NCBI RefSeq assembly: GCF_019599505.1 | Contig: NZ_RKLT01000003.1 | Span: 310,001 to 374,000 of the forward strand | Direction: 5' to 3' | Length of the DNA: 64,000 bases | From: Haloarcula nitratireducens | GTDB taxonomy: Archaea; Halobacteriota; Halobacteria; Halobacteriales; Haloarculaceae | Shown: positions 1-64,000 of the stretch, piece after piece | How positions within the stretch are numbered: position 1 is the first letter of the stretch | How the letters are laid out: every line of letters starts with the position of its first letter | Notes under the pieces: model-generated | Told to the model about the DNA's origin: nothing | Database searches by the model: none | What the model saw: the letters and a program-made list of their open reading frames with translations, nothing else | Program-made: the position numbers and the translations under genes

Positions 1-103
1 CATAGAGGAGTTCTATCATCGGCACTGCCTACGGCTATGCGGAACCCTGTAATAAATCCACTTGCGAAAATATCTTCACTGATAATCAGTCGCGTACGGA
101 CTC

Positions 104-442
104 TCAGCGGTCCGCAGAGAGCGTGCGCCACGCTTCGTCGAGTTTGTTGGTGACCTCGGAGCGTTCCTCTACGTGAACGGTCAGTTCGTCGTCGAAGTCG
201 ACGCGGACCTCGTCGACGTTCCGGCGGTACACCTTGATGCGTCGCCGGTCGTCCGAGAGGATGTTGTCGTGGAGTTCGAGCAGATCGTGTTCGGTCAACT
301 CGTCGATGCGTCGGTAACAAGTAGCGATGGGGATCCCGAGCTGATCGCTCAGTTCTTGAGCCGACGCCGGTTCGTCGGTCGCGTCGAGGATCTCGGCGCT
401 GTATTTGTTCCCCAGCGTCTGGAGAAGATCCGCTGAAGCCAT
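104..442 (-). CDS. Small winged-helix transcriptional regulator (ArsR-like)
   Basis: A 112-residue protein that is almost entirely one winged-helix domain. Residues 1-60 contain the helix-turn-helix core (ELSDQLGIPIATCYRRIDEL), followed by a basic wing (SDDRRRIKVYRR) and an acidic C-terminal helix. It probably binds DNA as a dimer. I chose the ATG at 442 over an in-frame start at 577 because an A/T-rich promoter with a perfect inverted repeat lies immediately upstream of 442, so the longer form would be translated promoter DNA. It is transcribed away from the KaiC-like and che genes; a role in regulating taxis genes is only a guess from position. Confidence 0.8.
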   Translation of the reverse strand: MASADLLQTLGNKYSAEILDATDEPASAQELSDQLGIPIATCYRRIDELTEHDLLELHDNILSDDRRRIKVYRRNVDEVRVDFDDELTVHVEERSEVTNKLDEAWRTLSADR

Positions 443-458
443 CGTTATCAAATCATAT

Positions 459-472
459 ATTGTAACTACAAT
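459..472 (-). promoter_or_regulatory. Promoter and candidate autoregulatory operator of the wHTH gene
   Basis: A 14-base inverted repeat (ATTGTA-AC-TACAAT) lies 17-30 bases upstream of the start codon at 442. On the minus strand an A/T-rich TATA-like element (TTTTATTG, about 471-478) abuts it. A symmetric site overlapping the basal promoter just before a winged-helix regulator gene is typical of autorepression in archaea. The palindrome is seen directly; its function is inferred. Confidence 0.5.
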
Positions 473-607
473 AAAACTATCGCCAGTGATAGCGGGTGAG
501 TTCAGCCGGGGTACGAATCGACAGGAAGCGAGCATCCCGGTCGTCTCGGGCGCACTATCCATCGTTTTCTTCGACAATAACGGGATTAGGAGCGGCGTAA
601 ACCGACC

Positions 608-1333
608 TTACAGCGGCGAGTCCTCGTCGCTCATCATCGAGAAAGCGCTGGCGTTCTGATGGACCTTCAGCCCGCCCCAGTCGATCTCCATCGGATAGAT
701 GTCCGTCTCGATGTTCTGCTTTCGCATCTTCGCCACCCAGACGTAGCGGTTGACGCCGGAGTCGGTCGGCGTCTGGATCAGGTAGATGTTCCCGTCCGTG
801 AGGTAGTTTGCCAGGCCGATTTCGGTGTCTGGAAACACCGCGCCCTGCTCGTTGGTCAGCAGCGAAGTCAGGCCGTTCTCCCGGAGGATGTCGGTGAACT
901 TGAGCAGGTAGGTGCGCTTTTCCCGTTCGTTCTCGAAGAACAGCTCGAACATCGCGAGCGAGTCGAGCACCAGTCGGTCGTACTCGTCGTCCTCTAAGTC
1001 GTCTAAGAGGATATCCAGCGAGGAGGAGAAGTCGTTCTCGCGGAGGAGCACCTGCTTGTCGTAGACCTGGATGTCGCCGTTTTCGACGAACTCGGCCCAC
1101 TTATCGAAGCCGAGGGACTCGGCGGCTTCCCGAAGGTCCGATTCGTTCTCCTCGAAAGTGAGGTAGATGCCCTTCTCGTCGAACATCTCGACGCCGTTGT
1201 AGATGTACTGGAGGCAGAGGATCGACTTTCCGGCACCGGGATTGCCGCTGATGAGCGTCGTTGAGTCTTTCACGATACCGCCGTTGAGGATGTCGTCGAG
1301 GCCGTCGATGCCCGTCTTCGTTAGCTCGATCAT
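608..1333 (-). CDS. KaiC/RAD55-like RecA-fold ATPase
   Basis: A single-domain KaiC-like ATPase of 241 residues. The N-terminus has the family signature TKTGIDGLDDILNGGI, then Walker A GNPGAGKS (residues 30-37), an acidic sensor segment (TFEENESD) and Walker B (RLVLDSL). Such stand-alone KaiC-like proteins are common in haloarchaeal signalling loci. It is not the archaellum ATPase regulator ArlH, whose N-terminus and Walker A context differ. The ATG at 1333 starts exactly at the conserved KaiC N-terminus; an upstream in-frame ATG at 1381 would add 16 unconserved residues. It lies between the wHTH gene and cheW on the same strand, so a role in taxis or its regulation is plausible but unproven. 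Confidence 0.85.
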   Translation of the reverse strand: MIELTKTGIDGLDDILNGGIVKDSTTLISGNPGAGKSILCLQYIYNGVEMFDEKGIYLTFEENESDLREAAESLGFDKWAEFVENGDIQVYDKQVLLRENDFSSSLDILLDDLEDDEYDRLVLDSLAMFELFFENEREKRTYLLKFTDILRENGLTSLLTNEQGAVFPDTEIGLANYLTDGNIYLIQTPTDSGVNRYVWVAKMRKQNIETDIYPMEIDWGGLKVHQNASAFSMMSDEDSPL

Positions 1334-1416
1334 GATAGGAGTAGGTGCTGAGTTGTGTAACCGTGAGTCGTCTGTCTTCAAAAGTCTTGTTCACGAACGG
1401 GCGGAAAAGCGGGCGT

Positions 1417-1851
1417 TCAGGCTTCACTGTGGACGACTGCGGGGTCGACCCAGATGACGAACGACTCGTCGCGCTTGACGACGCCGTGGATAGACCCGGC
1501 GTCGTTGCCCGGCGATCCGTCGATCTGGTCGGGAGTTATCTGGACGACCTGGTCTACTTCGTCCACCAACCACCCGACGGCGCTCTGATTCTGTACGATG
1601 TCCGGGTCGAAGACGATGACGCGCTTGCCCGCACCGGCGTCGTCGAGCCCGAAGACGACCTTGGGATCGACGATAGACGTCGTCCGCCCCCGGAGGTCGA
1701 TGACCCCTTCGACGTAGCGGGGCGCGTTGGGGACCTGCGTCAGGTCGCCGACGTCGACGATCTCGGTGACGTAACCGATACTGACACAGTACGTTTCCGC
1801 ACCGAGAGCGAATTCGAGCACTTGACCGGTTGTGGCTGACTGAGCTGACAT
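1417..1851 (-). CDS. cheW: Chemotaxis adaptor protein CheW
   Basis: A 144-residue CheW-domain protein that couples transducers (Htr) to the kinase CheA in the receptor array. It shows the expected beta-rich SH3-like folds with conserved segments YCVSIGYVTEIV near residues 20-32, RYVEGVIDLRG near 45-55 and VGWLVDEVDQV in the middle. The start at 1851 (MSAQSATTG) is preferred over an ATG 63 bases upstream because the family begins there. It is divergent from cheB with about 170 bases between them, so the two units probably have back-to-back promoters (minus-strand TTTTATG near 1890; plus-strand CTTTATT near 1933). Confidence 0.95.
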   Translation of the reverse strand: MSAQSATTGQVLEFALGAETYCVSIGYVTEIVDVGDLTQVPNAPRYVEGVIDLRGRTTSIVDPKVVFGLDDAGAGKRVIVFDPDIVQNQSAVGWLVDEVDQVVQITPDQIDGSPGNDAGSIHGVVKRDESFVIWVDPAVVHSEA

Positions 1852-2023
1852 AGCTTCTGGAATACCAACTGCTACGATAGCAAGCGGGCATAAAACTGCC
1901 TCCTGGGCTATCAACTTTGATTACGTGGGCGGTGTCTTTATTTCCGGGCGAAGGGGAGTTCGCCACAGTGATGCAGATGCTCCGCCCGCGAACGACGACC
2001 ACGTCACCGGAGGCCGCGTGACG

Positions 2024-3121
2024 ATGGCCGGTGCCGTCCCGCGCGCAGTCGTGGCCGACGACTCTCACTTCATGCGAAGCGTCATCTCCGACATGCTCGA
2101 AGAGGGGGGAATCGACGTCGTCGCCGAGGCCCGTAACGGACGCGAGGCCGTGGCGGCCGTCCGCGAGCACGAGCCGGACGTCGTGACGATGGACGTCGAG
2201 ATGCCCGAGATGAACGGGATCGAGGCCACCGAACGGATCATGGCCGAGCGGCCGACGCCGGTGTTGATGCTGTCGGCCCACACCGACGAGAACGCCGACG
2301 TGACCTTCGAGGCGCTCGATAAGGGAGCCGTGGACTTCTTCACCAAACCCGGCGGCGAGGTGTCGATGGAGATGTCTCGGCTGAAGGACCAACTCGTCGA
2401 CATCGTGACCTCCGTCGCCGAAGCCGGCGTTCGTGGCGCAGGCACCGCCGATTCGAACGCGGGTGCACAGAGTCGCTCCGCCGCCACTGAAACGGCCAGT
2501 AGTCATTCGACCGAGGCGTCCCGGACGTACGTCGCGGACCCGACGGTCGTCATCGGCTCGTCGACCGGCGGGCCGAAGATGGTCGAGCAGGTGCTGTCGG
2601 AGCTACCGGTCGCGGCCGACCTCCGAATCCTCGTCGTCCAGCACATGCCCGAGGGATTCACCGGGCGCTTCGCCGAGCGCATCGACGCGCGTAGCGAGTA
2701 CGACGTTCGGGAGGCCACCGACGGCGCGCGAATCGGCGGGGGCGAGGCGCTCGTCGCCGCCGGCGACAGCCACATGGAGATCAAGAACTACCGGAACGGC
2801 CGGCTCCGCGTGAAGCTGACGAGAGACGAGCCGGTCAACAGCGTCCGGCCGGCCGTCGACGTGACGATGGCGACGGCCGCGACGACCATCGACGACCCGC
2901 TCGTCGGCGTCATCCTCACCGGGATGGGCGAGGACGGCGCGGACGGCATCCGCCGGATCAAGGCCGCCGGCGGGCGGACCATCGCACAGGACGAGGCCAC
3001 GTCCGCCGTCTACGGGATGCCCCAGCGGGCGGCCGAGACCGGCTGCGTCGATTCGGTGCTTCCCATCGACGACGTGGCGGGCGGCATCTTAGCGACGATC
3101 ACGACCGAGGTGACCCCATAA
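2024..3121 (+). CDS. cheB: Chemotaxis protein-glutamate methylesterase CheB
   Basis: A 365-residue two-domain enzyme that demethylates or deamidates transducer glutamates during adaptation. An N-terminal receiver domain (1-120) carries the phosphoacceptor Asp57 in TMDVEMPEMNG. A Ser/Thr-rich linker (140-168) leads to the methylesterase domain with the catalytic triad visible as Ser180 (GSSTGGP), His207 (VVQHMPEGF) and Asp304 (MGEDGADG). A strong Shine-Dalgarno GGAGG at 2009-2013 supports the ATG at 2024, although a GTG at 2018 is possible. Its stop overlaps the cheA ATG by one base, so it is translationally coupled to cheA. Confidence 0.96.
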   Translation: MAGAVPRAVVADDSHFMRSVISDMLEEGGIDVVAEARNGREAVAAVREHEPDVVTMDVEMPEMNGIEATERIMAERPTPVLMLSAHTDENADVTFEALDKGAVDFFTKPGGEVSMEMSRLKDQLVDIVTSVAEAGVRGAGTADSNAGAQSRSAATETASSHSTEASRTYVADPTVVIGSSTGGPKMVEQVLSELPVAADLRILVVQHMPEGFTGRFAERIDARSEYDVREATDGARIGGGEALVAAGDSHMEIKNYRNGRLRVKLTRDEPVNSVRPAVDVTMATAATTIDDPLVGVILTGMGEDGADGIRRIKAAGGRTIAQDEATSAVYGMPQRAAETGCVDSVLPIDDVAGGILATITTEVTP

Positions 3122-5109
3122 TGGACGACCAGTATCTAGACGCGTTTATCCGTGAGAGCGAGGAGGCGATAACCGAACTGAACAACTCCCTGTTGGACTT
3201 AGAGTCCGACCCGTCAGACGAGGCGGCGATGGACTCCATCTTCCGCACCGCCCACACGCTGAAGGGGAACTTCGGCGCGATGGGCTTCACCGACGCGGCG
3301 AACCTCGCGCACGCGATGGAGGACCTCCTCGACGCGATGCGACAGGGCGAGATGGAGGTCACTCCCGACGTGATGGACCTCGTCTTCGCGGGCGTCGACC
3401 AGATAGAGGTCATCGTCAACGAGATCGAGGCCGAGGGCGAATCGCGGACGACGACCGACGAGACGGTCGCGGAGCTGCGTGCGGTGCTCGAATCGGGCGC
3501 GGCGGCCGCCGGAACCGGCGCGACCGTCGGTGCCGGTGTGGCGACCGGCGGAAGCGCCGTGGCCGCGGCGAGTGGCGACGGCCAGGCGACGGACATCGAC
3601 GTCGAGATCGACCTCGACCCGGCCGACGCCGAGGAGCGGGTCGTTCACGCGACGATCAGCGTCGGCGAGTCGGACATGCTCGGCGTCGACTCGATGCTGG
3701 CGCTGGAGGGCATCGAGGACGCCTTCGAGATTCTGGCGTTCGTCCCCGACAGGGCGGCCATCGAGGACGGCGAGTTCGAGGGAACGTTCGCGCTCTACCT
3801 CGACGCGCCGGACGCCGCGACGGTCGACGCCGAACTGGCGTCGGTCGGCAAGGTCGACTCCTTCGAGGCGACGGACGTGACCGAGGCGCTCTCGGCCGAC
3901 GAGAGCGGTGACGCCGCCCCCCCGAGTCCCGCTTCCGGAGCGACCGAGGGCGGCGAGGAAGAGCACAGCGTCGACGAGATCAAGTCCGTTCGCGTCGACG
4001 TCGACCAGCTCGACGACCTGCACGGACTGGTCGAGCAACTGGTGACGAGCCGCATCAAGCTCCGGCGCTCTGTCGAGCAGAACGACCTCGATTCGGCCGG
4101 CGAGACGCTGAACGAACTGGACAAGATAACGGCGAACCTCCAGAACACGGTGATGGACATGCGGCTCATCCCGCTGAAGAAGGTCGTCGGGAAGTTCCCG
4201 CGGCTGGTCCGCGACCTCGCCCGGAACTTAGAGAAGGACGTCGACTTCGAGATCGAGGGCAAGGACATCGAACTCGACCGCACTATCCTGACAGAGATAT
4301 CGGACCCGCTGATGCACATCCTCCGGAACGCCGTCGACCACGGCATCGAAGCGCCGGCGGTGCGCGAGGCGAACGGGAAGTCCACGACGGGGCACATCAC
4401 GCTGCGGGCCTCCCGCGAGCGCGACCACGTCATCATCGAAGTCGAGGACGACGGCGCGGGACTGGACGTGGAGGGGATCAGGCGGAAGGCCGTCGAGAAG
4501 GGCGTTCGCTCGCCGGAGGAACTCGACGCGATGGACGACTCGGCCGTCTACGACCTCGTCTTCCACCCCGGCTTCTCGACGGCCGAAGAGGTGACGGATA
4601 CGAGCGGCCGCGGCGTCGGGATGGACGTGGTCCACGATACCGTCACGCAACTCGACGGGTCGGTCAACGTCGAATCCACCGAGGGCGAGGGGACGACCGT
4701 CGCCCTCCGCCTGCCGGTGACGATGGCTATCGTGAAGGTGCTGTTCGTCGAGGTGGGCGACGAGGAGTACGGCATCCCCATCAAGAACGTCGACGAGATA
4801 ACGGCGACCGGCGCGGTGAAACAGGTCAACGGGAAGGAGGTCATCAAGCACAACGACGACATCTACCCGGTCGTCCACTTGGACGACGCCTTCGAGGTCC
4901 CCGGCGAGACGGCGAACGGCGACGGGATGCTCGTCCGCATCCGGGAGTCAGAGCGTCAGATCGCGCTCCACTGTGACTCGGTGAACAGCCAGGAGGAAGT
5001 CGTCGTCAAGCCCCTGGAGGGCATCCTCTCGGGCACCGCCGGTCTCTCCGGGACCGCCGTGCTCGGCGACGGCAACATCGTCCACATCCTCGACGTGGTG
5101 ACGCTATGA
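3121..5109 (+). CDS. cheA: Chemotaxis histidine kinase CheA
   Basis: A 662-residue class II histidine kinase that phosphorylates CheY and CheB. Domains in order: P1/HPt with His45 in FRTAHTLKGN; an Ala/Gly-rich linker (about 120-160); a CheY-binding P2-like region (about 165-260); the dimerisation domain (about 285-350); the ATPase domain with N box HILRNAVDHGIE at residue 399 on, DDGAGL, and the G box GRGVGMDVV at residue 496; and a C-terminal CheW-like P5 domain (about 530-662). It overlaps cheB by one base and cheR by four (ATGA). No cheY, cheC or cheD is in this window, so the response regulator must be encoded elsewhere. Confidence 0.96.
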   Translation: MDDQYLDAFIRESEEAITELNNSLLDLESDPSDEAAMDSIFRTAHTLKGNFGAMGFTDAANLAHAMEDLLDAMRQGEMEVTPDVMDLVFAGVDQIEVIVNEIEAEGESRTTTDETVAELRAVLESGAAAAGTGATVGAGVATGGSAVAAASGDGQATDIDVEIDLDPADAEERVVHATISVGESDMLGVDSMLALEGIEDAFEILAFVPDRAAIEDGEFEGTFALYLDAPDAATVDAELASVGKVDSFEATDVTEALSADESGDAAPPSPASGATEGGEEEHSVDEIKSVRVDVDQLDDLHGLVEQLVTSRIKLRRSVEQNDLDSAGETLNELDKITANLQNTVMDMRLIPLKKVVGKFPRLVRDLARNLEKDVDFEIEGKDIELDRTILTEISDPLMHILRNAVDHGIEAPAVREANGKSTTGHITLRASRERDHVIIEVEDDGAGLDVEGIRRKAVEKGVRSPEELDAMDDSAVYDLVFHPGFSTAEEVTDTSGRGVGMDVVHDTVTQLDGSVNVESTEGEGTTVALRLPVTMAIVKVLFVEVGDEEYGIPIKNVDEITATGAVKQVNGKEVIKHNDDIYPVVHLDDAFEVPGETANGDGMLVRIRESERQIALHCDSVNSQEEVVVKPLEGILSGTAGLSGTAVLGDGNIVHILDVVTL

Positions 5110-5918
5110 GCGGCGACATCGACGACCGGCAGTTCGACCGCCTGCTGTCGTTCATCGGATCGGAGATGGACTTCGAATCCTCGTTCTACAACGACGCGTA
5201 TCTCGATCGCCGCATCACCGCGCGGATGCGCCGAACTGACACGGACGACTACGGCGCGTACAAGCGCCTCCTCGAAGGAGACGACGGCGAGCGCGAGAAG
5301 CTGCTCGACTCCCTCTCGATCAACGTCACCGGCTTCTTCCGGAACCCTGACGCGTGGGAGCAGTTGCGTTCGGTCCTGCGCGAGCTGACGGCCGAGAACG
5401 ACCGGGTCAGGCTGTGGTCCGCGCCGAGCGCCGACGGCCGAGAGCCGTACTCGGCGGCGATGCTGGCGCTCGACGACCCCCAGATCGACGCCGGTCGCGT
5501 CGAGATCACCGGGACCGATATCAACGCCGAGATTCTCCGAGAGGCCCGGGAAGCGACCTATCAGACCTCACAGACGACGGACATCGCCGAGGAGCTCGCG
5601 CCGCTCAGCGACTACGCCGAGTACGTCGAGGAGGACGGCGACACGTTCGAGGTCCGCGACAGCGTCACGGACATGGTCCGATTCGAGCGACACGACCTCA
5701 TCCGCGGCGACCCCAAGCGGGACTTCGATCTGGTGTTCTGTCGGAACCTCCTCATCTACATCGACGCCGAGTACAAGGTCCCCATCTTCGAGACCATCCG
5801 CGGGTCGCTCCGGGAGGGCGGCTACCTCATGATCGGGATGACCGAGACGCTCCCGACGGCCTGTCGGGACGCCTTCGAACCCGTCGACAAGCAACACCGC
5901 ATCTACCGCCGAGTGTGA
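5106..5918 (+). CDS. cheR: Chemotaxis protein-glutamate O-methyltransferase CheR
   Basis: A 270-residue SAM-dependent methyltransferase that methylates transducer glutamates. It has an N-terminal all-alpha domain (1-80) with a basic patch (YLDRRITARMRR), then the SAM-binding Rossmann domain. The usual motif is present in haloarchaeal form (LWSAPSADGREPYSAAM), followed by GTDINAEIL and DLVFCRNLLIYID near the C-terminus. It starts inside the last codon of cheA (ATGA overlap) and ends with a one-base overlap into the HEAT-repeat gene, so cheB-cheA-cheR-HEAT-cheF is one operon. Confidence 0.95.
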   Translation: MSGDIDDRQFDRLLSFIGSEMDFESSFYNDAYLDRRITARMRRTDTDDYGAYKRLLEGDDGEREKLLDSLSINVTGFFRNPDAWEQLRSVLRELTAENDRVRLWSAPSADGREPYSAAMLALDDPQIDAGRVEITGTDINAEILREAREATYQTSQTTDIAEELAPLSDYAEYVEEDGDTFEVRDSVTDMVRFERHDLIRGDPKRDFDLVFCRNLLIYIDAEYKVPIFETIRGSLREGGYLMIGMTETLPTACRDAFEPVDKQHRIYRRV

Positions 5919-7150
5919 TGAGCCTCTACGAACTCGAACGCGACGGCGAGATACAGGAACTCGTCCGGGTGCTGCGCGAGAGCGACAACGAACGCGTCCG
6001 GACCCGAGCGGCCGAGTTGCTCGGCAACTTCGAGGGGCACGACGACCGGCGAGACGCCGTCAACGCGCTCGTGCAGGCGGCACAGGGGGACAGCAGCTCC
6101 GTCACCGCTGCGGCCATCGACTCGCTCGACGAGCTCGGCGAGGGGGCCATCGAGCGACTCATCGGCGAGATGGCCGGCGTCGAACTGGGCGGCGACGCGG
6201 CCGACTGGGTGACCGCGAAGGCGTTCGTCCAAGCGCTCTCGGCGGACGTCCCCGAACTGCGGATGGCCGCCGCCAACGGGCTCGGTCGGTTGGGACAGGC
6301 CGATACCGTCCCGCAACTGGCCGAGCGGTTCGACGACGCCGACCCGCGGGTTCGGGCGCGAGCGGCCCGGTCGGCCGGAAAGATCGGCGACTCGCGAGCC
6401 ACCGGGCCGCTCGAATCGCTGCTGACGGACCCGAAGGGCGCGGTGCGCCGAGAGGCCGCCGAGGCGCTGGGTAACGTCGGTAATCGGCAGGCGTTGCAGG
6501 CGCTGCTGCCGATGTACGAGGACGACGACGAGCGCGTCCGCCGGATCGCCGTCGGCGCGTTCGGCAACTTCGGGAACGGCCGCCCCGTCGGCTATCTGGT
6601 CGAGGCGCTCTCGGACGAGTCGGCGGCCGTCCGCCGGACCGCGGTGTACTCGCTCGTCGAACTGCTCTCGAACGTCCCGACCGAGCGGAGCCACGACATC
6701 CGCGACACCGTCGTCGAGAAGCTCGCGAACACGGACGACCGGGGCGTCGTCGTGCCGCTGGTTGAGATACTCGAAGAGAGCACGCAGGCCGCCCAGCGGC
6801 GCAACACCGCGTGGCTGCTGGGTCGGGCCACGAGCGACCGGGAGCGCGACCGGGTCATCGACGGCCTCGTCGAGGCGCTCGCCGACGACGACCGGATGCT
6901 CCGGCAGTTCGCCGCGACGAGCCTGGCGGAACTCGGCGGTCCCGACAACATGGTCGAGCGCCGCCTGTTGCCGGTCGTCCAGGATGCGACCGTCGACCCA
7001 CAGGTTCGGGGCCAGGCTATCTTCACGCTCGGGAAGGTCGGCGGCGAGCGTTCGCGGAAGGCGCTGGATAAACTCATCGACGACACCGAAGAGGACGTGA
7101 TCCGAAAGAAGGCCTTCTCGGCCGTCTCGAAACTCGGTGGGCGCGGATGA
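5918..7150 (+). CDS. HEAT/PBS-lyase repeat protein of the taxis operon
   Basis: A 410-residue alpha-helical repeat protein built from roughly 31-residue HEAT (PBS-lyase type) units, visible as recurring DPRVRARAARSAGKIGD, KGAVRREAAEALGNVGN and DERVRRIAVGAFGNFGN segments. A HEAT_PBS protein next to the CheF genes is known from Halobacterium, where interaction mapping placed it with CheF between the Che system and the archaellum. Here it is fused into the operon by a one-base overlap with cheR and a four-base overlap with cheF, which supports the same role as scaffold. The ATG at 5918 is fixed by the overlap; in-frame sequence further upstream is antisense or out-of-frame cheR. Confidence 0.9.
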   Translation: MSLYELERDGEIQELVRVLRESDNERVRTRAAELLGNFEGHDDRRDAVNALVQAAQGDSSSVTAAAIDSLDELGEGAIERLIGEMAGVELGGDAADWVTAKAFVQALSADVPELRMAAANGLGRLGQADTVPQLAERFDDADPRVRARAARSAGKIGDSRATGPLESLLTDPKGAVRREAAEALGNVGNRQALQALLPMYEDDDERVRRIAVGAFGNFGNGRPVGYLVEALSDESAAVRRTAVYSLVELLSNVPTERSHDIRDTVVEKLANTDDRGVVVPLVEILEESTQAAQRRNTAWLLGRATSDRERDRVIDGLVEALADDDRMLRQFAATSLAELGGPDNMVERRLLPVVQDATVDPQVRGQAIFTLGKVGGERSRKALDKLIDDTEEDVIRKKAFSAVSKLGGRG

Positions 7151-8016
7151 GCGACGGCGAGCGCGCGCTGGCCGACTCGCAGGGGAAGTTCGTGCAGGTG
7201 GTCAAAGACGGGCGGAAGCGAAACGACATCGAGTGGCTTCCTGGTCGCGTCGTCCTCTCGAACAAGCGGCTGGTGCTGGCGACGAACCGGGGCAAACGCA
7301 CGCTTCCCCTCTCGAAGCTCACGAGCGTCACCGCCAGCCAGATGAACCAGTCGCTCGCGCAGGTCGACAGTTACATCAAACTGCAGGCGGGCCGGGACGT
7401 GTGGCTGGTGTCGGCGGCCGCCGAGGCGTTCGAGGTGGAACTGTATCGCGCGCTGCTCGACCAGATCGTCGTCCTCGTCAGGCACCCCGCGGTGAAAGGC
7501 GGAGTCGTACAGGACAGCGGCTGGGAGAAGGCCCGCCTCAAGATCGACGACGAGAACGACGAGACCATCGACCTCGCCACCGCCGGCGGCACGTTCGTCG
7601 AACTCGACGTCGACGACGTGGGTACCGTCGAAGCCAAGCGGAAGGAGATCCGAGGCGACGAACGCCCGCTCCTGGAGGTCGGACACACCATCGACGGCAC
7701 GAGCGTCGAGACGTACATCTCCGGGACGCCGCGGCACGTCTCGCTCATCGAGGGGTTGGTCCGACAGGGCGAACAGCGAAACGCCGCCGACGACGTGGAC
7801 CTCTCGGCCGAGGAGACGCAGGTGTTGATGGCGCTGTACTCGGGCATCTCGCCGTTCAAGATCCCCGACTTCGTCGACATGGAGACGGAGGACGTCGAGG
7901 CCGTCTACGACCGCCTCATCGAGGCCGACATCTTAGAGCCCGTCCGCACCCGCCGCGAGGTCCAGTTAGAGGCCCGCGGGCGCTCCATCGCGGGCGAGGC
8001 CATCGCCGACCAGTAA
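7147..8016 (+). CDS. cheF: Archaeal chemotaxis protein CheF (DUF439), operon copy
   Basis: A 289-residue protein of the archaea-specific CheF (DUF439) family, which links phosphorylated CheY to the archaellum motor. The N-terminal half is beta-rich and carries the family segment GRVVLSNKRLVLATN. The C-terminal 90 residues look like a winged helix (LSAEETQVLMALYSGISPFKIPDFV). It overlaps the HEAT gene by ATGA and closes the operon. A second, more distant member of the family lies at 12451-13329 in the opposite orientation; in Halobacterium the two are neighbours, here about 4.4 kb separates them. Confidence 0.9.
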   Translation: MSDGERALADSQGKFVQVVKDGRKRNDIEWLPGRVVLSNKRLVLATNRGKRTLPLSKLTSVTASQMNQSLAQVDSYIKLQAGRDVWLVSAAAEAFEVELYRALLDQIVVLVRHPAVKGGVVQDSGWEKARLKIDDENDETIDLATAGGTFVELDVDDVGTVEAKRKEIRGDERPLLEVGHTIDGTSVETYISGTPRHVSLIEGLVRQGEQRNAADDVDLSAEETQVLMALYSGISPFKIPDFVDMETEDVEAVYDRLIEADILEPVRTRREVQLEARGRSIAGEAIADQ

Positions 8017-8021
8017 CCTCG

Positions 8022-9548
8022 TCAGTCGTCGCGCTCGGTCCCGCCGTCGGTCACGGGAACGCCGCCGGTCTCGGCGAGGCTGTCGAAATCGAACGCGCCG
8101 CTCGTGAGTCGCGCCGCGAGCAGCGTCGCGCCGGCCGAGACGAGGAAGGCACCGGCAAAAGAGGTGAGATACAGCGGGTCCGCGGCCGGGAGGAGGTCGC
8201 CGACGACGGGAATCGCCGTCGTCACGCCCCGCAGGTCGGGGAAGTACGCCAGTCCGACGGTCAGACCGAGGAGACTCGACAGCAACGCGCCGGGGCCGGT
8301 GAGCCGCCGGGAGTAGAGACCGTAGACGAGCGGGAAGGCGACGGCGGCCCCCAGCAGGTCCGCGAAGAAGAACAGTCGGAGGACGCTCCGGGCGCGCAGG
8401 CTGACGTAGATAGCGGCGACGGCGACGACGGCGGTGAGCGCCCGCGCGCCCAGTCTGAGCGTACGGTCGTCGGGCTCCGCGAGCAGTCGCGGGAGATCGG
8501 CGGTGACGAGGCTCGCCAGCGCCGAGAACAGCGAGTCCACCGAGCTGACGACCAGCAGGAGCGCCAGCAGGACGACGCCGAGCAGCAGCCGCTCGCCGAA
8601 GACGCTCTCGACGAGGACGAAGAAGGCGACGTCGGCGTTGTAGGCCGCGCTCGACGCGTCGGCGACCACGTCGGCGTGGCCGACGGCGACGATACCGAGG
8701 ACGGCGGCGACGAAGACGAGTGCGCTGTTGAGCAGCGTCGCGTTGCGGAAGCCGCGGGCGACGGTGTCGCCGTCGCGGCCGGCGTAGATACGCTGCCACC
8801 ACGTCTGGTTGACGAGTTCCGCGCCGAGGATGGCGAAGGCCAGACCGAGGCCGAACTGGAGGCCCGGAAGGAAGCCGGGATCGACGAGCGTCGGGTTCGT
8901 CTCGACGACGCCGGAATACACCGCGCCGGGGCCGCCGAGCGAGAGGACGACGCCGCCGACGACCACCGCGAGAATCGGGAGGACGAGGACCGCCTGGACG
9001 GTGTCGGTGACGATGGTCGCCCGCAGGCCGCCGTAGCTCGTATACAAGAGGACGAACCCGCCGACGAGCATCGCGGTCTGCCACTGCGGGACGCCCGCCA
9101 CGAGCGAGAGGGCGCTGGCGATGCCCGTGAGTTCCGCCGCGACGAAGACGAACATGTACAGCGCGCTGACGAGGAGGACGAAGCCGTACATCGCCGAGCC
9201 GTAGCGGGCGTGGGCGTACTCCGTGAGCGAGTGCCCCTTCGGAAGCAGTTCGCGCACGCGCGGACCGAGTCGGGAGTAAGCGAGCATCGGCACGGCCTCG
9301 CCGACGGCGTAGCCGACGACGGCGGCGACGCCGAATCCGGCCCCCGCCTCCGGCGCGGCGAGGAGGATCCAGACGCCCATGACCGAGGCGACGAGCGTCG
9401 CGGTCAGGCGACCCTCGCCGACTGAGTCGCGGGCGGTGAGGAAGTCGTCGACCGACCCCTCGCGCCCCCGCGTGTACCAGACGCCGAGCGCGGCGAGGGC
9501 GAGGAGGGTCGCGACGGTCAGTCCCAGCGCGACGGCGGTGGTCACCAC
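8022..9548 (-). CDS. Sodium:solute symporter (SSS family), probably thiamine-precursor uptake
   Basis: A 508-residue integral membrane protein of the SSS family, with about 13 hydrophobic segments and family landmarks such as VDDFLTARD near the N-terminus, SYGGLRATIVTDTVQ in the middle and VVSSVDSLFSALASL near residue 340. It starts with GTG at 9548, overlapping the stop of the upstream tenA-like gene by 7 bases, so it belongs to the tenA operon. That context, next to two TenA proteins and ThiR, suggests it imports a thiamine breakdown product or pyrimidine precursor with sodium. The substrate is inference; sequence alone only gives the family. Confidence 0.85.
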   Translation of the reverse strand: MVTTAVALGLTVATLLALAALGVWYTRGREGSVDDFLTARDSVGEGRLTATLVASVMGVWILLAAPEAGAGFGVAAVVGYAVGEAVPMLAYSRLGPRVRELLPKGHSLTEYAHARYGSAMYGFVLLVSALYMFVFVAAELTGIASALSLVAGVPQWQTAMLVGGFVLLYTSYGGLRATIVTDTVQAVLVLPILAVVVGGVVLSLGGPGAVYSGVVETNPTLVDPGFLPGLQFGLGLAFAILGAELVNQTWWQRIYAGRDGDTVARGFRNATLLNSALVFVAAVLGIVAVGHADVVADASSAAYNADVAFFVLVESVFGERLLLGVVLLALLLVVSSVDSLFSALASLVTADLPRLLAEPDDRTLRLGARALTAVVAVAAIYVSLRARSVLRLFFFADLLGAAVAFPLVYGLYSRRLTGPGALLSSLLGLTVGLAYFPDLRGVTTAIPVVGDLLPAADPLYLTSFAGAFLVSAGATLLAARLTSGAFDFDSLAETGGVPVTDGGTERDD

Positions 9549-10318
9549 GGGCGGTCACCACCGTCGGTCACTGCCTCCGTGGTACCACCGCCGTAGGCCG
9601 CGTCGAAGAAGGCGACTTCCAGTTCGACGGTGCGACAGAACAGGTCGGCGAGTCTCTCTTGCCGACGCTCGCTCGCGGCCGCACCCTCCCGGTCGAGTTC
9701 CGCCCGGAGCCACTCGACGAACTCCTCGAAGGCCGGGATCGCGTGGAGGTCCACCCACTCGGCGAGATAGAACCGCTCGGGGCGGTCACCGTCGCTATCT
9801 CCGGCCGTCGCCCAGGCGAGATACGCCCACTCCGCGGGAACGAGGACGGCCAGCGTCTCGGCGTAGCCGCCCTGTCCGGCCGCGCGCAGGAGCAGGTCCC
9901 GGAGCGCCGCCGTGGTCGGCGTCGGGTCGGGCTCGGAGTACGTCGATTCGGCGACGCCGAGCGCGTCGAACGAGCGCTCGAAGTAGTCGTTCTCCTCGTC
10001 GGTGAGCGTCCCGAGGAAGTCGACGAGTCGGGACTTCGCGGCCATCGTCGGCGCGTCGCCGACGGCGTGGCCGAACGCCCCCACGAGCGTCTCTACGAAG
10101 GCGTAGTCCTGCACCAGATACCGCCGGAAGACGGCGTCGTCGAGGTCGTCGGCGCGGAGTTCCCGAGTGAATCGGTGCTCGGTCGCCTCGGTCCACGACG
10201 GCTCCGAACGCGCTCTGAGCCAGTCGGTGAAGCGGGGCTTCTCTCGGCCTTCGGCGTAGTCGGCGTAGGTGGCCGGCACCGCCGAGGGGTCTCCGTCTCC
10301 CCCCGTCACACCGACCAC
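9542..10318 (-). CDS. TenA-family protein lacking the catalytic Cys (TenA_E-like)
   Basis: A 258-residue helical protein of the TenA/thiaminase II family. It keeps the aspartate of the pyrimidine pocket (LVQDYAF, Asp71) and the C-terminal glutamate (ELEVAFFDAAY), but where classical TenA has PCxW it reads PAEW: Ala162 replaces the nucleophilic Cys and Glu163 follows. Members without the Cys form the TenA_E group, implicated in salvage of N-formyl aminopyrimidine, one step before the classical enzyme. It starts with GTG at 10318, overlapping the upstream tenA by 13 bases. Pairing with a Cys-containing TenA and a transporter fits a two-step salvage route. Confidence 0.85.
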   Translation of the reverse strand: MVGVTGGDGDPSAVPATYADYAEGREKPRFTDWLRARSEPSWTEATEHRFTRELRADDLDDAVFRRYLVQDYAFVETLVGAFGHAVGDAPTMAAKSRLVDFLGTLTDEENDYFERSFDALGVAESTYSEPDPTPTTAALRDLLLRAAGQGGYAETLAVLVPAEWAYLAWATAGDSDGDRPERFYLAEWVDLHAIPAFEEFVEWLRAELDREGAAASERRQERLADLFCRTVELEVAFFDAAYGGGTTEAVTDGGDRPW

Positions 10319-10971
10319 TCCTCCTCGCGCCAGGCGGCGTCCCAGAAGCGGTACTCGTAGCGGGCCGACGTCTCGAAGATAGCGCGGTAGCGCTCGCGCT
10401 CGGATTCCGTCGATTCGGCGGCCACGTCGTCCATCAGGTCCTTACACCACTCGGTGAGCTCGGTGAACTCCTCGCCGGCGTACATCTCGATCCACGCGGC
10501 GTACTGCTCGTGGTCCGGTCGGCCGCGTTCGTCCAGCCGGAGTGCCGTCTCGTTGAACCCCCACATGCAGGGTAAGAGCGCCGCCGCGAGGTCGCCGAAC
10601 GTGCCGGTCGCGGCGGTGCGGACGAGGAAGTCCGTGTACGCCCGCGTCGTCGGCGAGGGGTCGGTCGCTTCGAGGTCGGCCGCCGAGATGCCGAACTCGG
10701 CGGCGTACTCCCGGTGGAGGTCCATCTCCGCGTTGATGGTCGAATCGAGCAGTTCGGCGAAGGTGCCCATCCGCTCCAGGTTCGGCGCGTTGGCCGCGCC
10801 CAGCGCGAACACGCGCGCGTACTCGACGAGATAGACGTAGTCCTGCCGGACCCAGTAGCGAAACGGGGCTTCGTCTAACGTTCCCTCGCCCAACTGTTCG
10901 ACCATCGGGTGGGCGACGATGGCGTCCCAGATCGGGTCGCCGACGCCGGCCAGTTCGTCGGTGAAGCTCAT
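10306..10971 (-). CDS. tenA: Aminopyrimidine aminohydrolase TenA (classical, Cys type)
   Basis: A 221-residue TenA. It hydrolyses aminomethyl-pyrimidine from degraded thiamine to HMP, which re-enters thiamine synthesis. The expected residues stand at the family positions: Asp44 (WVRQDYVY), Cys135 (LLPCMWGF) and Glu206 (ARYEYRFWDAAW), and the length is normal. It is the first gene of a leftward operon tenA - TenA_E-like - SSS symporter. A TATA element centred 27 bases before the ATG suggests a leaderless transcript. The divergent neighbour is the thiamine regulator gene thiR, so the operon is probably controlled from the shared intergenic region. Confidence 0.93.
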   Translation of the reverse strand: MSFTDELAGVGDPIWDAIVAHPMVEQLGEGTLDEAPFRYWVRQDYVYLVEYARVFALGAANAPNLERMGTFAELLDSTINAEMDLHREYAAEFGISAADLEATDPSPTTRAYTDFLVRTAATGTFGDLAAALLPCMWGFNETALRLDERGRPDHEQYAAWIEMYAGEEFTELTEWCKDLMDDVAAESTESERERYRAIFETSARYEYRFWDAAWREEEWSV

Positions 10972-11085
10972 ACGACCGCTCGGCCCTCCGGCGTGATATA
11001 ACTTGGTACTACAATCGGCTTATCGCCTCGACCGTTGTCGGGTCGATGTCGAACGCTTAAGCGACCGGTCGCCCAACGAAGGGGT
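10972..11085. promoter_or_regulatory. Divergent tenA / thiR control region
   Basis: The 114-base gap between the divergent tenA and thiR genes holds a TATA-like box for each. For tenA (minus) it is AAGTTATATCA at 10994-11004, centred 27 bases before the ATG. For thiR (plus) it is the palindrome CGCTTAAGCG at 11054-11063, about 28 bases before the ATG. Both spacings fit leaderless transcripts. Next to the tenA box is TTGGTACTACAA (11003-11014), whose outer TTG and CAA are inverted; it may be part of a ThiR operator, but I cannot define the site from one example. Confidence 0.6.
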
Positions 11086-12009
11086 ATGTCCCTCCGGTTG
11101 CCGAGTGAAATCGTCGTGCAGGACGTGTTGCCGACGCTTCGGGTCCTGCTGGCGCGGGAGCTCTCGGCGCACGACCTCACCCAACAGGAGGTCGCGACAC
11201 ATCTCGGCGTGACGCAGGCGGCCGTCTCGACGTACGTCAACGGCGACCCCGACCTCGAACCGCGCATCGCGGACCACCCTCGGACCGCGGAGACGGTCGA
11301 ACAGGTCGCCGGGGGACTGGCCGACGGCGAGATGGACGGTTACGACGCGCTGGCGGCCGTGCTGGAACTCGTCCGCGCCTTCGAGGACCGCGGCCCCGTC
11401 TGTGAGCTCCACGAAGAGGCGATGCCGGAGTTACGGGGGCTGGGCTGTGACCTCTGCGTCCGCGGCGCGAACCCCGAACTCCGCAGGGAGCGCGAGGTCC
11501 TCGACAGCGTTCGAGAGGCGAGCCGAGTCCTCGCCACCACGCCCGGCGTCGTCGACTACGTCCCAAACGTCGGGACAAACGTCGGCACCGCGCTCCCCGG
11601 GGGCGAGGCCGTTTCGGACGTGGCCGCCGTCCCCGGCCGCATCTACGTGATGGACGGCAGCGTCGAGGTGCCCGCGAACCCCGAGTTCGGCGCGTCGAAA
11701 CACGTCGCCACGACGATTCTCGCCGCGACGGCCGTCGACCCCGACCGCCGCGGCGCGCTCAACCTCGCGACCGACGACGCGCTTCTCGACGCGGCCCGCG
11801 CACGCGGCCTCGACCTGCTGGAGTTCGAAGCGGGCTACGACGACCGCGGCGACCGCCTCCGCGAGCGGTTCGAATCGCGCGGCGCGGTCCCCGACGTGCT
11901 CTATCACCGCGGCGCGTTCGGCATCGAACCCATCACCTACGTCCTCGCCGGGACCGGCGCTGATGCGGCGCGGTTAGCCGCCGAATTAGTCGCTGACGCG
12001 GAAGAATAG
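11086..12009 (+). CDS. thiR: Thiamine-responsive regulator ThiR (HTH + ThiN domain)
   Basis: A 307-residue protein with an N-terminal helix-turn-helix (residues about 25-60: LTQQEVATHLGVTQAAVSTY), a cysteine-bearing linker (LGCDLCVRG near 115-125) and a C-terminal ThiN-like domain (about 145-305, VDYVPNVGTNVGTALPGG, NPEFGASKHVATTIL, HRGAFGIEPITYVL). ThiN in other archaea makes thiamine phosphate; in ThiR it serves as the sensor of thiamine phosphate attached to a DNA-binding head. Divergence from tenA fits control of this salvage operon and of itself. The ATG at 11086 has a TATA-like palindrome 28 bases upstream. A bifunctional enzyme role is not excluded. Confidence 0.88.
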   Translation: MSLRLPSEIVVQDVLPTLRVLLARELSAHDLTQQEVATHLGVTQAAVSTYVNGDPDLEPRIADHPRTAETVEQVAGGLADGEMDGYDALAAVLELVRAFEDRGPVCELHEEAMPELRGLGCDLCVRGANPELRREREVLDSVREASRVLATTPGVVDYVPNVGTNVGTALPGGEAVSDVAAVPGRIYVMDGSVEVPANPEFGASKHVATTILAATAVDPDRRGALNLATDDALLDAARARGLDLLEFEAGYDDRGDRLRERFESRGAVPDVLYHRGAFGIEPITYVLAGTGADAARLAAELVADAEE

Positions 12010-12037
12010 CGGTTGCTGGCGGTGCAGTCGGCCGGGA

Positions 12038-12420
12038 GCGCGCTCCGTCGCGCGAAGACGCCGTCAGAACGAAGTTCTGACGAGCCTTCGTTCGCTCCGC
12101 TCACGAAGACGGGGAAGGGCAGGCCTGCCTAAGAAACGTACCGCGCCGGAGGCGCGGTTTCACCGAACTCGCGGCAGAGCCGCGAGTTCGGCCTTTTTCG
12201 CCCACGTTCGTTAGAGCGAAGTCATCCGAAAGAGCGCACGGCGCTCTTTCGTGATCACGAGAGAGCTTCGCTCTCTCGGACGACTCTAACGCAGCCCATC
12301 AGAAGTCTTCGACTTCTGAGGACGTTTTTCGAGGAGCGGGTTGCGGGCCAACGGCCCGCAACCGAATGACGTGGCGGCTTCGCCGCCACGCTCCTCCCAC
12401 GGCGCGCTCTCCGAGCGCGC
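12038..12420. repeat. Array of perfect triloop hairpins between convergent genes
   Basis: Within about 380 bases lie at least nine perfect inverted repeats with stems of 7-12 bp and loops of exactly 3 bases: 12063-12081 (loop GAA), 12141-12157 (GGA), 12164-12190 (AGA, 12-bp stem), 12228-12250 (ACG), 12258-12278 (TTC), 12299-12319 (TTC), 12339-12363 (AAC), 12371-12389 (TTC) and 12402-12420 (TCC). Looser palindromes occur at 12038-12054, 12086-12108, 12118-12129 and 12251-12258. Every triloop is closed by a C-G pair (C-NNN-G). The stems are unrelated in sequence, so only the architecture is repeated. No protein is encoded here. Confidence 0.9.
12164..12197 (+). terminator. Hairpin plus T-run, likely thiR terminator
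   Basis: The longest hairpin of the array (12-bp stem, AGA loop, 12164-12190) is followed by a five-T run at 12193-12197. It lies about 155 bases after the thiR stop and is oriented for plus-strand transcripts. A similar T5 run follows the hairpin at 12299-12319. In archaea the T-run is the main termination signal; the contribution of the stem is less certain. Confidence 0.45.
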
Positions 12421-12450
12421 GAGGAAAGGCGACGACGAAAACGGTGGGCG

Positions 12451-13329
12451 CTAGGCGTTGACATCCTCCAGGTGCCGGCTGGCGACGATCTTCCCCTTCG
12501 GGGTGAGCGTCGGACCATCGGGGCCGTCCTGAACGAGGTTGTCCGCGTCGAGGTCTCGGAGGAGCATCGACACCGCGGCGGAGTCTTTCCCGAGGATGTT
12601 GGCGAGGGGCATCCCCTCCATGTCGCCGGTGGAGTACATGGCGACCAGCACCTCCTTCTTGTCCCGCGTGAGGTCGACGTTCCGAATCTCCTCCATCAGC
12701 TCTGAGTACTCCCGACGGAGGTAGCGGCCGAGGATAGACATCTTCCGGGGGGAGGCCAGCGTCGCCATCGTCGTCACGGCGGTGCCGTCCTGCATGTGCC
12801 TGACCTCCAGGACCGGGCGTTTGGTGCCCGATACCTCCCGAGTCGTTCGGGAGAAGTCGGAGACCGTTTCGAGGTCGATGGCGAAGGTGCCGTCCTCGCG
12901 GCGGAACTCGACGGTGCCGGGGGTCAAGAAGAGGCGGGCGGTCCGCTGGGCGTCGTCGGTAACGCGGCCGCCGACGCGGGCGCGCTCTTTGACCGTCGTC
13001 TCGGTGCCGTTGACGATCGCTTTGAACAGGAGCGTGCCGAACCTCTCGATCTTCTCGTCACCGGCCTCGATGGCGGCGACGAGGCGGCGGCCGTTCTTCT
13101 CGAAGGCGACGGTCACCGTCGAGTCGAAGAAGTCGCCTAAGTCGGGCGGCACCTGCCCGATGGCGACGTCGAAGATGGACGCCAGCGGAATCGTCAGCTT
13201 GTCGTCCTCGCTCGCGGCCAGTACCAGTCGCTTCTGTGAGAGGACCACCCGACCCTTGATGGGGTCGTTGCGGGTGGAGACCTCGGAGTTGAACTGGCCG
13301 ACGAAGTCGGCGATGACTGATTCCGACAT
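12451..13329 (-). CDS. cheF: Archaeal chemotaxis protein CheF (DUF439), second copy
   Basis: A 292-residue CheF paralogue. It shares with the operon copy the segments RVVLSQKRLVLAAS near residue 27, a central KRPVLEVRHMQDGT (the other copy has RPLLEVGHTIDGT) and a C-terminal winged-helix region (LTRDKKEVLVAMYSTGDMEG). Most haloarchaea that swim have two such genes. Here it is monocistronic, convergent with the first cheF and separated from it by the thiamine-salvage cassette and the hairpin array. The ATG at 13329 gives the conserved N-terminus SESVIADFVGQFN. Confidence 0.9.
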   Translation of the reverse strand: MSESVIADFVGQFNSEVSTRNDPIKGRVVLSQKRLVLAASEDDKLTIPLASIFDVAIGQVPPDLGDFFDSTVTVAFEKNGRRLVAAIEAGDEKIERFGTLLFKAIVNGTETTVKERARVGGRVTDDAQRTARLFLTPGTVEFRREDGTFAIDLETVSDFSRTTREVSGTKRPVLEVRHMQDGTAVTTMATLASPRKMSILGRYLRREYSELMEEIRNVDLTRDKKEVLVAMYSTGDMEGMPLANILGKDSAAVSMLLRDLDADNLVQDGPDGPTLTPKGKIVASRHLEDVNA

Positions 13330-13404
13330 GCGGGGGGTTGGCCGTTGATTGTCCGCCCCGTATATTGAGCGTTTCGCGCGAATATCAGTTCGAAGAACGA
13401 GGGA

Positions 13405-13833
13405 TTACCCGTCGAGGTCCTCGGCGATGTCGGCCAGCGACGAGTCGGCCCCGCCGGTCGAGGTGTAGACGACGCGCGTGCCGGGCGTCCGCAGGCCGTA
13501 TTCGGTGCCGTCGGTAATCACGTCTAAGTGCGCCGAGCCGCCGAGCGAGACGGTGCCGTCTCTGACCCACTCGGCGAGGCGGTTTCCGCCCTCGCGCTCG
13601 CGGGCGAGGCGGCGGTTGTCCGCGACGTGGGCGATGCCGGTCTCGCCCTGGATGTTCGTCTCGACGGCGGCGTAGTAGCCGTCGCCGTCGAGGGCGAGGC
13701 TGACGACGTCGCCGTCCCGTAAGTCGACGGCGTCGGGGAGAGCGACCCGCGGGCGGTCGGTGCGGCCCACCGACTCGACGGTGACCCGGTGGGTCTCGAT
13801 GGCCTCGTGGTCGCTCGGGACGCGCTCCGTCAC
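13405..13833 (-). CDS. Conserved haloarchaeal protein of unknown function
   Basis: A 142-residue acidic, soluble protein without signal peptide or membrane segment. The first 60 residues look like a small beta-barrel ([38 protein letters not shown]), and the middle has an [12 protein letters not shown] helix. It may be the haloarchaeal family listed as DUF7112, which I could not verify. Its ATG overlaps the stop of the S6e gene by four bases (ATGA), so it is translated with the ribosomal protein; this suggests a translation-linked or housekeeping role. Confidence 0.8.
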
Positions 13834-14219
13834 TCGTCGCCGTCGCCGAGCAGGTCCTCGACGGAGTCGCTGCCGCGACCGACGATCTTCGCGTTGATCT
13901 GGCGCGTCTCGTCGCTGACCTCGCGGCCGCGGACGGTGATGCGCTTGCGCTCGCCCTCGGTGGTCGGTTCGAAGCCGACGCCGCCGTCGGACATGATAGA
14001 GGTCGTGGAGACGCCGCGGACGTCCGACCGCATCGGTCGGCCGGCCTTATCGGAGCCGCCGGTGAGTTCGAGGGTGTAGCCGTCGAGACCGACCGCGCCG
14101 CCGTCGACCTCGTCGCCGAGCTCGCGGCCCATGAAGCGGTTCGCGTCCTGTCCGTCGACGTCGATCTGGTACGTGTGACCGTCCTCCGGGTCGGAGACGG
14201 CGACAGTGAATTCAGCCAT
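13830..14219 (-). CDS. rps6e: 30S ribosomal protein S6e
   Basis: A 129-residue archaeal/eukaryotic small-subunit protein S6e. Recognisable by [58 protein letters not shown] and the C-terminal [10 protein letters not shown]. The phosphorylated C-terminal tail of eukaryotes is absent, as in other archaea. The ATG at 14219 gives MAEFTVAV, the usual start; an ATG 12 bases upstream is less likely. It forms a two-gene unit with the following unknown protein by ATGA overlap. Confidence 0.95.
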
Positions 14220-14295
14220 ACCTGTCCTCAATCAATCGCGCGTCAAAAGCGCATCGAAGCGGTGGCGCTATTTCTCGTCCGTAGCGGGGTCACAC

Positions 14296-14718
14296 TCACT
14301 CCTCCACGTCGACGATAGTGCTCACGCGGGCGTTGGCCTTGAGCTTCAGTCCCGCGCCGCCCACCGAGAGGGGGACGCGGGGGAGTTCCTCGACGGTGAG
14401 CGTCGGGTGGGTCGCACCGCGTTCGAGCAACTCGGTTCGAGGCTGAAACGTCACTCTCCCCTCGCCGGTGAGCGACTCGTTGAAGCCGAGGAGGTACTGC
14501 CCCTCGCGCAGCGTCCACCACTCGTAGTCGTCGCCCGGATCGCGTTTCGCGCTGCGGTGCGGAACGGTTTCGGCGGGTTCGAGTTCGCCGCCGCCGAAGT
14601 CGATGCGGCCGGGTTCGACCACGTCGAACACCTCGGCGACGGTGAGGTCGAAGCCCGGACCGTCGCGCTGGGTCGGTTCGTGGACGATATCGGTGACGTA
14701 CTCGCTGTAGTCGGGCAT
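14296..14718 (-). CDS. dUTPase/dCTP deaminase-fold protein
   Basis: A 140-residue protein of the trimeric dUTPase/dCTP-deaminase superfamily, as judged from EWWTLREGQYLLGFNESL in the middle, FQPRTELLERGA (substrate-pocket Arg segment) and the C-terminal VGGAGLKLKANARVSTI. These resemble haloarchaeal genes annotated as dUTP nucleotidohydrolases. It would remove dUTP from the nucleotide pool, but the short length and unusual N-terminus make the exact activity uncertain. The ATG at 14718 is chosen over one nine codons upstream because the family starts with MPDYSEYV-like sequence. Confidence 0.7.
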   Translation of the reverse strand: MPDYSEYVTDIVHEPTQRDGPGFDLTVAEVFDVVEPGRIDFGGGELEPAETVPHRSAKRDPGDDYEWWTLREGQYLLGFNESLTGEGRVTFQPRTELLERGATHPTLTVEELPRVPLSVGGAGLKLKANARVSTIVDVEE

Positions 14719-14994
14719 AGTCGGAGTCTCGTCCGCTCGTGTCAAAACAGTGGGGGCGGACGACGGCGCTTTCCGGATTCGGGTCCGAGCGTCCGTCGCC
14801 GCCTCGACGGTCTAGCGCTGTTCCTGTACGGTTTTCCGACAATATTTACCCCAATATCTATTGGTTACTAAACCGTATGTGGGTACTAGACTCGGATTTA
14901 CATCCCGTGTGCCGCTGAGGGTGAAGTATCGGGCGGACGAGCAGCGAAGGCGAAGGGCGACCCTATCCGGCGTGCTCGAAGCGGAGAGATAACG

Positions 14995-15549
14995 ATGACA
15001 GACGAACACAGTGACCCACCTACGACGGCCCAGACACGGACTCGCGGACGAGAGCGCTCGGTATCACACCTCATGGACGCACTCGATACCGACGAGGTAG
15101 CCGAGAAGAACTACGTGATACGCGAGGTGCTCCAGCTGCTCACCGTCACCGACTCGCGGAGCGGACAGCGGTCGGTGCCACCGGAGCTATCAGATACGTC
15201 CTTAGACGCCATCTTCGAGACGCTCAGCCGTCCGGTCCGTCGCCGGATTCTGCTGGCTCTCGCGGAACGCGGGGAGTGCGACGAGACGGAGTTCATCACC
15301 GAGACGTTCGCGGACGGAGAATCGGACGACGCCCTCGCCGCCGCGAAACAGGGGCGTATCCGCGTCCACCTCCAGAAGCTCGCCGCGCGGGAGTACGTAG
15401 AGTGGGACCGCGAGGCGGAGACGATTCGCCGCGGGCCGAATTTCGAGGAGGTCGCGCCGCTACTGGAACTGATCGAGGACGCCGAGGCGCCGGGCCGCGA
15501 GGCGGAAGAAGAGCAGTCGGCAGATTCACAGATGGGCGCGGACGACTAA
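14995..15549 (+). CDS. Winged-helix regulator, haloarchaeal DUF7344-type
   Basis: A 184-residue acidic protein with a central winged helix (about residues 65-145): LSDTSLDAIFETLSRPVRRR, ILLALAERG and a recognition-helix segment GRIRVHLQKLAAREYVEW. The N-terminus is polar and disordered, the C-terminus very acidic. Domains of this kind (DUF7344-like) are abundant in haloarchaea, and their targets are mostly unknown. A GGAG-like Shine-Dalgarno lies just before the ATG (GCGGAGAGATAACG), which is unusual here because most neighbours look leaderless. The upstream 275 bases are A/T-rich at 14840-14900 and probably hold the promoter. Confidence 0.8.
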   Translation: MTDEHSDPPTTAQTRTRGRERSVSHLMDALDTDEVAEKNYVIREVLQLLTVTDSRSGQRSVPPELSDTSLDAIFETLSRPVRRRILLALAERGECDETEFITETFADGESDDALAAAKQGRIRVHLQKLAAREYVEWDREAETIRRGPNFEEVAPLLELIEDAEAPGREAEEEQSADSQMGADD

Positions 15550-15611
15550 CCCGGCGGATATCGGGGGGTCCCAGTCGTCGAATAGCTTCTACCCGTCGTC
15601 CTCCGACTCCC

Positions 15612-16334
15612 TCACAACGTGAGATACGTCCCGACCAGCAGGACGGCGTTGTACCCGCCGTGGGCGACGATGGGAACCAGGAGATTGCCCGTCCGCTCGT
15701 AAATCACCCCGAAGATAGCGCCGCCGACGGTGACGATGGCGACGCCGCCGAGCGCTCCGACGACGGAGCCCGTGTAGTTCAGCAGATGCGTCGACCCGAA
15801 GACGAGACTCGCCAGTCCCACCGCCACCGCGGGACTAAACGATTCGCGCAGGCGGCCCTGAATCGCCCCTCGAAAGAGCAGTTCCTCGGCCGGAGCGACA
15901 AGCACGACGGAGAGCGCCGCCAGTCCGAGCGCCACGCGCGGGTCGGCCATGATGGGATCGTCGAAGACGCTCCCCTCCGGTGCGATACCGAGCGTCGTGA
16001 CGACGACGCTGAGGACGACGGCGGCGACGAGCGCGCCGATGAGACCGCCGACCGCATACTGCACGTCCCGTCGCGTCGGCCGCCGAATGCGGACGCCGCC
16101 GCGGCTCCGGACGTACGCGTAGCCGACGAGGAGAAACGCCAGCTGTCCGACGGCGGCCAGCGCCAGAAACGCCGCCGGACTCTCGACGTTCGTCCCGAAC
16201 AGGATCAGCGGCACGGTGAACACGACTCCGAAGACGACGCTGACGGTCAGTCCCGCGAGTAACAGTCCGAACGCGGCCCCGATGGCGCGGAGTCGGCGTG
16301 GCGAGTCGGCGAGCGTGGGGTCTTCGTAATTCAT
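15612..16334 (-). CDS. CPBP-family intramembrane metalloprotease
   Basis: A 240-residue membrane protein with about seven hydrophobic segments. It carries the CPBP (CAAX protease/bacteriocin-processing) motifs: APAEELLFRGAIQGRLR with the Glu-Glu pair, a His in VFGSTHLLNYTG and a final VPIVAHGGYNA. Such proteins cleave membrane substrates, often in immunity or prenyl-protein processing; the substrate here is unknown. The ATG at 16334 is chosen because the preceding in-frame residues run through the promoter region. It converges with the DUF7344 gene. Confidence 0.88.
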   Translation of the reverse strand: MNYEDPTLADSPRRLRAIGAAFGLLLAGLTVSVVFGVVFTVPLILFGTNVESPAAFLALAAVGQLAFLLVGYAYVRSRGGVRIRRPTRRDVQYAVGGLIGALVAAVVLSVVVTTLGIAPEGSVFDDPIMADPRVALGLAALSVVLVAPAEELLFRGAIQGRLRESFSPAVAVGLASLVFGSTHLLNYTGSVVGALGGVAIVTVGGAIFGVIYERTGNLLVPIVAHGGYNAVLLVGTYLTL

Positions 16335-16388
16335 GGCTAATACTCCGTTCCGGACCGCGAAAAGTAATCGGCGTGTAAGCGGCGAGGG

Positions 16389-16408
16389 ATGAGTTCTGTC
16401 GAACTCAT
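16389..16408. repeat. Hairpin and palindrome in the 259-base gap 16335-16593
   Basis: An 8-bp perfect stem with a 4-base loop (ATGAGTTC-TGTC-GAACTCAT) lies upstream of the protease gene. It is followed 33 bases later by a 12-base perfect palindrome AGCAGATCTGCT (16442-16453). The rest of the gap is A/T-rich and holds no convincing coding sequence. These could be operators or a terminator for a transcript from the right; I cannot decide. Confidence 0.4.
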
Positions 16409-16593
16409 TATTCATATAGTTATCGTGTGAAACGAACGCTCAGCAGATCTGCTTGTCGGCGGTATTAGATATTATCGAGATGGATAATAGCACGAACCGG
16501 ATACTGAGCATAGGGCGTGTTCGGCCAGTAGCGTTTAAGCGTTAGTGAGAAAGCCGGTCACGCTGGAGACGGCTCAGACCTCTTTTATTGGCT

Positions 16594-16848
16594 TCAGTTT
16601 GCCTCGCCCTGTTCGACCTCGAAGATCTCGTCTGCGGTGAGTCCGTGGGCCTCTTCGTGAACTCTCTCACCCGCTTCTTTGCTTGGGCCTTCGAACAGAC
16701 AGAAGACGGCGCCTTCGTCCTCGTCGACCCAATAGTTCAGGTATTTCACACCGTGTTTCTCTTGGGTTTCGACGTCTTTCTTGTGAGCCTCTACGACGTC
16801 TTCAACGGATGCGTCGACATCTCTATGAACGTCCATATACAGTGGCAT
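16594..16848 (-). CDS. DUF4242 (SCO4226-like, nickel-binding fold) protein
   Basis: An 84-residue ferredoxin-fold protein of the DUF4242 family. It begins MPLYMDVHRDVD and contains AHKKDVETQEKHGVKYLNYW and AVFCLFEGPSKEA, the usual signature; a Streptomyces relative binds nickel. I take the ATG at 16848, nine codons inside the longest frame, because an A/T-rich TATA element (TATTTTATTA, 16875-16884) lies about 30 bases upstream. It has no operon partner; function is unknown. Confidence 0.85.
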   Translation of the reverse strand: MPLYMDVHRDVDASVEDVVEAHKKDVETQEKHGVKYLNYWVDEDEGAVFCLFEGPSKEAGERVHEEAHGLTADEIFEVEQGEAN

Positions 16849-17091
16849 GACACATGGCAGTACGGCCGAGGACATAATAAAATACTAACAATTTCACGCA
16901 AGGCCGACTGTTGATTAACTGAGTTACAGTTCCGCTCACGGTTCTCGATACGGACCGGCAGCTCGCACTCCGCAATGATGCAGTGTTGCCCAGCACTGAC
17001 CGCACCGAGTCAGGATATATGATTTTCTGATGGGTTAAACGGGACCGCTCGATCCGCTATCCGCCTCTCACGTCCGTTCGTCGTAGAATAG

Positions 17092-17113
17092 CGGGCGGCG
17101 AGGGATTTGAACC
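17092..17113 (-). repeat. Displaced copy of the tRNA-Arg 3' end (attachment-site-like)
   Basis: The 22 bases here are identical to 17205-17226, the 3' end of the tRNA-Arg(CCG) gene (acceptor 3' strand, T-arm and part of the T-loop). The copies are in direct orientation, 113 bases apart. A third, inverted and imperfect copy of the T-arm part occurs near 17149-17162. Between them are two hairpins (GAACGCCG/CGGCGTTC around 17117-17143 and GTCGCTCGC/GCGAGCGAC around 17174-17197). A duplicated tRNA 3' end is the classic trace of tyrosine-integrase insertion; no integrase or cargo is present. Confidence 0.7.
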
Positions 17114-17204
17114 ACGCGAACGCCGTCGCTTCGCTCGGCGTTCTCTACTTCGAGTCCCTCGCGTGACGTATTCGTCGCTCGCGGATATGCGAGCGACAGA
17201 AGTA

Positions 17205-17277
17205 CGGGCGGCGAGGGATTTGAACCCCCGACCATCTGGTCCGGAACCAGGCGTTCTGTCCGCTGAACTAGCCGCCC
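17205..17277 (-). tRNA. tRNA-Arg (anticodon CCG)
   Basis: A 73-base tRNA read on the minus strand. The 7-bp acceptor stem GGGCGGC/GCCGCCC, the 4-bp D stem GTTC/GAAC, the anticodon loop TTCCGGA with anticodon CCG, and the T arm with TTCAAAT loop are all visible, with discriminator G and no encoded CCA. The first pair of the anticodon stem (C27-A43) is a mismatch. It decodes CGG arginine codons. A TATA-like element (CGAATATCTT) lies about 10-20 bases upstream of its 5' end. Confidence 0.95.
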
Positions 17278-17323
17278 ACGGAGCAAGATATTCGATTGGC
17301 GCGCTTAACGGTTGCGACGGTGC

Positions 17324-17914
17324 CTACGGCGACTCGCTGGTCTCGAGCGTGAAGTCGTCGACGGGGTAGGCGACGCAGGTGAGACAGTAGCCGTCCTCCA
17401 TGTCGTCCTCGAACAGGGATTCGTTGCTGCTGTGGCGGATGTAGTCCTCGGCCGGGCCGTCCTCAATGTGACCGGCACAGGAGATACACTGGCCCTCTCG
17501 GCAGGCGTAGGGGAGGTCCCAACCCTCGTCTTCGCCCGCTTCGAGCAGCGGTTCGTTGTTGGCGACCTCGATGGTCTCGCCTTCCTTCGCGAACTCGACC
17601 TCGTAGTACTCGACCTCGTCGTCGGCGATCGCGTCGGGGTCGAAGCCCTCCTCTTCCTCTTCGGCCTCGCCTTCCTCGCCTTCGGCGAGTTCGCCCTCGC
17701 TGCCGCCGGCGGGGATCGCGGCCGCACCGCCACCGCCGATAGAGCGGTTGTACGGTTCGGGGAAGTCGGTCTCCGGAACCGACGCGGCGCGCTGCTCTAA
17801 GACCTCCTGGGAGATGTCCTCGGACGCCTCCCAGCCGGTCCCTTTCGCGTAGTGGAGCGCCACCACGGTGAGGGCGAGCACGGCCCCGCCGAGGACGCCT
17901 GCGAGTTCAACCAT
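17324..17914 (-). CDS. Membrane-anchored 2Fe-2S ferredoxin
   Basis: A 196-residue protein with an N-terminal hydrophobic anchor (residues 2-22), an acidic low-complexity linker (70-95) and a plant-type 2Fe-2S domain (about 100-190). The four cluster ligands are seen as Cys138, Cys143, Cys146 (ACREGQCISC) and Cys177 (GYCLTC). Soluble halobacterial ferredoxin lacks the anchor, so this version probably passes electrons at the membrane. It is monocistronic, with a TATA-like stretch (GTTTAACTAAG) just upstream of the ATG at 17914. Confidence 0.9.
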   Translation of the reverse strand: MVELAGVLGGAVLALTVVALHYAKGTGWEASEDISQEVLEQRAASVPETDFPEPYNRSIGGGGAAAIPAGGSEGELAEGEEGEAEEEEEGFDPDAIADDEVEYYEVEFAKEGETIEVANNEPLLEAGEDEGWDLPYACREGQCISCAGHIEDGPAEDYIRHSSNESLFEDDMEDGYCLTCVAYPVDDFTLETSESP

Positions 17915-18026
17915 ACGGGCGGCTATGGAGTAGTGGTTTAACTAAGCTTTGGATTCCGCCGTTTGCCCCGCGCCGGTGGTGGAAACGGAACCGGCCCGCG
18001 GCCGTCTCCCTCGTCTCGCGGTCGCT

Positions 18027-18926
18027 TCACTCCCGGCGCGGCACGTCGTGCCGGCCGAAACCGTATCGGAGGCGGCTGGCGAGTCGGCGGGCGAAGCGGC
18101 CGTCGTCGGCCCGCGACCCGAAGCGCTCGGCCAGCGCCTGGTAGATGAGCGGGACCGGGACCTCCTGTTCGAGGGCCTCTTGGACCGTCCACGTCCCCGT
18201 AGAGCCGCCCTCGACGCGGTCGGCGACGGTTCCGAGGTCGACGCCCTCCTCGCGGAACGCCTCCTCGCAGAGTTCCAGCAGCCACGAGCGGATGACCGCG
18301 CCGTTGTTCCACGTGCGCGCGACGGCCTCCAGGTCGAGGTCGTAACGGCCGTTGGCGAGCAGTTCGAACCCCTCGCCGTAGGTCTGCATCAGCGCGTACT
18401 CGACGCCGTTGTGGACCATCTTCACGTAGTGGCCCGACCCGGCGGGACCCATGCGGTCGTGACCCGCCGGACCCGTCGCCACGGCGTCGAAGACCGGTTC
18501 GAGTTCGTCGTAGGCCCACTGCGGGCCGCCGACCATCAGCGAGAAGCCCAGTTCAGCGCCGGCGGGACCGCCGGAGGTGCCGCAGTCGAGGTAGGCGGCG
18601 TCGGTCGATTCGGCGCGTCGGACCGAGTCCTCGAAGCGGGAGTTCCCGCCGTCGACGACGACGTCGTCGCCGTCGACGTGGGGGGCGAGTTCGTCGAGCG
18701 CGGCGTCGACCGGGTCGCCGGCGGGCACCATCAGCCAGATGCGCTTGTCCTCGCCCAGCGACTCCGCGAGGGCGGAGATAGAGTCCGCCGGGCGCGCGCC
18801 CGCGTCGGCGGCGTCGGCGACCGCGTCTTCGTCGATGTCGAAGACCACCACGTCGTGGCCCGCGTCGAGCACGCGGTCGACGACGATCCGTCCCATGCGT
18901 CCGAGTCCGATGACGCCCAGTTCCAT
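18027..18926 (-). CDS. gndA: 6-phosphogluconate dehydrogenase, decarboxylating
   Basis: A 299-residue short-form 6-phosphogluconate dehydrogenase, which oxidises 6-phosphogluconate to ribulose 5-phosphate in the haloarchaeal oxidative pentose phosphate pathway. N-terminal Rossmann motif GVIGLGRMG (residues 4-12) with an acidic DIDE after strand 2 suggests NAD preference. Substrate residues lie in VDGGNSRFEDS, CGTSGGPAGAELG and KMVHNGVEYALMQ, with the catalytic Lys in the last. The family usually has about 300 residues in archaea. It is divergent from the M29 peptidase gene with 111 bases between them. Confidence 0.92.
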   Translation of the reverse strand: MELGVIGLGRMGRIVVDRVLDAGHDVVVFDIDEDAVADAADAGARPADSISALAESLGEDKRIWLMVPAGDPVDAALDELAPHVDGDDVVVDGGNSRFEDSVRRAESTDAAYLDCGTSGGPAGAELGFSLMVGGPQWAYDELEPVFDAVATGPAGHDRMGPAGSGHYVKMVHNGVEYALMQTYGEGFELLANGRYDLDLEAVARTWNNGAVIRSWLLELCEEAFREEGVDLGTVADRVEGGSTGTWTVQEALEQEVPVPLIYQALAERFGSRADDGRFARRLASRLRYGFGRHDVPRRE

Positions 18927-19037
18927 GCCTGCTGATTTCCCAGCGTACAGGTAGGGATTCCGGTTCGGCTACGCGCCCCGCTCGGGAACCGTTCCAGAGA
19001 CGGTACGCTTTCTACCGGGCCGGTTCCACGAGCGAGC

Positions 19038-20120
19038 ATGGACGACCGCGTACGCGAACACGCACGGACGCTCGTCGACTGGAGCGCTCGCATCGAGGCC
19101 GGCGACGACGTCGTCGTGCAGGTCGAGGAGGGCGCACACGACCTGGGCGTCGCCGTCGCCGAAGCGCTCGGCGAGCGGGGAGCGAACCTGCTCTCGACGT
19201 ACCGCTCGGACGAACTCGCGCGAGCGTACCTCCGAGCGCACGACGGCGAGTTCGAGGCGAACCCCGACTACGAACTGGCGCTGTACGAGCGAGCGGACAG
19301 CGTCTTGATTCTCTCGGGCACGAACAACACCGCCGGCACCGCCGACGTGGCCGGCGAACAGCGCCAGGCGTACTCGAAGGCTCGGCGGGAGATTCGGGAA
19401 GCGCGGCTCGATACCGACTGGGTCTCGACCCAGCACCCGACGCGCGCGATGGCCCAGCAGGCCGGGATGGCCTACGAGGCCTATCGGGACTTCGTCTACG
19501 ACGCGACGCTGCGGGACTGGGAGGCGCTGGCCGAGGAGCAGGCGCAGTTGAAGGAGATTCTCGACGACGGAGCGGAAGTCCGTCTCGTCGCCGACGGGAC
19601 GGATCTCACGCTGTCGATCGAGGGTCGGACGGCGGTCAACTCCGCGGCCAGCGTCGCCTACGACTCGCACAACCTCCCCTCCGGCGAGGTGTTCACCGCG
19701 CCGGAAGCCACCGAGGGCGTCGTCACCTTCGACGTGCCGATGACGATTCAGGGCCGACGGGTCCGCGACGCGGAGCTCACCTTCGAGGACGGCGCGGTCA
19801 CGGACTTCGCGGCCGCACAGGGCGAAGCCGTCCTCGAAGACGTCCTCAATACCGACGACGGTGCGCGGCGACTCGGCGAACTCGGCGTCGGGATGAACCG
19901 CGGCGTCGACCGCGTTACCGACAACATCCTCTTCGACGAGAAGATGGGCGGGACGGTTCACCTGGCGCTCGGCCGGGCTTACGACGCGTGCCTGCCGGAG
20001 GGAGAATCCGGAAACGAGAGCGCGATCCACGTCGACCTCATCACGACGATGGACGAGGGGTCGCGGCTGGAGGTCGACGGCGAAGCCGTGCAGGAGGATG
20101 GGCGGTTTCGGTGGGAGTAG
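19038..20120 (+). CDS. M29-family aminopeptidase
   Basis: A 360-residue metallo-aminopeptidase of the M29 (AmpS/thermophilic aminopeptidase) family, which removes N-terminal residues with two metal ions. Metal-site segments appear as NLPSGEVFTAPEATEG, the Glu-containing ELGVGMNRGVDRVTDNILFDE (split across 290-315) and KMGGTVHLALGRAYD, ending with HVDLI. A more divergent family member is at 43902. The stop codon TAG at 20118-20120 is the first part of a hairpin element that recurs after another gene. The gene is divergent from gndA. Confidence 0.88.
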   Translation: MDDRVREHARTLVDWSARIEAGDDVVVQVEEGAHDLGVAVAEALGERGANLLSTYRSDELARAYLRAHDGEFEANPDYELALYERADSVLILSGTNNTAGTADVAGEQRQAYSKARREIREARLDTDWVSTQHPTRAMAQQAGMAYEAYRDFVYDATLRDWEALAEEQAQLKEILDDGAEVRLVADGTDLTLSIEGRTAVNSAASVAYDSHNLPSGEVFTAPEATEGVVTFDVPMTIQGRRVRDAELTFEDGAVTDFAAAQGEAVLEDVLNTDDGARRLGELGVGMNRGVDRVTDNILFDEKMGGTVHLALGRAYDACLPEGESGNESAIHVDLITTMDEGSRLEVDGEAVQEDGRFRWE

Positions 20121-20230
20121 CGAGGTTCCGAACGGAGTGCGGAACCTCGAATAGTGAGCGGGAGCGAAGCGACACGCGAGCAGTAGCGGGGAACTGAACG
20201 AAGTGAACTTCCTCGAATAGCGAAACGGCG
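20118..20230 (+). repeat. Hairpin element family, copy 1 (supplies the upstream stop codon)
   Basis: The element begins with the TAG that ends the M29 gene, then a 10-bp perfect stem CGAGGTTCCG (20121-20130) and CGGAACCTCG (20140-20149) with a 9-base loop, then AATAGTGAGCG. Degenerate related units follow (GGGAACTGAACGAAGTGAAC and TTCCTCGAATAGCG around 20188-20220). The same core, TAGCGAGGTTC...GAACCTCGAATAGCGAGCG, recurs at 35252-35294. Confidence 0.75.
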
Positions 20231-20402
20231 AACGAAGTGAGCCGCGGAGCGGTAGCGCGGTTCGGAGCGTGGAGCGGGCGGGAACCACAGGTAGCGAGGG
20301 TCCGAGAGAGCGGAGGCTCACACACCGGATCGCACCGTTCACTGGCTACAATCGGCCCTCACGAGTCGCGCGACAGCCGTGACACTGGGCGCTCGTCGGC
20401 GT

Positions 20403-20498
20403 CGAAAGTAGGAAAGATCGGAAAGAGGGGTGGGGGGTGGGGGGTGGTGGCACCCAAAGTGGGTGCGCTTAGAGATTCGGGAGTGATAATTAAGAATC
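20403..20498 (+). repeat. Polypurine tract, G-quadruplex motif and two hairpins
   Basis: A purine-rich stretch (20403-20430) runs into five G blocks separated by single T residues (20427-20450: G4, G6, G6, G2, G2), which can form a G-quadruplex. It is followed at once by a 7-bp hairpin GCACCCA-AAG-TGGGTGC (20450-20466) and an A/T-rich inverted pair AGATTC/GAATCT (about 20471-20498). The whole region 20231-20599 has no credible gene. It may be the 3' or 5' region of a non-coding RNA or the promoter of rimI. Confidence 0.6.
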
Positions 20499-20599
20499 TT
20501 CCGGCCGACCCCCTCTAGTGGTAAGGTTCTGCACATGTCTTTCAGAAATGAAATTCGGATCGGGTGTCGGGAACGGAGTCGCGGCCGGCGGTAACACAT

Positions 20600-21121
20600 A
20601 TGCGTGCGCGCTCCGTAGGTGCGTTCGTGACGACGGTGGCACCGGGCGGTCGCGACGGGACCGACAGACCGGGGGTTCGGCAGGCCGAGCGCGCCGACCT
20701 GCTGGAGATTCATCGCATCGAACAGGCGTCGTTCCCCCAGCCGTGGCCGTTCTCGGCGCTGGAGAGCTACCTCGGCGAGGAGGGCTTTCTCGTCGCCGAG
20801 GCGGGCACCGAGGACGGCGTGCCGATCGTGGCGGGGTACGTCATCGCCGATACGGTCCCGAACCACGGAACGCCGTTGGGCCACATCAAGGACCTCGCGG
20901 TGCGCGAGGAGTACCGACGGGAGGGCGTGGCGACCGCGCTGTTGGAGAGTGCGCTCGAAGCCGTGACAGCGACCGGAGCCGGCTCGGTCAAGCTCGAAGT
21001 GCGCGCGGACAACGACGGCGCGAGGCGGCTGTACCGGCAGTTCGGCTTCCAACACCGCAAGACCATTCCCAACTACTACAGCAACGGCGAGGACGCGCAG
21101 GTCATGGTCCGGTTGCTCTGA
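20600..21121 (+). CDS. rimI: Ribosomal-protein-alanine N-acetyltransferase (RimI/Ard1-like)
   Basis: A GNAT acetyltransferase of about 165-173 residues that acetylates protein N-termini. It begins its domain at VRQAERADLLEIHRIEQASF and shows the acetyl-CoA loop EEYRREGVATALLESAL and the C-terminal NDGARRLYRQFGFQHRKTI. RimI/Ard1 members have WPFSALESYL near residue 55 as here. The start is uncertain: ATG at 20600 or GTG at 20627 (then the ATATG at 20597-20602 would act as TATA box for a leaderless transcript). It lies downstream of the G-rich region and may be its own transcription unit. Confidence 0.88.
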   Translation: MRARSVGAFVTTVAPGGRDGTDRPGVRQAERADLLEIHRIEQASFPQPWPFSALESYLGEEGFLVAEAGTEDGVPIVAGYVIADTVPNHGTPLGHIKDLAVREEYRREGVATALLESALEAVTATGAGSVKLEVRADNDGARRLYRQFGFQHRKTIPNYYSNGEDAQVMVRLL

Positions 21122-21164
21122 GACCCGGCTTTCTATACGGCTCCGCCGTCTCCGTTCGAACACA

Positions 21165-21641
21165 ATGGGATACGCGTGCCCCGTCTGTGACGACCCGCAG
21201 GCAGACGCCCGTCACCTCGCGAACCACCTCGCGTTCACGGCGATGACCAGCGGCGACGACCACGAGGCGTGGTTGGACGATCACGTCGAGAACTGGGGGC
21301 AGTTGGGCGAGAGCGAACTGGCGGAAGAAGTCACCGCTCACGCCGAGGAGACGGAGTTCCCGCAGGTGTTCGAGGAGAGCGGTGTCGACTCCGGACACGA
21401 GCACGAGCACGACCACGGCCACGAAGGCGTCCCCGGGGACGGCGACCTGCCGCCGGGGACCGACAGCCACCGCGGCCAGCGGTCGATGAGCGACGAGGAC
21501 CGAGAGGTGCTGGCCGAGGCCCGCGACCTCACGCGGGAGATGCTGGACGACGAGAGCGGTGACGAGGAAGGCGGTGACGAAGGGAGCGGGACCGACGGGC
21601 AGAGCGCGGACGGCGACGCGGCCGGAGACGAAACCGAATAG
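21165..21641 (+). CDS. Small zinc-finger, His-rich haloarchaeal protein (DUF5810-like)
   Basis: A 158-residue acidic protein. The N-terminus is a clear C2H2-like zinc finger (Cys5, Cys8, His17, His21 in ACPVCDDPQADARHLANHLA). A histidine-rich stretch HEHEHDHGHEG (about residues 82-92) could bind further metal, and the last 45 residues are Asp/Glu/Gly-rich and disordered. It resembles the haloarchaeal family DUF5810, usually followed by DUF5809 as here. Function unknown. It lies 24 bases before the next gene and probably forms an operon through the rhodanese gene. Confidence 0.85.
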   Translation: MGYACPVCDDPQADARHLANHLAFTAMTSGDDHEAWLDDHVENWGQLGESELAEEVTAHAEETEFPQVFEESGVDSGHEHEHDHGHEGVPGDGDLPPGTDSHRGQRSMSDEDREVLAEARDLTREMLDDESGDEEGGDEGSGTDGQSADGDAAGDETE

Positions 21642-21665
21642 TTCCGCGGCTACCTAGGTCCGCGC

Positions 21666-22079
21666 ATGGAGACCGAGGGGCAGTTCTCGCCGACGACAGT
21701 CGCCGACGCGCAGGACCGCTACGAGGCACTGGGACCGACCGCGCAGGTCGTCGTCAAGGAGGTGGCGAAGGCGATGGGACTCGACGCCGAGGAGTACCGC
21801 GACCGGGTCACGAGCGAGGTCGTCGAGACAGCCCGCGACGTGTTGTTCGCCGAATCGCTCTCCGTGACCGTCGGAACCGCCGAGGAGTTCGAGGCGTGGG
21901 CGGCCGACGCCGATCACGAGGTGACCGTCGTCGGGGCCGACAACGTCGACAACGTCGTCTGGCACGCGCCCGCGTTCGCCGACGAGGCGGTCGCGGCCAC
22001 GTTCCAGTCGGAGCGCCGGGCCGCCGTCGGCACGCTCCGCCGGCAGGCGTTCGGGCGCATCTACAGCGAGGTCGTTTGA
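21666..22079 (+). CDS. Conserved haloarchaeal protein (DUF5809-like)
   Basis: A 137-residue soluble acidic protein, mostly helical at the start (VADAQDRYEALGPTAQVVVKE) with an alternating beta segment VTVVGADNVDNVVWHAPAF. It resembles the family DUF5809 that accompanies DUF5810 in haloarchaea. No catalytic motif is visible. The last base of its stop TGA is the A of the next ATG, so the following membrane protein is translationally coupled. Confidence 0.8.
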   Translation: METEGQFSPTTVADAQDRYEALGPTAQVVVKEVAKAMGLDAEEYRDRVTSEVVETARDVLFAESLSVTVGTAEEFEAWAADADHEVTVVGADNVDNVVWHAPAFADEAVAATFQSERRAAVGTLRRQAFGRIYSEVV

Positions 22080-22492
22080 TGCGGACGGTCACCCGCAACT
22101 TCATCCTCGGCGTGGGCGTCGTCGTCCTCCTCCTCTTGGCGCTGGGTGCGCTCCCCAGCTATCTCAAGAGCGGCGACCCGTACTACCTCACCGCGACGCC
22201 CGAGAACGGGAGCGTCAGCGTCGAGAACGGGACGGCGGTCAACGGGAGCGATCTCTCGGCACAGCGGTATCCCTACACGACCGCCGCGCTCGACGACGCC
22301 GCGAGGAACGATACCGGTCGGTCGGAGCCCTACTGGCGCGGTCCCGTCGGACTGAAAGGGGCGTTCACCCACTCGCCGTTCGACGAACTCGATGCGCTCC
22401 GTCAGCGGGCTCCCGAGGCGACCGACGGTGAGACGGTGGTCGTCCGCCACGACGGGACGTTTTACCGCCTCGCCGTGACACAACGACCGTGA
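22079..22492 (+). CDS. Small membrane-anchored protein, unknown
   Basis: A 137-residue protein with a single N-terminal hydrophobic segment (about residues 9-25, ILGVGVVVLLLLALGALP) followed by an extracytoplasmic-looking domain rich in Asn-Gly-Ser (PENGSVSVENGTAVNGSDLS, with several N-glycosylation sequons). The start at 22079 is fixed by a one-base overlap with the upstream stop; in-frame sequence further upstream is out-of-frame DUF5809. It overlaps the Nudix gene by four bases (GTGA). Function unknown. Confidence 0.8.
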   Translation: MRTVTRNFILGVGVVVLLLLALGALPSYLKSGDPYYLTATPENGSVSVENGTAVNGSDLSAQRYPYTTAALDDAARNDTGRSEPYWRGPVGLKGAFTHSPFDELDALRQRAPEATDGETVVVRHDGTFYRLAVTQRP

Positions 22493-23031
22493 CCCGCGAC
22501 CAGACCCACGAGTGGCCAGTCGTCGAATCGGCGACGGAGTACGAGACCGGCTGGTACGCCGGCGGCTACGACCGCGTCCGGCAACCGGACGGCTCGGAGA
22601 AGAACTACTACTGGGCGGAACTGCCCGACGCCGTCGTCGTGGTGGCCCGGACCGGCGACGAACTCGTCTTCGTCGACCAGTTCCGCCCGGTCATCCGCGA
22701 GCAGTGTCTGGAACTACCCGCCGGCATCGTCGAGGACGGCGAGTCCTACACGACGGCCGGCGCGCGCGAGCTCCGCGAGGAGACCGGGTTCGACCCCGCC
22801 GGCGTCTCCCTACTGGAGGAGTTCTGGTGTTCGACCGGCGTCCTCAGACATCGGCGGGGCATCGTCTTCGCCGAGGGACTCGACCCCGTCGACCGAGAAC
22901 TGGACGACAACGAGTTCCTCTCTGTGACGACGGTCCCCGTCGAAGACGCCCTCGACGTCGCCCGGCGCGAACCGGCCAACGACGCCACCATCGAGGGGAT
23001 TCTGCTCGCGCGGGCCGAGGGCGTGCTGTAG
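22489..23031 (+). CDS. Nudix hydrolase (ADP-ribose pyrophosphatase-like)
   Basis: A 180-residue Nudix protein. The Nudix box is intact (GIVEDGESYTTAGAREL then REETGF), preceded by the ELPAG segment typical of ADP-ribose pyrophosphatases. The likely substrate is ADP-ribose or a similar nucleoside diphosphate derivative. It starts with GTG overlapping the upstream stop (GTGA). The fifth gene of the run from 21165, it is followed 38 bases later by the rhodanese gene. Confidence 0.88.
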   Translation: MTRDQTHEWPVVESATEYETGWYAGGYDRVRQPDGSEKNYYWAELPDAVVVVARTGDELVFVDQFRPVIREQCLELPAGIVEDGESYTTAGARELREETGFDPAGVSLLEEFWCSTGVLRHRRGIVFAEGLDPVDRELDDNEFLSVTTVPVEDALDVARREPANDATIEGILLARAEGVL

Positions 23032-23069
23032 TCGGAGCACGTTTAGGGCTCGACCGTTTTCGAAGGGAC

Positions 23070-23426
23070 ATGGACGGCGAAATCAACGGCGAGGAGCTGC
23101 GAGCGCTGCTCGACGAGGACGAGGCGCGGGTCGTGGACATCCGCTCGCCGAACGCCTTCGAGCGAGGCCACATCCCCGGCAGCGAGAACGTCCCCTTCCC
23201 GTCGCTCGTCGACGAGGTCGAACGGTTCGAGGACGAGGAGCGAGTCGTGACGGTGTGTCCGAAGGGGAAGTCGAGCGTCCAGGCCGCCCGGCTCATCGCC
23301 TCCTACGAGGGGTTCGACGGCCGCGTCGACAGTTTCGCGCCCGGCCTCACCGGCTGGGAGGGGGCGCTCGAATCGAGCGACGGAGACGAGCGGGCCGCTG
23401 ACGAAGGACCGGAAGCGCCGTTCTGA
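23070..23426 (+). CDS. Rhodanese-domain protein
   Basis: A 118-residue single rhodanese domain. It shows VVDIRSPNAFERGHIPGSEN near the N-terminus and the active-site loop VCPKGKSSVQAARLI with Cys, so it could carry persulfide sulfur for tRNA thiolation, cofactors or detoxification. The C-terminal 20 residues are acidic and disordered. It has the ATG at 23070 with a short spacer after the Nudix gene and probably ends that operon. Confidence 0.88.
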   Translation: MDGEINGEELRALLDEDEARVVDIRSPNAFERGHIPGSENVPFPSLVDEVERFEDEERVVTVCPKGKSSVQAARLIASYEGFDGRVDSFAPGLTGWEGALESSDGDERAADEGPEAPF

Positions 23427-23859
23427 AGTCGGTATCTCCGCCAGTTCGAGGCCGGGGGTTGGCGCGGTTTCTCGAAACGGCTCCCGAGCGAACGGGCCAC
23501 TCGGTAGCGCGCAATAGGCTATTGGGGGTGGTTTCGACCGCGCTCACAGCGTCGGCGATCGGCGTCACGTCGGCGAGTTCTCCAGCCGAAGCGAGCGGGT
23601 TCAGGGACGAAAGCGGATCGGACCGCTCGTCGTACGGAAACGGTGGCTCGGTCGAAAGCTCTCATCACAAGGGGCTGAGCGGGGGTAACTGCTCGTCATC
23701 GCCACCGACGGCGGCTACGCTACCGGCGGTGAAAAACTCGTTCATCGGCCGCCGAAGGAGGCGGCCCGGCCACGGGGAGGCTCAGAACACCTCCGCCGGT
23801 CTGCGCCGCGCGTGGTTTCAAGTGCGGGTGACGCTTGGTTCCGACTGGATACCGGCTCG
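23427..23859. other. Gene-free stretch of about 430 bases
   Basis: Between the rhodanese and DMT genes I see no coding sequence I can support. Open frames here lack homology-like composition and run into the DMT gene in the wrong frame. The DNA is less GC-rich than its surroundings and contains several short inverted repeats (for example GGCCGCC near 23744 and GGCGGCC near 23759). It could hold a small RNA or remnants of a lost gene. Confidence 0.4.
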
Positions 23860-24747
23860 ATGGCAAGACCCGTCGTCGGACTCGCGCTCGCGTCGTTCGC
23901 CGCGTTTTCTCTCGCCGTCCAGAGCCTCGCAGTCCGCCGCGCCACGCGGACGCAGTCGGTCGCTGCGCTGACCGGGACGGTGTTCGCGGTGAACGTCTTC
24001 CTCCTCGTCCCGGTAACAGCCGTCCGACACGCTCCGGACTACGGTCTCACCGCGCGTTCGGTCCTCGCGTTCGCCGCCGGCGGCGCGTTGGGGTCGCTGC
24101 TGGCACGGGTCGCGCTGTTCGTCGGTATCAGTCGGCTCGGAGCGAGCCGGGCGGAGCCGCTGAAATCGACGTTTCCGCTCGTCTCCGTCGCCGCGGCCGT
24201 GCTCGTGCTGGGCGACCGGCTCACCGTTCCGCTGCTCGCGGGCGTGACGCTCCTCGTCGCCGGCGCGGTGGCCGTCTCCTGGGACGCCCGAAAGAGCGGG
24301 GTCGCGGCCTCGGGCCGTCAGGCGTGGGTCGACCTCGCGTTTCCGCTCGCGGCGGCGGTACTGCTGGGGATCGATCCGGTGTTCACTAAGACCGGGCTGG
24401 AGGAAGGGACGCCGGCGCTCGTCGGCGTCACAGTCCGGGTCCTGGCCGCCGCGAGCGGATTCGCCGGATACCTCCTGTGGCGGCGGGCCCGCCGACGGGG
24501 AACGGGACTGACCCGACCTACTCGGTGGGCGGTCGCGGCGGGTCTCGCCAATACGGCGTATCTCGGCTCGTATCTGGCGGCGTTGTCCCGCGCGCCGGTT
24601 TCGGTCGTCGCGCCGATACTCGGGGCGAGTCCGCTGCTGGTCGTCCTCGGATCGGCGCTGTTCGCGCGGGAGGAGGAGGTGACCGCTCGACTGGGGGTCG
24701 CCGTCGCGGTGCTGGTCGCCGGCGTCGTCCTCATCGTACGGGGATAG
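23860..24747 (+). CDS. EamA/DMT-superfamily transporter
   Basis: A 295-residue membrane protein with about ten transmembrane segments arranged as two EamA repeats. Typical features are the small-residue-rich helices, ASRAEPLKSTFPLVSV closing the first repeat and APVSVVAPILGASPLLVVLG in the second. Such carriers export or import metabolites; substrate unknown. The ATG at 23860 (MARPVVGLALASF) is preferred to an upstream in-frame codon because the first helix starts there. It is not in an operon. Confidence 0.88.
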   Translation: MARPVVGLALASFAAFSLAVQSLAVRRATRTQSVAALTGTVFAVNVFLLVPVTAVRHAPDYGLTARSVLAFAAGGALGSLLARVALFVGISRLGASRAEPLKSTFPLVSVAAAVLVLGDRLTVPLLAGVTLLVAGAVAVSWDARKSGVAASGRQAWVDLAFPLAAAVLLGIDPVFTKTGLEEGTPALVGVTVRVLAAASGFAGYLLWRRARRRGTGLTRPTRWAVAAGLANTAYLGSYLAALSRAPVSVVAPILGASPLLVVLGSALFAREEEVTARLGVAVAVLVAGVVLIVRG

Positions 24748-24905
24748 AAACCCGGGCTCGGGAGCGCGGTACGCCACGGACTGTTTCTCGTCGCCGCCAC
24801 CGGCCGTCCGAACTCGCCGGTTCGGTCTCCGCGACGGACCTCGCGCTCGCCGCTGGCGAACGGCCGAGCGGCCCGGTCCGACCGCGGCGCGAGTGCGGGC
24901 CCGTC

Positions 24906-25119
24906 TCACTCCAGAAAGCGGTCGCCGACGTCCTCGTCGGGGATCATGCACTGGTCTCTCCGCCCGAACCGGTCGTAGCGGTTGTCGGCGACGAGGTCGT
25001 AGAGCGCGTCACGCAGCCGTCGGGGGACGACCCGACCCTCGGGGTCCCGCTGGATGAGGGGCTGCACGACGCCGTCATAGGTTACAGACGCCGTCGAACG
25101 GCAACACGGGATGGCCCGT
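24906..25119 (-). pseudogene. Broken DCC-family (DUF393) thiol-disulfide oxidoreductase gene
   Basis: On the minus strand the N-terminal DCC motif is readable as PVLPFDGVCNL and then hits a TGA (25077-25075). After a shift of frame the reading continues as DGVVQPLIQRDPEGR and immediately jumps to the family C-terminus VVPRRLRDALYDLVADNRY, RFGRRDQCMIPDEDV, FLE-stop. An intact DCC protein has about 120-135 residues; roughly 55-60 central residues are missing. So there is both a frameshift next to the CNxC motif and an internal deletion at the PEGR/VVPRR junction. It lies directly downstream of the DUF2071 gene on the same strand. Confidence 0.8.
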
Positions 25120-25163
25120 GGGCGACGATTGCGTGATCTCGCTGCCGGCCGGTTCTTCGACGG

Positions 25164-25874
25164 TCACGCGTCTCCCGGGTACTCCGACCACGGTCGGCTC
25201 ACCGCCGCCTCGACGTCCAGTCCCGGACTGTAGTAGTACACCGGGTCGGCGTCCGGGCGGGCGAAGCCCTCGGCGGTCAGGAGCGTGTCCGTCTCGACGT
25301 CGGCGGTCGCGGGATAGAGCGTCCACGGGTCGTGCTCGACGCCGGTGTAGCGGAGGGTCCCGTCGGGGGACTCCGTGAAGAAGCGGTAACGCTCGACGAG
25401 GAACTCGGCGAGCGGGTCCTCGGGGGCCGCGAACGGTTCGCCGGTCGGCCAGTAGGTCGCCTCGTACCGCGCGGGCCGCTCGCCCGGATGCCGGCGGCGA
25501 CTGGCGAACCGCACGCGGCCGTCGTCCAGTCCCAGGGAGATGCGAGCGTACCGATAAGGGAGGTGCTGAAAGAGGCGCGCGCCCGCCACGCTCAGCAGAC
25601 CCTGCGCGTCGAGCGTGAAGAAGTAGACGCCGGGTTCACCGTCGCAGGTGACGTACGTCCGCAGGTTGAGTTCCGGCAGGCGGATGCCGGCGCGGGCGGG
25701 GAGTCTCCGCGGCCGCACCGCGACGTTGGTGAACGGAACGGCCGAGAGCCACGCGTGTCCGTCGTGGACGTCGACGGTCAGCGCGTCCGGCAGGTGGGCG
25801 TCGACGACCGACGGCTCGACGGGCCAGTTCTCGAACAGGAGGTGTCGCCACCCCATCTCCAGCGGAACGACCAT
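25164..25874 (-). CDS. DUF2071 (YqjF-like) protein
   Basis: A 236-residue protein of the DUF2071 family, whose fold resembles acetoacetate decarboxylase. Family landmarks are MGWRHLLFENWPVEP at the start, AWLSAVPFTN, LNLRTYVTCDGEPGVYFF and HLPYRYARI, and a C-terminal YYSPGLDVE. Activity is unknown. The ATG at 25874 starts the conserved region. A broken DCC-family gene follows on the same strand, so this may once have been a two-gene operon. Confidence 0.85.
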   Translation of the reverse strand: MVVPLEMGWRHLLFENWPVEPSVVDAHLPDALTVDVHDGHAWLSAVPFTNVAVRPRRLPARAGIRLPELNLRTYVTCDGEPGVYFFTLDAQGLLSVAGARLFQHLPYRYARISLGLDDGRVRFASRRRHPGERPARYEATYWPTGEPFAAPEDPLAEFLVERYRFFTESPDGTLRYTGVEHDPWTLYPATADVETDTLLTAEGFARPDADPVYYYSPGLDVEAAVSRPWSEYPGDA

Positions 25875-26010
25875 ACGAGCGGCTACGCCACCCACACCGA
25901 AAACGACACCTGTTCGCATCTCGCGCGGGGGTCCGCTCGGGAGGTCGGACTCTCAATAGCGCTCAGTATCGGGATAGAGCGGTATGGTGCCTACGGAGGA
26001 AACTGAATCT

Positions 26011-26072
26011 ATCATACTCGAAAGTACCCCTATTATAAACGGGTTTAACACTCCATCGGCCTGTTTCAGGTG
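26011..26072 (+). promoter_or_regulatory. pstS1 promoter, duplicated upstream of pstS2
   Basis: The 62 bases before pstS1 are closely matched by 27307-27367 before pstS2. The shared core TACCCCTATTATAAACG (26025-26041) contains the TATA box TTATAAA, flanked by ATCATA upstream and GTTTAA downstream. Conservation of the whole block, not just the TATA box, suggests it also contains the phosphate-response site. The control by phosphate is inferred from the operon content. Confidence 0.75.
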
Positions 26073-27218
26073 ATGACGCAGGACTCAGAGCGGTTCTCGG
26101 ACCGTGTTTCGCGTCGCAAGTTCATCGCGGCGACAGGGGTAACGGGCGCAGCGACTATCGCCGGCTGCTCGGGCGGCGACGGCGGTGACGGCGGAGGTAC
26201 GAGCGCACCCGATACCGACGGCTCGACCGGTTCCGACGGCGGGAGCGCCACGGAGAACACCGACAGCGGGAGCGAATCCGGCGCGTCCGGGCCGCTGGAG
26301 TCCGGCGGCTCCTCGACGGTCTACCCGATCATGAACTCGGCGGCGTCGTACTGGAGCGCCAACCGGCCGGCCAGCGACTCCGAGTATTGGCCCCACGGCG
26401 AGTACGGTATCGAGACGGACAAAGCGCTCGCTAACTACTGGGGCGGTCTCTACGGCTTCAGCAGCGACGGCGACGGCCCGCCATTCCAGTTCACCGTCGG
26501 CCTCTCCCACTCCGGGACCGGCGTCGAGAAGGTGATGAACGGCCAGATCGACATCGGCAACTCCAGCGGGAACGTCGAGGACGAACTCCCCGAGCGGGAC
26601 TCCTACGAGAAGTTCGTCGACCACGTCGTCGGCGTCGACGGCCAGCCGCTGGTCGTCTCCCAGGAGATCGCCGACGCCGGCGTGACGAAGATCACCGGCG
26701 ATCAGCTCAAGGGACTCTACAAGGGCGAGATCACCAACTGGAGCGAACTCGGCGGTCCGGACCGCGAGGTGCAGGTGCTCGGCCGCGTCAAGGACTCCGG
26801 GACTCGGACCTCGTTCGTCTCGAACGTCTTCGGTAACCCCAAGGAGAACACCAGCGTCGCCAACCGCTACGGGCAGAACCAGCGCCTGGCACAGGCCGTC
26901 GCGCAGGCCGACAACGCCATCAGCTACCTCGCGCTGGCGTTCATCGACACGGAGGGGGTCGCCCCCATCGCCCTCGAGTGGGAGGGGACGACCTACTCCT
27001 ACCAGGACGACCAGAACGGGCTGGACTCCAAGGAGTACCCGCTCTCGCGCGACCTGCACTGTTACACGTGGGACGGCACCTCGAAGAAGGAGGCCGCGGT
27101 CCTCAACATGATACTGCACGACTTCGGGCAGGACACCTTCGTCGCGCCGAACAACTACTTCAAGCTGAGCAAGCGCCGCCAGGAGGAACAGAAGAAGAAG
27201 CTCCCCGAACAGGTCTAA
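26073..27218 (+). CDS. pstS: Phosphate-binding lipoprotein PstS (copy 1)
   Basis: A 381-residue substrate-binding protein of the Pst phosphate ABC transporter, held outside the cell. The N-terminus has a twin-arginine signal (SRRKFIAATGVTG) and lipobox AGCSG, followed by a Gly/Ser/Asp/Thr-rich linker. Phosphate-pocket segments are ESGGSSTVYPI, SHSGTGVEKVMNGQIDIGNSS and VKDSGTRTSFVS. The start may be the ATG at 26073 or the GTG one codon upstream. It is followed by a second very similar pstS with its own promoter; the two differ mainly in the linker and at scattered positions. Confidence 0.95.
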   Translation: MTQDSERFSDRVSRRKFIAATGVTGAATIAGCSGGDGGDGGGTSAPDTDGSTGSDGGSATENTDSGSESGASGPLESGGSSTVYPIMNSAASYWSANRPASDSEYWPHGEYGIETDKALANYWGGLYGFSSDGDGPPFQFTVGLSHSGTGVEKVMNGQIDIGNSSGNVEDELPERDSYEKFVDHVVGVDGQPLVVSQEIADAGVTKITGDQLKGLYKGEITNWSELGGPDREVQVLGRVKDSGTRTSFVSNVFGNPKENTSVANRYGQNQRLAQAVAQADNAISYLALAFIDTEGVAPIALEWEGTTYSYQDDQNGLDSKEYPLSRDLHCYTWDGTSKKEAAVLNMILHDFGQDTFVAPNNYFKLSKRRQEEQKKKLPEQV

Positions 27219-27306
27219 CCGACCGTCAGTCGGTCACGCGACTCGGCTACGTTCGGCTATATAGCCCTACCTAACGCTATGTCGTCTACTGTGTGGGCCA
27301 GACCCA

Positions 27307-27367
27307 TCATATTGGAAAATACCCCTATTATAAACGCGTTTAATACGTCCTCGGCCTATCTCGGATG
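27307..27367 (+). promoter_or_regulatory. pstS2 promoter (copy of the pstS1 promoter)
   Basis: This block matches 26011-26072: ATCATA at its left edge, TACCCCTATTATAAACG at 27320-27336, then GTTTAA and TCGGCCT before the start codon. So the second pstS and the downstream pstCAB can be transcribed independently of pstS1. The duplication therefore copied gene plus promoter. Confidence 0.75.
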
Positions 27368-28507
27368 ATGACGGAGGACTCCCAGCGGGTATCTGACCGC
27401 ATTTCACGCCGTAAGTTCATCGCGGCGACCGGAGTAACGGGCGCAGCAGCTATCGCCGGTTGTTCGAGTGGGAGACGCAACGGGGGCGTACCGAGCAACG
27501 GCGGGTCCGGCTCGGCCGGTTCCGACGGCGAAGCCTCCACGAACGCGACCGACAGCGCGGGCAGTTCCGGCTCGGTCGGGCCGCTGGAGTCCGGCGGCTC
27601 CTCGACGGTCTACCCCATCGTGAAGTCGGCGTCGTCGTACTGGAACGCCAACCGACCGGCCAGCGACTCCGAGTATTGGCCCCACGGCGAGTACGGCATC
27701 GAGACGGACAAAGCGCTCGCCGACTACTGGAGCAGCCTCTACGGCTTCGACGGGAGCGAGGACGGCCCGCCGTTCAAACTCACCGTCGCGCTCTCTCACT
27801 CCGGGACCGGCGTCGAGAAGGTCATGAACGGCCAGATCGACATCGGCAACTCCAGCGGGAACGTCAGGGACGAACTCCCCGAGCGGGACTCCTACGAGAA
27901 GTTCGTCGACCACGTCGTCGGCGTCGACGGCCAGCCGCTGGTCGTCTCCCAGGAGATCGCCGACGCCGGCGTCGAGAAGATCACCGGTCAGGAGCTCAAA
28001 GACCTCTACAAGGGCCGCATCACCAACTGGAAGGAACTGGGCGGGCCGGACCGCGAGATCCAGGTGCTCGGCCGCGTCAAGGACTCCGGGACCCGGACCT
28101 CGTTCGTCTCGAACGTCTTCGGTAACCCCAAGGAGAACACCAGCGTCGCCAACCGCTACGGGCAGAACCAGCGCCTGGCACAGGCCGTCGCGCAGGCCGA
28201 CAACGCCATCAGCTACCTCGCGCTGACGTTCCTCGGCACGGCGGGGGTCGCCACCATCGCCCTCGAGTGGGAGGGGACGACCTACTCCTACAAAGACGAG
28301 AAGCACGGACTGGACTCCAAGGAGTACCCGCTCTCGCGCGACCTGCACTGTTACACGTGGGACGGCACCTCGAAGAAGGAGGCGGCGGTCCTCAACATGA
28401 TACTGCATGACTTCGGGCAGGACACCTTCGTCGCGCCGAACAACTACTTCAAGCTGAGCAAGCGCCGCCAGGAGAAACAACTGCAGAAGCTACCCGAGCA
28501 GGTATAA
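27368..28507 (+). CDS. pstS: Phosphate-binding lipoprotein PstS (copy 2)
   Basis: A 379-residue paralogue of the preceding PstS with the same twin-arginine signal (SRRKFIAATG), lipobox (AGCSS) and pocket motifs. Long stretches are nearly identical to copy 1 at DNA level (for example 28077-28230 against 26784-26940 with very few changes), which points to recent duplication or continuing gene conversion. Differences cluster in the linker and in the region PFKLTVALSH versus PFQFTVGLSH. The ATG at 27368 or the ATG three bases upstream could start it. It probably differs in affinity or redundancy; that is inference. Confidence 0.95.
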   Translation: MTEDSQRVSDRISRRKFIAATGVTGAAAIAGCSSGRRNGGVPSNGGSGSAGSDGEASTNATDSAGSSGSVGPLESGGSSTVYPIVKSASSYWNANRPASDSEYWPHGEYGIETDKALADYWSSLYGFDGSEDGPPFKLTVALSHSGTGVEKVMNGQIDIGNSSGNVRDELPERDSYEKFVDHVVGVDGQPLVVSQEIADAGVEKITGQELKDLYKGRITNWKELGGPDREIQVLGRVKDSGTRTSFVSNVFGNPKENTSVANRYGQNQRLAQAVAQADNAISYLALTFLGTAGVATIALEWEGTTYSYKDEKHGLDSKEYPLSRDLHCYTWDGTSKKEAAVLNMILHDFGQDTFVAPNNYFKLSKRRQEKQLQKLPEQV

Positions 28508-28588
28508 ATGCCCGCCGGTGATTGCGACACTCGAAGGGAACACGAAATGGCACAGACGACAGCACCGACGCTCGATACGACGCCATGA
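28508..28588 (+). CDS. Possible 26-codon leader ORF before pstC
   Basis: The ATG follows the pstS2 stop directly (TAAATG), and the frame runs 26 codons (MPAGDCDTRREHEMAQTTAP...) to a TGA that overlaps the pstC ATG at 28585 (ATGA). The spacing is exactly that of coupled genes in this genome. It may be a leader peptide that passes ribosomes to pstC, or a relic of an older pstC N-terminus. No homology can be claimed. Confidence 0.3.
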   Translation: MPAGDCDTRREHEMAQTTAPTLDTTP

Positions 28589-29706
28589 TAGACGACGCAC
28601 AGAACAGCGCACGAGAACTGCTACTGGGCGGGGACGCCACTGAGGGGTCCGCGTGGGCCGTCGGCGCGTCGGGAGCGGCGCTGCTGGCGACGCTCGCCGT
28701 CTTCCTCGTTCGACCCGCCATCGCGCCGCTGGTCTTCGGGGCGTTCCTCGTCGTGACCGCGATCGGCTGGGTGACGTATCAGGCCGAGATCGCGCGAATG
28801 CTGACGCTGATAGCGACGGTTCTGACGGTACTGACGGTGACGTTCATCACCATCTTCCTCTTCGCCAGATCGGTCCCCGCGTTTCTCGAACACGGGCTGG
28901 GGCTGCTCCTCATCCCCGAACAGAACGGGCAAGCGCGCTGGTTCTTCTGGCTCGACGCCGTCTTACCGAGCGGTTACCCCTACTGGAACCCATCTAGCGA
29001 CGCGTTCTCGCTGATTCCGATGATCTGGGCGACCGTCGTCGTCACCATCATCGCGGGCTCGATCGCCGGCCCGCTCGGCCTGTTCGGCGCGCTCTTCATC
29101 GCCGAGGTCGCCAGCGACGGTCTCCGCGAGGTCATCAAACCCGGCGTCGAGGTGCTCGCGGGAATCCCCTCGATCGTCTACGGGTTCATCGGCTTCCAGG
29201 TGCTGAACGGCTTCATCCAGAAGTCCTTCTTAGACGACGGGGCGAGCTTCCTCATCGCGGGCGTCGTCGTCGGCGTGATGGCGCTGCCGACGGTCGTCTC
29301 CGTCGGCGAGGACGCCCTCTCGAGCGTCCCCGAGGCGATGGGCGACGGCTCCATCGCGATGGGCGCGACCAAGTGGCAGACGATGAAGAGCATCTCGATC
29401 CCGGCCGCGTTCTCGGGCATCTCGGCCGGCGTCATCCTCGGTCTCGGTCGCGCCATCGGCGAGACGATGGCCGTCGCGGCCATCATGGCCTCGGGGACGC
29501 AGTTCGCCGACCCGCTGTTCGACATCTTCGACGCGAACGCGACGCTGACGAGCCTCATCGCCACCCAGTACGGGAGCGCCTCCGAGAGCACCATCGAGGT
29601 GCTGTTCGTCGCCGGCGTGATGCTGTTCGTCATCGTCGCCGGGATGAGCGTCGTCTCGCAGTACATCGAACAGCAGATGCAGGAGAAACTCAAGGGGCAA
29701 CAATGA
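28585..29706 (+). CDS. pstC: Phosphate ABC transporter permease PstC
   Basis: A 373-residue inner-membrane permease. The N-terminal part has four extra hydrophobic segments, then the conserved BPD_transp domain with GPLGLFGALFIAEVAS, AGIPSIVYGFIGFQVLN and the EAA loop PEAMGDGSIAMGATKWQTMK that contacts PstB. I prefer the ATG at 28585, overlapping the leader ORF stop; an in-frame TTG at 28522 is also open. Its stop overlaps the pstA ATG by three bases. Confidence 0.9.
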   Translation: MIDDAQNSARELLLGGDATEGSAWAVGASGAALLATLAVFLVRPAIAPLVFGAFLVVTAIGWVTYQAEIARMLTLIATVLTVLTVTFITIFLFARSVPAFLEHGLGLLLIPEQNGQARWFFWLDAVLPSGYPYWNPSSDAFSLIPMIWATVVVTIIAGSIAGPLGLFGALFIAEVASDGLREVIKPGVEVLAGIPSIVYGFIGFQVLNGFIQKSFLDDGASFLIAGVVVGVMALPTVVSVGEDALSSVPEAMGDGSIAMGATKWQTMKSISIPAAFSGISAGVILGLGRAIGETMAVAAIMASGTQFADPLFDIFDANATLTSLIATQYGSASESTIEVLFVAGVMLFVIVAGMSVVSQYIEQQMQEKLKGQQ

Positions 29707-32354
29707 GCGACGCCTACGCGAACGAGAGCGCACTGGTCTCGGCCGAATCGAACCTCTACGACCGCGGGTTAGACACCGCGATCGCGCTGAGCATCGTCAG
29801 CTTCACGCTCGGCATGATAACGCTGGTCGACGCGGTCGGGCTCGACGCCAGCGGCGGCGCGCTCGGGGAGTTCTTCCTGCTGTTGCTCGCCGTCGTCGTC
29901 GGCGGCGTCGGCGTGGTCGGGGCGTTCTCGTGGGCCAACGTCACGCCGATCACCTCGAAGCGGGTCCGGGGCATCGCACTCGGCCTCGTCGTCAGTACGC
30001 TCGCGCTGACGGTGTTCGCCTACGCGGTCCCGGTCACGTTGGCGACGCTTCTGGGCGTCGTCCTGCTCGTCGAGGCGGCCGCCGTCGCCGCGGCCGGTCT
30101 CGCTTCGAAGGCGGGAGTCGTGGACACGGAACCGAGCCCGAGCGCGGGGCTGCTCGCCGGCGGCGCGTTCGGCGTCATCGGACTGATAATCGGGGCCACG
30201 CTCGGGGCCTCCGTCGCCGGGTTCGGATCGCTTCCGTGGCTCGCCATCGCACTGGCCGGCGGCGCCGTGCTGGCGACGTTGACGGTCGTCCCGAGCGAGG
30301 ATATCGGCTCGACGCTGCCGCCGGCCCTCGTCGTCGGGACGTTCGGCGCCGTCATCGCCACGGCGGTCGTCGGCGTCGGCTGGCAGTGGAACCCCCAGAA
30401 CATCTCCGGCGGGTTCACCGGCGGGGCGGTCATCCCGATATTCGTCGTCTTCGGCGCGATTCTCTCGGCGTGGGCCGCGGCGAAGTCCCGCGCCGGGTTC
30501 GGGGCGCGCGGCCGACAGCTCGGGGCGTTCCTCGTCATCAACCTCAACGCGTTCCTGATGGTCGCGGTCATGGCCACCATCGTCGTCTTCGTGACCGTCA
30601 AGGGCGTCGGCTACGCGCTTCACGGTCTCACGATCGGCGCGCTGTCGGCGCTCGCGCTGCTCGCGCCGGCGCTCGTCTTCTCGGTCGCACACGCGCGCCA
30701 GCCCGCGGGCACGGACGACTGGAACACCGGGGCGCGCCAACTGTTCCGGTTGCTTCCGCTCGCCGCAACCGGCGCGGTGGCCGCCCTCCTGCTCGTCACG
30801 GCGGCGCTGGGTCGCCGACTCGCGCTCCCCTTCACCTACACGGTCTGGGTCGACCGCCAACCGCAGGTGCTCGACACCGCCGTGGCGGTGACGCCCGACC
30901 CCAGGGTCGGCGCGTTGCTCCTCGTCGCGCCGGCGCTCGTCCTCTTCGTCTACTTCTATCGGTCGTATGGGAACCTCCGCAACGTCGGGAGCCGGTTCGA
31001 CCGCCTCGAAACCGTCCAGCGCGCGCTTCCGCTCGTGATCGGCGGCATCGGCGTGCTGATCGGCGTCTTCCTCCTGTTCGGCTACGCGCCGTTGGGCCTC
31101 CCGCTGGGACTCACCGTCGCCTATCCGCTCGTCGTGGCCGGTTCCACAGCCGCCCTCGGCCTCGCCGCGTTGCCGACCGCGAGCGTGCTCGTCGGCGACG
31201 GGTCGCTCGCCGACCGCGCACAGGACCGCGCGACGTTCTTCGTCGTCGGCCTGCTCGGCAGCCTCGGTCTGCTGACGGCCGTGTTGTTCCTCCAGACGCC
31301 CGCGAACATCGTGCCGATCGTCGGCCCGGTCAACGTCGTGCCGGTCGTGGCGCTGTACGCCGCCGTCGCGTCGCTCGCGGCGACGGCGCTGGCCGCCTCG
31401 GCGAAACGGCGGAGTACCGAGGCGCTCCAACGGCGACTCCTCGGCGAAGAGATCTCGCTCGGACTGGCCGCGACGGCGGGCCACCTCGCGCTGGTCGGTC
31501 TCCACGTCGCAGTCACGGGCGTCCAGTTCAACGTCCTGAGCGTCTCCGTCTCGAACGAGGGCACGCTGTCGTTCCCGATGGCGCTGACGCCGTACATCCC
31601 GCTGGGGGCCGACCCCGGCGGCATCCTCCCGGCCATCGTCGGGACGGTGTGGCTCGTCGTCGGCGCGACGCTGTTCGCGGTGCCGCTCGGCATCGGCGCG
31701 GCCGTCTTCCTCACCGAGTACGCCGAACAGGGCCGCTTCACCGCGCTGGTCGAGATCGCGACCAACGCGCTCTGGAGCACCCCCAGCATCGTCTTCGGCC
31801 TGTTCGGGGCCGCGTTCCTCCTCCCCCGACTGGGCGGCGACGAGTCGCTGCTCGCGGGGATGCTCGTGCTCGGCTTCATGCTCCTGCCGCTGGTGCTCAT
31901 CACCTCACGGGAAGCCGTCAAGGCCGTCCCGGACGAGTACCGCGACGCCAGCGCGGCGCTCGGCGTCTCGAAGTGGGAGACGATCCGGAGCGTCGTCATC
32001 CCGGCGGCGATGCCGAGCGTCATCACGGGCATCATCCTCGGCGTCGGTCGCATCGCCGGCGAGACGGCCCCGCTCATCCTCGTATTGGGGTCGACGCTGA
32101 ACTCGACGGAGGCCATCGACGTCATCGGCGGATTCCGATTCACCGCACAGCCGCCGTTCGTCGCGAACGACGCGCTGCTGTCCTCGACGGCGTCGCTGCC
32201 GACGCAGGTGTGGGCGGTCATCTCCGCGGGCGTCAGCGGCTCGCCCTCCCGCGGCTGGGCAACAGCGTTTATCCTGTTGATGGTCGTACTGACCTTCTAT
32301 GCCGTGGGGATCACCGCGCGGACCTACTTCCGGAGGAAGCTGAACTATGAGTAA
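29703..32354 (+). CDS. pstA: Phosphate ABC transporter permease PstA, unusually long
   Basis: An 883-residue permease. The last 300 residues are standard Pst[52 protein letters not shown] and the EAA loop [19 protein letters not shown]. The first 550 residues are additional hydrophobic segments, more than a dozen, with repeated Gly/Ala-rich helices and no known domain I can name. Usual haloarchaeal PstA proteins are much shorter. There is no stop, frameshift or composition break inside, so this is one long membrane protein. It overlaps pstC by three bases and pstB by eight. Confidence 0.88.
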
Positions 32355-33258
32355 CGCAATCAACGACGCGGACACGGAGACGGGTACAGACCAGCAGACG
32401 ACCACCACGGCAGGCGAGAGCGAGGAGCGCGTCCGCGAGGAGTGGACCGACTACTCCTTCGCGGGCGAGCCGAAGCTCTCCGTCGAGAACCTGAACGTCT
32501 GGTACGGCGACGACCACGCCCTGAAAGACGTCTCGATGGACATCCCCGAGAACTCCGTGACGGCGCTCATCGGGCCCTCGGGCTGCGGGAAGTCGACGTA
32601 CCTGCGCTGTCTCAACCGGATGAACGACCGCATCAAGGCCGCGCGCATCGAGGGGTCGGTCGAGCTCGACGGGACCGAGATCTACGACCCCAACGCCAAC
32701 CTCGTCGAACTCCGCAAGCGCATCGGGATGGTGTTCCAGTCGCCCAATCCGTTCCCGAAGTCCATCCGCGAGAACATCTCCTACGGGCCGCGAAAGCACG
32801 GCGACATCGACAAGGGGCTGCTCGCGCGGCTGTTCGGCCGCGACGACACCGACAAGGAGGCCGAACTCGTCGAGCGCTCGCTCAGGCAGGCGGCGCTGTG
32901 GGACGAGGTCAGCGACCGGCTGGACGACAACGCGCTGGGGCTCTCCGGCGGGCAACAGCAGCGACTCTGTATCGCCCGCTGTCTGGCCGTCGACCCGGAG
33001 GTCATCCTGATGGACGAACCGGCCTCGGCGCTGGACCCCATCGCCACCTCGAAGATCGAGGACCTGGTCGAGGAGCTCTCGAAGGAGTACACCGTCGTCA
33101 TCGTCACGCACAACATGCAACAGGCGGCCCGTATCTCCGACCAGACCGCCGTCTTCCTCACCGGCGGGGAGCTCGTCGAGTTCGACGACACCGACAAGAT
33201 CTTCGAGAACCCCGAGAGCCAGCGCGTCGAGGACTACATCACCGGCAAGTTCGGATGA
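32347..33258 (+). CDS. pstB: Phosphate ABC transporter ATP-binding protein PstB
   Basis: A 303-residue ABC ATPase with an acidic N-terminal tail of about 40 residues. Walker A is GPSGCGKST, the Q loop [12 protein letters not shown], signature LSGGQQQR, Walker [10 protein letters not shown] and the H loop [12 protein letters not shown]. It drives PstCA. The ATG lies inside the end of pstA (8-base overlap). The final DYITGKFG is the typical PstB C-terminus. Confidence 0.96.
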
Positions 33259-33385
33259 CCGCGCACGCGCGACTATAGCGGCCCGTCACGCCGCGAATTT
33301 GGCGCACGGGTCAGACGACTGTACCGACGACACGCCGGGGCTGTATCCCCGACAGTGAGTGCGAGTAACACGTCACGAGCGATCG

Positions 33386-34432
33386 ATGGAAACACGCAAG
33401 ATACAGCAGGTCGGCGGCGGGACCTACACCGTCTCCCTCCCGAAGGAGTGGGCCGAGACGGTCGACATCGAGCCCGGGTCCGTCGTCGACCTCCACACCC
33501 ACATCGACGGCGTCCTCGTCGTCCAGGCACAGGAACGCGACGCGGAGACGACCAGTCACGTCGCGCTCTCGGTGCCGCACGCCGACCCGGCGTGCATCGA
33601 GCGCGCCCTCCGCGCGGCCTACGCCGCGGGAATCGAAGCGGTCACGTTCGAAGCCCCCGACGGGTTCGACGACGACCAGCACCGCGCGGTCGAACGGATC
33701 GCGCGGACCCTCTCCGGCGTCACCGTCACCGAGTCGACGGCGACGACGGTGACGGTCCGAACGCTCCTCGACGCCTCGGAGGTGTCGATACGGCAGTCGG
33801 TCCGGCAACTTCGGTTCGTCGCGCTATCGATGCACCGAGACGCGACGGCGGCCCTGACGGGTCCGGCGGTCGCGGAGTGGGACGCCGACCGGGACGAGCA
33901 GGCCGACCGCCTCTACGCGATGATAGACCGCTACTTCCAGCGCGCGCTCGCCCGACTCGACGAGGTGGACGCGCTGGGTCTCACTCGCTCGGAGCTCTTC
34001 GTCTGCTGGACGACCGCCCGCGAGCTGGAACGCGTCGCCGACCACGCCGAACGCATCGCCGCCACCGTCGGGGCTATCGACGGCGAGGACATCGACGACG
34101 AGACGGCCGGCGAGGTGTCGTCCCTCGCCGAGACGGCTCGCGAGATCGTCGAAGACGCCGTCCGCGCCGCCGTCGGTGACGCCGACGTGACCGCGGCCCG
34201 AGCGGCGCTCCACGACCGCGACGGCCTCCGGGACGACGTCGAGGCGCTCGACCGCCGCCTGTTCGAATCCGAAGCGGCGGCGTATCGCCTGACGCGCGTC
34301 CTCGACGGCGTCGCCCGGACCGCCGAACACGGCGGCAACGTCGCCGAACTCGCCCTCCGGACCGCGATTCAGAAGGGCGAGCTCGGCGCGCCCTCGGCCG
34401 AGGAGACCCTCGACGAACCGCTCGCGGAGTAG
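33386..34432 (+). CDS. phoU: Phosphate uptake regulator PhoU with N-terminal AbrB domain
   Basis: A 348-residue haloarchaeal PhoU. Residues 1-45 form an AbrB/SpoVT DNA-binding domain (METRKIQQVGGGTYTVSLPK, EWAETVDIEPGSVVDL). The rest comprises two PhoU three-helix domains with the metal-binding ELERVADHAERIA and GVARTAEHGGNVAEL motifs. It is expected to sense Pst status and control the pst genes, possibly by binding the duplicated promoters upstream. It lies 127 bases after pstB, so it may be transcribed from the operon or from its own promoter. Confidence 0.92.
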   Translation: METRKIQQVGGGTYTVSLPKEWAETVDIEPGSVVDLHTHIDGVLVVQAQERDAETTSHVALSVPHADPACIERALRAAYAAGIEAVTFEAPDGFDDDQHRAVERIARTLSGVTVTESTATTVTVRTLLDASEVSIRQSVRQLRFVALSMHRDATAALTGPAVAEWDADRDEQADRLYAMIDRYFQRALARLDEVDALGLTRSELFVCWTTARELERVADHAERIAATVGAIDGEDIDDETAGEVSSLAETAREIVEDAVRAAVGDADVTAARAALHDRDGLRDDVEALDRRLFESEAAAYRLTRVLDGVARTAEHGGNVAELALRTAIQKGELGAPSAEETLDEPLAE

Positions 34433-34507
34433 CCCGCGGCGCTCGACGCTATCGTCGCGCTCGCCCGAAACCGCCGATTTATCTGTCTCGTCGCCCACTC
34501 TCCGACG

Positions 34508-35254
34508 ATGACCGTTCGCCACGAGGGACTGACCGTCGATTGGCTGGGGTACGCCACGCTCCGCATCGCCGGCGGCGACAGCGTGGTCTACACCGATCCG
34601 GGTCGATACGGTATCCTGACCGGCGAGTGGGAACCCTACGAGGACGACGTCGGCCATCCGCCGGCGACCGACTACCGGGCGGAGGACGCCGATATCGTCT
34701 GTGTGACACACGTCCATCACTACGACCCCGACGGCATCGAACGGGTGGCGAACGAGGAGACGACGATCGTAGCCTTCGAGGGTATCGACGGGCGGGACGT
34801 GGAGCGGGACCTCCCGCCCATCGTGGACCTCCCCTACGAGGTCCGGCAAGTCGGGTCGAAAGAGCACCTCACCGTCGGCGACGTTCCCATCTGGACGACG
34901 CCCGCGCACAACGAACCCGACGGCCCGCACACGCTCCCGGACGGGACGCCGTATCACCCCGAGGGGTTCGGCTGCGGGTTCATGGTCGCGGTCGACGGGA
35001 CCCGCGTCTACTACCCCGGCGACTCCGACGTGCTGCCGGGTCACCGAACGCTCGATACCTCGCTGTTCTGTCCGCCGATCGGCCCGCGGGCGACGATGGA
35101 CCGCCGCGAGGCCGCGGCGCTCGCGGCGACCATCGAACCGCGGCTCGTCCTGCCGGTCCACTACAACACGTTCTCGAACCTCGAAGCCGACTCGCGCGAG
35201 TTCGCGGCCGACGTCGCCGAGGCGGGCGTTCCGGTCGTACTGGATGAGAAATAG
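34508..35254 (+). CDS. MBL-fold metallo-hydrolase (UlaG-like)
   Basis: A 248-residue beta-lactamase-fold hydrolase. It begins with the UlaG-type WLGYATLRIAGGDSVVYTDP. The metal motif is the variant THVHHYDPDG rather than the usual HxHxDH, followed by AHNEPDGPHT, GDSDVLPGH and VLPVHYNTF, which supply further ligands. The substrate is unknown. The stop codon TAG (35252-35254) is the start of the second copy of the hairpin element described at 20118. Confidence 0.85.
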   Translation: MTVRHEGLTVDWLGYATLRIAGGDSVVYTDPGRYGILTGEWEPYEDDVGHPPATDYRAEDADIVCVTHVHHYDPDGIERVANEETTIVAFEGIDGRDVERDLPPIVDLPYEVRQVGSKEHLTVGDVPIWTTPAHNEPDGPHTLPDGTPYHPEGFGCGFMVAVDGTRVYYPGDSDVLPGHRTLDTSLFCPPIGPRATMDRREAAALAATIEPRLVLPVHYNTFSNLEADSREFAADVAEAGVPVVLDEK

Positions 35255-35294
35255 CGAGGTTCTGACCGCGGGGAAGAACCTCGAATAGCGAGCG
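35252..35294 (+). repeat. Hairpin element family, copy 2 (supplies the upstream stop codon)
   Basis: TAG then CGAGGTTC (35255-35262), a 13-base loop, GAACCTCG (35276-35283) and AATAGCGAGCG. This is the same architecture and sequence core as the element at 20118-20160 behind an unrelated gene. In both cases the TAG that begins the element is the stop codon of the gene before it. Confidence 0.75.
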
Positions 35295-35328
35295 CCACAC
35301 GTTTACTTCCGGCCCGTCCATCGCCGCT

Positions 35329-35970
35329 ATGCCTCACGCCGACCTCTCACAGCCGATCCGCTCGGGGATGCCGGTGTTTCCGGACGATCCGCCCGTCTCG
35401 GTCGAACCGCACGCGACCCACGCCGAGGACGGCTACCGGGTCGCCGCGCTCTCCTGCGGGACTCACACTGGGACCCACGTCGACGCGCCGAGTCACACGG
35501 AAGCCGAGGGCCGCGACGTGGACGAATTCCCCGTCTCGCGGTTCGTCCGCGACGCCGTCCGGGTGGACCTGCGAGGCCGCGACCCCCGCGCTCGCATCCG
35601 CCCGGCGGACCTACCGACGGCCGACGCGGAAGCGGTGGTCCTCCACACCGGGTGGGACGCTCACTGGGGCGAAGAGACGTACTTCGACCACCCGTTTCTG
35701 ACCCCCGCCGCGGCTCGACACTGCGTCGAACGCGACTACGACGTGGCGGTCGACGCGCTCAACGTCGACCCGACGCCGACCGACGGGGCAGCCGCGGACG
35801 AACCCGCGGGGTTTCAGGCCCACCACGAACTGCTCGGAGCCGACCAGTTGATCGTCGAGAACCTGACGAACCTCGCGGGCCTCCCCGAGCGGTTCGAACT
35901 GTTCGCCGTCCCCCTCAAAATAGCGGGCGGCGACGGCGCGCCGGTGCGAGCGATGGCTCGCTACGAGTGA
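35329..35970 (+). CDS. Cyclase/kynurenine-formamidase-like metal hydrolase
   Basis: A 213-residue protein of the cyclase family with the signature metal site HTGTHVDAPSH (residues about 44-54), the start DLSQPIRSGMPVFPDD and a second GFQAHHELLGADQLIVENL segment. Family members hydrolyse formylkynurenine, isatin or similar amides. The preceding hairpin element separates it from the MBL gene; its stop is one base from the convergent stop of the Nudix-eIF2B gene. Substrate unknown. Confidence 0.88.
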   Translation: MPHADLSQPIRSGMPVFPDDPPVSVEPHATHAEDGYRVAALSCGTHTGTHVDAPSHTEAEGRDVDEFPVSRFVRDAVRVDLRGRDPRARIRPADLPTADAEAVVLHTGWDAHWGEETYFDHPFLTPAAARHCVERDYDVAVDALNVDPTPTDGAAADEPAGFQAHHELLGADQLIVENLTNLAGLPERFELFAVPLKIAGGDGAPVRAMARYE

Positions 35971-35971
35971 G

Positions 35972-37270
35972 TCACTCGTCGGCCCACTCGCTCCGTTTTC
36001 GGTGGTCGGCGGCCACGGCCTGTACGTCGTCGGCGTCGAGCACCCCCCGTTCGGTTACGACCCGACTCACCGCGTCGGCGGACGTCACGTCGAAGGTGGG
36101 GTTGGCCACCGATAGATCCGCCTCGCCGTCGTACACCTCGGTCGCGTCGCGGGGTTCGAGGTCGTAGTCGACGGTCGGCGCGACCTTGTCGCTCGCCGCG
36201 ACGACGAGGCAGTCGATACCCGCCGCGTCCGCGCCCAGGACCGCCGCGCGGGTCCCGACCTTGTTCACGACGCGGCCGTCCGGCAGGATACGGTCGGCCC
36301 CCACGATTAGGGCCTCGGCGTCCCACTCGGCGAGTTCGAAGGCGAGGGCGGCGTCCGTCGTCAGCGTCACGTCGGCGGCGTCGGCCAGCGACTCGGCGGC
36401 GCCGACCCCCTCTCGGCCGGGCCGGGACTCCGCGACCAACACCGCGTCGGGCCCTGATTCTTCGAGCGCCGCGCTGACCGTCCCCGACCGCGAGAGCGTC
36501 GCCACGCGTTCGGGAAGCAACTCGGCGGCGCGCTCGGCGGCCTCGCGGTCGGCGGCGACGGCGCGTTCGAGCCCCTCGCGGGCCGCCGTCTCGACCGCTT
36601 CCGGCGTCCGTCTCTCGCTCGCCTCGGACATCGCTCGGTCGACGCGGTTTCCGACGACCACCATCGACGGGCGGGCGTCGCGCAGCGTCCGCGCCAGTTC
36701 GGCGAGGGCGACCCAGTCGTCGCCGTCCCGTTCGCTCGTCTCCGGTTCGTCGCGTCGGCCGTCTCCGGCGAGCGCCCCCTCGTCGCGCAGCACCTCCAGC
36801 GCCCGCAGCGAGAGCCACGCCGACCCGTGGCTGTGGTCGTCCCGAACCGTCGCCACGCGGGGTCGAACCCGGTCGTAGGCCGCCCACAGGCGCGGCACCG
36901 TCTCGCGACGCAGGATTTCGGGCGGATGGACCCACGCCGTCTCGGCGACCTCCTCGTTGGGCGTCACCGCGCGCGACTCGCAGTCGAAGAGGTAGGGGTG
37001 GACCAGCCACCGGGTTCCGCGCTCCTCGTCTTCGACCGGAAACGGGTCGCCCGCGCGAACGAGCGTGACCGCCTCCCCCAGACCGGCCTCCTCGCGTATC
37101 TCGGCGCGGACGGCGGTCTCCGGCGGTCGGTCGTTTCCCTCGTCGTCAGCCACGTATCCCGAGACGCCGCCCCAGCGCCCGGCGTAGGAGCCGACTTCGT
37201 CGCTCCGGCGGAACAGCAGCACCTCGCCGTCGTTTCGGAGGAAGGCGGTGACGACGCCGCGTTCGTCCAT
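35972..37270 (-). CDS. Nudix domain fused to eIF2B/ribose-bisphosphate isomerase-like domain
   Basis: A 432-residue two-domain protein. Residues 1-135 are a Nudix domain (FLRNDGEVLLFRRSDEVGSY, Nudix box with AVRAEIREEAGLG). After a short linker the remainder (about 155-432) is an eIF2B alpha/R15P-isomerase-like domain: VLVAESRPGREGVG, DAALAFELAEWDAEALIVGADRI split over two stretches, GRVVNKVGTRAAVLGA and ASDKVAPTVDY. The second part would isomerise ribose 1,5-bisphosphate or similar in nucleoside breakdown; the Nudix part could make the phosphosugar substrate. The coupling of the activities is inference. Confidence 0.88.
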   Translation of the reverse strand: MDERGVVTAFLRNDGEVLLFRRSDEVGSYAGRWGGVSGYVADDEGNDRPPETAVRAEIREEAGLGEAVTLVRAGDPFPVEDEERGTRWLVHPYLFDCESRAVTPNEEVAETAWVHPPEILRRETVPRLWAAYDRVRPRVATVRDDHSHGSAWLSLRALEVLRDEGALAGDGRRDEPETSERDGDDWVALAELARTLRDARPSMVVVGNRVDRAMSEASERRTPEAVETAAREGLERAVAADREAAERAAELLPERVATLSRSGTVSAALEESGPDAVLVAESRPGREGVGAAESLADAADVTLTTDAALAFELAEWDAEALIVGADRILPDGRVVNKVGTRAAVLGADAAGIDCLVVAASDKVAPTVDYDLEPRDATEVYDGEADLSVANPTFDVTSADAVSRVVTERGVLDADDVQAVAADHRKRSEWADE

Positions 37271-37307
37271 ACCCGAGAAACGGCCGGCGCGTCAATCAAT
37301 CCACGGG

Positions 37308-38414
37308 CTACAGCGCGTCCAGCAGCACGTCTACGTCGTCCTCGGTGTTGAACGCGTGAACCGACGCCCGGACGGCCTCGGGATAGGGGAGGTGCCGGAC
37401 GACGATTCCCTCCCGAGCGAGTCGCTCGGCGGTCGCTTCGGGGTCGTCGGCGGCGAAGGTGACTAATCCCGACTCGTAGCCGCGGGGGCTCAGCAGGCGG
37501 TCGCCCAGGCCGTCTTTCAGGCGGCCGGTCAGGCGTTCGACGCGGTTCTCGACGGTGTCGAGGCCGATCCCCTTGATGGTCTCGATGGCCTCCGCGAGGG
37601 CGACGTAGGGAGCCGGCGAGGTGGTCCCGACCTCGAATCGACGCGCGCCCTCGTGGTAGGCGTACGTCTCGGCGCTCGGGTCCTCGACGCTCCGATAGCC
37701 GATGCGGGTCTGTCGGAGGGTGTCGTGGGCGTCCGAGTCGACGTACAGCATGCCCGCGCCCCAGACGCCGAGCAGCCACTTGTGGCCCGCCGTCGCCACG
37801 AAGTCCGCGCCCCAGTCGGTCACGTTGACGGGGTGCTGTCCGACCGACTGGACGGCGTCGACGAACACCTGCGCCCCCGCGTCGTGGGCGACGTCGACCA
37901 CCTCGGAGACCGGGAGCCGAGTGCCGTGAGACCACGTTAACGAACTCAGGAAGACCAGGCGAACGTCCTCGTCGACGGCGGCTTTCACGTCCGCCATGTC
38001 GAGTCGCCCGCCGTCGGTCTCGACGACGCGGACCTCGATATCGTGCGTGTCGGCGAGGCGGTCCCACGGGAGGGTCCCGGCGGGGTGTTCGAGGTCGGTG
38101 CGGACGACCACGTCGCCGGGCTGCCAGTCGATGGCTCCCGCGACGAGGTTGACGCCGTCGGCCGTGCTTCGCGTGAACGCCACGTCCTCGGATCGGGCAC
38201 CGAGGTGGCCGCCGACCACCTCGCGGGCGGCGGTGAGCGCGTCGAACGCGACCTCGTAGGGGCCGTCGCCGGCCGGGGCCTCGAAGGCGTGCCGCTCCAG
38301 AAAGTCGGTCGCCGCGCCGACCACGTTGCGGGGACTCGGGCCGCTCGCGCCCGTGTTGAAGTACGTACACCGGTCCAGCGCGGGAATCGACGCGCGGAGC
38401 TCCGTCGGATCCAT
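37308..38414 (-). CDS. Class V aminotransferase (cysteine desulfurase-like)
   Basis: A 368-residue PLP enzyme. It has the class V N-terminus LDRCTYFNTGASGPSPRNVV, RSTADGVNLVAGAIDW, the cofactor Asp/Gln region FVDAVQSVGQHPVNV and the Schiff-base lysine in ATAGHKWLLGVWGAGMLYV. Without the flexible Cys loop of SufS it cannot be assigned as a desulfurase; isopenicillin-N-epimerase-like or kynureninase-like activities are possible. The ATG at 38414 fits MDPTELRASIPALD. It lies 61 bases after crcB on the same strand. Confidence 0.85.
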   Translation of the reverse strand: MDPTELRASIPALDRCTYFNTGASGPSPRNVVGAATDFLERHAFEAPAGDGPYEVAFDALTAAREVVGGHLGARSEDVAFTRSTADGVNLVAGAIDWQPGDVVVRTDLEHPAGTLPWDRLADTHDIEVRVVETDGGRLDMADVKAAVDEDVRLVFLSSLTWSHGTRLPVSEVVDVAHDAGAQVFVDAVQSVGQHPVNVTDWGADFVATAGHKWLLGVWGAGMLYVDSDAHDTLRQTRIGYRSVEDPSAETYAYHEGARRFEVGTTSPAPYVALAEAIETIKGIGLDTVENRVERLTGRLKDGLGDRLLSPRGYESGLVTFAADDPEATAERLAREGIVVRHLPYPEAVRASVHAFNTEDDVDVLLDAL

Positions 38415-38475
38415 ACGCACGCTACCGGGTCCCGGCCTCTTGAGGGCTGTGCGCGTTCTGGTCGTCGCCGTGGCG

Positions 38476-38820
38476 CTACAGCGCCGCACCGACGAACCCG
38501 CCGACGGCGACGCCCGCGAGCGCGGCGGCCAGCGTCCCGCCCGCGTACAGCGCCGCCTCCCGTTCGTGGCCGAGTTCGGCCAGCCGAACGGTCTCGAAGG
38601 CGAACGAGGAGAACGTCGTGAACGCCCCGCAGAAGCCGGTTCCGATGGCGAGGAGGACAGACTCGGAGACCGGTGCGGCGACGAGCGCCCCGAGCAGGAC
38701 GCTCCCGCAGACGTTGACGAGTAGCGTGTCCGCCCGGTTCCGTTCGAGGCGCGCCCCGACGAGGTGGCGACCCAACGCGCCGGCCGTCCCGCCGAACCCG
38801 ACGAGCAACAGCGGGTTCAC
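38476..38820 (-). CDS. crcB: Fluoride exporter CrcB/Fluc, second subunit of a tandem pair
   Basis: A 114-residue four-helix membrane protein. Family motifs GFGGTAGALGRHLV, DTLLVNVCGSVLLGAL and GTGFCGAFTTFSSFAFET are clear. I choose the GTG at 38820, giving the usual MNPLLLVGFGG start and a GTGA overlap with the upstream crcB; a GTG three codons earlier is also possible. Tandem small crcB genes typically form an antiparallel heterodimer channel that lets fluoride leave the cell. Confidence 0.9.
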   Translation of the reverse strand: MNPLLLVGFGGTAGALGRHLVGARLERNRADTLLVNVCGSVLLGALVAAPVSESVLLAIGTGFCGAFTTFSSFAFETVRLAELGHEREAALYAGGTLAAALAGVAVGGFVGAAL

Positions 38821-39212
38821 GACAGCCACCTCGCGACGAGACGACCCAGCACGACGCCGGCGAAGGCGAGCGCGTAGTTGGCGGCGACGTTGGTCACGGC
38901 CAGCGCCGGAGCGAGTTCGCTCGTCTGGACGGCGAAGGTGCTGTAGGTCGTAAACGAGGAGAGAAAGCCGGTCCCGAGTACCAGTCGGGTCTCCGCCGAG
39001 AGGGCGTTCGCCAGGTGCGCCTCGTACAACAGGACGCCGAGCGCGAAGCTCCCGACGACGTTGACGACGAGCGTCCCGACGACGGCCCCGTCGAGAGCCG
39101 CTACCCCGGGGGTCGCGAGCGCGACCGAGCGGCGGAGCACCGCGCCGGCGAACCCGCCGACCGCGACGAGCAGCAGGGGTTCGACCCGCGAGAGGTCGTG
39201 TGAACCGGCCAT
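38817..39212 (-). CDS. crcB: Fluoride exporter CrcB/Fluc, first subunit of a tandem pair
   Basis: A 131-residue four-helix membrane protein with the Fluc motifs AVGGFAGAVLRRSV, GTLVVNVVGSFALGVLL and GTGFLSSFTTYSTFAVQTSE. It overlaps the second crcB by at least four bases. The two paralogues differ in the charge of their loops, as expected for subunits of opposite membrane orientation. No fluoride riboswitch was recognised upstream. Confidence 0.9.
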   Translation of the reverse strand: MAGSHDLSRVEPLLLVAVGGFAGAVLRRSVALATPGVAALDGAVVGTLVVNVVGSFALGVLLYEAHLANALSAETRLVLGTGFLSSFTTYSTFAVQTSELAPALAVTNVAANYALAFAGVVLGRLVARWLS

Positions 39213-39293
39213 TGTAGACCGCTCGCGGCGGCCGTACTCGGCAGTTCCGATGTGCGAGCGGTCCGCGGCGCGACGGCGCTGGGCGTCGGCCGC

Positions 39294-39707
39294 TCAGTCC
39301 TCGGCCGGCTCCGCGTTCGGCAGCGCCTCCAGCACTCGGGTGAGTCGCTCGCCGACGTCCTCGGCGATCGAGTCGATCGCGTCGTTGTCGGCGACCGATA
39401 ACATCACCTGCGGGTCGACCGCGCTCACGCCGACGTCGCCGTCGTCGCGTTCGTAGACGATGACGTTACAGGGCAACAGCGCGCCGAGTTCCATCTCTTC
39501 CTGTAGGGCATCGTGAGCCAGCGACGGGTTACACGCACCGAGGATGCGATACTTTCGGAACTCCTCGTCGAGTTTCTTCTTCAGCGTCGCCTGTACGTCG
39601 ATATCACAGAGGACGCCGAACCCCTCCTCGGCGAGCTCGTCTTCGACCGCGGCGACGGTGTCGTCGAACTCGCCGTCCACGCGGTAGCGAACCGTGTAGT
39701 TTGCCAT
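39294..39707 (-). CDS. DUF302-family protein
   Basis: A 137-residue single DUF302 domain: ANYTVRYRVDGEFDDTVAAV, the segment LDEEFRKYRILGACNPSLAHDAL and LLPCNVIVYERDDGDVGV. The two cysteines (ACNP and PCNV) are conserved in many members, which may bind small ligands or metal. Function unknown. It has its own promoter region and no operon partner. Confidence 0.9.
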   Translation of the reverse strand: MANYTVRYRVDGEFDDTVAAVEDELAEEGFGVLCDIDVQATLKKKLDEEFRKYRILGACNPSLAHDALQEEMELGALLPCNVIVYERDDGDVGVSAVDPQVMLSVADNDAIDSIAEDVGERLTRVLEALPNAEPAED

Positions 39708-39755
39708 ACCGAGGCCGACGCGCCCCGGAGAGTAAAAACCTCGCCCGTCCCCGAC

Positions 39756-40787
39756 TCACGGCTCGCCGGCGGCCGAGGCTCGCGGACTGTCGCCCCCGTG
39801 GGGCGTCCGTCGCTCGCGCACCTGCACGTGGTGCGTCGATTCGGTCACGTCGTCCACGACCAGCGCTTCGCCGGTCGCCGCCGGCAGCCGCTCGCCGAGA
39901 CTCCCTGCCAGATACGTCGGTCTGGCGTCCGTTAGCGCGCTCACGTCCGCTTCGCCCGTCAGGCGATGGGCGAGCAACAGATCGGCCTGCGAGAGGGCGA
40001 CGGCGGGGAGCGCGCTGGGCCGCTGGGTCGCCAGCCAGCAACTGACGCCCGGGTGACGGCCCCGAGTCAGCAGTCGGCGAAGCGCTCGCTCGGCGACGCC
40101 GTTCGTGAAGGCGTGGGCCTCGTCGACCAGCAGCCACGGGAGTCGTCGCGTCTCGTTCTCGATGCGGGCATCGTAGAGCGCGCTGGCGACGGCGGCGACC
40201 ACCGCGTTCGCGGGCGCGGGGTCGATACCCGCGAGGTTCAGCACGGTGACGCCGCCGTCACAGAGCCCGTCGGCAGCCAACCCGTCGGCGACGAACACGT
40301 CCCAGGAGCGCGCCATCGCGAGGTGGTTGGCTGCCGCTCGACGCGTCTCCTCGGGAGCGTCTGCGTCCTCGATCCACTCACACATCCCCGGTAACGTCGT
40401 CTCCTCCGTCGCCGCCCGCCAGACGAGCGTGCCGGGGCCGCGCTCGGGGTCGAGACCGAGCAGCGCACACCACGCTCGCGGGTCGAGCGCGTCCGCTCGC
40501 ACGCACGGGCGCACGACCCTCGCATCGATGGCGGCAGCGTCGGCGAGCGGCGCGAACGCCCCCATCGGGTCGGCGACGACCGGCGCGACGCCGGGCGCGG
40601 CGGCGAGACCCTCCGCGAGGACGCCCAGCGTGTACGTCTTGCCCGACCCGCGCTTGCCGACGACGACGCCGGCGTGTGGCGCGTCGAGGTCCAGCTCGAC
40701 GCGCGCGCCGCGGCTCCCGTCCCGCGCCCGGTAGTGTCCGAGGTGTGCGGTCGGCCCCGCCGTTCGTTCGCGTCCGATGACGACCAT
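39756..40787 (-). CDS. HerA/DUF87-like ATPase
   Basis: A 343-residue P-loop ATPase of the HerA-FtsK type. Walker A is GKRGSGKT (residues 44-51), Walker B LPWLLVDEAHAF and a sensor region CWLATQRPSALP. Haloarchaea carry several such proteins, usually with a role in DNA processing or translocation; this one stands without NurA. The start at 40787 (MVVIGRERTAG) is selected because longer frames run over the divergent promoter. Divergent with the membrane protein at 40863. Confidence 0.85.
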   Translation of the reverse strand: MVVIGRERTAGPTAHLGHYRARDGSRGARVELDLDAPHAGVVVGKRGSGKTYTLGVLAEGLAAAPGVAPVVADPMGAFAPLADAAAIDARVVRPCVRADALDPRAWCALLGLDPERGPGTLVWRAATEETTLPGMCEWIEDADAPEETRRAAANHLAMARSWDVFVADGLAADGLCDGGVTVLNLAGIDPAPANAVVAAVASALYDARIENETRRLPWLLVDEAHAFTNGVAERALRRLLTRGRHPGVSCWLATQRPSALPAVALSQADLLLAHRLTGEADVSALTDARPTYLAGSLGERLPAATGEALVVDDVTESTHHVQVRERRTPHGGDSPRASAAGEP

Positions 40788-40862
40788 AGCGGGGCTGGCC
40801 GCGCCTCCGCATTTGAACCCCCGCACGAGGGTTCAAGTACGGGTACGCGTCCACTCCGGGCC

Positions 40863-41309
40863 ATGCGTGACTCACTGCGGTCGGACGAACGGGCCATCGA
40901 GGGGCTCCCGATACGACTCGTCATCGCGCTCGTCGTCGGCGTCGCCTGCCTGAGCGTGATGATGAGTACCATCTCGGGTATCGAGACGCTGCAAGTGACC
41001 GAAGTCGACGTCCAACCCCATCCGGAGGTGACGACGCCCGGACCGACCGACGTGACCGTCACCGTCGTCGACCCGGAGGGCGCGCCGGTCGCCGGCGCGA
41101 CCGTCGTCGCGAAGAGCGGGACCGCGACGCTCTCGACCGTCGGGACGGCCGAGACCGGGTCGGGGGGCAACGCCACCCTCTCGCTGTCGCCGTCACTGGG
41201 CGCGAATCAGCAACAGGGGACCGTCGTCTTCGACGTGAAACCGCCCGCCAGCAGTAGCTATCAGGACAGTCGGTCGAACACGGACTTACTGGTGGTGAAA
41301 GGAAGCTAG
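40863..41309 (+). CDS. Membrane-anchored Ig-like-domain protein (haloarchaeal)
   Basis: A 148-residue protein. It has a short basic-acidic head (MRDSLRSDERAIEGLP), a transmembrane helix (about 18-40, RLVIALVVGVACLSVMMS) and an extracytoplasmic beta-sandwich domain (VTVTVVDPEGAPVAGATVVA, then ATLSLSPSL). The head plus helix resembles type IV pilin-like class III signals, and the outer domain resembles carboxypeptidase-regulatory/Big folds. I do not know its function. Its TAG stop overlaps the convergent stop of the next gene. Confidence 0.75.
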   Translation: MRDSLRSDERAIEGLPIRLVIALVVGVACLSVMMSTISGIETLQVTEVDVQPHPEVTTPGPTDVTVTVVDPEGAPVAGATVVAKSGTATLSTVGTAETGSGGNATLSLSPSLGANQQQGTVVFDVKPPASSSYQDSRSNTDLLVVKGS

Positions 41310-42037
41310 CCGTCCCAGTCGATCCAGTTCTGTTCCCAGCCGGTTCGGGACTGGGCGTTTCGCCGGGCGTGCTCGCGGTCCTCGCGGTGGGTCCGGTTGC
41401 GCTCGATGGTGTCGGCTTGCTCGCCCTCGACCAACATTGGCTGGAAGGCGACGCTGCCGAGGCGCTGGGTCTCACCGTCGGAGTCGACGGTCGCCAGCGT
41501 CTGCTCGTTGGTGCCCAGCGGCATCACGAGGCGACCGTCCTCGGCCAGTTGCGAGCGTAACGCTCGCGGCGGTCTGACGGCGGCGGCCTCCAGCAGGATT
41601 CGGTCGTAGGGCGCGTACTCCGGCAGGCCCTCGGCCCCGTCCCGACGGTCGACGAGGACGCCCTCGTATCCCGCTTCCGCGAGGTTCGTCCGGGCGTCGA
41701 TGACGAGGCGACGCGTGATGTCGATGGCCTGCACGTTGGCCTCGCCGACGTGTTCGGCGAGCACGGCGGCGGTGTAGCCGACGCCGGCCCCGACGACCAG
41801 CACGTCGTCGTCGGCGTCGGGGTCGAGCGCCTCCAGCAGGCGGGCGGCGGTGCTGGGCGAGAGGACGCGGGTACCGAGTCGCTCGAAGGGACGATCGGAG
41901 TAGGCCTGTTGCTCGCCGACGAACGCCTCTCTCGGGACCGACCGCATCGCCGCTGACAGCCACGTACTCCGGACGACACCCTTGCTCTCGTGTTGCAGGC
42001 TGTCGACCATGTCGCCGCGCAGTACCGCCGGATCCAT
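41306..42037 (-). CDS. Protein-L-isoaspartate O-methyltransferase-like protein (divergent copy)
   Basis: A 243-residue member of the PCMT family. SAM motif I is VLVVGAGVGYTAAVLAEHV, later AEDGRLVMPLGTNEQTL. The substrate-binding segment that in true Pcm reads as TISAPHMVA is replaced by RVLSPSTAARLLEA, and there is an extra 35-residue basic C-terminal tail (IERNRTHREDREHARRN). So it likely methylates something else or has lost repair activity. It lies 61 bases downstream of the classical copy on the same strand. Start ATG 42037 fits MDPAVLRGDMVDSL; longer frames overlap pcm. Confidence 0.8.
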   Translation of the reverse strand: MDPAVLRGDMVDSLQHESKGVVRSTWLSAAMRSVPREAFVGEQQAYSDRPFERLGTRVLSPSTAARLLEALDPDADDDVLVVGAGVGYTAAVLAEHVGEANVQAIDITRRLVIDARTNLAEAGYEGVLVDRRDGAEGLPEYAPYDRILLEAAAVRPPRALRSQLAEDGRLVMPLGTNEQTLATVDSDGETQRLGSVAFQPMLVEGEQADTIERNRTHREDREHARRNAQSRTGWEQNWIDWDG

Positions 42038-42098
42038 ATCCGAGGTTCCCGCCGGAGCTATATGAATGACGCGGCCGCCGTCGCTCGGTCGGGTCCCG

Positions 42099-42728
42099 TC
42101 ATTGCAGGGGTACGAACCGCACCGCGCCGTGTTTCTCCCGTTCGAGCGACCCGTCGGCCCGGCGGCGAGCGCTGACGAGTACTTGCCTGCGACCGGTCCC
42201 GATGGGGGCCAGCAGCACGCCGCCGGGTCGGACCTGTTCGACCACGGCGTCGGGGAACTCCGGCGCGGCACACGTCAGGTACGCGCGGTCGTACGGCGCG
42301 TGGTCGGCCCACCCCTGTTTGCCGTCGCCGGCGCGGACCGAGACGCCGCCGTAGCCGGTCTCGGCGAGCGTCTCGCGGGCCTCCTCGGCGAGGTCAGCGT
42401 GGTACTCGACGCTGTAGACGTTCTCGGGGCCGACCAGTTCGGCGGTGACGGCGGCGTGATAGCCACAGCCGGTCCCGACTTCGAGGACGCGGTCGCCCGC
42501 TTCGAGCGAGAGCCGGTCGGCCATCATCGCGACCATGTGCGGGGCCGAGATGGTCTGGTCTCGCCCGATGGGGAGCGGCCGGTCGTCGTACGCGCCGTCT
42601 CTGACACGCTCGGGGACGAATCGGTGTCGCGGGACTGCGGCGACCGCCGAGCAGACTCGTTCGCCGAGGTCGTACTCCTCGCGGAGGCGCTCGACCAGCG
42701 CCGTCCGCTCGCGGTCCCGGTCGGTCAT
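42099..42728 (-). CDS. pcm: Protein-L-isoaspartate O-methyltransferase
   Basis: A 209-residue Pcm that methylates isoaspartyl residues to start protein repair. It shows VPRHRFVPE, IGRDQTISAPHMVAMM, SAM motif I VLEVGTGCGYHAAVTAEL, and motifs GDGKQGW and PGGVLLAPIG near the end. It starts one base after the stop of the zinc-finger gene upstream region (42730), so it is the middle gene of a leftward trio. Confidence 0.93.
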   Translation of the reverse strand: MTDRDRERTALVERLREEYDLGERVCSAVAAVPRHRFVPERVRDGAYDDRPLPIGRDQTISAPHMVAMMADRLSLEAGDRVLEVGTGCGYHAAVTAELVGPENVYSVEYHADLAEEARETLAETGYGGVSVRAGDGKQGWADHAPYDRAYLTCAAPEFPDAVVEQVRPGGVLLAPIGTGRRQVLVSARRRADGSLEREKHGAVRFVPLQ

Positions 42729-42729
42729 C

Positions 42730-43383
42730 TCACCAGGCAGACCACGCCGTCGAGGACTCGTCGCGGACGTACAACCGGTTGATGTCCTTCGCCACGGCGC
42801 TGTCCCCCTCGAAGTCCATCTTCCCGTGGTCGTAGCCGTGGGCGTCGTCGCGGACGTGGATGCCCTCGACCGTGAACTCCTCGTCGCCGAACTCCTCGGT
42901 CTCGCCGACGACGAAGTCGTAGTCGCCCGGCACCTGCAGTTTGAAGCTCTCGGTCTCGTCGTGGCGGCCGTCCTTCGGGTGCATCGTGACGTTGACCGCG
43001 ACGTTCCCGACGGCCCGGGACCAGATGGTGTCGACGTCGCCGACGAGGGCCTCCTCGGCGCGGCCCTCGTCGGTCTCCAGACTGGTGATGCGCACCGTCA
43101 TGACGGCTTCCTCGGTCTCTAAGAGGAACTCCTCGCCGACGGCGAGGTCCTCGTCGTCGGGGACGTCGACCTGCGCGGTGAACGATTCGCCGTCCTGCGA
43201 GACGACGACGTCGCGCGGGACGGTGTCGTCGTCTGGTAACTGTTCCTTGTGAACGTGGCCGCAGTCGGTACAGCGGACGGTGACCTGTCCACCGGGTTTG
43301 AGCACCTCGTGGACGGTCTCTAGGTCCGGCGAACAGGCCGGACAGGGGAGCGCGACGCGCTCTCCGGACGTAGCGTCGGTCAT
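42730..43383 (-). CDS. HVO_0476-type zinc-finger protein
   Basis: A 217-residue protein. The N-terminal zinc ribbon (LPCPACSPDLE and RCTDCGHVHKEQL, four Cys) is followed by a long beta-rich domain with AQVDVPDDEDLAVGEEFLLE and the C-terminal DSAVAKDINRLYVRDES. It corresponds to the haloarchaeal family named after HVO_0476; function unknown, possibly RNA or translation related. It is the first gene of the leftward unit with pcm. Confidence 0.85.
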   Translation of the reverse strand: MTDATSGERVALPCPACSPDLETVHEVLKPGGQVTVRCTDCGHVHKEQLPDDDTVPRDVVVSQDGESFTAQVDVPDDEDLAVGEEFLLETEEAVMTVRITSLETDEGRAEEALVGDVDTIWSRAVGNVAVNVTMHPKDGRHDETESFKLQVPGDYDFVVGETEEFGDEEFTVEGIHVRDDAHGYDHGKMDFEGDSAVAKDINRLYVRDESSTAWSAW

Positions 43384-43477
43384 ACGGGAGCGTTGACGGG
43401 CCGGGCGTAAATGGTCGTCGGCACGCGCTCGCCCCGCCCGAGACGACGGTTGAGGCCTTCGCTGGCGTCGACGGGAT

Positions 43478-43898
43478 ATGCGCCTCGACAGACAGACAGA
43501 CCGTCCTCGTCTCAGTCCTCCTCGTCGCGCTGACGGCCCTCGCCGGCGTCGCCCTCTATCCGCGACTGCCCGCCGAGATGGCGATCCATTTCTCGGCGTC
43601 GGGGACGCCCGATAACTTCGTCTCGAAGGCGGTCGCGGTCGCGTTGCTGCCCACCATCATGCTCGCGACGCTGTGTATCATCGAGGTCGCGATGCGCACA
43701 GACCCGCCCGACGACCCGCGTACGGCTGCCGTCGTCACCGTCGCCACGACGGCGCTCATGGCGGCCGTCCACGGACTGATCCTCGCGTGGAACCTCGGCT
43801 ATCCGGTCCCGTTCGACCTCGTTCTCCTCGGCGTGGCCGTCTGGACGGTCGGCGTCTGCGGCTACGCGATTCGCCGCGAGGGGTTGAGTCTCGGTTGA
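43478..43898 (+). pseudogene. DUF1648-type membrane protein split by a tetranucleotide repeat
   Basis: The plausible start ATG (43478, MRLDRQ) is in a different frame from the body of the gene. After three GACA units the start frame ends at TAA 43613-43615. Removing one GACA unit would read MRLDRQTVLVSVLLVALTAL and on through LAGVALYPRLPAEMAIHFSA into the open frame that ends at 43898, giving about 138 residues with four membrane segments and the DUF1648-like LPAEMAIHFSASGTPDNFVS. As it stands, only a truncated product from ATG 43578 (106 residues) can be made without frameshifting. It could be a fresh mutation or a reversible on/off switch. Confidence 0.7.
43487..43501 (+). repeat. Tetranucleotide repeat (GACA)3 plus GAC in the start of a gene
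   Basis: Three tandem GACA units followed by GAC lie at codons 4-8 of the membrane gene. Two units would keep the frame; three break it. Four-base repeats in 5' coding ends change frame by replication slippage. Confidence 0.85.
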
Positions 43899-43901
43899 CG
43901 C

Positions 43902-44855
43902 TCACTCGCCGCGAGGAAGCTCCACTTCCGCACCGTCTGCGTAGACCGTGGGTTCCCGCAGGATGCCGTCCAGATGGATGGGAGCGTGGGTGTCGCCGCC
44001 GATGGCGTGGTCGTCGCCGATGGCGATGTGGACGGTGCCGCCCGCCTTCTCGTCTAAGAGGACCGATCCGACCAGTTCGGTGACGGCAACGTTGGTGCCG
44101 ATGCCCAGCTCCGCGAGGTTGTAGGCGTCCCGCCCGACTTCCTCGGCGGCCGTCTCGATCTGTCCGCGGATCTCGTCGTCGCCGACGTCGGTGACGTAGC
44201 CGTCCTCGACCTCGAAGGTGAGTTCGAGACCGTCGAGTTTCCCGTGGGGGCGCATCGTCCCGTCGACGACGAAGGTGCCGTCGGCCGTCTCCGGGGCGAG
44301 GAACACCTCGCCCGCGGGGAGGTTCGACATCGCGCCCGGCTCGTGGACGATGCCCGTATCGAGGTTCCACTCCCGCGAGCCGACGCCGAAGGTGATGTCG
44401 GTGCCCTGCGGCGAGGTGACGCGGATCTCCTCGGCTCCCTCGACCTGTGCGAGGACGTCCTCGCAGTGCTGTCTGATAGCTTCGTAGTCGGCGTCTAACC
44501 CCATCAAGAAGACCGCCTCGGTGATGCCCGGGAGCGTGGCGACGCGAGCGCCGGCGGCGGTGGCCTCGCTTCTGGCCTCCGTGTGGGTCAGGCTCTTCGT
44601 CGTCGGTGCGAGCACCACGTCGGCGGCCTTCATCGCGCCGGCGACCGGAGCCGGCGGTTCCTCGCCGTGCTGGTTCCCCGGCGGGTAGCGCAGAAAGACG
44701 GTGTCGTCGGTTATCTCGCCGGCGACGCGGTAGAGCGCCTCTCCGATGGCCTTTCGTTTGTCGTCGGTGACGATCGCGCAGGACTCGTCGGCCCGTAAGT
44801 TCATGCACTGTTCGATCGCCGTCTCGGCCGGCGCGCGAAGCGAGGAGTCGTCCAT
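43902..44855 (-). CDS. M29-like leucyl aminopeptidase, divergent member
   Basis: A 317-residue member of the M29-related aminopeptidase group. It has LPAGEVFLAPETADGTF, a GIGTNVAVTELVGSVLLDE and KAGGTVHIAIGDDHAIGGD, the same three metal-site regions as the M29 protein at 19038, but a different N-terminal half. ATG 44855 (MDDSSLRAPAETAIEQ) is chosen; sequence upstream is divergent promoter for gap. It converges on the membrane gene with three bases between stops. Confidence 0.85.
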   Translation of the reverse strand: MDDSSLRAPAETAIEQCMNLRADESCAIVTDDKRKAIGEALYRVAGEITDDTVFLRYPPGNQHGEEPPAPVAGAMKAADVVLAPTTKSLTHTEARSEATAAGARVATLPGITEAVFLMGLDADYEAIRQHCEDVLAQVEGAEEIRVTSPQGTDITFGVGSREWNLDTGIVHEPGAMSNLPAGEVFLAPETADGTFVVDGTMRPHGKLDGLELTFEVEDGYVTDVGDDEIRGQIETAAEEVGRDAYNLAELGIGTNVAVTELVGSVLLDEKAGGTVHIAIGDDHAIGGDTHAPIHLDGILREPTVYADGAEVELPRGE

Positions 44856-44990
44856 ATCACCGCGTCGGTCCCCCGTCGGATTAACTCTTCGTGGCCCGCC
44901 GTCTGTCCGCCGTGTGCGGGTTGATAGCACGGTTTTCGGTGAGAAGAGTACAACTATCCGAGTTAATTTCTATCTCTATCTACCGCAAAG

Positions 44991-44997
44991 AATATAC
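44991..44997 (+). promoter_or_regulatory. TATA box of gapII
   Basis: AATATAC centred 27 bases before the gap ATG at 45021, the spacing of a leaderless haloarchaeal transcript. An A/T-rich stretch (44960-44990) precedes it. Confidence 0.6.
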
Positions 44998-45020
44998 TCC
45001 GGCCGCGAGAACAGAGGTGT

Positions 45021-46085
45021 ATGCTCCACGTGGGCATCAACGGCTTCGGCACCATCGGCAAGCGAGTCGCCGACGCGGTGCGCACACAGCCGGATATGAC
45101 TGTCGCTGGCGTCGCCAAACGGTCCCCGAACTTCGAAGCGACCATCGCACATGACCGCGGATACAACCTCTACGCTGCAGACGGGCAGGCCCCGTTCGAC
45201 GGTGCCGGACTGACGACCGCCGGGACGGTCCACGACATGGTCGAAGCCAGCGACGTCGTCGTCGATACGACGCCGGGCGGCGTCGGTGCGACCAACGCCT
45301 CGCTGTACGAGGAACACGACACGCCCGCCATCTTCCAGGGCGGCGAGGACCCCGACGTGGCCGACGTGAGTTTCAACGCCCGCGCGAACTACGACGCCGC
45401 GGTCGGTGCCGACACCGCTCGCGTGGTCTCCTGTAACACGACCGGGCTCTCGCGTCTGCTCGCGCCGCTCCGGGAGAACTACGGCGTCGAGAAGGCCCGC
45501 ATCACGCTCGTCCGCCGGGGCGGCGACCCCGGCCAGACGTCGCGCGGTCCGATTAACGACACGCTGCCGGACCCCGTCGAGATTCCGTCGCACCACGGTC
45601 CCGATGTCCAGACCGTCTTCCCCGACCTCGACATCGACACGATGGGGATGAAGGTGCCGACGACGCAGATGCACACCCACAGCGTCAACGTCACGCTCGA
45701 CTCCGAACCGTCCGCCGACGAGGTTCTGGACCTGCTCGGCCGGGAGACGCGGCTGTTCCTCGTCCCGGAGACGCTCGGTATCGACGGCGCGGGCAAAATC
45801 AAGGAGTACACTCGCGACGCCGGCCGCCCGCGCGGCGACGTCTGGGAGAACTGCATCTGGGCCGAGTCGGTCACCGTCGAGGGCCGAGACCTCTATCTGT
45901 TCCAGGCCATCCACCAGGAGGCCGACGTGGTGCCGGAGAACATCGACGCCGTGCGCGCGCTCTCGGAGCGGACCGCGAGCGCCGAGCAGAGCATCGAGCG
46001 CACCAACGACGCCCTCGGCGTCGGCCGCGGCCTCGTCCAACACGAGGGGGAGATCCGCCGCGCAGACAGCATCGCCGACGACTGA
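45021..46085 (+). CDS. gapII: Type II glyceraldehyde-3-phosphate dehydrogenase
   Basis: A 354-residue archaeal-type GAPDH used in gluconeogenesis (or lower glycolysis). N-terminal [15 protein letters not shown] binds the nucleotide, the catalytic Cys138 lies in [13 protein letters not shown], and the phosphate site is around [18 protein letters not shown]. The C-terminal [16 protein letters not shown] is a type II hallmark. It is monocistronic with a clear TATA box and divergent from the M29-like gene. Confidence 0.95.
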
Positions 46086-46127
46086 GCCGCGTCGGTCTCG
46101 ACTTCGGTTCTCGCGCCGCCGTTCGGT

Positions 46128-46619
46128 CTACTCCAGTTCGCGAAAGGTCACGTCACCGCTATCGGTGTCCAGCGTCGCCACCGAGAAGTCGTCGGGAGCC
46201 GGCGGAATACCGATGCCGCCGGGGTTGATCCGCGTCGTCCCCTCGTACTCCTCGGTCCCCCGGTCGTGGGTGTGGCCGGTGAACACGTAGTCGTAGGTCC
46301 CACACTCGACGAGGGCGTCCACGATGGCACCGCTCGTCCCGTGGTAGACGGCCACCTCGGCACCGTCGAGGGTAAGCTCGCCCATCTCGCCCATGTACGT
46401 CCCGAACTCCTCGACCGCCGACTGGAGATCCCACTCGCCGTCGTTGTTGCCCCGGACGGCGTAGAACTCCCAGTCGCCGTCCCACGGCGTCGCGGAGAAC
46501 GGGGCGACGAAGTCCCCGCAGTGGACGACCGTCTCGACGCCGGCGTCGGCGAAGGTGTCGACGGCGGCGTCGACTAACCCGGTGTTGTCGTGCGTATCTG
46601 AGACGATTCCGACCTGCAT
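46128..46619 (-). CDS. YfcE/MJ0936-type metallophosphoesterase
   Basis: A 163-residue calcineurin-like phosphodiesterase of the small archaeal type. Metal motifs are GIVSDTHDN, VVHCGDFV, VRGNNDGE and FTGHTHDRG. It hydrolyses phosphodiester bonds in model substrates; cellular substrate unknown. It lies convergent to gap and downstream of the amidotransferase gene, with 60 bases between them. Confidence 0.93.
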   Translation of the reverse strand: MQVGIVSDTHDNTGLVDAAVDTFADAGVETVVHCGDFVAPFSATPWDGDWEFYAVRGNNDGEWDLQSAVEEFGTYMGEMGELTLDGAEVAVYHGTSGAIVDALVECGTYDYVFTGHTHDRGTEEYEGTTRINPGGIGIPPAPDDFSVATLDTDSGDVTFRELE

Positions 46620-46679
46620 GGACGGGCGTTCAGTCGGCGGTCACAAGAACGTACTCCCTGCACCGGGGACCGGCCCGTA

Positions 46680-47399
46680 TCAGTCGTCGGCGGCCGCCGG
46701 CGACCGCTGCCCGTCGGCGGTGGCCGACCGCCGCGCTCGGACGTAGTCGGTGAAGTTCTCGAAGAGGCGCTTGGTGTCACAGGCCGCCCGGTAGTTCTCC
46801 TCGGTGATGCCGTCTAAGACGCCCCGGATCCGCTCGTCGGGGAGGTCCTTCCCCCTCGTCACCGACTCGGCGGTCTCGGGGTCGTACTCGGGGTGGAACT
46901 GCACGGCGAAGACGTCCCCCTTCCGGAAGCCGTGGACGCCGTAGTCGTTCTCGGCGAACCGCTCGGCCCCCGGCGGGAGTTCGGCGACGTGGTCGGAGTG
47001 GGTCGTAAACGCGGTGAAGGACTCCGAGACGCCGTCGAGGAGCGGATTCTCCCCGTCGTGCTCGATAGTTCGATAGCCGATCTCGTACTCGTCCATCGGT
47101 TCGACGCGGCCGTCGAGCGCCTGCGCGAGAAGTTGGTGACCGAAACAGACCCCCAACGCCGGCAGTCCGCGGTCGACGGCGTCGCGGACCCACGTTTCGA
47201 GGTCGGTGATCCACTCTTCGTCCCAGTAGGCCGACGCGCGCGAACCCGTGACGATACAGGCGTCGAACGCGAAGGAGTCGGGCAGTTCGCGTTCGGTGAC
47301 GTCGTACTCCACGAGGTCGGCGTCGAGTTCCCGCCGGAAGTTCCGCCGGTTGTCCTCGCCGTCGTGGGCCGCGTTCAGTAGCGCTATGCGCAGACTCAT
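46680..47399 (-). CDS. Class I glutamine amidotransferase (GMP-synthase-like)
   Basis: A 239-residue stand-alone GATase domain. Nucleophile Cys in PALGVCFGHQLLAQALDG, the His/Glu pair in VFAVQFHPEYDPETAE, and HSDHVAELPPGAE mid-domain. The lack of a synthetase domain means it either hydrolyses gamma-glutamyl compounds or works with a separate partner. The ATG at 47399 (MSLRIALLNAAHDG) is preferred over one four codons upstream. Confidence 0.9.
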   Translation of the reverse strand: MSLRIALLNAAHDGEDNRRNFRRELDADLVEYDVTERELPDSFAFDACIVTGSRASAYWDEEWITDLETWVRDAVDRGLPALGVCFGHQLLAQALDGRVEPMDEYEIGYRTIEHDGENPLLDGVSESFTAFTTHSDHVAELPPGAERFAENDYGVHGFRKGDVFAVQFHPEYDPETAESVTRGKDLPDERIRGVLDGITEENYRAACDTKRLFENFTDYVRARRSATADGQRSPAAADD

Positions 47400-47457
47400 C
47401 GGTCCAAGCAAATCTATCGAGGGTGATAAGTCTTCTATCTCCGCGAAGTTCTGCCGC

Positions 47458-47895
47458 TCACTCGGTCGCCGACCGGAGGCCGACCAGCGCGAGCGTCCCG
47501 TACCCGACCGCGACGGCCGCGAGCCCCGGCCGCCACGTCGTCAGGAACCACGGGACCGCGAGGCCATAGGCCAGACCCAGTAGACCGCCGGTCGCCGTTC
47601 GGACCGCGTTTTTCCCGCGGCGGTCGGTAAGCGTCGTGAGCGCCCAGTCGACGAGCGCCGGGAGCGGTCCGAGCGCGACGACGGGGAACCACGCGCCGGG
47701 AGCGACGCCAAGGAGGAAAGCGACGACGCCGAGAGCGATGCCGGGATAGACGCCCGAGCAGCGCGCACAGAGGTGAACCGTCCGTCCGGCGACGGGCAGG
47801 CGGTGACACCGGTAGTGCTCGTCGGGGGTGTGATGCGAGAGGAGGTACGGGGCCGTCGCGGCGAGCCCGCGTCGCAGTTCGCGGCGGCGCGACAT
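47458..47895 (-). CDS. DUF2085 membrane protein
   Basis: A 145-residue membrane protein with three or four hydrophobic segments and the DUF2085 signature CHRLPVAGRTVHLCARCSGVYPG near residues 30-52, in which three Cys and His could bind a metal or heme. Function unknown. It begins one base after the stop of the TM2 gene upstream (47897), so both belong to one transcript. Confidence 0.85.
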   Translation of the reverse strand: MSRRRELRRGLAATAPYLLSHHTPDEHYRCHRLPVAGRTVHLCARCSGVYPGIALGVVAFLLGVAPGAWFPVVALGPLPALVDWALTTLTDRRGKNAVRTATGGLLGLAYGLAVPWFLTTWRPGLAAVAVGYGTLALVGLRSATE

Positions 47896-47896
47896 C

Positions 47897-48415
47897 TCAG
47901 TCCCGGTCGACGTACTGGCGCTGGAACTCCTCGTCGGTCTTGGTCAGATAGATGATGCCCTCGACGATTCCGGCGATGCCGGGCAGCCCGGTCCAGAAGA
48001 GACAGAGGTAGAGGACGCCGAACGTCGTGTTACCCAGATAGAAGTGGTGGACGCCGAAACTCCCCAACAGGAGCGCGAAGATGCCCGCGGTGACGCGGTC
48101 CTTCTCGCTGGTCGCGGCGGTCGTCGCACTCGCGCCGACGCCGCCCTGTGACGCGCCACAGTCGGGGCAGAAGTTGGCGCTCGCGTCGATTACCGTGCCA
48201 CAGGACCGGCAGTACTTCTCTCCCGGTTCCGCCGTCTCGCCGACCGCCGACGCGTCGGCGTCGGCATCGCTGTCCGTATCGGCGTCAGTGTCGCTGTCGG
48301 TATCGGCGTCGTACTCGGCCATCTCGTCTCCGGGCGAGTCGAACGGGTCGTCCTCGTCCGAACCCCGGCCGTCCGACGGCCGGTCGTCGTCCGTCTCGTC
48401 GTCTCGCGGGGGCAT
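47897..48415 (-). CDS. Zinc-ribbon TM2-domain membrane protein
   Basis: A 172-residue protein. The first 60 residues are acidic and repetitive, with alternating Asp-Ala and Asp-Ser/Thr dipeptides encoded by an imperfect six-base repeat at about 48245-48315. Then a zinc ribbon (YCRSCGTVIDASANFCPDCG) and a TM2 domain with two helices (AGIFALLLGSFGVHHFYLGN, TGLPGIAGIVEGIIYL). TM2 proteins are poorly understood. The Asp repeats may vary in length between strains. Confidence 0.88.
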   Translation of the reverse strand: MPPRDDETDDDRPSDGRGSDEDDPFDSPGDEMAEYDADTDSDTDADTDSDADADASAVGETAEPGEKYCRSCGTVIDASANFCPDCGASQGGVGASATTAATSEKDRVTAGIFALLLGSFGVHHFYLGNTTFGVLYLCLFWTGLPGIAGIVEGIIYLTKTDEEFQRQYVDRD

Positions 48416-48442
48416 ACACCGGTCAATCGACGTGCCCGGCGG

Positions 48443-49219
48443 TTAAAACTCGGGGTCGGCGTGTTCGTCCAGAAACGCCGTCAAACGGTCCGTGACGGCC
48501 GCCGCGTGTTCGACGTAACAACAGTGACGACCCTCGACGGCCGTGGCGGTCCCCCGCGGGAGGTCCGCGGCCAGCGACTCGGCGGCGTCGGTCGGGACCA
48601 CCGAGTCCTCGACGCCGTAGTAGAGTTCCGTCGGTTGCGTGATCTCGTACAGCGGCGGCGCGTCGAAGTCGGTCATCGCCGCGGCCTGCGCCGCGAAGGC
48701 GTCGCCCGTGGCGTCCTCTCCGCGTCGCCACTCGGTGATCCGCTCGACGAGGGCCGGGTCGGCCTCGCGGAAGGCCGGCGAGAACGCGCCGTCGAGCGAG
48801 GCCGTCTCGCCCGCGTCCAGCGAGAGCGAGCGCAGTGCGTCCGCGTCTACGTCGCCGCCCGACGCGGCGGTGCAGTAGAGCGTCAGCGTCCGCGCGCGGC
48901 CGTACTCGTGGGCGTACCGGAGCGCGACCATCCCGCCGAGTCCCGCGCCGACGAGGTGGACGCGTCCGACGCCGCGGTCCGCGAGGACGGCGTCGAGGTC
49001 GGCGGCGAGAGTCTCCACGTCGTACGGGCCGGTCGGCGCGTCCGAGTCGCCGGTCCCCCGCAGGTCCCAGACCAGCGTCTCGAAGGGGCCGGAGAGCGCC
49101 TCGTAGTGCCATCCCCAGAGCCACGCGCCGTAGCCCGCGTCGCCGACGAACGCCACCGTGGGGCCGTCGCCGTCGGTCTCGTAGCGGAGCGACACGCCCT
49201 GATTCGTTACGGTCGGCAT
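48443..49219 (-). CDS. Alpha/beta hydrolase-fold protein without the catalytic serine
   Basis: A 258-residue alpha/beta hydrolase fold. The oxyanion region VWDLRGTGDSDAPTGPYDV and the lid are normal, and the acid (YYGVEDSVVPTDAA) and His (EGRHCCYVEHAAAV) are in place. But the nucleophile elbow reads VGAGLGGMVAL: Gly93 stands where Ser is expected (GxSxG). The DNA there is clear (GCG GGA CTC). So it is probably not a standard esterase; it may bind a ligand or use another mechanism. The ATG at 49219 fits MPTVTNQGVSLRYET. It is divergent from the antiporter gene. Confidence 0.85.
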   Translation of the reverse strand: MPTVTNQGVSLRYETDGDGPTVAFVGDAGYGAWLWGWHYEALSGPFETLVWDLRGTGDSDAPTGPYDVETLAADLDAVLADRGVGRVHLVGAGLGGMVALRYAHEYGRARTLTLYCTAASGGDVDADALRSLSLDAGETASLDGAFSPAFREADPALVERITEWRRGEDATGDAFAAQAAAMTDFDAPPLYEITQPTELYYGVEDSVVPTDAAESLAADLPRGTATAVEGRHCCYVEHAAAVTDRLTAFLDEHADPEF

Positions 49220-49302
49220 CGCTCGACGATTACCCCGGCGGCGGCGTGGCTCTTTCGGTCGGAACCGCTTAACAGGGTCCAGTGTGAAGCGGTACCAGAC
49301 TC

Positions 49303-51162
49303 GTGTCAGCCGCAACGTCACTCGTCGGTGCCGTGGTCCTCGTCGCCGGCCTCGGCGTCACGGCGCAGCTCGTCGCCGACCGGCTGCAGGTCCCGAGCGT
49401 CGCGTTCCTGCTCGTCGCGGGCGTCGTGGTCGGTCCGCAGGGGTTCGGCGTCGTCCGCCCGGAGCTGTTCGGCGAGGCCGGCCTGCAGGCCATCGTCGGT
49501 CTCAGCGTCGGCATCATCGTCTTCGAGGGGGCCTTCCACCTCACGGCCGACCGAGTGCGGGAGGCCTCCCGGGAGGCGCTCGGCCTCGTCACGGTCGGCG
49601 CGCTGGTCGCGCTCGTCGGCACTACGCTCGCCGTCCGCCTCGTCTTCGGGTCGGCGTGGCCGGTGGCGCTCTTGGTCGGGTCGCTGCTGGTGGCGACCGG
49701 CCCGACGGTCGTCACGCCCATCATGCAGGTGGTGCCGGTCAGAGACCGGGTCGCCGCGGCCTTAGAGACGGAGGGGATCATCAACGACGTCATCGCGGCC
49801 ATCCTCGCGGTCGCCACCTTCGAGTTCGTCACCACCGCGGCGTCGCCGCTGGTGGTCGTCGAGGCGTTCGTCGCGCGGCTCGCGGTCGGTATCGGCGTCG
49901 GCGTCGCGGTCGGCGGGCTCGCCGCGCTCTTGCTCCGTCGGCTGTCGCTCTCGCGGGACAACGCGCCCCAGAACGCCCGGCTGGTCGTCCTGACGGCCGC
50001 GCTCGTGGCCTTCGCCGTCGCCAACGCGTGGCTCACCGAGGCGGGCATCGCGGCGGCGGCCGCGGCCGGCCTCGTCCTCGGGAACGCCGACATCCCCCAC
50101 GAGGACGTGGTCGCGGAGTTCAAGGGCGGCGTCACGGCGTTCGTCCTCTCGTTCGTCTTCGTCGTCCTCGCGGCGCTGCTCTCGATAGACGACCTGCGCG
50201 CGCTCGGCGTCGGCGGGTTGCTCGTCGTCGTGGCCGTCGTCGCGCTCGTGCGCCTACCCGGCGCGTTCCTCTCGACGGTCGGCGGGTCGATGACCAGAAA
50301 CGAGCGGCTGTTCGTCGGTCTCGTCGGACCGCGCGGCATCGTCCCGGCCAGCGTCGCCACGCTGTTCGCCATCGAGCTGCGGCCGACGAACCCCGAGGCT
50401 GCGACGGTGCTGGTCGGGACAGTCTTCTCGGTCATCTTCGCGACCGTCATGTTTCAAGCCGGTCTGGCCCGTCACCTCGCACAGGCGCTCGATATCGTGC
50501 CAACCACCACACTCATCGTCGGCGCCGGCCGCGTCGGCACAGAGCTCGCGGACCGCTTCGAGGCCCGCGGCGAGGAGGCCGTCCTCGTCGACCGCGACTC
50601 GGCCGCCGTCGAACGAGCGCGCGCTGAAGGCCACCGCGTGGTCCACGGCGACGCGACGGACACCGCGACGCTCGACGCCGCCGACGCCGACCGCGCGGGC
50701 GTCGTCGTCGCCGCGACGGCCGACGACGACGTGAACCTGCTGGTCGCCCAGCTCGCGGCGACCCGCTTCGACGTGGACAACGTCGTCGCGCGGGCGAACC
50801 AGCCGGACAACCTCGCGGCGTTCGAAGACTTGGACGTCGAACCGATCTCGGCCGGGTTCGCGGTCGCCGACGCCATCGACGACGCCATCGAGCGGCCCGC
50901 GCTGAGCCACTGGCTCGCCGACGCCACCCGGACCGGCGACGTCCTCGAAGTCGAACTGCGGAACGACGCGCTCGTCGGCCGGTCCGTCGAAGCGGTCACG
51001 GCCGACCTCCCCGACGGCTCGCTGGTGGCGATGGTGAGCCGAGACGGACAGGACCGGGTCCCCGACGGCGAGTTCACGCTCGACGAGGGCGACCACCTCA
51101 CGCTCGTCTGTGAGACCAACGACGCGATGCGGACCGCGCGGAAGCTGTGTCAGGGGGAGTGA
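49303..51162 (+). CDS. CPA1-type cation:proton antiporter with TrkA domains
   Basis: A 619-residue protein. Residues 1-395 form about 12 transmembrane helices of a Na+(K+)/H+ antiporter, with the ion-site region ALETEGIINDVIAAI and VGPRGIVPASVATLFAIEL. Then a TrkA-N (RCK) nucleotide-binding domain (TTTLIVGAGRVGTELADRFE, about 400-530) and a TrkA-C domain (about 540-619). The RCK part suggests gating by NAD(H) or similar, and K+ or Na+ homeostasis in a salt-loving cell. Start is GTG at 49303. Confidence 0.9.
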   Translation: MSAATSLVGAVVLVAGLGVTAQLVADRLQVPSVAFLLVAGVVVGPQGFGVVRPELFGEAGLQAIVGLSVGIIVFEGAFHLTADRVREASREALGLVTVGALVALVGTTLAVRLVFGSAWPVALLVGSLLVATGPTVVTPIMQVVPVRDRVAAALETEGIINDVIAAILAVATFEFVTTAASPLVVVEAFVARLAVGIGVGVAVGGLAALLLRRLSLSRDNAPQNARLVVLTAALVAFAVANAWLTEAGIAAAAAAGLVLGNADIPHEDVVAEFKGGVTAFVLSFVFVVLAALLSIDDLRALGVGGLLVVVAVVALVRLPGAFLSTVGGSMTRNERLFVGLVGPRGIVPASVATLFAIELRPTNPEAATVLVGTVFSVIFATVMFQAGLARHLAQALDIVPTTTLIVGAGRVGTELADRFEARGEEAVLVDRDSAAVERARAEGHRVVHGDATDTATLDAADADRAGVVVAATADDDVNLLVAQLAATRFDVDNVVARANQPDNLAAFEDLDVEPISAGFAVADAIDDAIERPALSHWLADATRTGDVLEVELRNDALVGRSVEAVTADLPDGSLVAMVSRDGQDRVPDGEFTLDEGDHLTLVCETNDAMRTARKLCQGE

Positions 51163-51216
51163 GAACTCGCAGCGGAAATCGGGTCGGCGTCACGGCGAGC
51201 GGGAGGTCGCCGCCGC

Positions 51217-54000
51217 TCAGGCGTTGGCGACGGAGCGCAGAATCTCGGCGGCGTCGTCCAGCGCCTCGTCCAGCGCGTCGGCGTCGGGACCGCCACCCTG
51301 CGCGAAGTCCGCGGGGCCGCCGCCGCCGCCGCCGACGCGTCCGGCGAGTTCGCCGACGACCGCGCCGGCGTCCACGTCCACGCCCTCGGGGACGGCGACG
51401 ACGAACTGCGCGCCGTCGCGTCCGGAGCCCAACACGGCGATGTCGCCCTGCTCGACGACGGCGTTGGCCTGCGCGCGCAGTTCGTCCATGTCGGCGTCGA
51501 TGCGCTGGACGACCGCGGTGGTGCCGCCGACGTCTACCTCCTCGGTGTCCGTGCCGCCGGCCGCGCGGGCCTCGGCGAGTTGCTCCTTGAGGTCCTCGAT
51601 CTCCTTGCCGCGGGCCTTCCACTCGTCGAAGAAGCGCTCGGCGGTCTCGGGGACCGCGTCCGGGGCCACGTCGAGAACCTCGGCGGCCTCGTAGAGGGCG
51701 TCTTCGGTGCGCTGGGTGGCCTCGATGGCCGCGTCGCCAGCGGCGAACGTCAGGCGGATGACGCCGTCCTGAATCCGCTCGGTGCCCAGCAGTTTGATGG
51801 TCCCGATGTCGCCGGTGCGGGCGACGTGCGTACCCCCGCAGGCCTGGATGTCCTCTGCGACCTGAATCAGGCGGATCTGCTCGCCGGCCGGGATGCCGCC
51901 CTGATAGAGGTCGAAGCCGTGTTTCTTCTCGGCCTCGTTGCGGTCGGGCCACTCCTGGGTGACCGGGACGTTGTCCTGGACGAGGTCGTTGGCCACCGAT
52001 TCTATCTCCTTGACCTGCTCCCGGGTCACCGACTCGTAGTGACGGACGTCGATGCGCGAGGAGTCGACGCCCTTCTGTGCGCCGGCCTGCCGGATGTGGT
52101 CGCCGAGCACCCGCCGGGCGCTGTGGACGACGATGTGGGTCGCCGTGTGGTGTTGCATCAGGCGCTTGCGCCGCGTGGCGTCGACCTGTCCGCGGACGAA
52201 CTCGCCCTTGCCGGGGTCGGCGTCGACGGTGTGGACGATGACGTCGTCGTAGCGCTGGACGTCCTCGACTTCGGCGGTCACGTCGTCCGTCGAGAGCGTC
52301 CCGTGGTCCGACGGTTGGCCGCCGCCTTCGGGGTAGAACATCGTCTGGTCCAGGACGACGTCGAACCGCCCGTCGTCGCGGTCGAACACCTCCAGCACGA
52401 CGGCCTCGAACTCGGTGCGCTGCTGGTCCTCGTAGTAGAGCTGGTCGGTGTCCGGTAGCTCCGCGAGGCGGTCGGCGTAGGGGACGCCCTCGCCCTCGTC
52501 GGCGGCGGTCTCCCCGCCGTGGCGCTCGGCGACGACGGAGTAGAAGTCGTCGGGCACGTCCACGTCGACGCCCTTCTCGCCGGCTATCTCCCCGACCATG
52601 TCCGGCTGGATGCCGTGGGAGTCGTACAGCTCGACGAGCTCGCCGACCGGAATCGCCTCGCCTTTCTCGGCGTACTCCTCGGCGAGTTGGCGCACGCGGC
52701 GGCCGCCCCTATCGAGGGTCTCGCGGTACTTCTCGACCTCCGTCCGGACGATGTCGCGGATGGTGTCGCGGTTCTCGTAGCCCAGGCGGTCGGCCTGCAT
52801 GTCGACCAGTTCGTCCAGCGGCGCGTCCACGCCGACGTTGTCGACCAGCCGCTTGGTGCGCCGGAGGACCATCCGAGCGAGGTAGCCCGTCCCGACGTTC
52901 GAGGGGACGATGCCGTCGCCGAGCATGTACGCCAGCGTGCGACAGTGGTCGGCGATGGCGTAGATGTCCTCCAGCGGAGCCATCAGCTCGCGCAGTTCGT
53001 CGACGCTGACGCCGACGTGCTCTGCGATGGTGTCGCGTTCGGCCTCGATGTCCTCGGCCTCGTCGATGTCCATCCGGCCGGCCAGCTTCGCGGCGTTGTG
53101 GACGATCGTCTCTTCCTCGTCGGACAACGCGACGCCCGCGTTGTCCTTCAGGAACGCTATCATGTCGGGGTAGACCGCCTCGTAGACGGTCGGGGTACCC
53201 TGTGAGACCCACGTCCAGCGCTCCAGCCCGTAGCCGGTGTCGACGACGTAGGTGTCCATCTCCGAGTAGCGGTTGCCGTCTTTCATCTCGATGTCGCCGT
53301 CGGGGTCCTGCTCCAGGGACATGAAGACGAGCGTCGCCAGCTCAGCGCCCTCGTAGATGACCTCGAAGGCGGGGCCGGCGTTGCCGCCGCCGACCCACGG
53401 GTCCTCGATGAGCGTGAGTTCGTCGACGTCCGCGCCCAGTTCCTCGAACAGCTCGACGCAGTAGGCGACGGTCTCCTCCTTCCAGTAGACCTCGCCCTCG
53501 TAGGCGTACTCCTCGGGGTCCTCGATGTGCTCGCGGGCGTTGAACGCGTGGTGGGCCATCATCTCGAAGGCCATCGTGTGCCGCCCGGTCTTGCCGACGT
53601 TGTCGATGTCCTGCATCCGGATGCAGGGCTGACTGATGCACAGCGGGTTCGCCGGCGGCGGCGTCGTCCCGCTGGTCACCAGCGGCTGGAAGTCGTAGAT
53701 CGACGCCTGGGTCAACAGTACGTCGTCGCGCCAGCGGTTGGCGGCGACCGGGTACGGGTCGATGCGCGTGTGGCCCCGCTCCTCGAAGAAGGAGAGGAAC
53801 GCCTCGCGCATCTCGCCGAGGGCGAACTCCTCGTCGAAGCCGGGGTTGTCGATGAACCCGTACTCCGCACAGGGGGGCTCGCCGCAGGTGTCGCGGTCGG
53901 CCCGCGACCAGAACATGTCGCCGCACTCGCTACACTCCTGTCGGGTGAATCCCGACTCCTCGAAGTAGTCGAGCTGGTAGGCGTCCGAGAGGTCACTCAT
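51217..54000 (-). CDS. alaS: Alanyl-tRNA synthetase
   Basis: A 927-residue archaeal-type AlaRS. It begins with the archaeal extension and Cys cluster ([20 protein letters not shown]), then the class II aminoacylation core ([40 protein letters not shown]) and the [10 protein letters not shown] motif. The editing domain has [13 protein letters not shown] and [13 protein letters not shown] with its zinc ligands, and a final C-Ala/DHHA1 domain ([14 protein letters not shown]). It is monocistronic; the orphan archaellin is upstream on the same strand. Confidence 0.96.
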
Positions 54001-54066
54001 TGGCGTACTGTTGGCCCAGCAGCGGGTAAAACAGTTCCGAAGGGGTAGCCCGCGTGCCCCGAGCGT

Positions 54067-54687
54067 TCACACAGTGACCGCAGAGCCGCCCGAGAGCGTC
54101 TTCGGGACGACGATGCGCTCGGTCGTCGTCGCGCCCGACGTGGTCGTGATGCGGACCGTCGCCGTCTCGCCTTCCGCGAGTTCCTCGCCGAACTGGTTGC
54201 CATCTTCGACGACGTCCCTGCTTCCGATGTCCAGCGCGATCGTGAACCGGTCCTCCGTCGAGTCGAGAACGGGCAGGGAACCGTCGTCGTCCTGCACCGT
54301 CGAGACGCCGAACCGACCGTCTGGCGACCCCGACGCACCGCTCTCGGCCAGTTGGTAGTACGACCCGCTGGGGCCGACCCACTGCACCGTCGCCTGCCCG
54401 AGGTCGACGTTCCCCGATCCCGGCGCTTTCTTGACCGTGAGGCTCACTACGCCGACCTCGTCGTCCTGAAAGTGGCTGGCCGTCGCGCTGACGACCTGGA
54501 CGCGGTTGGTCGTCGAGTCGCTCGACTCCTGGCCGGTCGCCTCCGCGGAACTCTGGAGGAAGCCGGCCGTGTTGATGAGGACGCCTGCGGCGATGGCCGC
54601 GACCAGCACCATCGCGATGAACACGATGAGAGTGCCGATACCCACCTGCCCCCGCTCGTCCGCCCGCCCCTCTCGCAAACGATACAT
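54067..54687 (-). CDS. Orphan archaellin (flagellin of the archaellum)
   Basis: A 206-residue archaellin. It has the class III signal peptide and N-terminal assembly helix: short charged leader [11 protein letters not shown], cleavage before the QVGIG region, then [20 protein letters not shown] and [12 protein letters not shown]. The rest is beta-rich and Ser/Thr/Gly-rich ([19 protein letters not shown]). Unusually I find no N-x-S/T sequon, whereas most haloarchaeal archaellins have several. It is not in an arl cluster; the neighbours are alaS and an exported repeat protein. A TATA element (ACTTTATAC, 54719-54727) precedes it. Confidence 0.88.
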
Positions 54688-54718
54688 TTCAATTATCGAT
54701 ACTGTCTGTACTACTCGG

Positions 54719-54779
54719 GTATAAAGTTGCGCGAGCGATTATCGGTGCTGAAAACGCTCTCGCGGTACGCTGTACCGCG
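54719..54779. promoter_or_regulatory. Archaellin promoter and triloop hairpin in the 54688-54989 gap
   Basis: The minus-strand TATA-like element ACTTTATAC (54719-54727) lies about 35 bases before the archaellin ATG. Slightly further upstream is a perfect 8-bp hairpin CGCGGTAC-GCT-GTACCGCG (54761-54779), again a triloop closed by C-G. The rest of the 302-base gap leads to the exported protein gene and shows no other feature. Confidence 0.55.
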
Positions 54780-54989
54780 TCGGATCGCCATCAGTACTTC
54801 TCCAGCTAGTCCCTCTGTGAGTCCCCGAACCCCCCGATTTTCCGCCGGTAATTGGTGGAAACCGACCGTCGGCGGGACGATAAGACGACGGTACCGAGCG
54901 ACAGCGGCGAATTAACTAACCCGCTCGGTTCGCTCTCCCCGAGTACGTCCGGGCGAAGCGCCGGGAGCCGGTTCGCCCAGTTCACTACC

Positions 54990-55856
54990 ATGAACCGACG
55001 CACACTGACGAAGGGGCTCCTCGCGCTCTCGGGAGTCGCCTTCTCCGAGACGGCCGGCGCACAGCAGCGGTGGCGCACGCTCCGCATCGAGAATACCGTG
55101 GACAGGCGAAACGTCGTCGAAGTGTGGGTGACCGGAGACGTCCGACGGGGCGACGGGACCGAAGACGAGGACAGGGTCGGTGACGGCCGCGTCCGCTCCG
55201 TCCTCACGGACCGGAGCGCCGCCGACACGTTCGAGTTCACTGGCCGGATTCGACGGATTCGGTGGAGCGAAGCCGAACCGAGGGTCCTCGTCGACGGCGA
55301 CCGGATCGACCCCGAGGAGTATCGGGCCGACGGTGACGACGACTGGCAGGTGATGCGCGTGTTCAACACCGTCGACAGGCGCAACGTCGTCGACGTTCGC
55401 GTCACCGGCGACGTGCGGAAAGGCGACGAGGCCGAGCGCGAAGACATCGCTCGCCGCGGGTTCGCTCGCTCGGTGTTATCGGACCGGAGCGCCGTCGACT
55501 CCTTCGAGTTCACCGGTCGCATCACCGACGTCTCCTGGTCCGAGCGGCGGCCCGAGATTACCGTCGACGGGCGGACGGTCGACCTGGACCGGTTCGACGA
55601 CGACGACCGCGACCTGCCGAGTTACCTCCGTCTCACCGGCCCTCGGAACGATTCGGTCCGCGTGTACGTCCGCGTGACCGGGCGCATCGACGCCCTCGCC
55701 GGCGACGAGGGCGACTCGTCCCCGCGGGTAGCCGACGTCCGCGTCGGCGGGCGGTCGTACCCCCGCGTCCGCGAGTTCCGCTACAGCGGGCGCATCTTCC
55801 AACTCGCGACGGCGGAGGGCGACGTCGCTATCGACATCCAACAACGGGACGACTGA
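54990..55856 (+). CDS. Exported protein with three homologous repeats, unknown
   Basis: A 288-residue protein with a twin-arginine-like signal (MNRRTLTKGLLALSGVAFSE) and predicted export. The mature part contains three versions of one domain of about 80 residues: the first two share NTVDRRNVV, VTGDVR, DRSA and TFEFTGRI with a following SWSE/RWSE and VDG; the third is more divergent (LRLTGPRNDSVRVYVRVTGR, FRYSGRIFQL). The repeats look like beta-sandwich units, perhaps binding surface polymers. No known family is recognised. It is divergent from the archaellin gene. Confidence 0.75.
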   Translation: MNRRTLTKGLLALSGVAFSETAGAQQRWRTLRIENTVDRRNVVEVWVTGDVRRGDGTEDEDRVGDGRVRSVLTDRSAADTFEFTGRIRRIRWSEAEPRVLVDGDRIDPEEYRADGDDDWQVMRVFNTVDRRNVVDVRVTGDVRKGDEAEREDIARRGFARSVLSDRSAVDSFEFTGRITDVSWSERRPEITVDGRTVDLDRFDDDDRDLPSYLRLTGPRNDSVRVYVRVTGRIDALAGDEGDSSPRVADVRVGGRSYPRVREFRYSGRIFQLATAEGDVAIDIQQRDD

Positions 55857-55881
55857 GAACGCGAAAACACCCGTAGCGCGG

Positions 55882-56859
55882 TTATTCGGACTTGGCGAGC
55901 GAGGCCAGCATCGCCTCTAACTGCACCGTCTCGTTGGCCCCCTGCGTGATGCGGTAGTCCGTCTCGCCGACGCGTTCGAGGATGCGGACCGCCGCCTCGT
56001 CGTCCACGTCGAACTCCCAGACCGACCGGTGTAGCTGGTCGATGACGTCGCCGCCGGCGATCCCCTCCTCGGTGAGCAGGCGGTCGAGCGTCGCGCGAGC
56101 GGCCGTGAAGTCGCCGTCGAGCGCCGACTGGACCATCTCGTGAATCTCCTCGGGGCGGGCCGTCGAGGTGATGGCGTACACGGCCTGTTCGTCCACCGTA
56201 TCGCCGCTGACCGACGCCGCCTGCAGGCCGTTGATGGCTTTCCGCATGTCGCCGTCGGCGGCGTAGACCAGCGCGTCCAGTCCGTCGTCGGTGAGTTCGA
56301 TGCCCTCCTCCTCGGCGATGTGACGGATCTCCGCACCGACGGCGTCGTCCGACAGCGGCGAGAACCGGAAGACGGCACAGCGGGACTGGATGGGGTCGAT
56401 GATCTGACTGGAGTAGTTACACGAGAGGATGAACCGGACGTTGTTCGAGAACTGCTCCATCGTCCGGCGCAGGGCCGATTGGGCGTCCGAGGTGAGCGCG
56501 TCGGCCTCGTCCAGGAAGATGATGCGGTACTCGTAGCCGCCGAAACTGGTCCGCGCGAAGTTCTTGATTCGGTCCCGCACCACGTCGATGCCGCGCTCGT
56601 CGGAGGCGTTCAGTTCGAGGAAGTTCTCCTGCCAGTCGTCGCCGTACAGCTCGCGGGCGATGGCCGTCGCGCAGGTGGTCTTGCCCGTCCCCGCCGGCCC
56701 CGAAAACAGCATGTGGCTCAGGTCGTTGCGGTCGACGTAGCTCTGGAGTCGGCCCACGATGTCCTCGTGACCCATCACGTCCCCGAGTCGCTCCGGTCGG
56801 TACTTCTCTATCCACACCTCTTCGCGTCCCGCCCGCGACTCGGAGTCGGCCTCGCTCAT
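55882..56859 (-). CDS. rfcS: Replication factor C small subunit
   Basis: A 325-residue clamp-loader small subunit that loads PCNA on DNA. It has [20 protein letters not shown], Walker [14 protein letters not shown], Walker [11 protein letters not shown] and SRC motif [19 protein letters not shown], all intact and without intein. Start MSEADSES at 56859; an upstream in-frame ATG is inside the divergent promoter. It converges on the exported repeat protein gene and is divergent from samp2. Confidence 0.95.
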
Positions 56860-56948
56860 GGTCTGGGGGAAGCGTGGACCGCCCTTAAACGAACCGCTCG
56901 CAGTTTCTAGCCGATACACTCAAGCCGCCCATCGCGATACACACGGCC

Positions 56949-57149
56949 ATGAACGTCACCGTGGAGGTGGCCGGCGAGGACACCCACGAGATCACCGTGG
57001 CCGACGACGCCACCTACGCCGACCTGCTCGGGCCGCTGGACCTCTCGCCCCACGAGGTGTCGGTGCTGGTCGAGGATCAGACGGTGCCGACCGACCAGCC
57101 GGTCGAGGCCGACCGCGTGCGCGTGGTCCGACTCATCAAGGGCGGGTGA
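56949..57149 (+). CDS. samp2: Small archaeal modifier protein SAMP2 (ubiquitin-like)
   Basis: A 66-residue beta-grasp protein ending in Gly-Gly (VRVVRLIKGG). In haloarchaea SAMP2 is both a sulfur carrier for tRNA thiolation and a protein tag attached to lysines, activated by the E1-like UbaA. It lies divergent from rfcS and overlaps the next GNAT gene by four bases (GTGA). Confidence 0.92.
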   Translation: MNVTVEVAGEDTHEITVADDATYADLLGPLDLSPHEVSVLVEDQTVPTDQPVEADRVRVVRLIKGG

Positions 57150-57520
57150 GCGTGCGCGTCCGCGACGCGGCCGCCGCGGACCTACCCGACGTGATGAACG
57201 TCCTCGACGGCGCGGCGCTCGCCATCGACGTCGAGACGGTTCGAACGAGCATAGGTTCGGGCGGAGCGCTCGTCGCGGTCTCCGAGGACGGCGAGCGCGT
57301 GCTGGGGGCGCTCGTCCTCGACGGGAACCGCGTCGAGGCCGTCGCGGTCCGCCGGCGGCGGCGGGGACAGGGCATCGGGACGGCGCTGGTCGAGGCGGCC
57401 GGCGAACGCCGGGAACGGCTGACGGCGGCGTTCGACGCCGACGTCGCGCCGTTCTACCGAGAACTGGGATTCGAGATCGAAGACGCCGACGAACCCGGGC
57501 GACGGCGCGGCCAGCGATAG
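57146..57520 (+). CDS. GNAT acetyltransferase, coupled to samp2
   Basis: A 124-residue GNAT domain starting with GTG inside the samp2 stop. It has VRDAAAADLPDVMNVLDGAA at the start, the acetyl-CoA loop VRRRRRGQGIGTALVEAAGE and the end FYRELGFEIEDAD. The substrate is unknown; close coupling with a protein modifier could mean a joint role, as in several haloarchaea, but this is inference. Confidence 0.88.
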   Translation: MSVRVRDAAAADLPDVMNVLDGAALAIDVETVRTSIGSGGALVAVSEDGERVLGALVLDGNRVEAVAVRRRRRGQGIGTALVEAAGERRERLTAAFDADVAPFYRELGFEIEDADEPGRRRGQR

Positions 57521-57603
57521 GGTCGGGTTTCGGCGACCAGACAGGCGGGACTCGTCGCCGAGTCAGTCGCCCGACTTCCCGCGTCGGCCCGCGCCGTCGC
57601 CGC

Positions 57604-58056
57604 TCAGTTCGTCCGGCCCGCCAGCTCCTCGATCGACAGTTCGTAGAGCGTCAGCTCTACGTCGTCTAAGGCCTCGTCGAAGATCCGTATCGGCGAAAAT
57701 CGCTCGTTGATGCTGACGGCGTCGTAGGCCGGGTCGTCGGACGGAACTTCCCGCACCGGCCCGCGGGCGAGGACGCTCCACCCCTGCTGTTCCTCCGGGT
57801 CGTCCGTGGCCGCGGCCTCGTAGACGACGTAGGTCGCCGTCTCGGTCGTCTCGATGTAGGCGGCCTTCCGGCTGTCGGGCGTCTCGCCGAGTCTGAAGTA
57901 CAGCGCGCCGTCCTCGTAGTGGTGGAACACCGGAATGGCGTAGGCGTCGCCGCCGTCGGCCAGCGAGAGGACGCCGTGCGGCGTCTCTCGCAGGTGCGCC
58001 GCCACTTCGTCTTCGGACATGCCCTCGGTGTAGGCGAATTCGACATCGGGATCCAT
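57604..58056 (-). CDS. Pyridoxamine 5'-phosphate oxidase-family (PPOX) protein
   Basis: A 150-residue flavin-reductase-like split barrel of the PPOX family. Landmarks: LRETPHGVLSLADGGDAYAI, VFHHYEDGALYFRLGE and GWSVLARGPVREV. It probably binds FMN or F420 or acts on heme; it lacks the residues to call it PdxH. ATG 58056 gives MDPDVEFAYTEG. It follows the phosphohexomutase gene on the same strand with a 24-base gap. Confidence 0.85.
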   Translation of the reverse strand: MDPDVEFAYTEGMSEDEVAAHLRETPHGVLSLADGGDAYAIPVFHHYEDGALYFRLGETPDSRKAAYIETTETATYVVYEAAATDDPEEQQGWSVLARGPVREVPSDDPAYDAVSINERFSPIRIFDEALDDVELTLYELSIEELAGRTN

Positions 58057-58080
58057 GCCAACTGTACGCACGCCGCGCGT

Positions 58081-59469
58081 TTAAATCAGCGGTGCGACGA
58101 GTTCCCGGCCGGCCGACAATAGTTCGTCCAGTCGTTCCCCGCTGCCGGCCTCGGCGTAGACGCGGAGCTTCGGCTCCGTGCCCGACGGGCGAACGAGCAC
58201 CCACGTCCCGTCGGCCAGTCCGATCTTGAACCCGTCGACGGTGTTTACCCCCTCGACCGACTCGCCGGCCACCGACTCGGGCAGTGCCGCCTCCAGTTCG
58301 TCGAGGACCGGCGCTTTGCGCTCCTCGGGGCAGTCGACGCTGATTCGGCCCTGATGTATCTCGCCGTGGTCGGCGAGCAGGCGGTCGACGCGGTCGTCAA
58401 GCGACTCCTCGCTATCGGCGGCGGCGGTCACCAGCGCCAGCAACACGCCGTCCTTGTTCCGGAGGTGGTCGGCGAGGCCGAACCCGCCCGATTCCTCGCC
58501 GCCCATCAGGGCGTCGTGGTCGGCCATCGCCTGTGCGACCCACTTGAACCCGACGGCGGTCTCGTGGACCGACTGACCGTGGGCCTCGGCGACCCGGTCG
58601 ACGATGCTCGACGTGGAGACCGTGCGGACCACGTCGCCCGACCGAGTCTCGAGCAGGTAGTCGTACATCGCCGCGAAGTAGAGGTTGGGGTCGAGGTAGC
58701 CCCGGTCGGGCGTGACGACACCGAGGCGGTCGGCGTCGCCGTCGTTGACGACCCCGAGGTCCGCGTCGCCCTCGCGGACGCGCCGGATCAGTTCCTCGAC
58801 GTTCTCGGCGGTCGGTTCCGGCGAGCCGCCGCCGAAATCGGGGTCCCGCGCGTCCCGCATCGCCGTCACGTCCGCGCCGGCGCGTTCGAGGAGGGCGTTC
58901 GTGACGCCGCGACCGCTCCCGTGCATCGCGTCGTAGGCGACCGAGAGGCCCTCCAGGTCGGCGTCGGCGTACTCGATCGCGTGGTCGGCGTAGTCGGCGA
59001 CGAGGTCTTCTTCGGTGACCGACCCCCACTCGTCTTCGGGCAGGGACTCGGGGTCGGCGAGGTTCGAGACGATCTCCTCGGTCGTCTCGGGGAGCCCCGG
59101 TGCGCCCGAGCTCGGGATGAACTTCACGCCGTTGTACTCCGGCGGGTTGTGGCTCGCGGTGATCTGGAGGGCACCGGCCAGCCCGCGCTCTGTGACCGTC
59201 CACGCGACGACGGGCGTCGGCGTGTCGCGGTCGGGAACGAGCACGTCGAACCCGTTGGCACACAGCACGCGGGACAGCTCCTCGGCGAACCCGCGCGAGG
59301 TCTCCCGGGCGTCGTAGCCGACGGCGACCGTCCCCATCTCGCCCCGTTCTCGAAGCGTCGCGGCGACGGCCTGACCGACCATCCGAACCCGGGGGGCGGT
59401 GAACTCGTCTAAGGTCGCCCGCCACCCGTCGGTGCCGAAGGTTATCGCCGCGGCGTCGTCTTCGTCCAT
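58081..59469 (-). CDS. Phosphoglucomutase/phosphomannomutase family enzyme
   Basis: A 462-residue phosphohexomutase. N-terminal TFGTDGWRA, active-site phosphoserine in ALQITASHNPPEYNGVKF, metal loop VVNDGDADRLGVV, sugar loop GGEESGGFGL and the phosphate-binding loop RPSGTEPKLRVYAEAGSG are all present. It interconverts hexose 1- and 6-phosphates, supplying sugars for glycoproteins. A second, different member is at 62223. Start MDEDDAAAITFGTDG at 59469 fits. Confidence 0.93.
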   Translation of the reverse strand: MDEDDAAAITFGTDGWRATLDEFTAPRVRMVGQAVAATLRERGEMGTVAVGYDARETSRGFAEELSRVLCANGFDVLVPDRDTPTPVVAWTVTERGLAGALQITASHNPPEYNGVKFIPSSGAPGLPETTEEIVSNLADPESLPEDEWGSVTEEDLVADYADHAIEYADADLEGLSVAYDAMHGSGRGVTNALLERAGADVTAMRDARDPDFGGGSPEPTAENVEELIRRVREGDADLGVVNDGDADRLGVVTPDRGYLDPNLYFAAMYDYLLETRSGDVVRTVSTSSIVDRVAEAHGQSVHETAVGFKWVAQAMADHDALMGGEESGGFGLADHLRNKDGVLLALVTAAADSEESLDDRVDRLLADHGEIHQGRISVDCPEERKAPVLDELEAALPESVAGESVEGVNTVDGFKIGLADGTWVLVRPSGTEPKLRVYAEAGSGERLDELLSAGRELVAPLI

Positions 59470-59500
59470 GGGCGACAACTCGCGGCGGACCGGGAAAAAA

Positions 59501-59800
59501 TCACCCGTCGTCGCCGGGGTCGGACGCCCCGGGCGACTCCGATTCCTCGACCAACCGTTCTTTCCGAGCGCGGGAGAACTGCTTTATCTCGTACTCCCGA
59601 CTCATGGCCGCGGACCTCGACTCGAAGCGCTCGACGTGGACGAGTTCGACCGGCGTCCGGCCGCGGGTGTACTTCGCGCCCTCGCCGTCGTCGTGTTCGC
59701 GCACCCGCCGCTCCACGTCGGTCGTGTAGCCGGTGTAAAAGCTCCCGTCACTACACCGCAGGACGTACGCGTAGTGAACAGGGCTCCGCGTGGTGGTCAT
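59501..59800 (-). CDS. GIY-YIG nuclease-domain protein
   Basis: A 99-residue single-domain GIY-YIG protein (YAYVLRCSDGSFYTGYTTDVE with the variant FYTGY for YIG, RRVREHDDGEGAKYTRGR, catalytic Glu in SAAMSREYEIKQ). YhbQ-like family; may process DNA structures. The last 15 residues are acidic. Small, monocistronic. Confidence 0.9.
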   Translation of the reverse strand: MTTTRSPVHYAYVLRCSDGSFYTGYTTDVERRVREHDDGEGAKYTRGRTPVELVHVERFESRSAAMSREYEIKQFSRARKERLVEESESPGASDPGDDG

Positions 59801-59827
59801 CGCACGATGCGGACGGCCCAGTGGGCC

Positions 59828-59980
59828 TTACAGTTGTTGGTGGGCGCGCTCTTTCGACACCTCGGCGATGCCAGCGTTCGCCGAGCAGTTCGGACAGGCT
59901 CGGATGTCGCCGCCTTCGTCCGCGAATACGCGGGCGAACCGGTCCGAGACGTGCGCGCCGCAGTGATTACATTCGGGCAT
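59828..59980 (-). CDS. Tiny zinc-ribbon protein (50 residues, DUF7563-like)
   Basis: The ATG at 59980 begins MPECNHCGAHVSDRFARVFA; two CxxC knuckles (CNHC and CPNC) mark a treble-clef zinc ribbon. The same start is used in the 52-residue protein at 63646, which has the same architecture. Longer in-frame starts exist but read through A/T-poor intergenic DNA. Such micro-proteins are abundant in haloarchaea; some are regulators. Confidence 0.8.
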   Translation of the reverse strand: MPECNHCGAHVSDRFARVFADEGGDIRACPNCSANAGIAEVSKERAHQQL

Positions 59981-60082
59981 CGTGTTCGTCGGCGACACCA
60001 CCGCCGACGCCTGAACCGAGGGGCCCCGGAGGGATATTCGTTTACCCAATTATGTAGGTATTCTCCCCCGATTTCCCGTTTT

Positions 60083-60856
60083 TCAGTCGTCTGCGGCCCG
60101 CGCGGCGTTGACCTGCCGAGCGATGAGTCCCGCCTGTGCGCCGGCGGTGAAGCCCGCGTCGACGTTGACCGTCGAGAGCGCGGTGCAGGACTGGAGCATC
60201 CCCGAGAGGGCCGCCTCCCCCTCCCCGGCGTGGCCGTACCCCGTCGAGACCGGCAGCCCGATGACCGGCGTGTCCACGAGGCCGGCGACGACGGTCGGAA
60301 GCGCCCCCTCCCGGCCCGCCGCGACGACGAGGACGTCCTGGTCGCGCAGGCGCTCGACCGCGTCGATGGTCCGGGCGATGCTGGCGACGCCCACGTCGGT
60401 GACTCGGGTCACCCGCGCGCCCATCTCGCGGGCCATCATCGCCGCCTCGCCCGCCGGGACGGCGTCGGACGTGCCGGCGGTCACGACGGCGACGGCGGCG
60501 TCGAGTTCCGGTCGCTCGAAGGCGGGCGCCGTCGCGACGAGCCAGTTCGACCGCTCGTTCCAGCGCACCGTCGCGTCCGGTTCGAGGGCCGCCAGTTCGT
60601 CTCGGACGGCGGCCGCCGCCGGGGGGTCGATCCGCGTGACGATGGCCCTCCCGGTCGTCTCGACGGCCGTCGCCGCGAGGTCGGCGATCTCCCCGGGTGT
60701 CTTTCCGTCGCCCAGTACCGCCTCCGGAATGCCGGAGCGCGTTTCGCGGGCCGCGTCGAACCGGCCGGCGCCGCTCGTGGCGTAGCCGGCGAGTCGTGCC
60801 TCGGCCTCGGCGGGGGTCAGCTCGCCCGCCGCGACCGCGTCGAGTAGGTCGCGCAT
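60083..60856 (-). CDS. larB: LarB-family carboxylase (nickel-pincer cofactor synthesis)
   Basis: A 257-residue LarB: an N-terminal helical part (MRDLLDAVAAGELTPAEAEA) and the C-terminal PurE-like domain with VTAGTSDAVPAGEAAMMARE, DVLVVAAGREGALPTVVAGL and VSTGYGHAGEGEAALSGML. LarB carboxylates nicotinic acid adenine dinucleotide to start the pincer nucleotide for lactate racemase. LarC and LarE are not in this window. It stands alone here. Confidence 0.92.
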   Translation of the reverse strand: MRDLLDAVAAGELTPAEAEARLAGYATSGAGRFDAARETRSGIPEAVLGDGKTPGEIADLAATAVETTGRAIVTRIDPPAAAAVRDELAALEPDATVRWNERSNWLVATAPAFERPELDAAVAVVTAGTSDAVPAGEAAMMAREMGARVTRVTDVGVASIARTIDAVERLRDQDVLVVAAGREGALPTVVAGLVDTPVIGLPVSTGYGHAGEGEAALSGMLQSCTALSTVNVDAGFTAGAQAGLIARQVNAARAADD

Positions 60857-61001
60857 GCCTCCCTCTCGGTAGTCGGACTACTCCTATTCGTCGGTCCGCG
60901 ACGAGCGCGCGCGAGGAAGGCGATCGGGTGCGCTGGCTCTCACAGAAGACGTTTTCCCCGGCGTATGCAAACTCCCCCCGCGATCACCGATTCGAGGGGG
61001 T

Positions 61002-61086
61002 GGTTTATATGGTGGATTCCGGCCAAAAACCTCTCAAACCCCCGTGAATACCGGCGAGAGCGAACGCATTGGGGAAAGTATTTAAG
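61002..61086 (+). promoter_or_regulatory. Promoter region of the small histone-fold gene
   Basis: Two A/T-rich TATA-like elements lie in the gap 60857-61111: TGGTTTATATGG at 61001-61012 and AAAGTATTTAAGC at 61076-61086. The second is centred about 30 bases before the ATG at 61112 and is followed by a Shine-Dalgarno-like GAGGAG (61103-61108). The first is too far for this gene unless there is a leader or small RNA. Confidence 0.55.
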
Positions 61087-61111
61087 CAGCCCCTTCGGAT
61101 GAGAGGAGTGT

Positions 61112-61279
61112 ATGGCAGACCTAATCGTCAAAGCCGCTGTGAAGGAAGAGCTCGATGACATGAACGTTGCCTCGGACTTCTACGACGCCCTGGACGACGA
61201 AGTCGAGGAGCTGCTCTCGGACGCAGCCCGCCGAGCCGAGGAGAACGACCGCAAGACGGTCCAGCCGCGCGACCTGTAA
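61112..61279 (+). CDS. DUF1931 small histone-fold (NFYB/HAP3-like) protein
   Basis: A 55-residue protein, shorter than usual gene-finder limits: MADLIVKAAVKEELDDMNVA, then SDFYDALDDEVEELLSDAAR, RAEENDRKTVQPRDL. This is the haloarchaeal DUF1931 family, which has the histone fold in shortened form. It may bind DNA as a dimer. A GAGGAG ribosome site and two TATA-like elements precede it, and a T-rich stretch (TCTTTCTTTC, 61297-61306) follows, so it is probably strongly expressed as a monocistron. Confidence 0.9.
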   Translation: MADLIVKAAVKEELDDMNVASDFYDALDDEVEELLSDAARRAEENDRKTVQPRDL

Positions 61280-61402
61280 GGTCGGCTCTTCAACCAGTCT
61301 TTCTTTCGACGCGAGCGCCGAGTAGCGACGGCGTCGACCGGACGACCGTCCCGCTCGACAGCGACGACGCCGTTCGACGGCGATAGCGACGGCGCCGCTC
61401 GG

Positions 61403-62083
61403 CTACGGTTCATGGACGGTGACGCCGTCCTCGCTCCCGACGTAGACGGCGTCGGCCAACCCGACGAACAGGCCGTGCTCGACGACGCCCGGCACCGTCG
61501 AGAGGGCCGTAGCGAGGCTCCCGGGGTCGGCGATCTCGCCGAACGCACAGTCCAGAACGAGATTACCGTTGTCGGTGACGACCGGACCGTCCTTCCGCTC
61601 GGCCCGCCGGAGGTCGGGGTCGCCGCCCAGCGCCTCGATTCGCTCGGCGACGGTCGAACGGGCCGCCGGGAGCACCTCGACGGGGACCGGATACGAGAGC
61701 GCCTCGGTCTCCTTCGAGGGGTCGGCGACGACGAGGAAGCGGTCGGCGCTGGCGTCGACCACCTTCTCGCGGGCGTGGGCCGCGCCGCCGCCCTTCACGA
61801 GGTCGCCGCCGGCTACCTCGTCGGCCCCGTCGATGGCGACGTCGACGCTGACCTCGTCCAGATCGGCGAGCGGAATCCCGTTCTCGCGGGCGAGTTCGCG
61901 CGACTGGAACGAGGTCGGGACGCCGACCGCGTCCAGTCCGGCGTCGACCCGCCGCCCGATGGCGCGGATGGCGTGGGCCGCGGTGCTTCCGGTCCCGAGC
62001 CCGACGACCGTCCCGTCTTCGACCGTCTCGGCCGCCGCCTCGCCGGCCGCGCGCTTCGCCGCGTCGGAGCCGCCCTGTTTCAT
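61403..62083 (-). CDS. rpiA: Ribose-5-phosphate isomerase A
   Basis: A 226-residue RpiA. It has GTVVGLGTGSTAAHAIRAIG, GVPTSFQSRELARENGIPL, DVAIDGADEVAGGDLVKGGG (split) and VEVLPAARSTVAERIEALGG with the family catalytic Glu/Asp/Lys. It interconverts ribose 5-phosphate and ribulose 5-phosphate, the product of the gndA enzyme in this window. ATG 62083 gives MKQGGSDAAKRAAGEAAAET. It is divergent from glmM. Confidence 0.94.
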   Translation of the reverse strand: MKQGGSDAAKRAAGEAAAETVEDGTVVGLGTGSTAAHAIRAIGRRVDAGLDAVGVPTSFQSRELARENGIPLADLDEVSVDVAIDGADEVAGGDLVKGGGAAHAREKVVDASADRFLVVADPSKETEALSYPVPVEVLPAARSTVAERIEALGGDPDLRRAERKDGPVVTDNGNLVLDCAFGEIADPGSLATALSTVPGVVEHGLFVGLADAVYVGSEDGVTVHEP

Positions 62084-62222
62084 GGGCGAACGTCGCGCCG
62101 AGGCGGACAAAACGTTTGTTCTCCGAACCGCTCGGGACGCGAACGGTCCACAGCGTGGGTCTCGGTACCGATATCCGCGGCGTGGCCGGTATCCTTTTGC
62201 GCTCGCCGGACGCCCTATCGGT

Positions 62223-63539
62223 ATGACTCTGTTCGGGACCAGTGGCATTCGCGGACCGGTCGGTGAAACGGTGACGGCGGACCTCGCGCTGTCGGTCGGC
62301 CGGGCGCTCGGCGTCGACAGCGACCGCGTCGTGGTGGGAAGGGACCCGCGAGAGAGCGGCGAGTTCCTCCGGTCGGCGCTCGTCGCGGGCCTGCGCGAGA
62401 GCGGGACCGACGTGGTGGACGTGGGACTGGCGTCGACGCCGACGGTGGGTCGGGCGGTCGGCTGGCACGACGCCGACGCCGGCGTCTCCGTCACGGCGAG
62501 CCACAACCCGCCGCAGGACAACGGGCTGAAACTCTGGCAGCCCTCGGGGCAGGCCTTCGACGCCGAGATGCGCGAGACCATCGAGGGGCGCATCCACGAG
62601 GGCGCGTTCGACCCCGCAGACTGGGACGAGAGCGGTGACCTCGAATCGGCCGACGCTCGAACGCCCCACGCCGAGGCCATCCGAGCGGCGCTCGTCGTCG
62701 ACTCGCTCGACAGCGACGTCCTCGTCGACGTGGGCAACGGGGCCGGCGGCGTCACCCCCGACGTGTTGCAGTCCCTGGGCTGTCACGTCGAGACGCTCAA
62801 CGGCCAGCCGGACAGCGCGTTCCCCGGCCGGCCGAGCGAACCGACGCCCGAGAACTGCGAGTCGTTGGCGACGCTCGTCGAGGCCTCCGACGCCGACGTG
62901 GGTATCGCCCACGACGGCGACGCCGACCGGATGCGCGCGGTGGCTGGCGACGGCACTTACCTCTCCGGCGACGTGTTGCTCGCCATCTTCGCGCGGGCCG
63001 CCGCCGAGGCCGGCGAGCGCGTCGCCGTGCCGGTCGATACGAGCCTCGCCGTCGCGGACCACCTCGCCGAGATCGACGTGGAGGTCGAGTACACGCCGGT
63101 CGGCGACGTCTACGTCGCCGACGCCGCGAGCGAACCGGGCGTCGCCTTCGGCGGCGAGCCGAGCGGCGCGTGGATCTGGCCCGACCGGACGCTGTGTCCC
63201 GACGGCCCGCTGGCGGCCTGTACCGCCGTCGCGCTGGACGCCGAGCGCTCGCTCTCCGAGCGGGCCGCCGAGGTGCCCGACTACCCCATCCGTCGGGACA
63301 ACGTCGAAGTCGAGGACAAGGGCGCGGTGATGTCCCGGGTCCGCGACAGCGTCCTCGCCGAGTACGACGACGCCACGACGCTGGACGGCGTCCGCGTCGA
63401 CCTCGGCGACGGCTGGTTCCTGCTGCGAGCCAGCGGCACGCAGCCGCTGATTCGCATCACCGCCGAGGCCCGCGAGGGGGAACGGGCGGACGAGGTGCTG
63501 GCCGCGGCCCGCGAGATCCTGACCGACGCCCGCGAGTGA
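62223..63539 (+). CDS. glmM: Phosphoglucosamine mutase-like phosphohexomutase
   Basis: A 438-residue phosphohexomutase with FGTSGIRGPVGETVTADLAL at the start, the active serine in VSVTASHNPPQDNGLKLW, metal loop IAHDGDADRMRAV, the sugar loop GGEPSGAWIWP (an archaeal GlmM/PMM variant of GGExSG) and RASGTQPLIRITAEA. Archaeal members act on glucosamine 6-phosphate and often on mannose or glucose phosphates. ATG at 62223, 139 bases from the divergent rpiA. Confidence 0.9.
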   Translation: MTLFGTSGIRGPVGETVTADLALSVGRALGVDSDRVVVGRDPRESGEFLRSALVAGLRESGTDVVDVGLASTPTVGRAVGWHDADAGVSVTASHNPPQDNGLKLWQPSGQAFDAEMRETIEGRIHEGAFDPADWDESGDLESADARTPHAEAIRAALVVDSLDSDVLVDVGNGAGGVTPDVLQSLGCHVETLNGQPDSAFPGRPSEPTPENCESLATLVEASDADVGIAHDGDADRMRAVAGDGTYLSGDVLLAIFARAAAEAGERVAVPVDTSLAVADHLAEIDVEVEYTPVGDVYVADAASEPGVAFGGEPSGAWIWPDRTLCPDGPLAACTAVALDAERSLSERAAEVPDYPIRRDNVEVEDKGAVMSRVRDSVLAEYDDATTLDGVRVDLGDGWFLLRASGTQPLIRITAEAREGERADEVLAAAREILTDARE

Positions 63540-63645
63540 GCGTGCGAGTGCTACCGCCGCGACTGTCGGCACTCACGGGCTGGCGAGCGCCCCGCGCGAG
63601 CCACGGTCGCGGGACGAGAGAATCGACGCTTCGACCCTGTGTTAG

Positions 63646-63804
63646 CTATCCGCGTCGTGTCGACCGGGCCTCTCGGACGTCGGCCCCGTCCCGGATCTTG
63701 TCCTCGCACTGCGGGCAGACCCGCGGTTTCTCGACCCCGTTCGGCGTAAAGACACGCGCGTAGTCAGCCGTTACAAAATTACCGCAGTTCTGGCATTCCG
63801 GCAT
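63646..63804 (-). CDS. Tiny zinc-ribbon protein (52 residues, DUF7563-like)
   Basis: Reading from the ATG at 63804: MPECQNCGNFVTADYARVFT, PNGVEKPRVCPQCEDKIRDG, ADVREARSTRRG, stop TAG at 63648-63646. Two CxxC pairs form a zinc ribbon. It matches the protein at 59828 in its first 20 residues and layout, so the two are paralogues. Expected DNA- or protein-binding role; unknown. The promoter upstream is A/T-rich (TTGTTGG and TATATCG around 63820-63845). Confidence 0.88.
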   Translation of the reverse strand: MPECQNCGNFVTADYARVFTPNGVEKPRVCPQCEDKIRDGADVREARSTRRG

Positions 63805-64000
63805 ACACCTGCACAGGACGCACTATATCGTCTTAATTGTTGGTGGTCTGGTAAGTGGTGGCACACCGGACGCGTGCCGATCGCACGCGGGGCCAGAACT
63901 CGCTCGTGACGGTGTACGGTGCCGTCTTCCGCGAGCTCGACGACGCCTGAACAGGAGCGGTATCCGAGTGCCAGCGGGGGAACGAGGGCGTTTCCCCTCT
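63805..64000. other. End of window, little recognisable
   Basis: After the zinc-ribbon promoter a short plus-strand frame starts at GTG 63858 and ends at TGA 63948-63950 (30 codons, MAHRTRADRTRGQNSLVTVY...). It has no family I recognise and may be a remnant or chance. The final 50 bases hold nothing I can name. Confidence 0.3.

Follow-up and report, generated by a model that had tools for sequence, protein, structure and literature searches.

REPINs are small palindromes that are often paired, and the double-hairpin elements of mitochondrial DNA are mobile, organellar sequences with two hairpins. The accessible text of PMC3733652 describes GTAG REPs, which occur with RAYT proteins, as small and often paired palindromes with loops of 2–3 nt in many families, and CGTC-tagged REPs as small intergenic palindromes of five bacterial phyla, without a dedicated transposase, that have CGTC beside the stem, loops of 4–5 nt and stems beginning with A–T pairs, and that often form opposite dimers. 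SMR-A of Haloquadratum walsbyi is presented in the accessible part of PMC3119063 as a transposase-free element of ∼110 bp, commonly >95% identical within type, that has inverted terminal repeats, makes no target duplication, is mobilised in an unknown mode and targets the palindromes of PATEs and IS605-type transposons. As regards termination in H. volcanii, a T5C tract terminated 95% and one hairpin (S12) 59%, as given in part of PMC7237163.

Here, a hairpin array lying within a 64-kb stretch of Haloarcula nitratireducens DNA (64,000 nucleotides, referred to throughout as the window) was compared with these systems. The array is probably a composite of dispersed haloarchaeal palindromic repeats, comprising a terminator layer, designated family A, and inserted mobile hairpins of double-hairpin (DH) type. 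The best reading, which we regard as the likely one, is that non-autonomous mobile palindromes resembling REPs or SMRs, which would be recognised in their folded, single-stranded form, overlie a terminator-bearing 3′-end element. As far as the accessible descriptions go, the DH element is haloarchaeal like SMR-A but differs in its length of ∼62 nt, its two variable-stem hairpins, its mean column identity of 78% and its class-wide occurrence. In common with the CGTC REPs as described, it has CGTC beside the stem, with CGTT or another sequence in part of the copies. Set beside the dimers of that family, it is an inverted pair with its tags outward, and, unlike those REPs, it has triloops and stems that begin with C–G and G–C pairs. 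The GTAG tag of GTAG REPs and REPINs, as described, is missing from the DH consensus, and the mitochondrial double-hairpin elements are likened to it by nature only, on account of their two hairpins. The T5C tracts of family A, with T5 often 3–9 nt past a stop codon, resemble the haloarchaeal T-tract terminators covered in the accessible part of PMC7237163 but ride on a dispersed structured element. The string 'halo' does not occur in the accessible text of PMC3733652 or of the REP and hairpin surveys PMC12306157 and PMC13155455, and no description of these elements was found in the part of open-licence PubMed Central that was searched.

The hairpin array between thiR and cheF

A thiR-like gene (11086–12009, + strand; HTH and ThiN domains, with Pfam PF10120 above cut-off and HTH_3 at 22.3 bits against a cut-off of 23) and cheF (12451–13329, − strand; Pfam PF04283, CheF-arch) converge on a gap of 441 bases at 12010–12450. 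Between 12062 and 12420 there are nine perfect hairpins, every one with a loop of 3 bases and a C–G closing pair; the stems are, in order, 9, 8, 13, 11, 9, 9, 11, 9 and 8 bp, and the loops GAA, GGA, AGA, ACG, TTC, TTC, AAC, TTC and TCC. The initial annotation had listed these loops and closing pairs, and they were found as listed, but it gave the stems as 7–12 bp, where the actual range is 8–13 bp, and its figure of a dozen hairpins is reached only by counting imperfect or interrupted structures (12086–12108, and the stems 12209–12221/12284–12291 and 12331–12338/12389–12396).

The array opens with a triloop hairpin, CGTCAGAAC(GAA)GTTCTGACG, at 12062–12082, and an imperfect hairpin at 12086–12108, CTTCGT-TC-GC(TCC)GC-TC-ACGAAG, with tandem G·A mismatches on the − strand. 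Family A follows on the − strand, with its linker, CCTGCCCTTCCCC, at 12111–12130 and its core, an A tract with two triloop hairpins, at 12135–12211 (78.4 bits with model R2). The core hairpins are ACCGCGCC(GGA)GGCGCGGT at 12140–12158 and a 13-bp hairpin at 12163–12191, right after which, on the + strand, comes the sequence TTTTTC (12194–12199), the likely terminator of thiR. A two-hairpin block at 12209–12321 contains the left part of a host hairpin, CGTTAGAGC(GAA)G (12209–12221, + strand), the 62-nt DH element (12222–12283) between G12221 and C12284, the right arm of the host, CTCTAACG (12284–12291, + strand), and a triloop hairpin, TCAGAAGTC(TTC)GACTTCTGA (12299–12319). Beyond a second TTTTTC tract (12325–12330, + strand) lies a three-way junction (12331–12396), in which GAGGAGCG (12331–12338) pairs with CGCTCCTC (12389–12396) and encloses hairpins at 12339–12363 and 12370–12390, and of which dispersed relatives exist in the genomes of Haloarcula amylovorans (G001) and H. 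rara (G003). The last triloop hairpin, GCGCGCTC(TCC)GAGCGCGC, is at 12402–12420, and a T4 tract on the cheF (−) strand (12438–12441) is situated 9 nt past the cheF stop.

In 2000 dinucleotide shuffles of 12038–12420 (383 bases), triloop stems of at least 8 bp numbered 0.03 on average and 1 at most; none reached nine, and a chance origin of the array was rejected on this count. Loops of 4–10 bases gave no stem of at least 7 bp in the same 383 bases, and loops of 11 gave one. Across the whole window there are seven triloop stems of at least 9 bp, all of them in this array, and the array strand folds far better than its shuffles, with z −9.0 as DNA and −8.4 as RNA. At the gathering score, Rfam found only a tRNA in the window, and three G003 loci, two of them containing whole arrays, gave two sub-threshold matches (E 0.72 and 0.79); no described RNA family was matched to the array in these sequences. 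A virus origin was likewise rejected, since viral contigs contain no exact match to the DH pattern and a search of phage records with the array region gave nothing at E ≤ 0.01; matches were present in six haloarchaeal plasmids.

Searched on both strands at E ≤ 1, with up to 40 candidates scored per genome, the array region matched all six related genomes, giving at least 76 matches in G001, at least 93 in G003 and at least 33, 42, 32 and 29 in the other four, and the earlier assertion that the hairpins are not copies of a repeat is thereby contradicted. Most stems are indeed unrelated, as had been stated, with the exception of the two DH hairpins (12227–12251 and 12258–12278), which are alike. 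A count over 2.8 Mb of the G003 chromosome, with genes called by our own simple caller rather than taken from annotation, gave 269 perfect triloop stems of at least 9 bp against 40 in a third-order Markov control of one simulated sequence, and 61 tetraloops against 42. Perfect hairpins with 11-base loops and stems of at least 9 bp numbered 100 against 30 simulated and perhaps belong to another repeat family. Triloop stems of at least 8 bp total 480 (mean 0.17 per kb overall), and 321 of them are intergenic. The density per kb falls from 1.08 in convergent gaps through 0.72 in tandem to 0.43 in divergent ones, genes having 0.07. The biggest G003 arrays have up to 16 triloop stems of at least 7 bp in one gap. 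Some of them (860293–861113 and 2329973–2330772) are enclosed by the frames GCCAGAAAGCCCC..GGGGCTTTCTGGC and GCCCCTTTCAGTCCCACCC..GGGTGGGACTGAAAGGGGC.

Family A and the orthologous gap in relatives

Thirteen loci were found in relatives via cheF, and in five of these thiR still follows cheF, namely L001 (Haloarcula amylovorans), L002, L009 (H. rara), L010 and L012. Their gaps are shorter than that of the window (177–263 as against 441 bases), and in each the number of triloop hairpins of at least 7 bp is between one and three. They are not random sequence, the outcome that would have counted against a selected structure: the family A model matches all five, T tracts lie near the cheF stop (T5 in each, at the position of the T4 tract in the window), and the unpaired strings AAAAAC.TGGG.GAAAAA and CCTGCCCTTCCCC are common to them with variation, the latter being the same string in L001, L009, L012 and G003 copies and varied in L002 and L010. 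The L012 hairpin position-homologous to 12062–12082, CGACAGAG..CTCTGTCG, has arms that differ from those in the window yet are complementary, as expected of compensating changes. The window gap looks like the L001 gap plus added hairpin blocks. Indeed, the block at 12209–12321 is missing from L001, where ACGTT occurs once, and is bracketed in the window by ACGTT at 12204–12208 and 12322–12326; since the DH element lies within this block, which is itself added relative to L001, two layers are indicated. A similar block is found at G003 1185932–1186230. The ACGTT direct repeats may have arisen by chance, or they may be a 5-bp duplication of the target left by a different type of two-hairpin element.

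The cores on which the family A model was built, fifteen in number and all from G003, have the layout AAAAAC..AAAAA, hairpin, TGAA, hairpin, ATGCT; the model matches 122 of 194 class genomes at E ≤ 0.001. Of 40 sites found by pattern, 16 were kept. In G003, 23 places out of 24 matches were considered; 22 of the places face a gene 3′ end and 13 are in convergent gaps, which make up 169 of the 1207 gaps of at least 100 bp. Among the 18 copies with an upstream 3′ end, 13 have a T5 that begins 3–9 nt past the stop codon, a count that omits the copy at 689924 because its near T5 belongs to a neighbouring copy. The arrangement expected of a terminator, a T tract behind a hairpin where a gene ends, is seen both at 12163–12199 and in family A of G003. 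Given this placement, the T tracts and the T5C data from H. volcanii, family A is most simply taken as a dispersed, terminator-bearing 3′-end element, with a presumptive function as terminator for thiR and perhaps for cheF; it would constitute the ground layer between the convergent genes, with T-tract terminators beside hairpins, into which further hairpin elements, the 62-nt DH element among them, would have entered. The earlier proposal of a structured transcript end at thiR and cheF holds to the extent that the T5C tracts after thiR fit a structured 3′ end.

An alignment of 40 family A cores, made to follow the structure, has 707 pair cells, of which 670 are Watson–Crick, 8 are G·T, 4 are A·C and 25 are other; 95.9% of cells are paired, and there are 149 two-sided changes where shuffles have 48, in agreement with the claim that shape is what the hairpins share. 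These observations bear on the possibility that the palindromes are held by selection on RNA, as bidirectional terminators or 3′-UTR stabilisers of convergent genes. The orientation of family A towards gene 3′ ends and its T5 tracts, the 13-bp hairpin at 12163 with TTTTTC behind it, the termination by hairpin S12 in H. volcanii (in the accessible part of PMC7237163), the RNA folding score and the peak of triloop density in convergent gaps all speak for it, and palindromes that work on both strands would forbid G–U pairs. We nonetheless consider it rather unlikely as an account of the whole, because the DH element is common in divergent gaps and occurs also in genes, and because of the preferences in loop and base pairing set out in the last section.

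The double-hairpin element and its insertion sites

The window copy of the DH element scores 75.5 bits with model R1 at 12221–12284. Its hairpins, CGAAAGAGCGC(ACG)GCGCTCTTTCG at 12227–12251 and CGAGAGAGC(TTC)GCTCTCTCG at 12258–12278, are separated by the spacer TGATCA (12252–12257; alignment A1), and on the + strand it reads TCATC-hairpin-TGATCA-hairpin-GACGA, the general form being TCGTY-hairpin-TGATCA-hairpin-RACGA. Alignment A1, which comprises the window copy and 19 G003 copies, has conserved outer ends and spacer, free triloops and the consensus GTCGTCC..GAACGAC, and depicts an inverted hairpin pair that in most copies is flanked at both ends by CGTC or CGTT. Within the hairpin arms 94% of cells are paired and 27 show two-sided change, compared with 9.6 in shuffles; the count of pair types is not above shuffles. 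Two features of the outer stem weigh against the preferred reading of mobile, folded repeats: it shows no two-sided change, and in 9 of 19 rows its innermost pair is not intact.

With up to 37 candidates scored per genome, the DH covariance model matched at least 138 of 145 class genomes at E ≤ 0.01, the other seven, without a match at that threshold, being a further point against the preferred reading. In a draw of 120 genomes from the phylum, 19 matched at E ≤ 0.001, and all 19 are also in the class draw; the remaining 101, which presumably lie outside the class, gave no match at this threshold, with filters that lose weak matches. A strict pattern applied to 391 genomes found 9 copies in 6 genomes. 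The 42 DH sites tabulated in G003 were hand-chosen from 102 strand-wise matches, weaker sites being omitted; 18 are in tandem gaps, 17 in divergent gaps, 5 in convergent gaps and 2 in called genes, a distribution mostly over tandem and divergent gaps that argues against the DH element itself being a terminator.

Empty sites were sought for 28 copies (27 of the 42 G003 sites and the window copy) by joining the flanks at every boundary from −4 to +5 and searching with the product. In 16 of the 28, no other junction matched better than the one retaining a single G and a single C; some top matches are uninformative because they are the filled site itself or another filled copy. For the window copy, the joined flanks form, on the − strand, the hairpin CGTTAGAGC(TTC)GCTCTAACG, and uninterrupted relatives of this host exist at L001:6341 (92% over 62) and L018:1531 (92% over 60); the initial annotation had overlooked that one element of the array sits inside another hairpin and has empty sites in relatives. 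The G003 copy at 1706900 interrupts a tnpB-like 3′ end, and for one G003 copy an unbroken version of the interrupted sequence exists both in L162 (93% over 44) and in the tnpB 3′ end of the IS605 resident in G003. Judging from these joins, the DH element is inserted at G^C. It makes no target duplication and in this is like SMR-A as described in the accessible part of PMC3119063, which it also resembles in entering palindromes (9 of 55 copies) and IS605-type sequence (a tnpB-like 3′ end and an ORF with a TNB domain). The ORF in question is a called one in G003, with a TnpB-like TNB domain, and has a DH copy near its end (L076:5071–5132; G003 1085071).

In a set of 55 copies, which omits L172, L198, L199, L200 and L202 (unmatched by the search expression), L174 (short flank) and L087 (copy end set by hand), joined flanks gave a perfect hairpin of 8–9 bp in nine, as against 2.9% of random joins with at least 7 bp. 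The supposition that most DH copies lie in perfect hairpins accordingly fails, and this fraction counts against the preferred reading. Three of the nine are in G003, three in G143, and one each in the window, L197 and the plasmid of DL31. Five of the hosts have triloops, those of G143 have loops of 2 nt and that of L197 a loop of 5 nt. The L197 host is cut where its loop begins or ends, whereas in the other eight a single base pair separates the G^C cut from the loop. Of 45 distinct DH sites, 28 have GCNNNGC across the cut, compared with 18% of intergenic G^C steps; the sites are not all independent, because many copies lie in one repeated host frame (CTCGCTG^CGCTCC), and this shared frame too detracts from the case for mobility. 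As far as sequence comparison goes, the DH element is shown to be dispersed, cleanly seated at G^C and partly in the tips of other hairpins, and since part of the copies occupy such tips, arrays would grow as hairpins inside hairpins. The empty sites are mostly paralogous and no insertion was seen at strain level, both of which likewise tell against mobility.

Two DH copies are situated in coding sequence in such a way that the frame is of note. That at L136:3775–3842 (G003 2283775) is in frame in a histidine kinase gene, where its 66 nt amount to 22 open codons and adjoin what we take to be the N-box, between the HisKA and HATPase matches. That at L208:1506–1573, on plasmid phalar01 of DL31, lies in a hairpin tip inside an annotated PglZ-domain gene, and the insert is again of 66 nt, a multiple of three.

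Proposed folded form, upkeep of the arms and mobilisation

Among G003 triloops with stems of at least 8 bp, a C–G closing pair is found in 299 of 321 intergenic cases (93%) and in 71 of 159 coding ones, and GNA or TNC loops make up 164 of 321 (51%) and 22 of 159, respectively, against a background of 11–13%. GNA loops with two G–C pairs form ultrastable mini-hairpin DNA, as described in the accessible part of PMC4686876, and loops that are of 3 nt and GNA represent a DNA preference, contrary to what selection on RNA would lead one to expect. Such selection alone should also favour G–U pairs, of which there is no excess: triloop stems with one mismatch number 4 with G·T and 8 with A·C on the transcribed strand of tandem gaps, small numbers that include chance hairpins, and 9 and 14, respectively, in all gaps. 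The stems differ by two-sided Watson–Crick changes with G–U nearly absent, a pattern that fits DNA folding or correction between arms; stems with a single mismatch do occur, and these speak against the preferred reading. The earlier call for a process that maintains palindromes or a factor that reads hairpins is supported in this respect, the near absence of G–U arguing for a process at the DNA level.

The loops behave differently from the arms. Four G003 copies are alike at every non-loop base and have the loops GGA/GGA, GTA/GCA, AGA/AGA and GGA/GTC, and two equal-armed copies in G143 have GAA/TTC and TTC/GAA; against this, one of the loops is invariably GAA among the ten G147 copies read, and two G003 copies have both loops in common. 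DH loops drift or are rewritten, and the data fit either; neutral loops beside constrained arms would also produce loop variation with identical arms, which weakens the case for the preferred reading. The GAA/TTC inversion is suggestive only, because a preference for GNA on either strand yields the same pairs. Reverse-complement loops between equal-armed copies, perfect arms and two-sided changes that lack intermediates are nevertheless what would be seen if fold-back synthesis or template switching created triloop palindromes anew, with no mobility involved. As the sole cause this is very improbable, being largely refuted by the non-palindromic sequence common to copies: dispersed DH copies have the spacer and outer sequence in common and clean empty sites, and there is no match in the 101 phylum genomes beyond the class draw.

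With regard to the enzyme, a Y1 HUH transposase of the TnpA_REP/RAYT type that reads short-tagged hairpins could move these elements in the manner of REPINs. The DH element, as an inverted hairpin pair with CGTC or CGTT outward in most copies, has a suitable architecture, tnpB-like sequences are among its targets, and all six genomes searched have Y1 TnpA genes. These number one to four per genome and ten in total, which is few, and among eight neighbourhoods (up to 3.4 kb) four have no triloop hairpin of at least 8 bp, one has one, and the other three have two, three and seven, above the G003 mean. The search suggested in the initial annotation, for TnpA_REP-like proteins, found Y1 TnpA genes in each of the six genomes, with triloop hairpins near four of the eight inspected and none near the other four. 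The G003 gene is part of an ordinary tnpA–tnpB pair, ∼0.5 kb from a family-A-like copy, and proximity could mean only that IS605 is a target. Y1 mobilisation of DH elements is thus possible on sequence grounds, but a REPIN-like system of this kind is regarded as doubtful; that no mobilising enzyme was identified counts also against mobile repeats in general.

Returning to the preferred reading, the DH element would be recognised as folded single-stranded DNA, with shape (a perfect stem, a C-NNN-G tip and a G^C step) counting for more than the sequence of the stem; it would be mobilised in trans. Template-switch (quasi-palindrome) correction and selection for copies able to fold may jointly keep its arms perfect, leaving the loops free. 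A bolder version, which we advance tentatively and hold to be somewhat short of probable, is that of a mobile system, spread across the class, in which the unit is a shape of DNA: double hairpins whose C(GNA)G tips are ultrastable would be copied in the form of folded single strands and would insert beside the last base pair in the tips of other hairpins, building nested, tree-like cruciform arrays in which the arms are rewritten in concert while the loops are hypervariable. If true, this would represent a widespread and apparently undescribed class of palindromic mobile element for archaea, with a hairpin tip rather than a sequence as target, and could explain why the 3′ ends of some haloarchaeal genes are dense in hairpins. 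Since stems change in concert, loops drift and there are tens of copies per genome, the question of whether palindromes are upheld by selection, template switching or transposition becomes directly testable.

Two minor observations were made alongside. In G010, DH copies start at base 5 of contig C3 and base 4 of contig C15, and from this position at contig starts such repeats may break assemblies. Elsewhere in the window (20450–20466), a conserved hairpin, GCACCCA(AAG)TGGGTGC, lies beside a G-rich run; L001 has it too, and the 2.8 Mb of G003 contain one copy (1816500), with a similarly G-rich neighbour.
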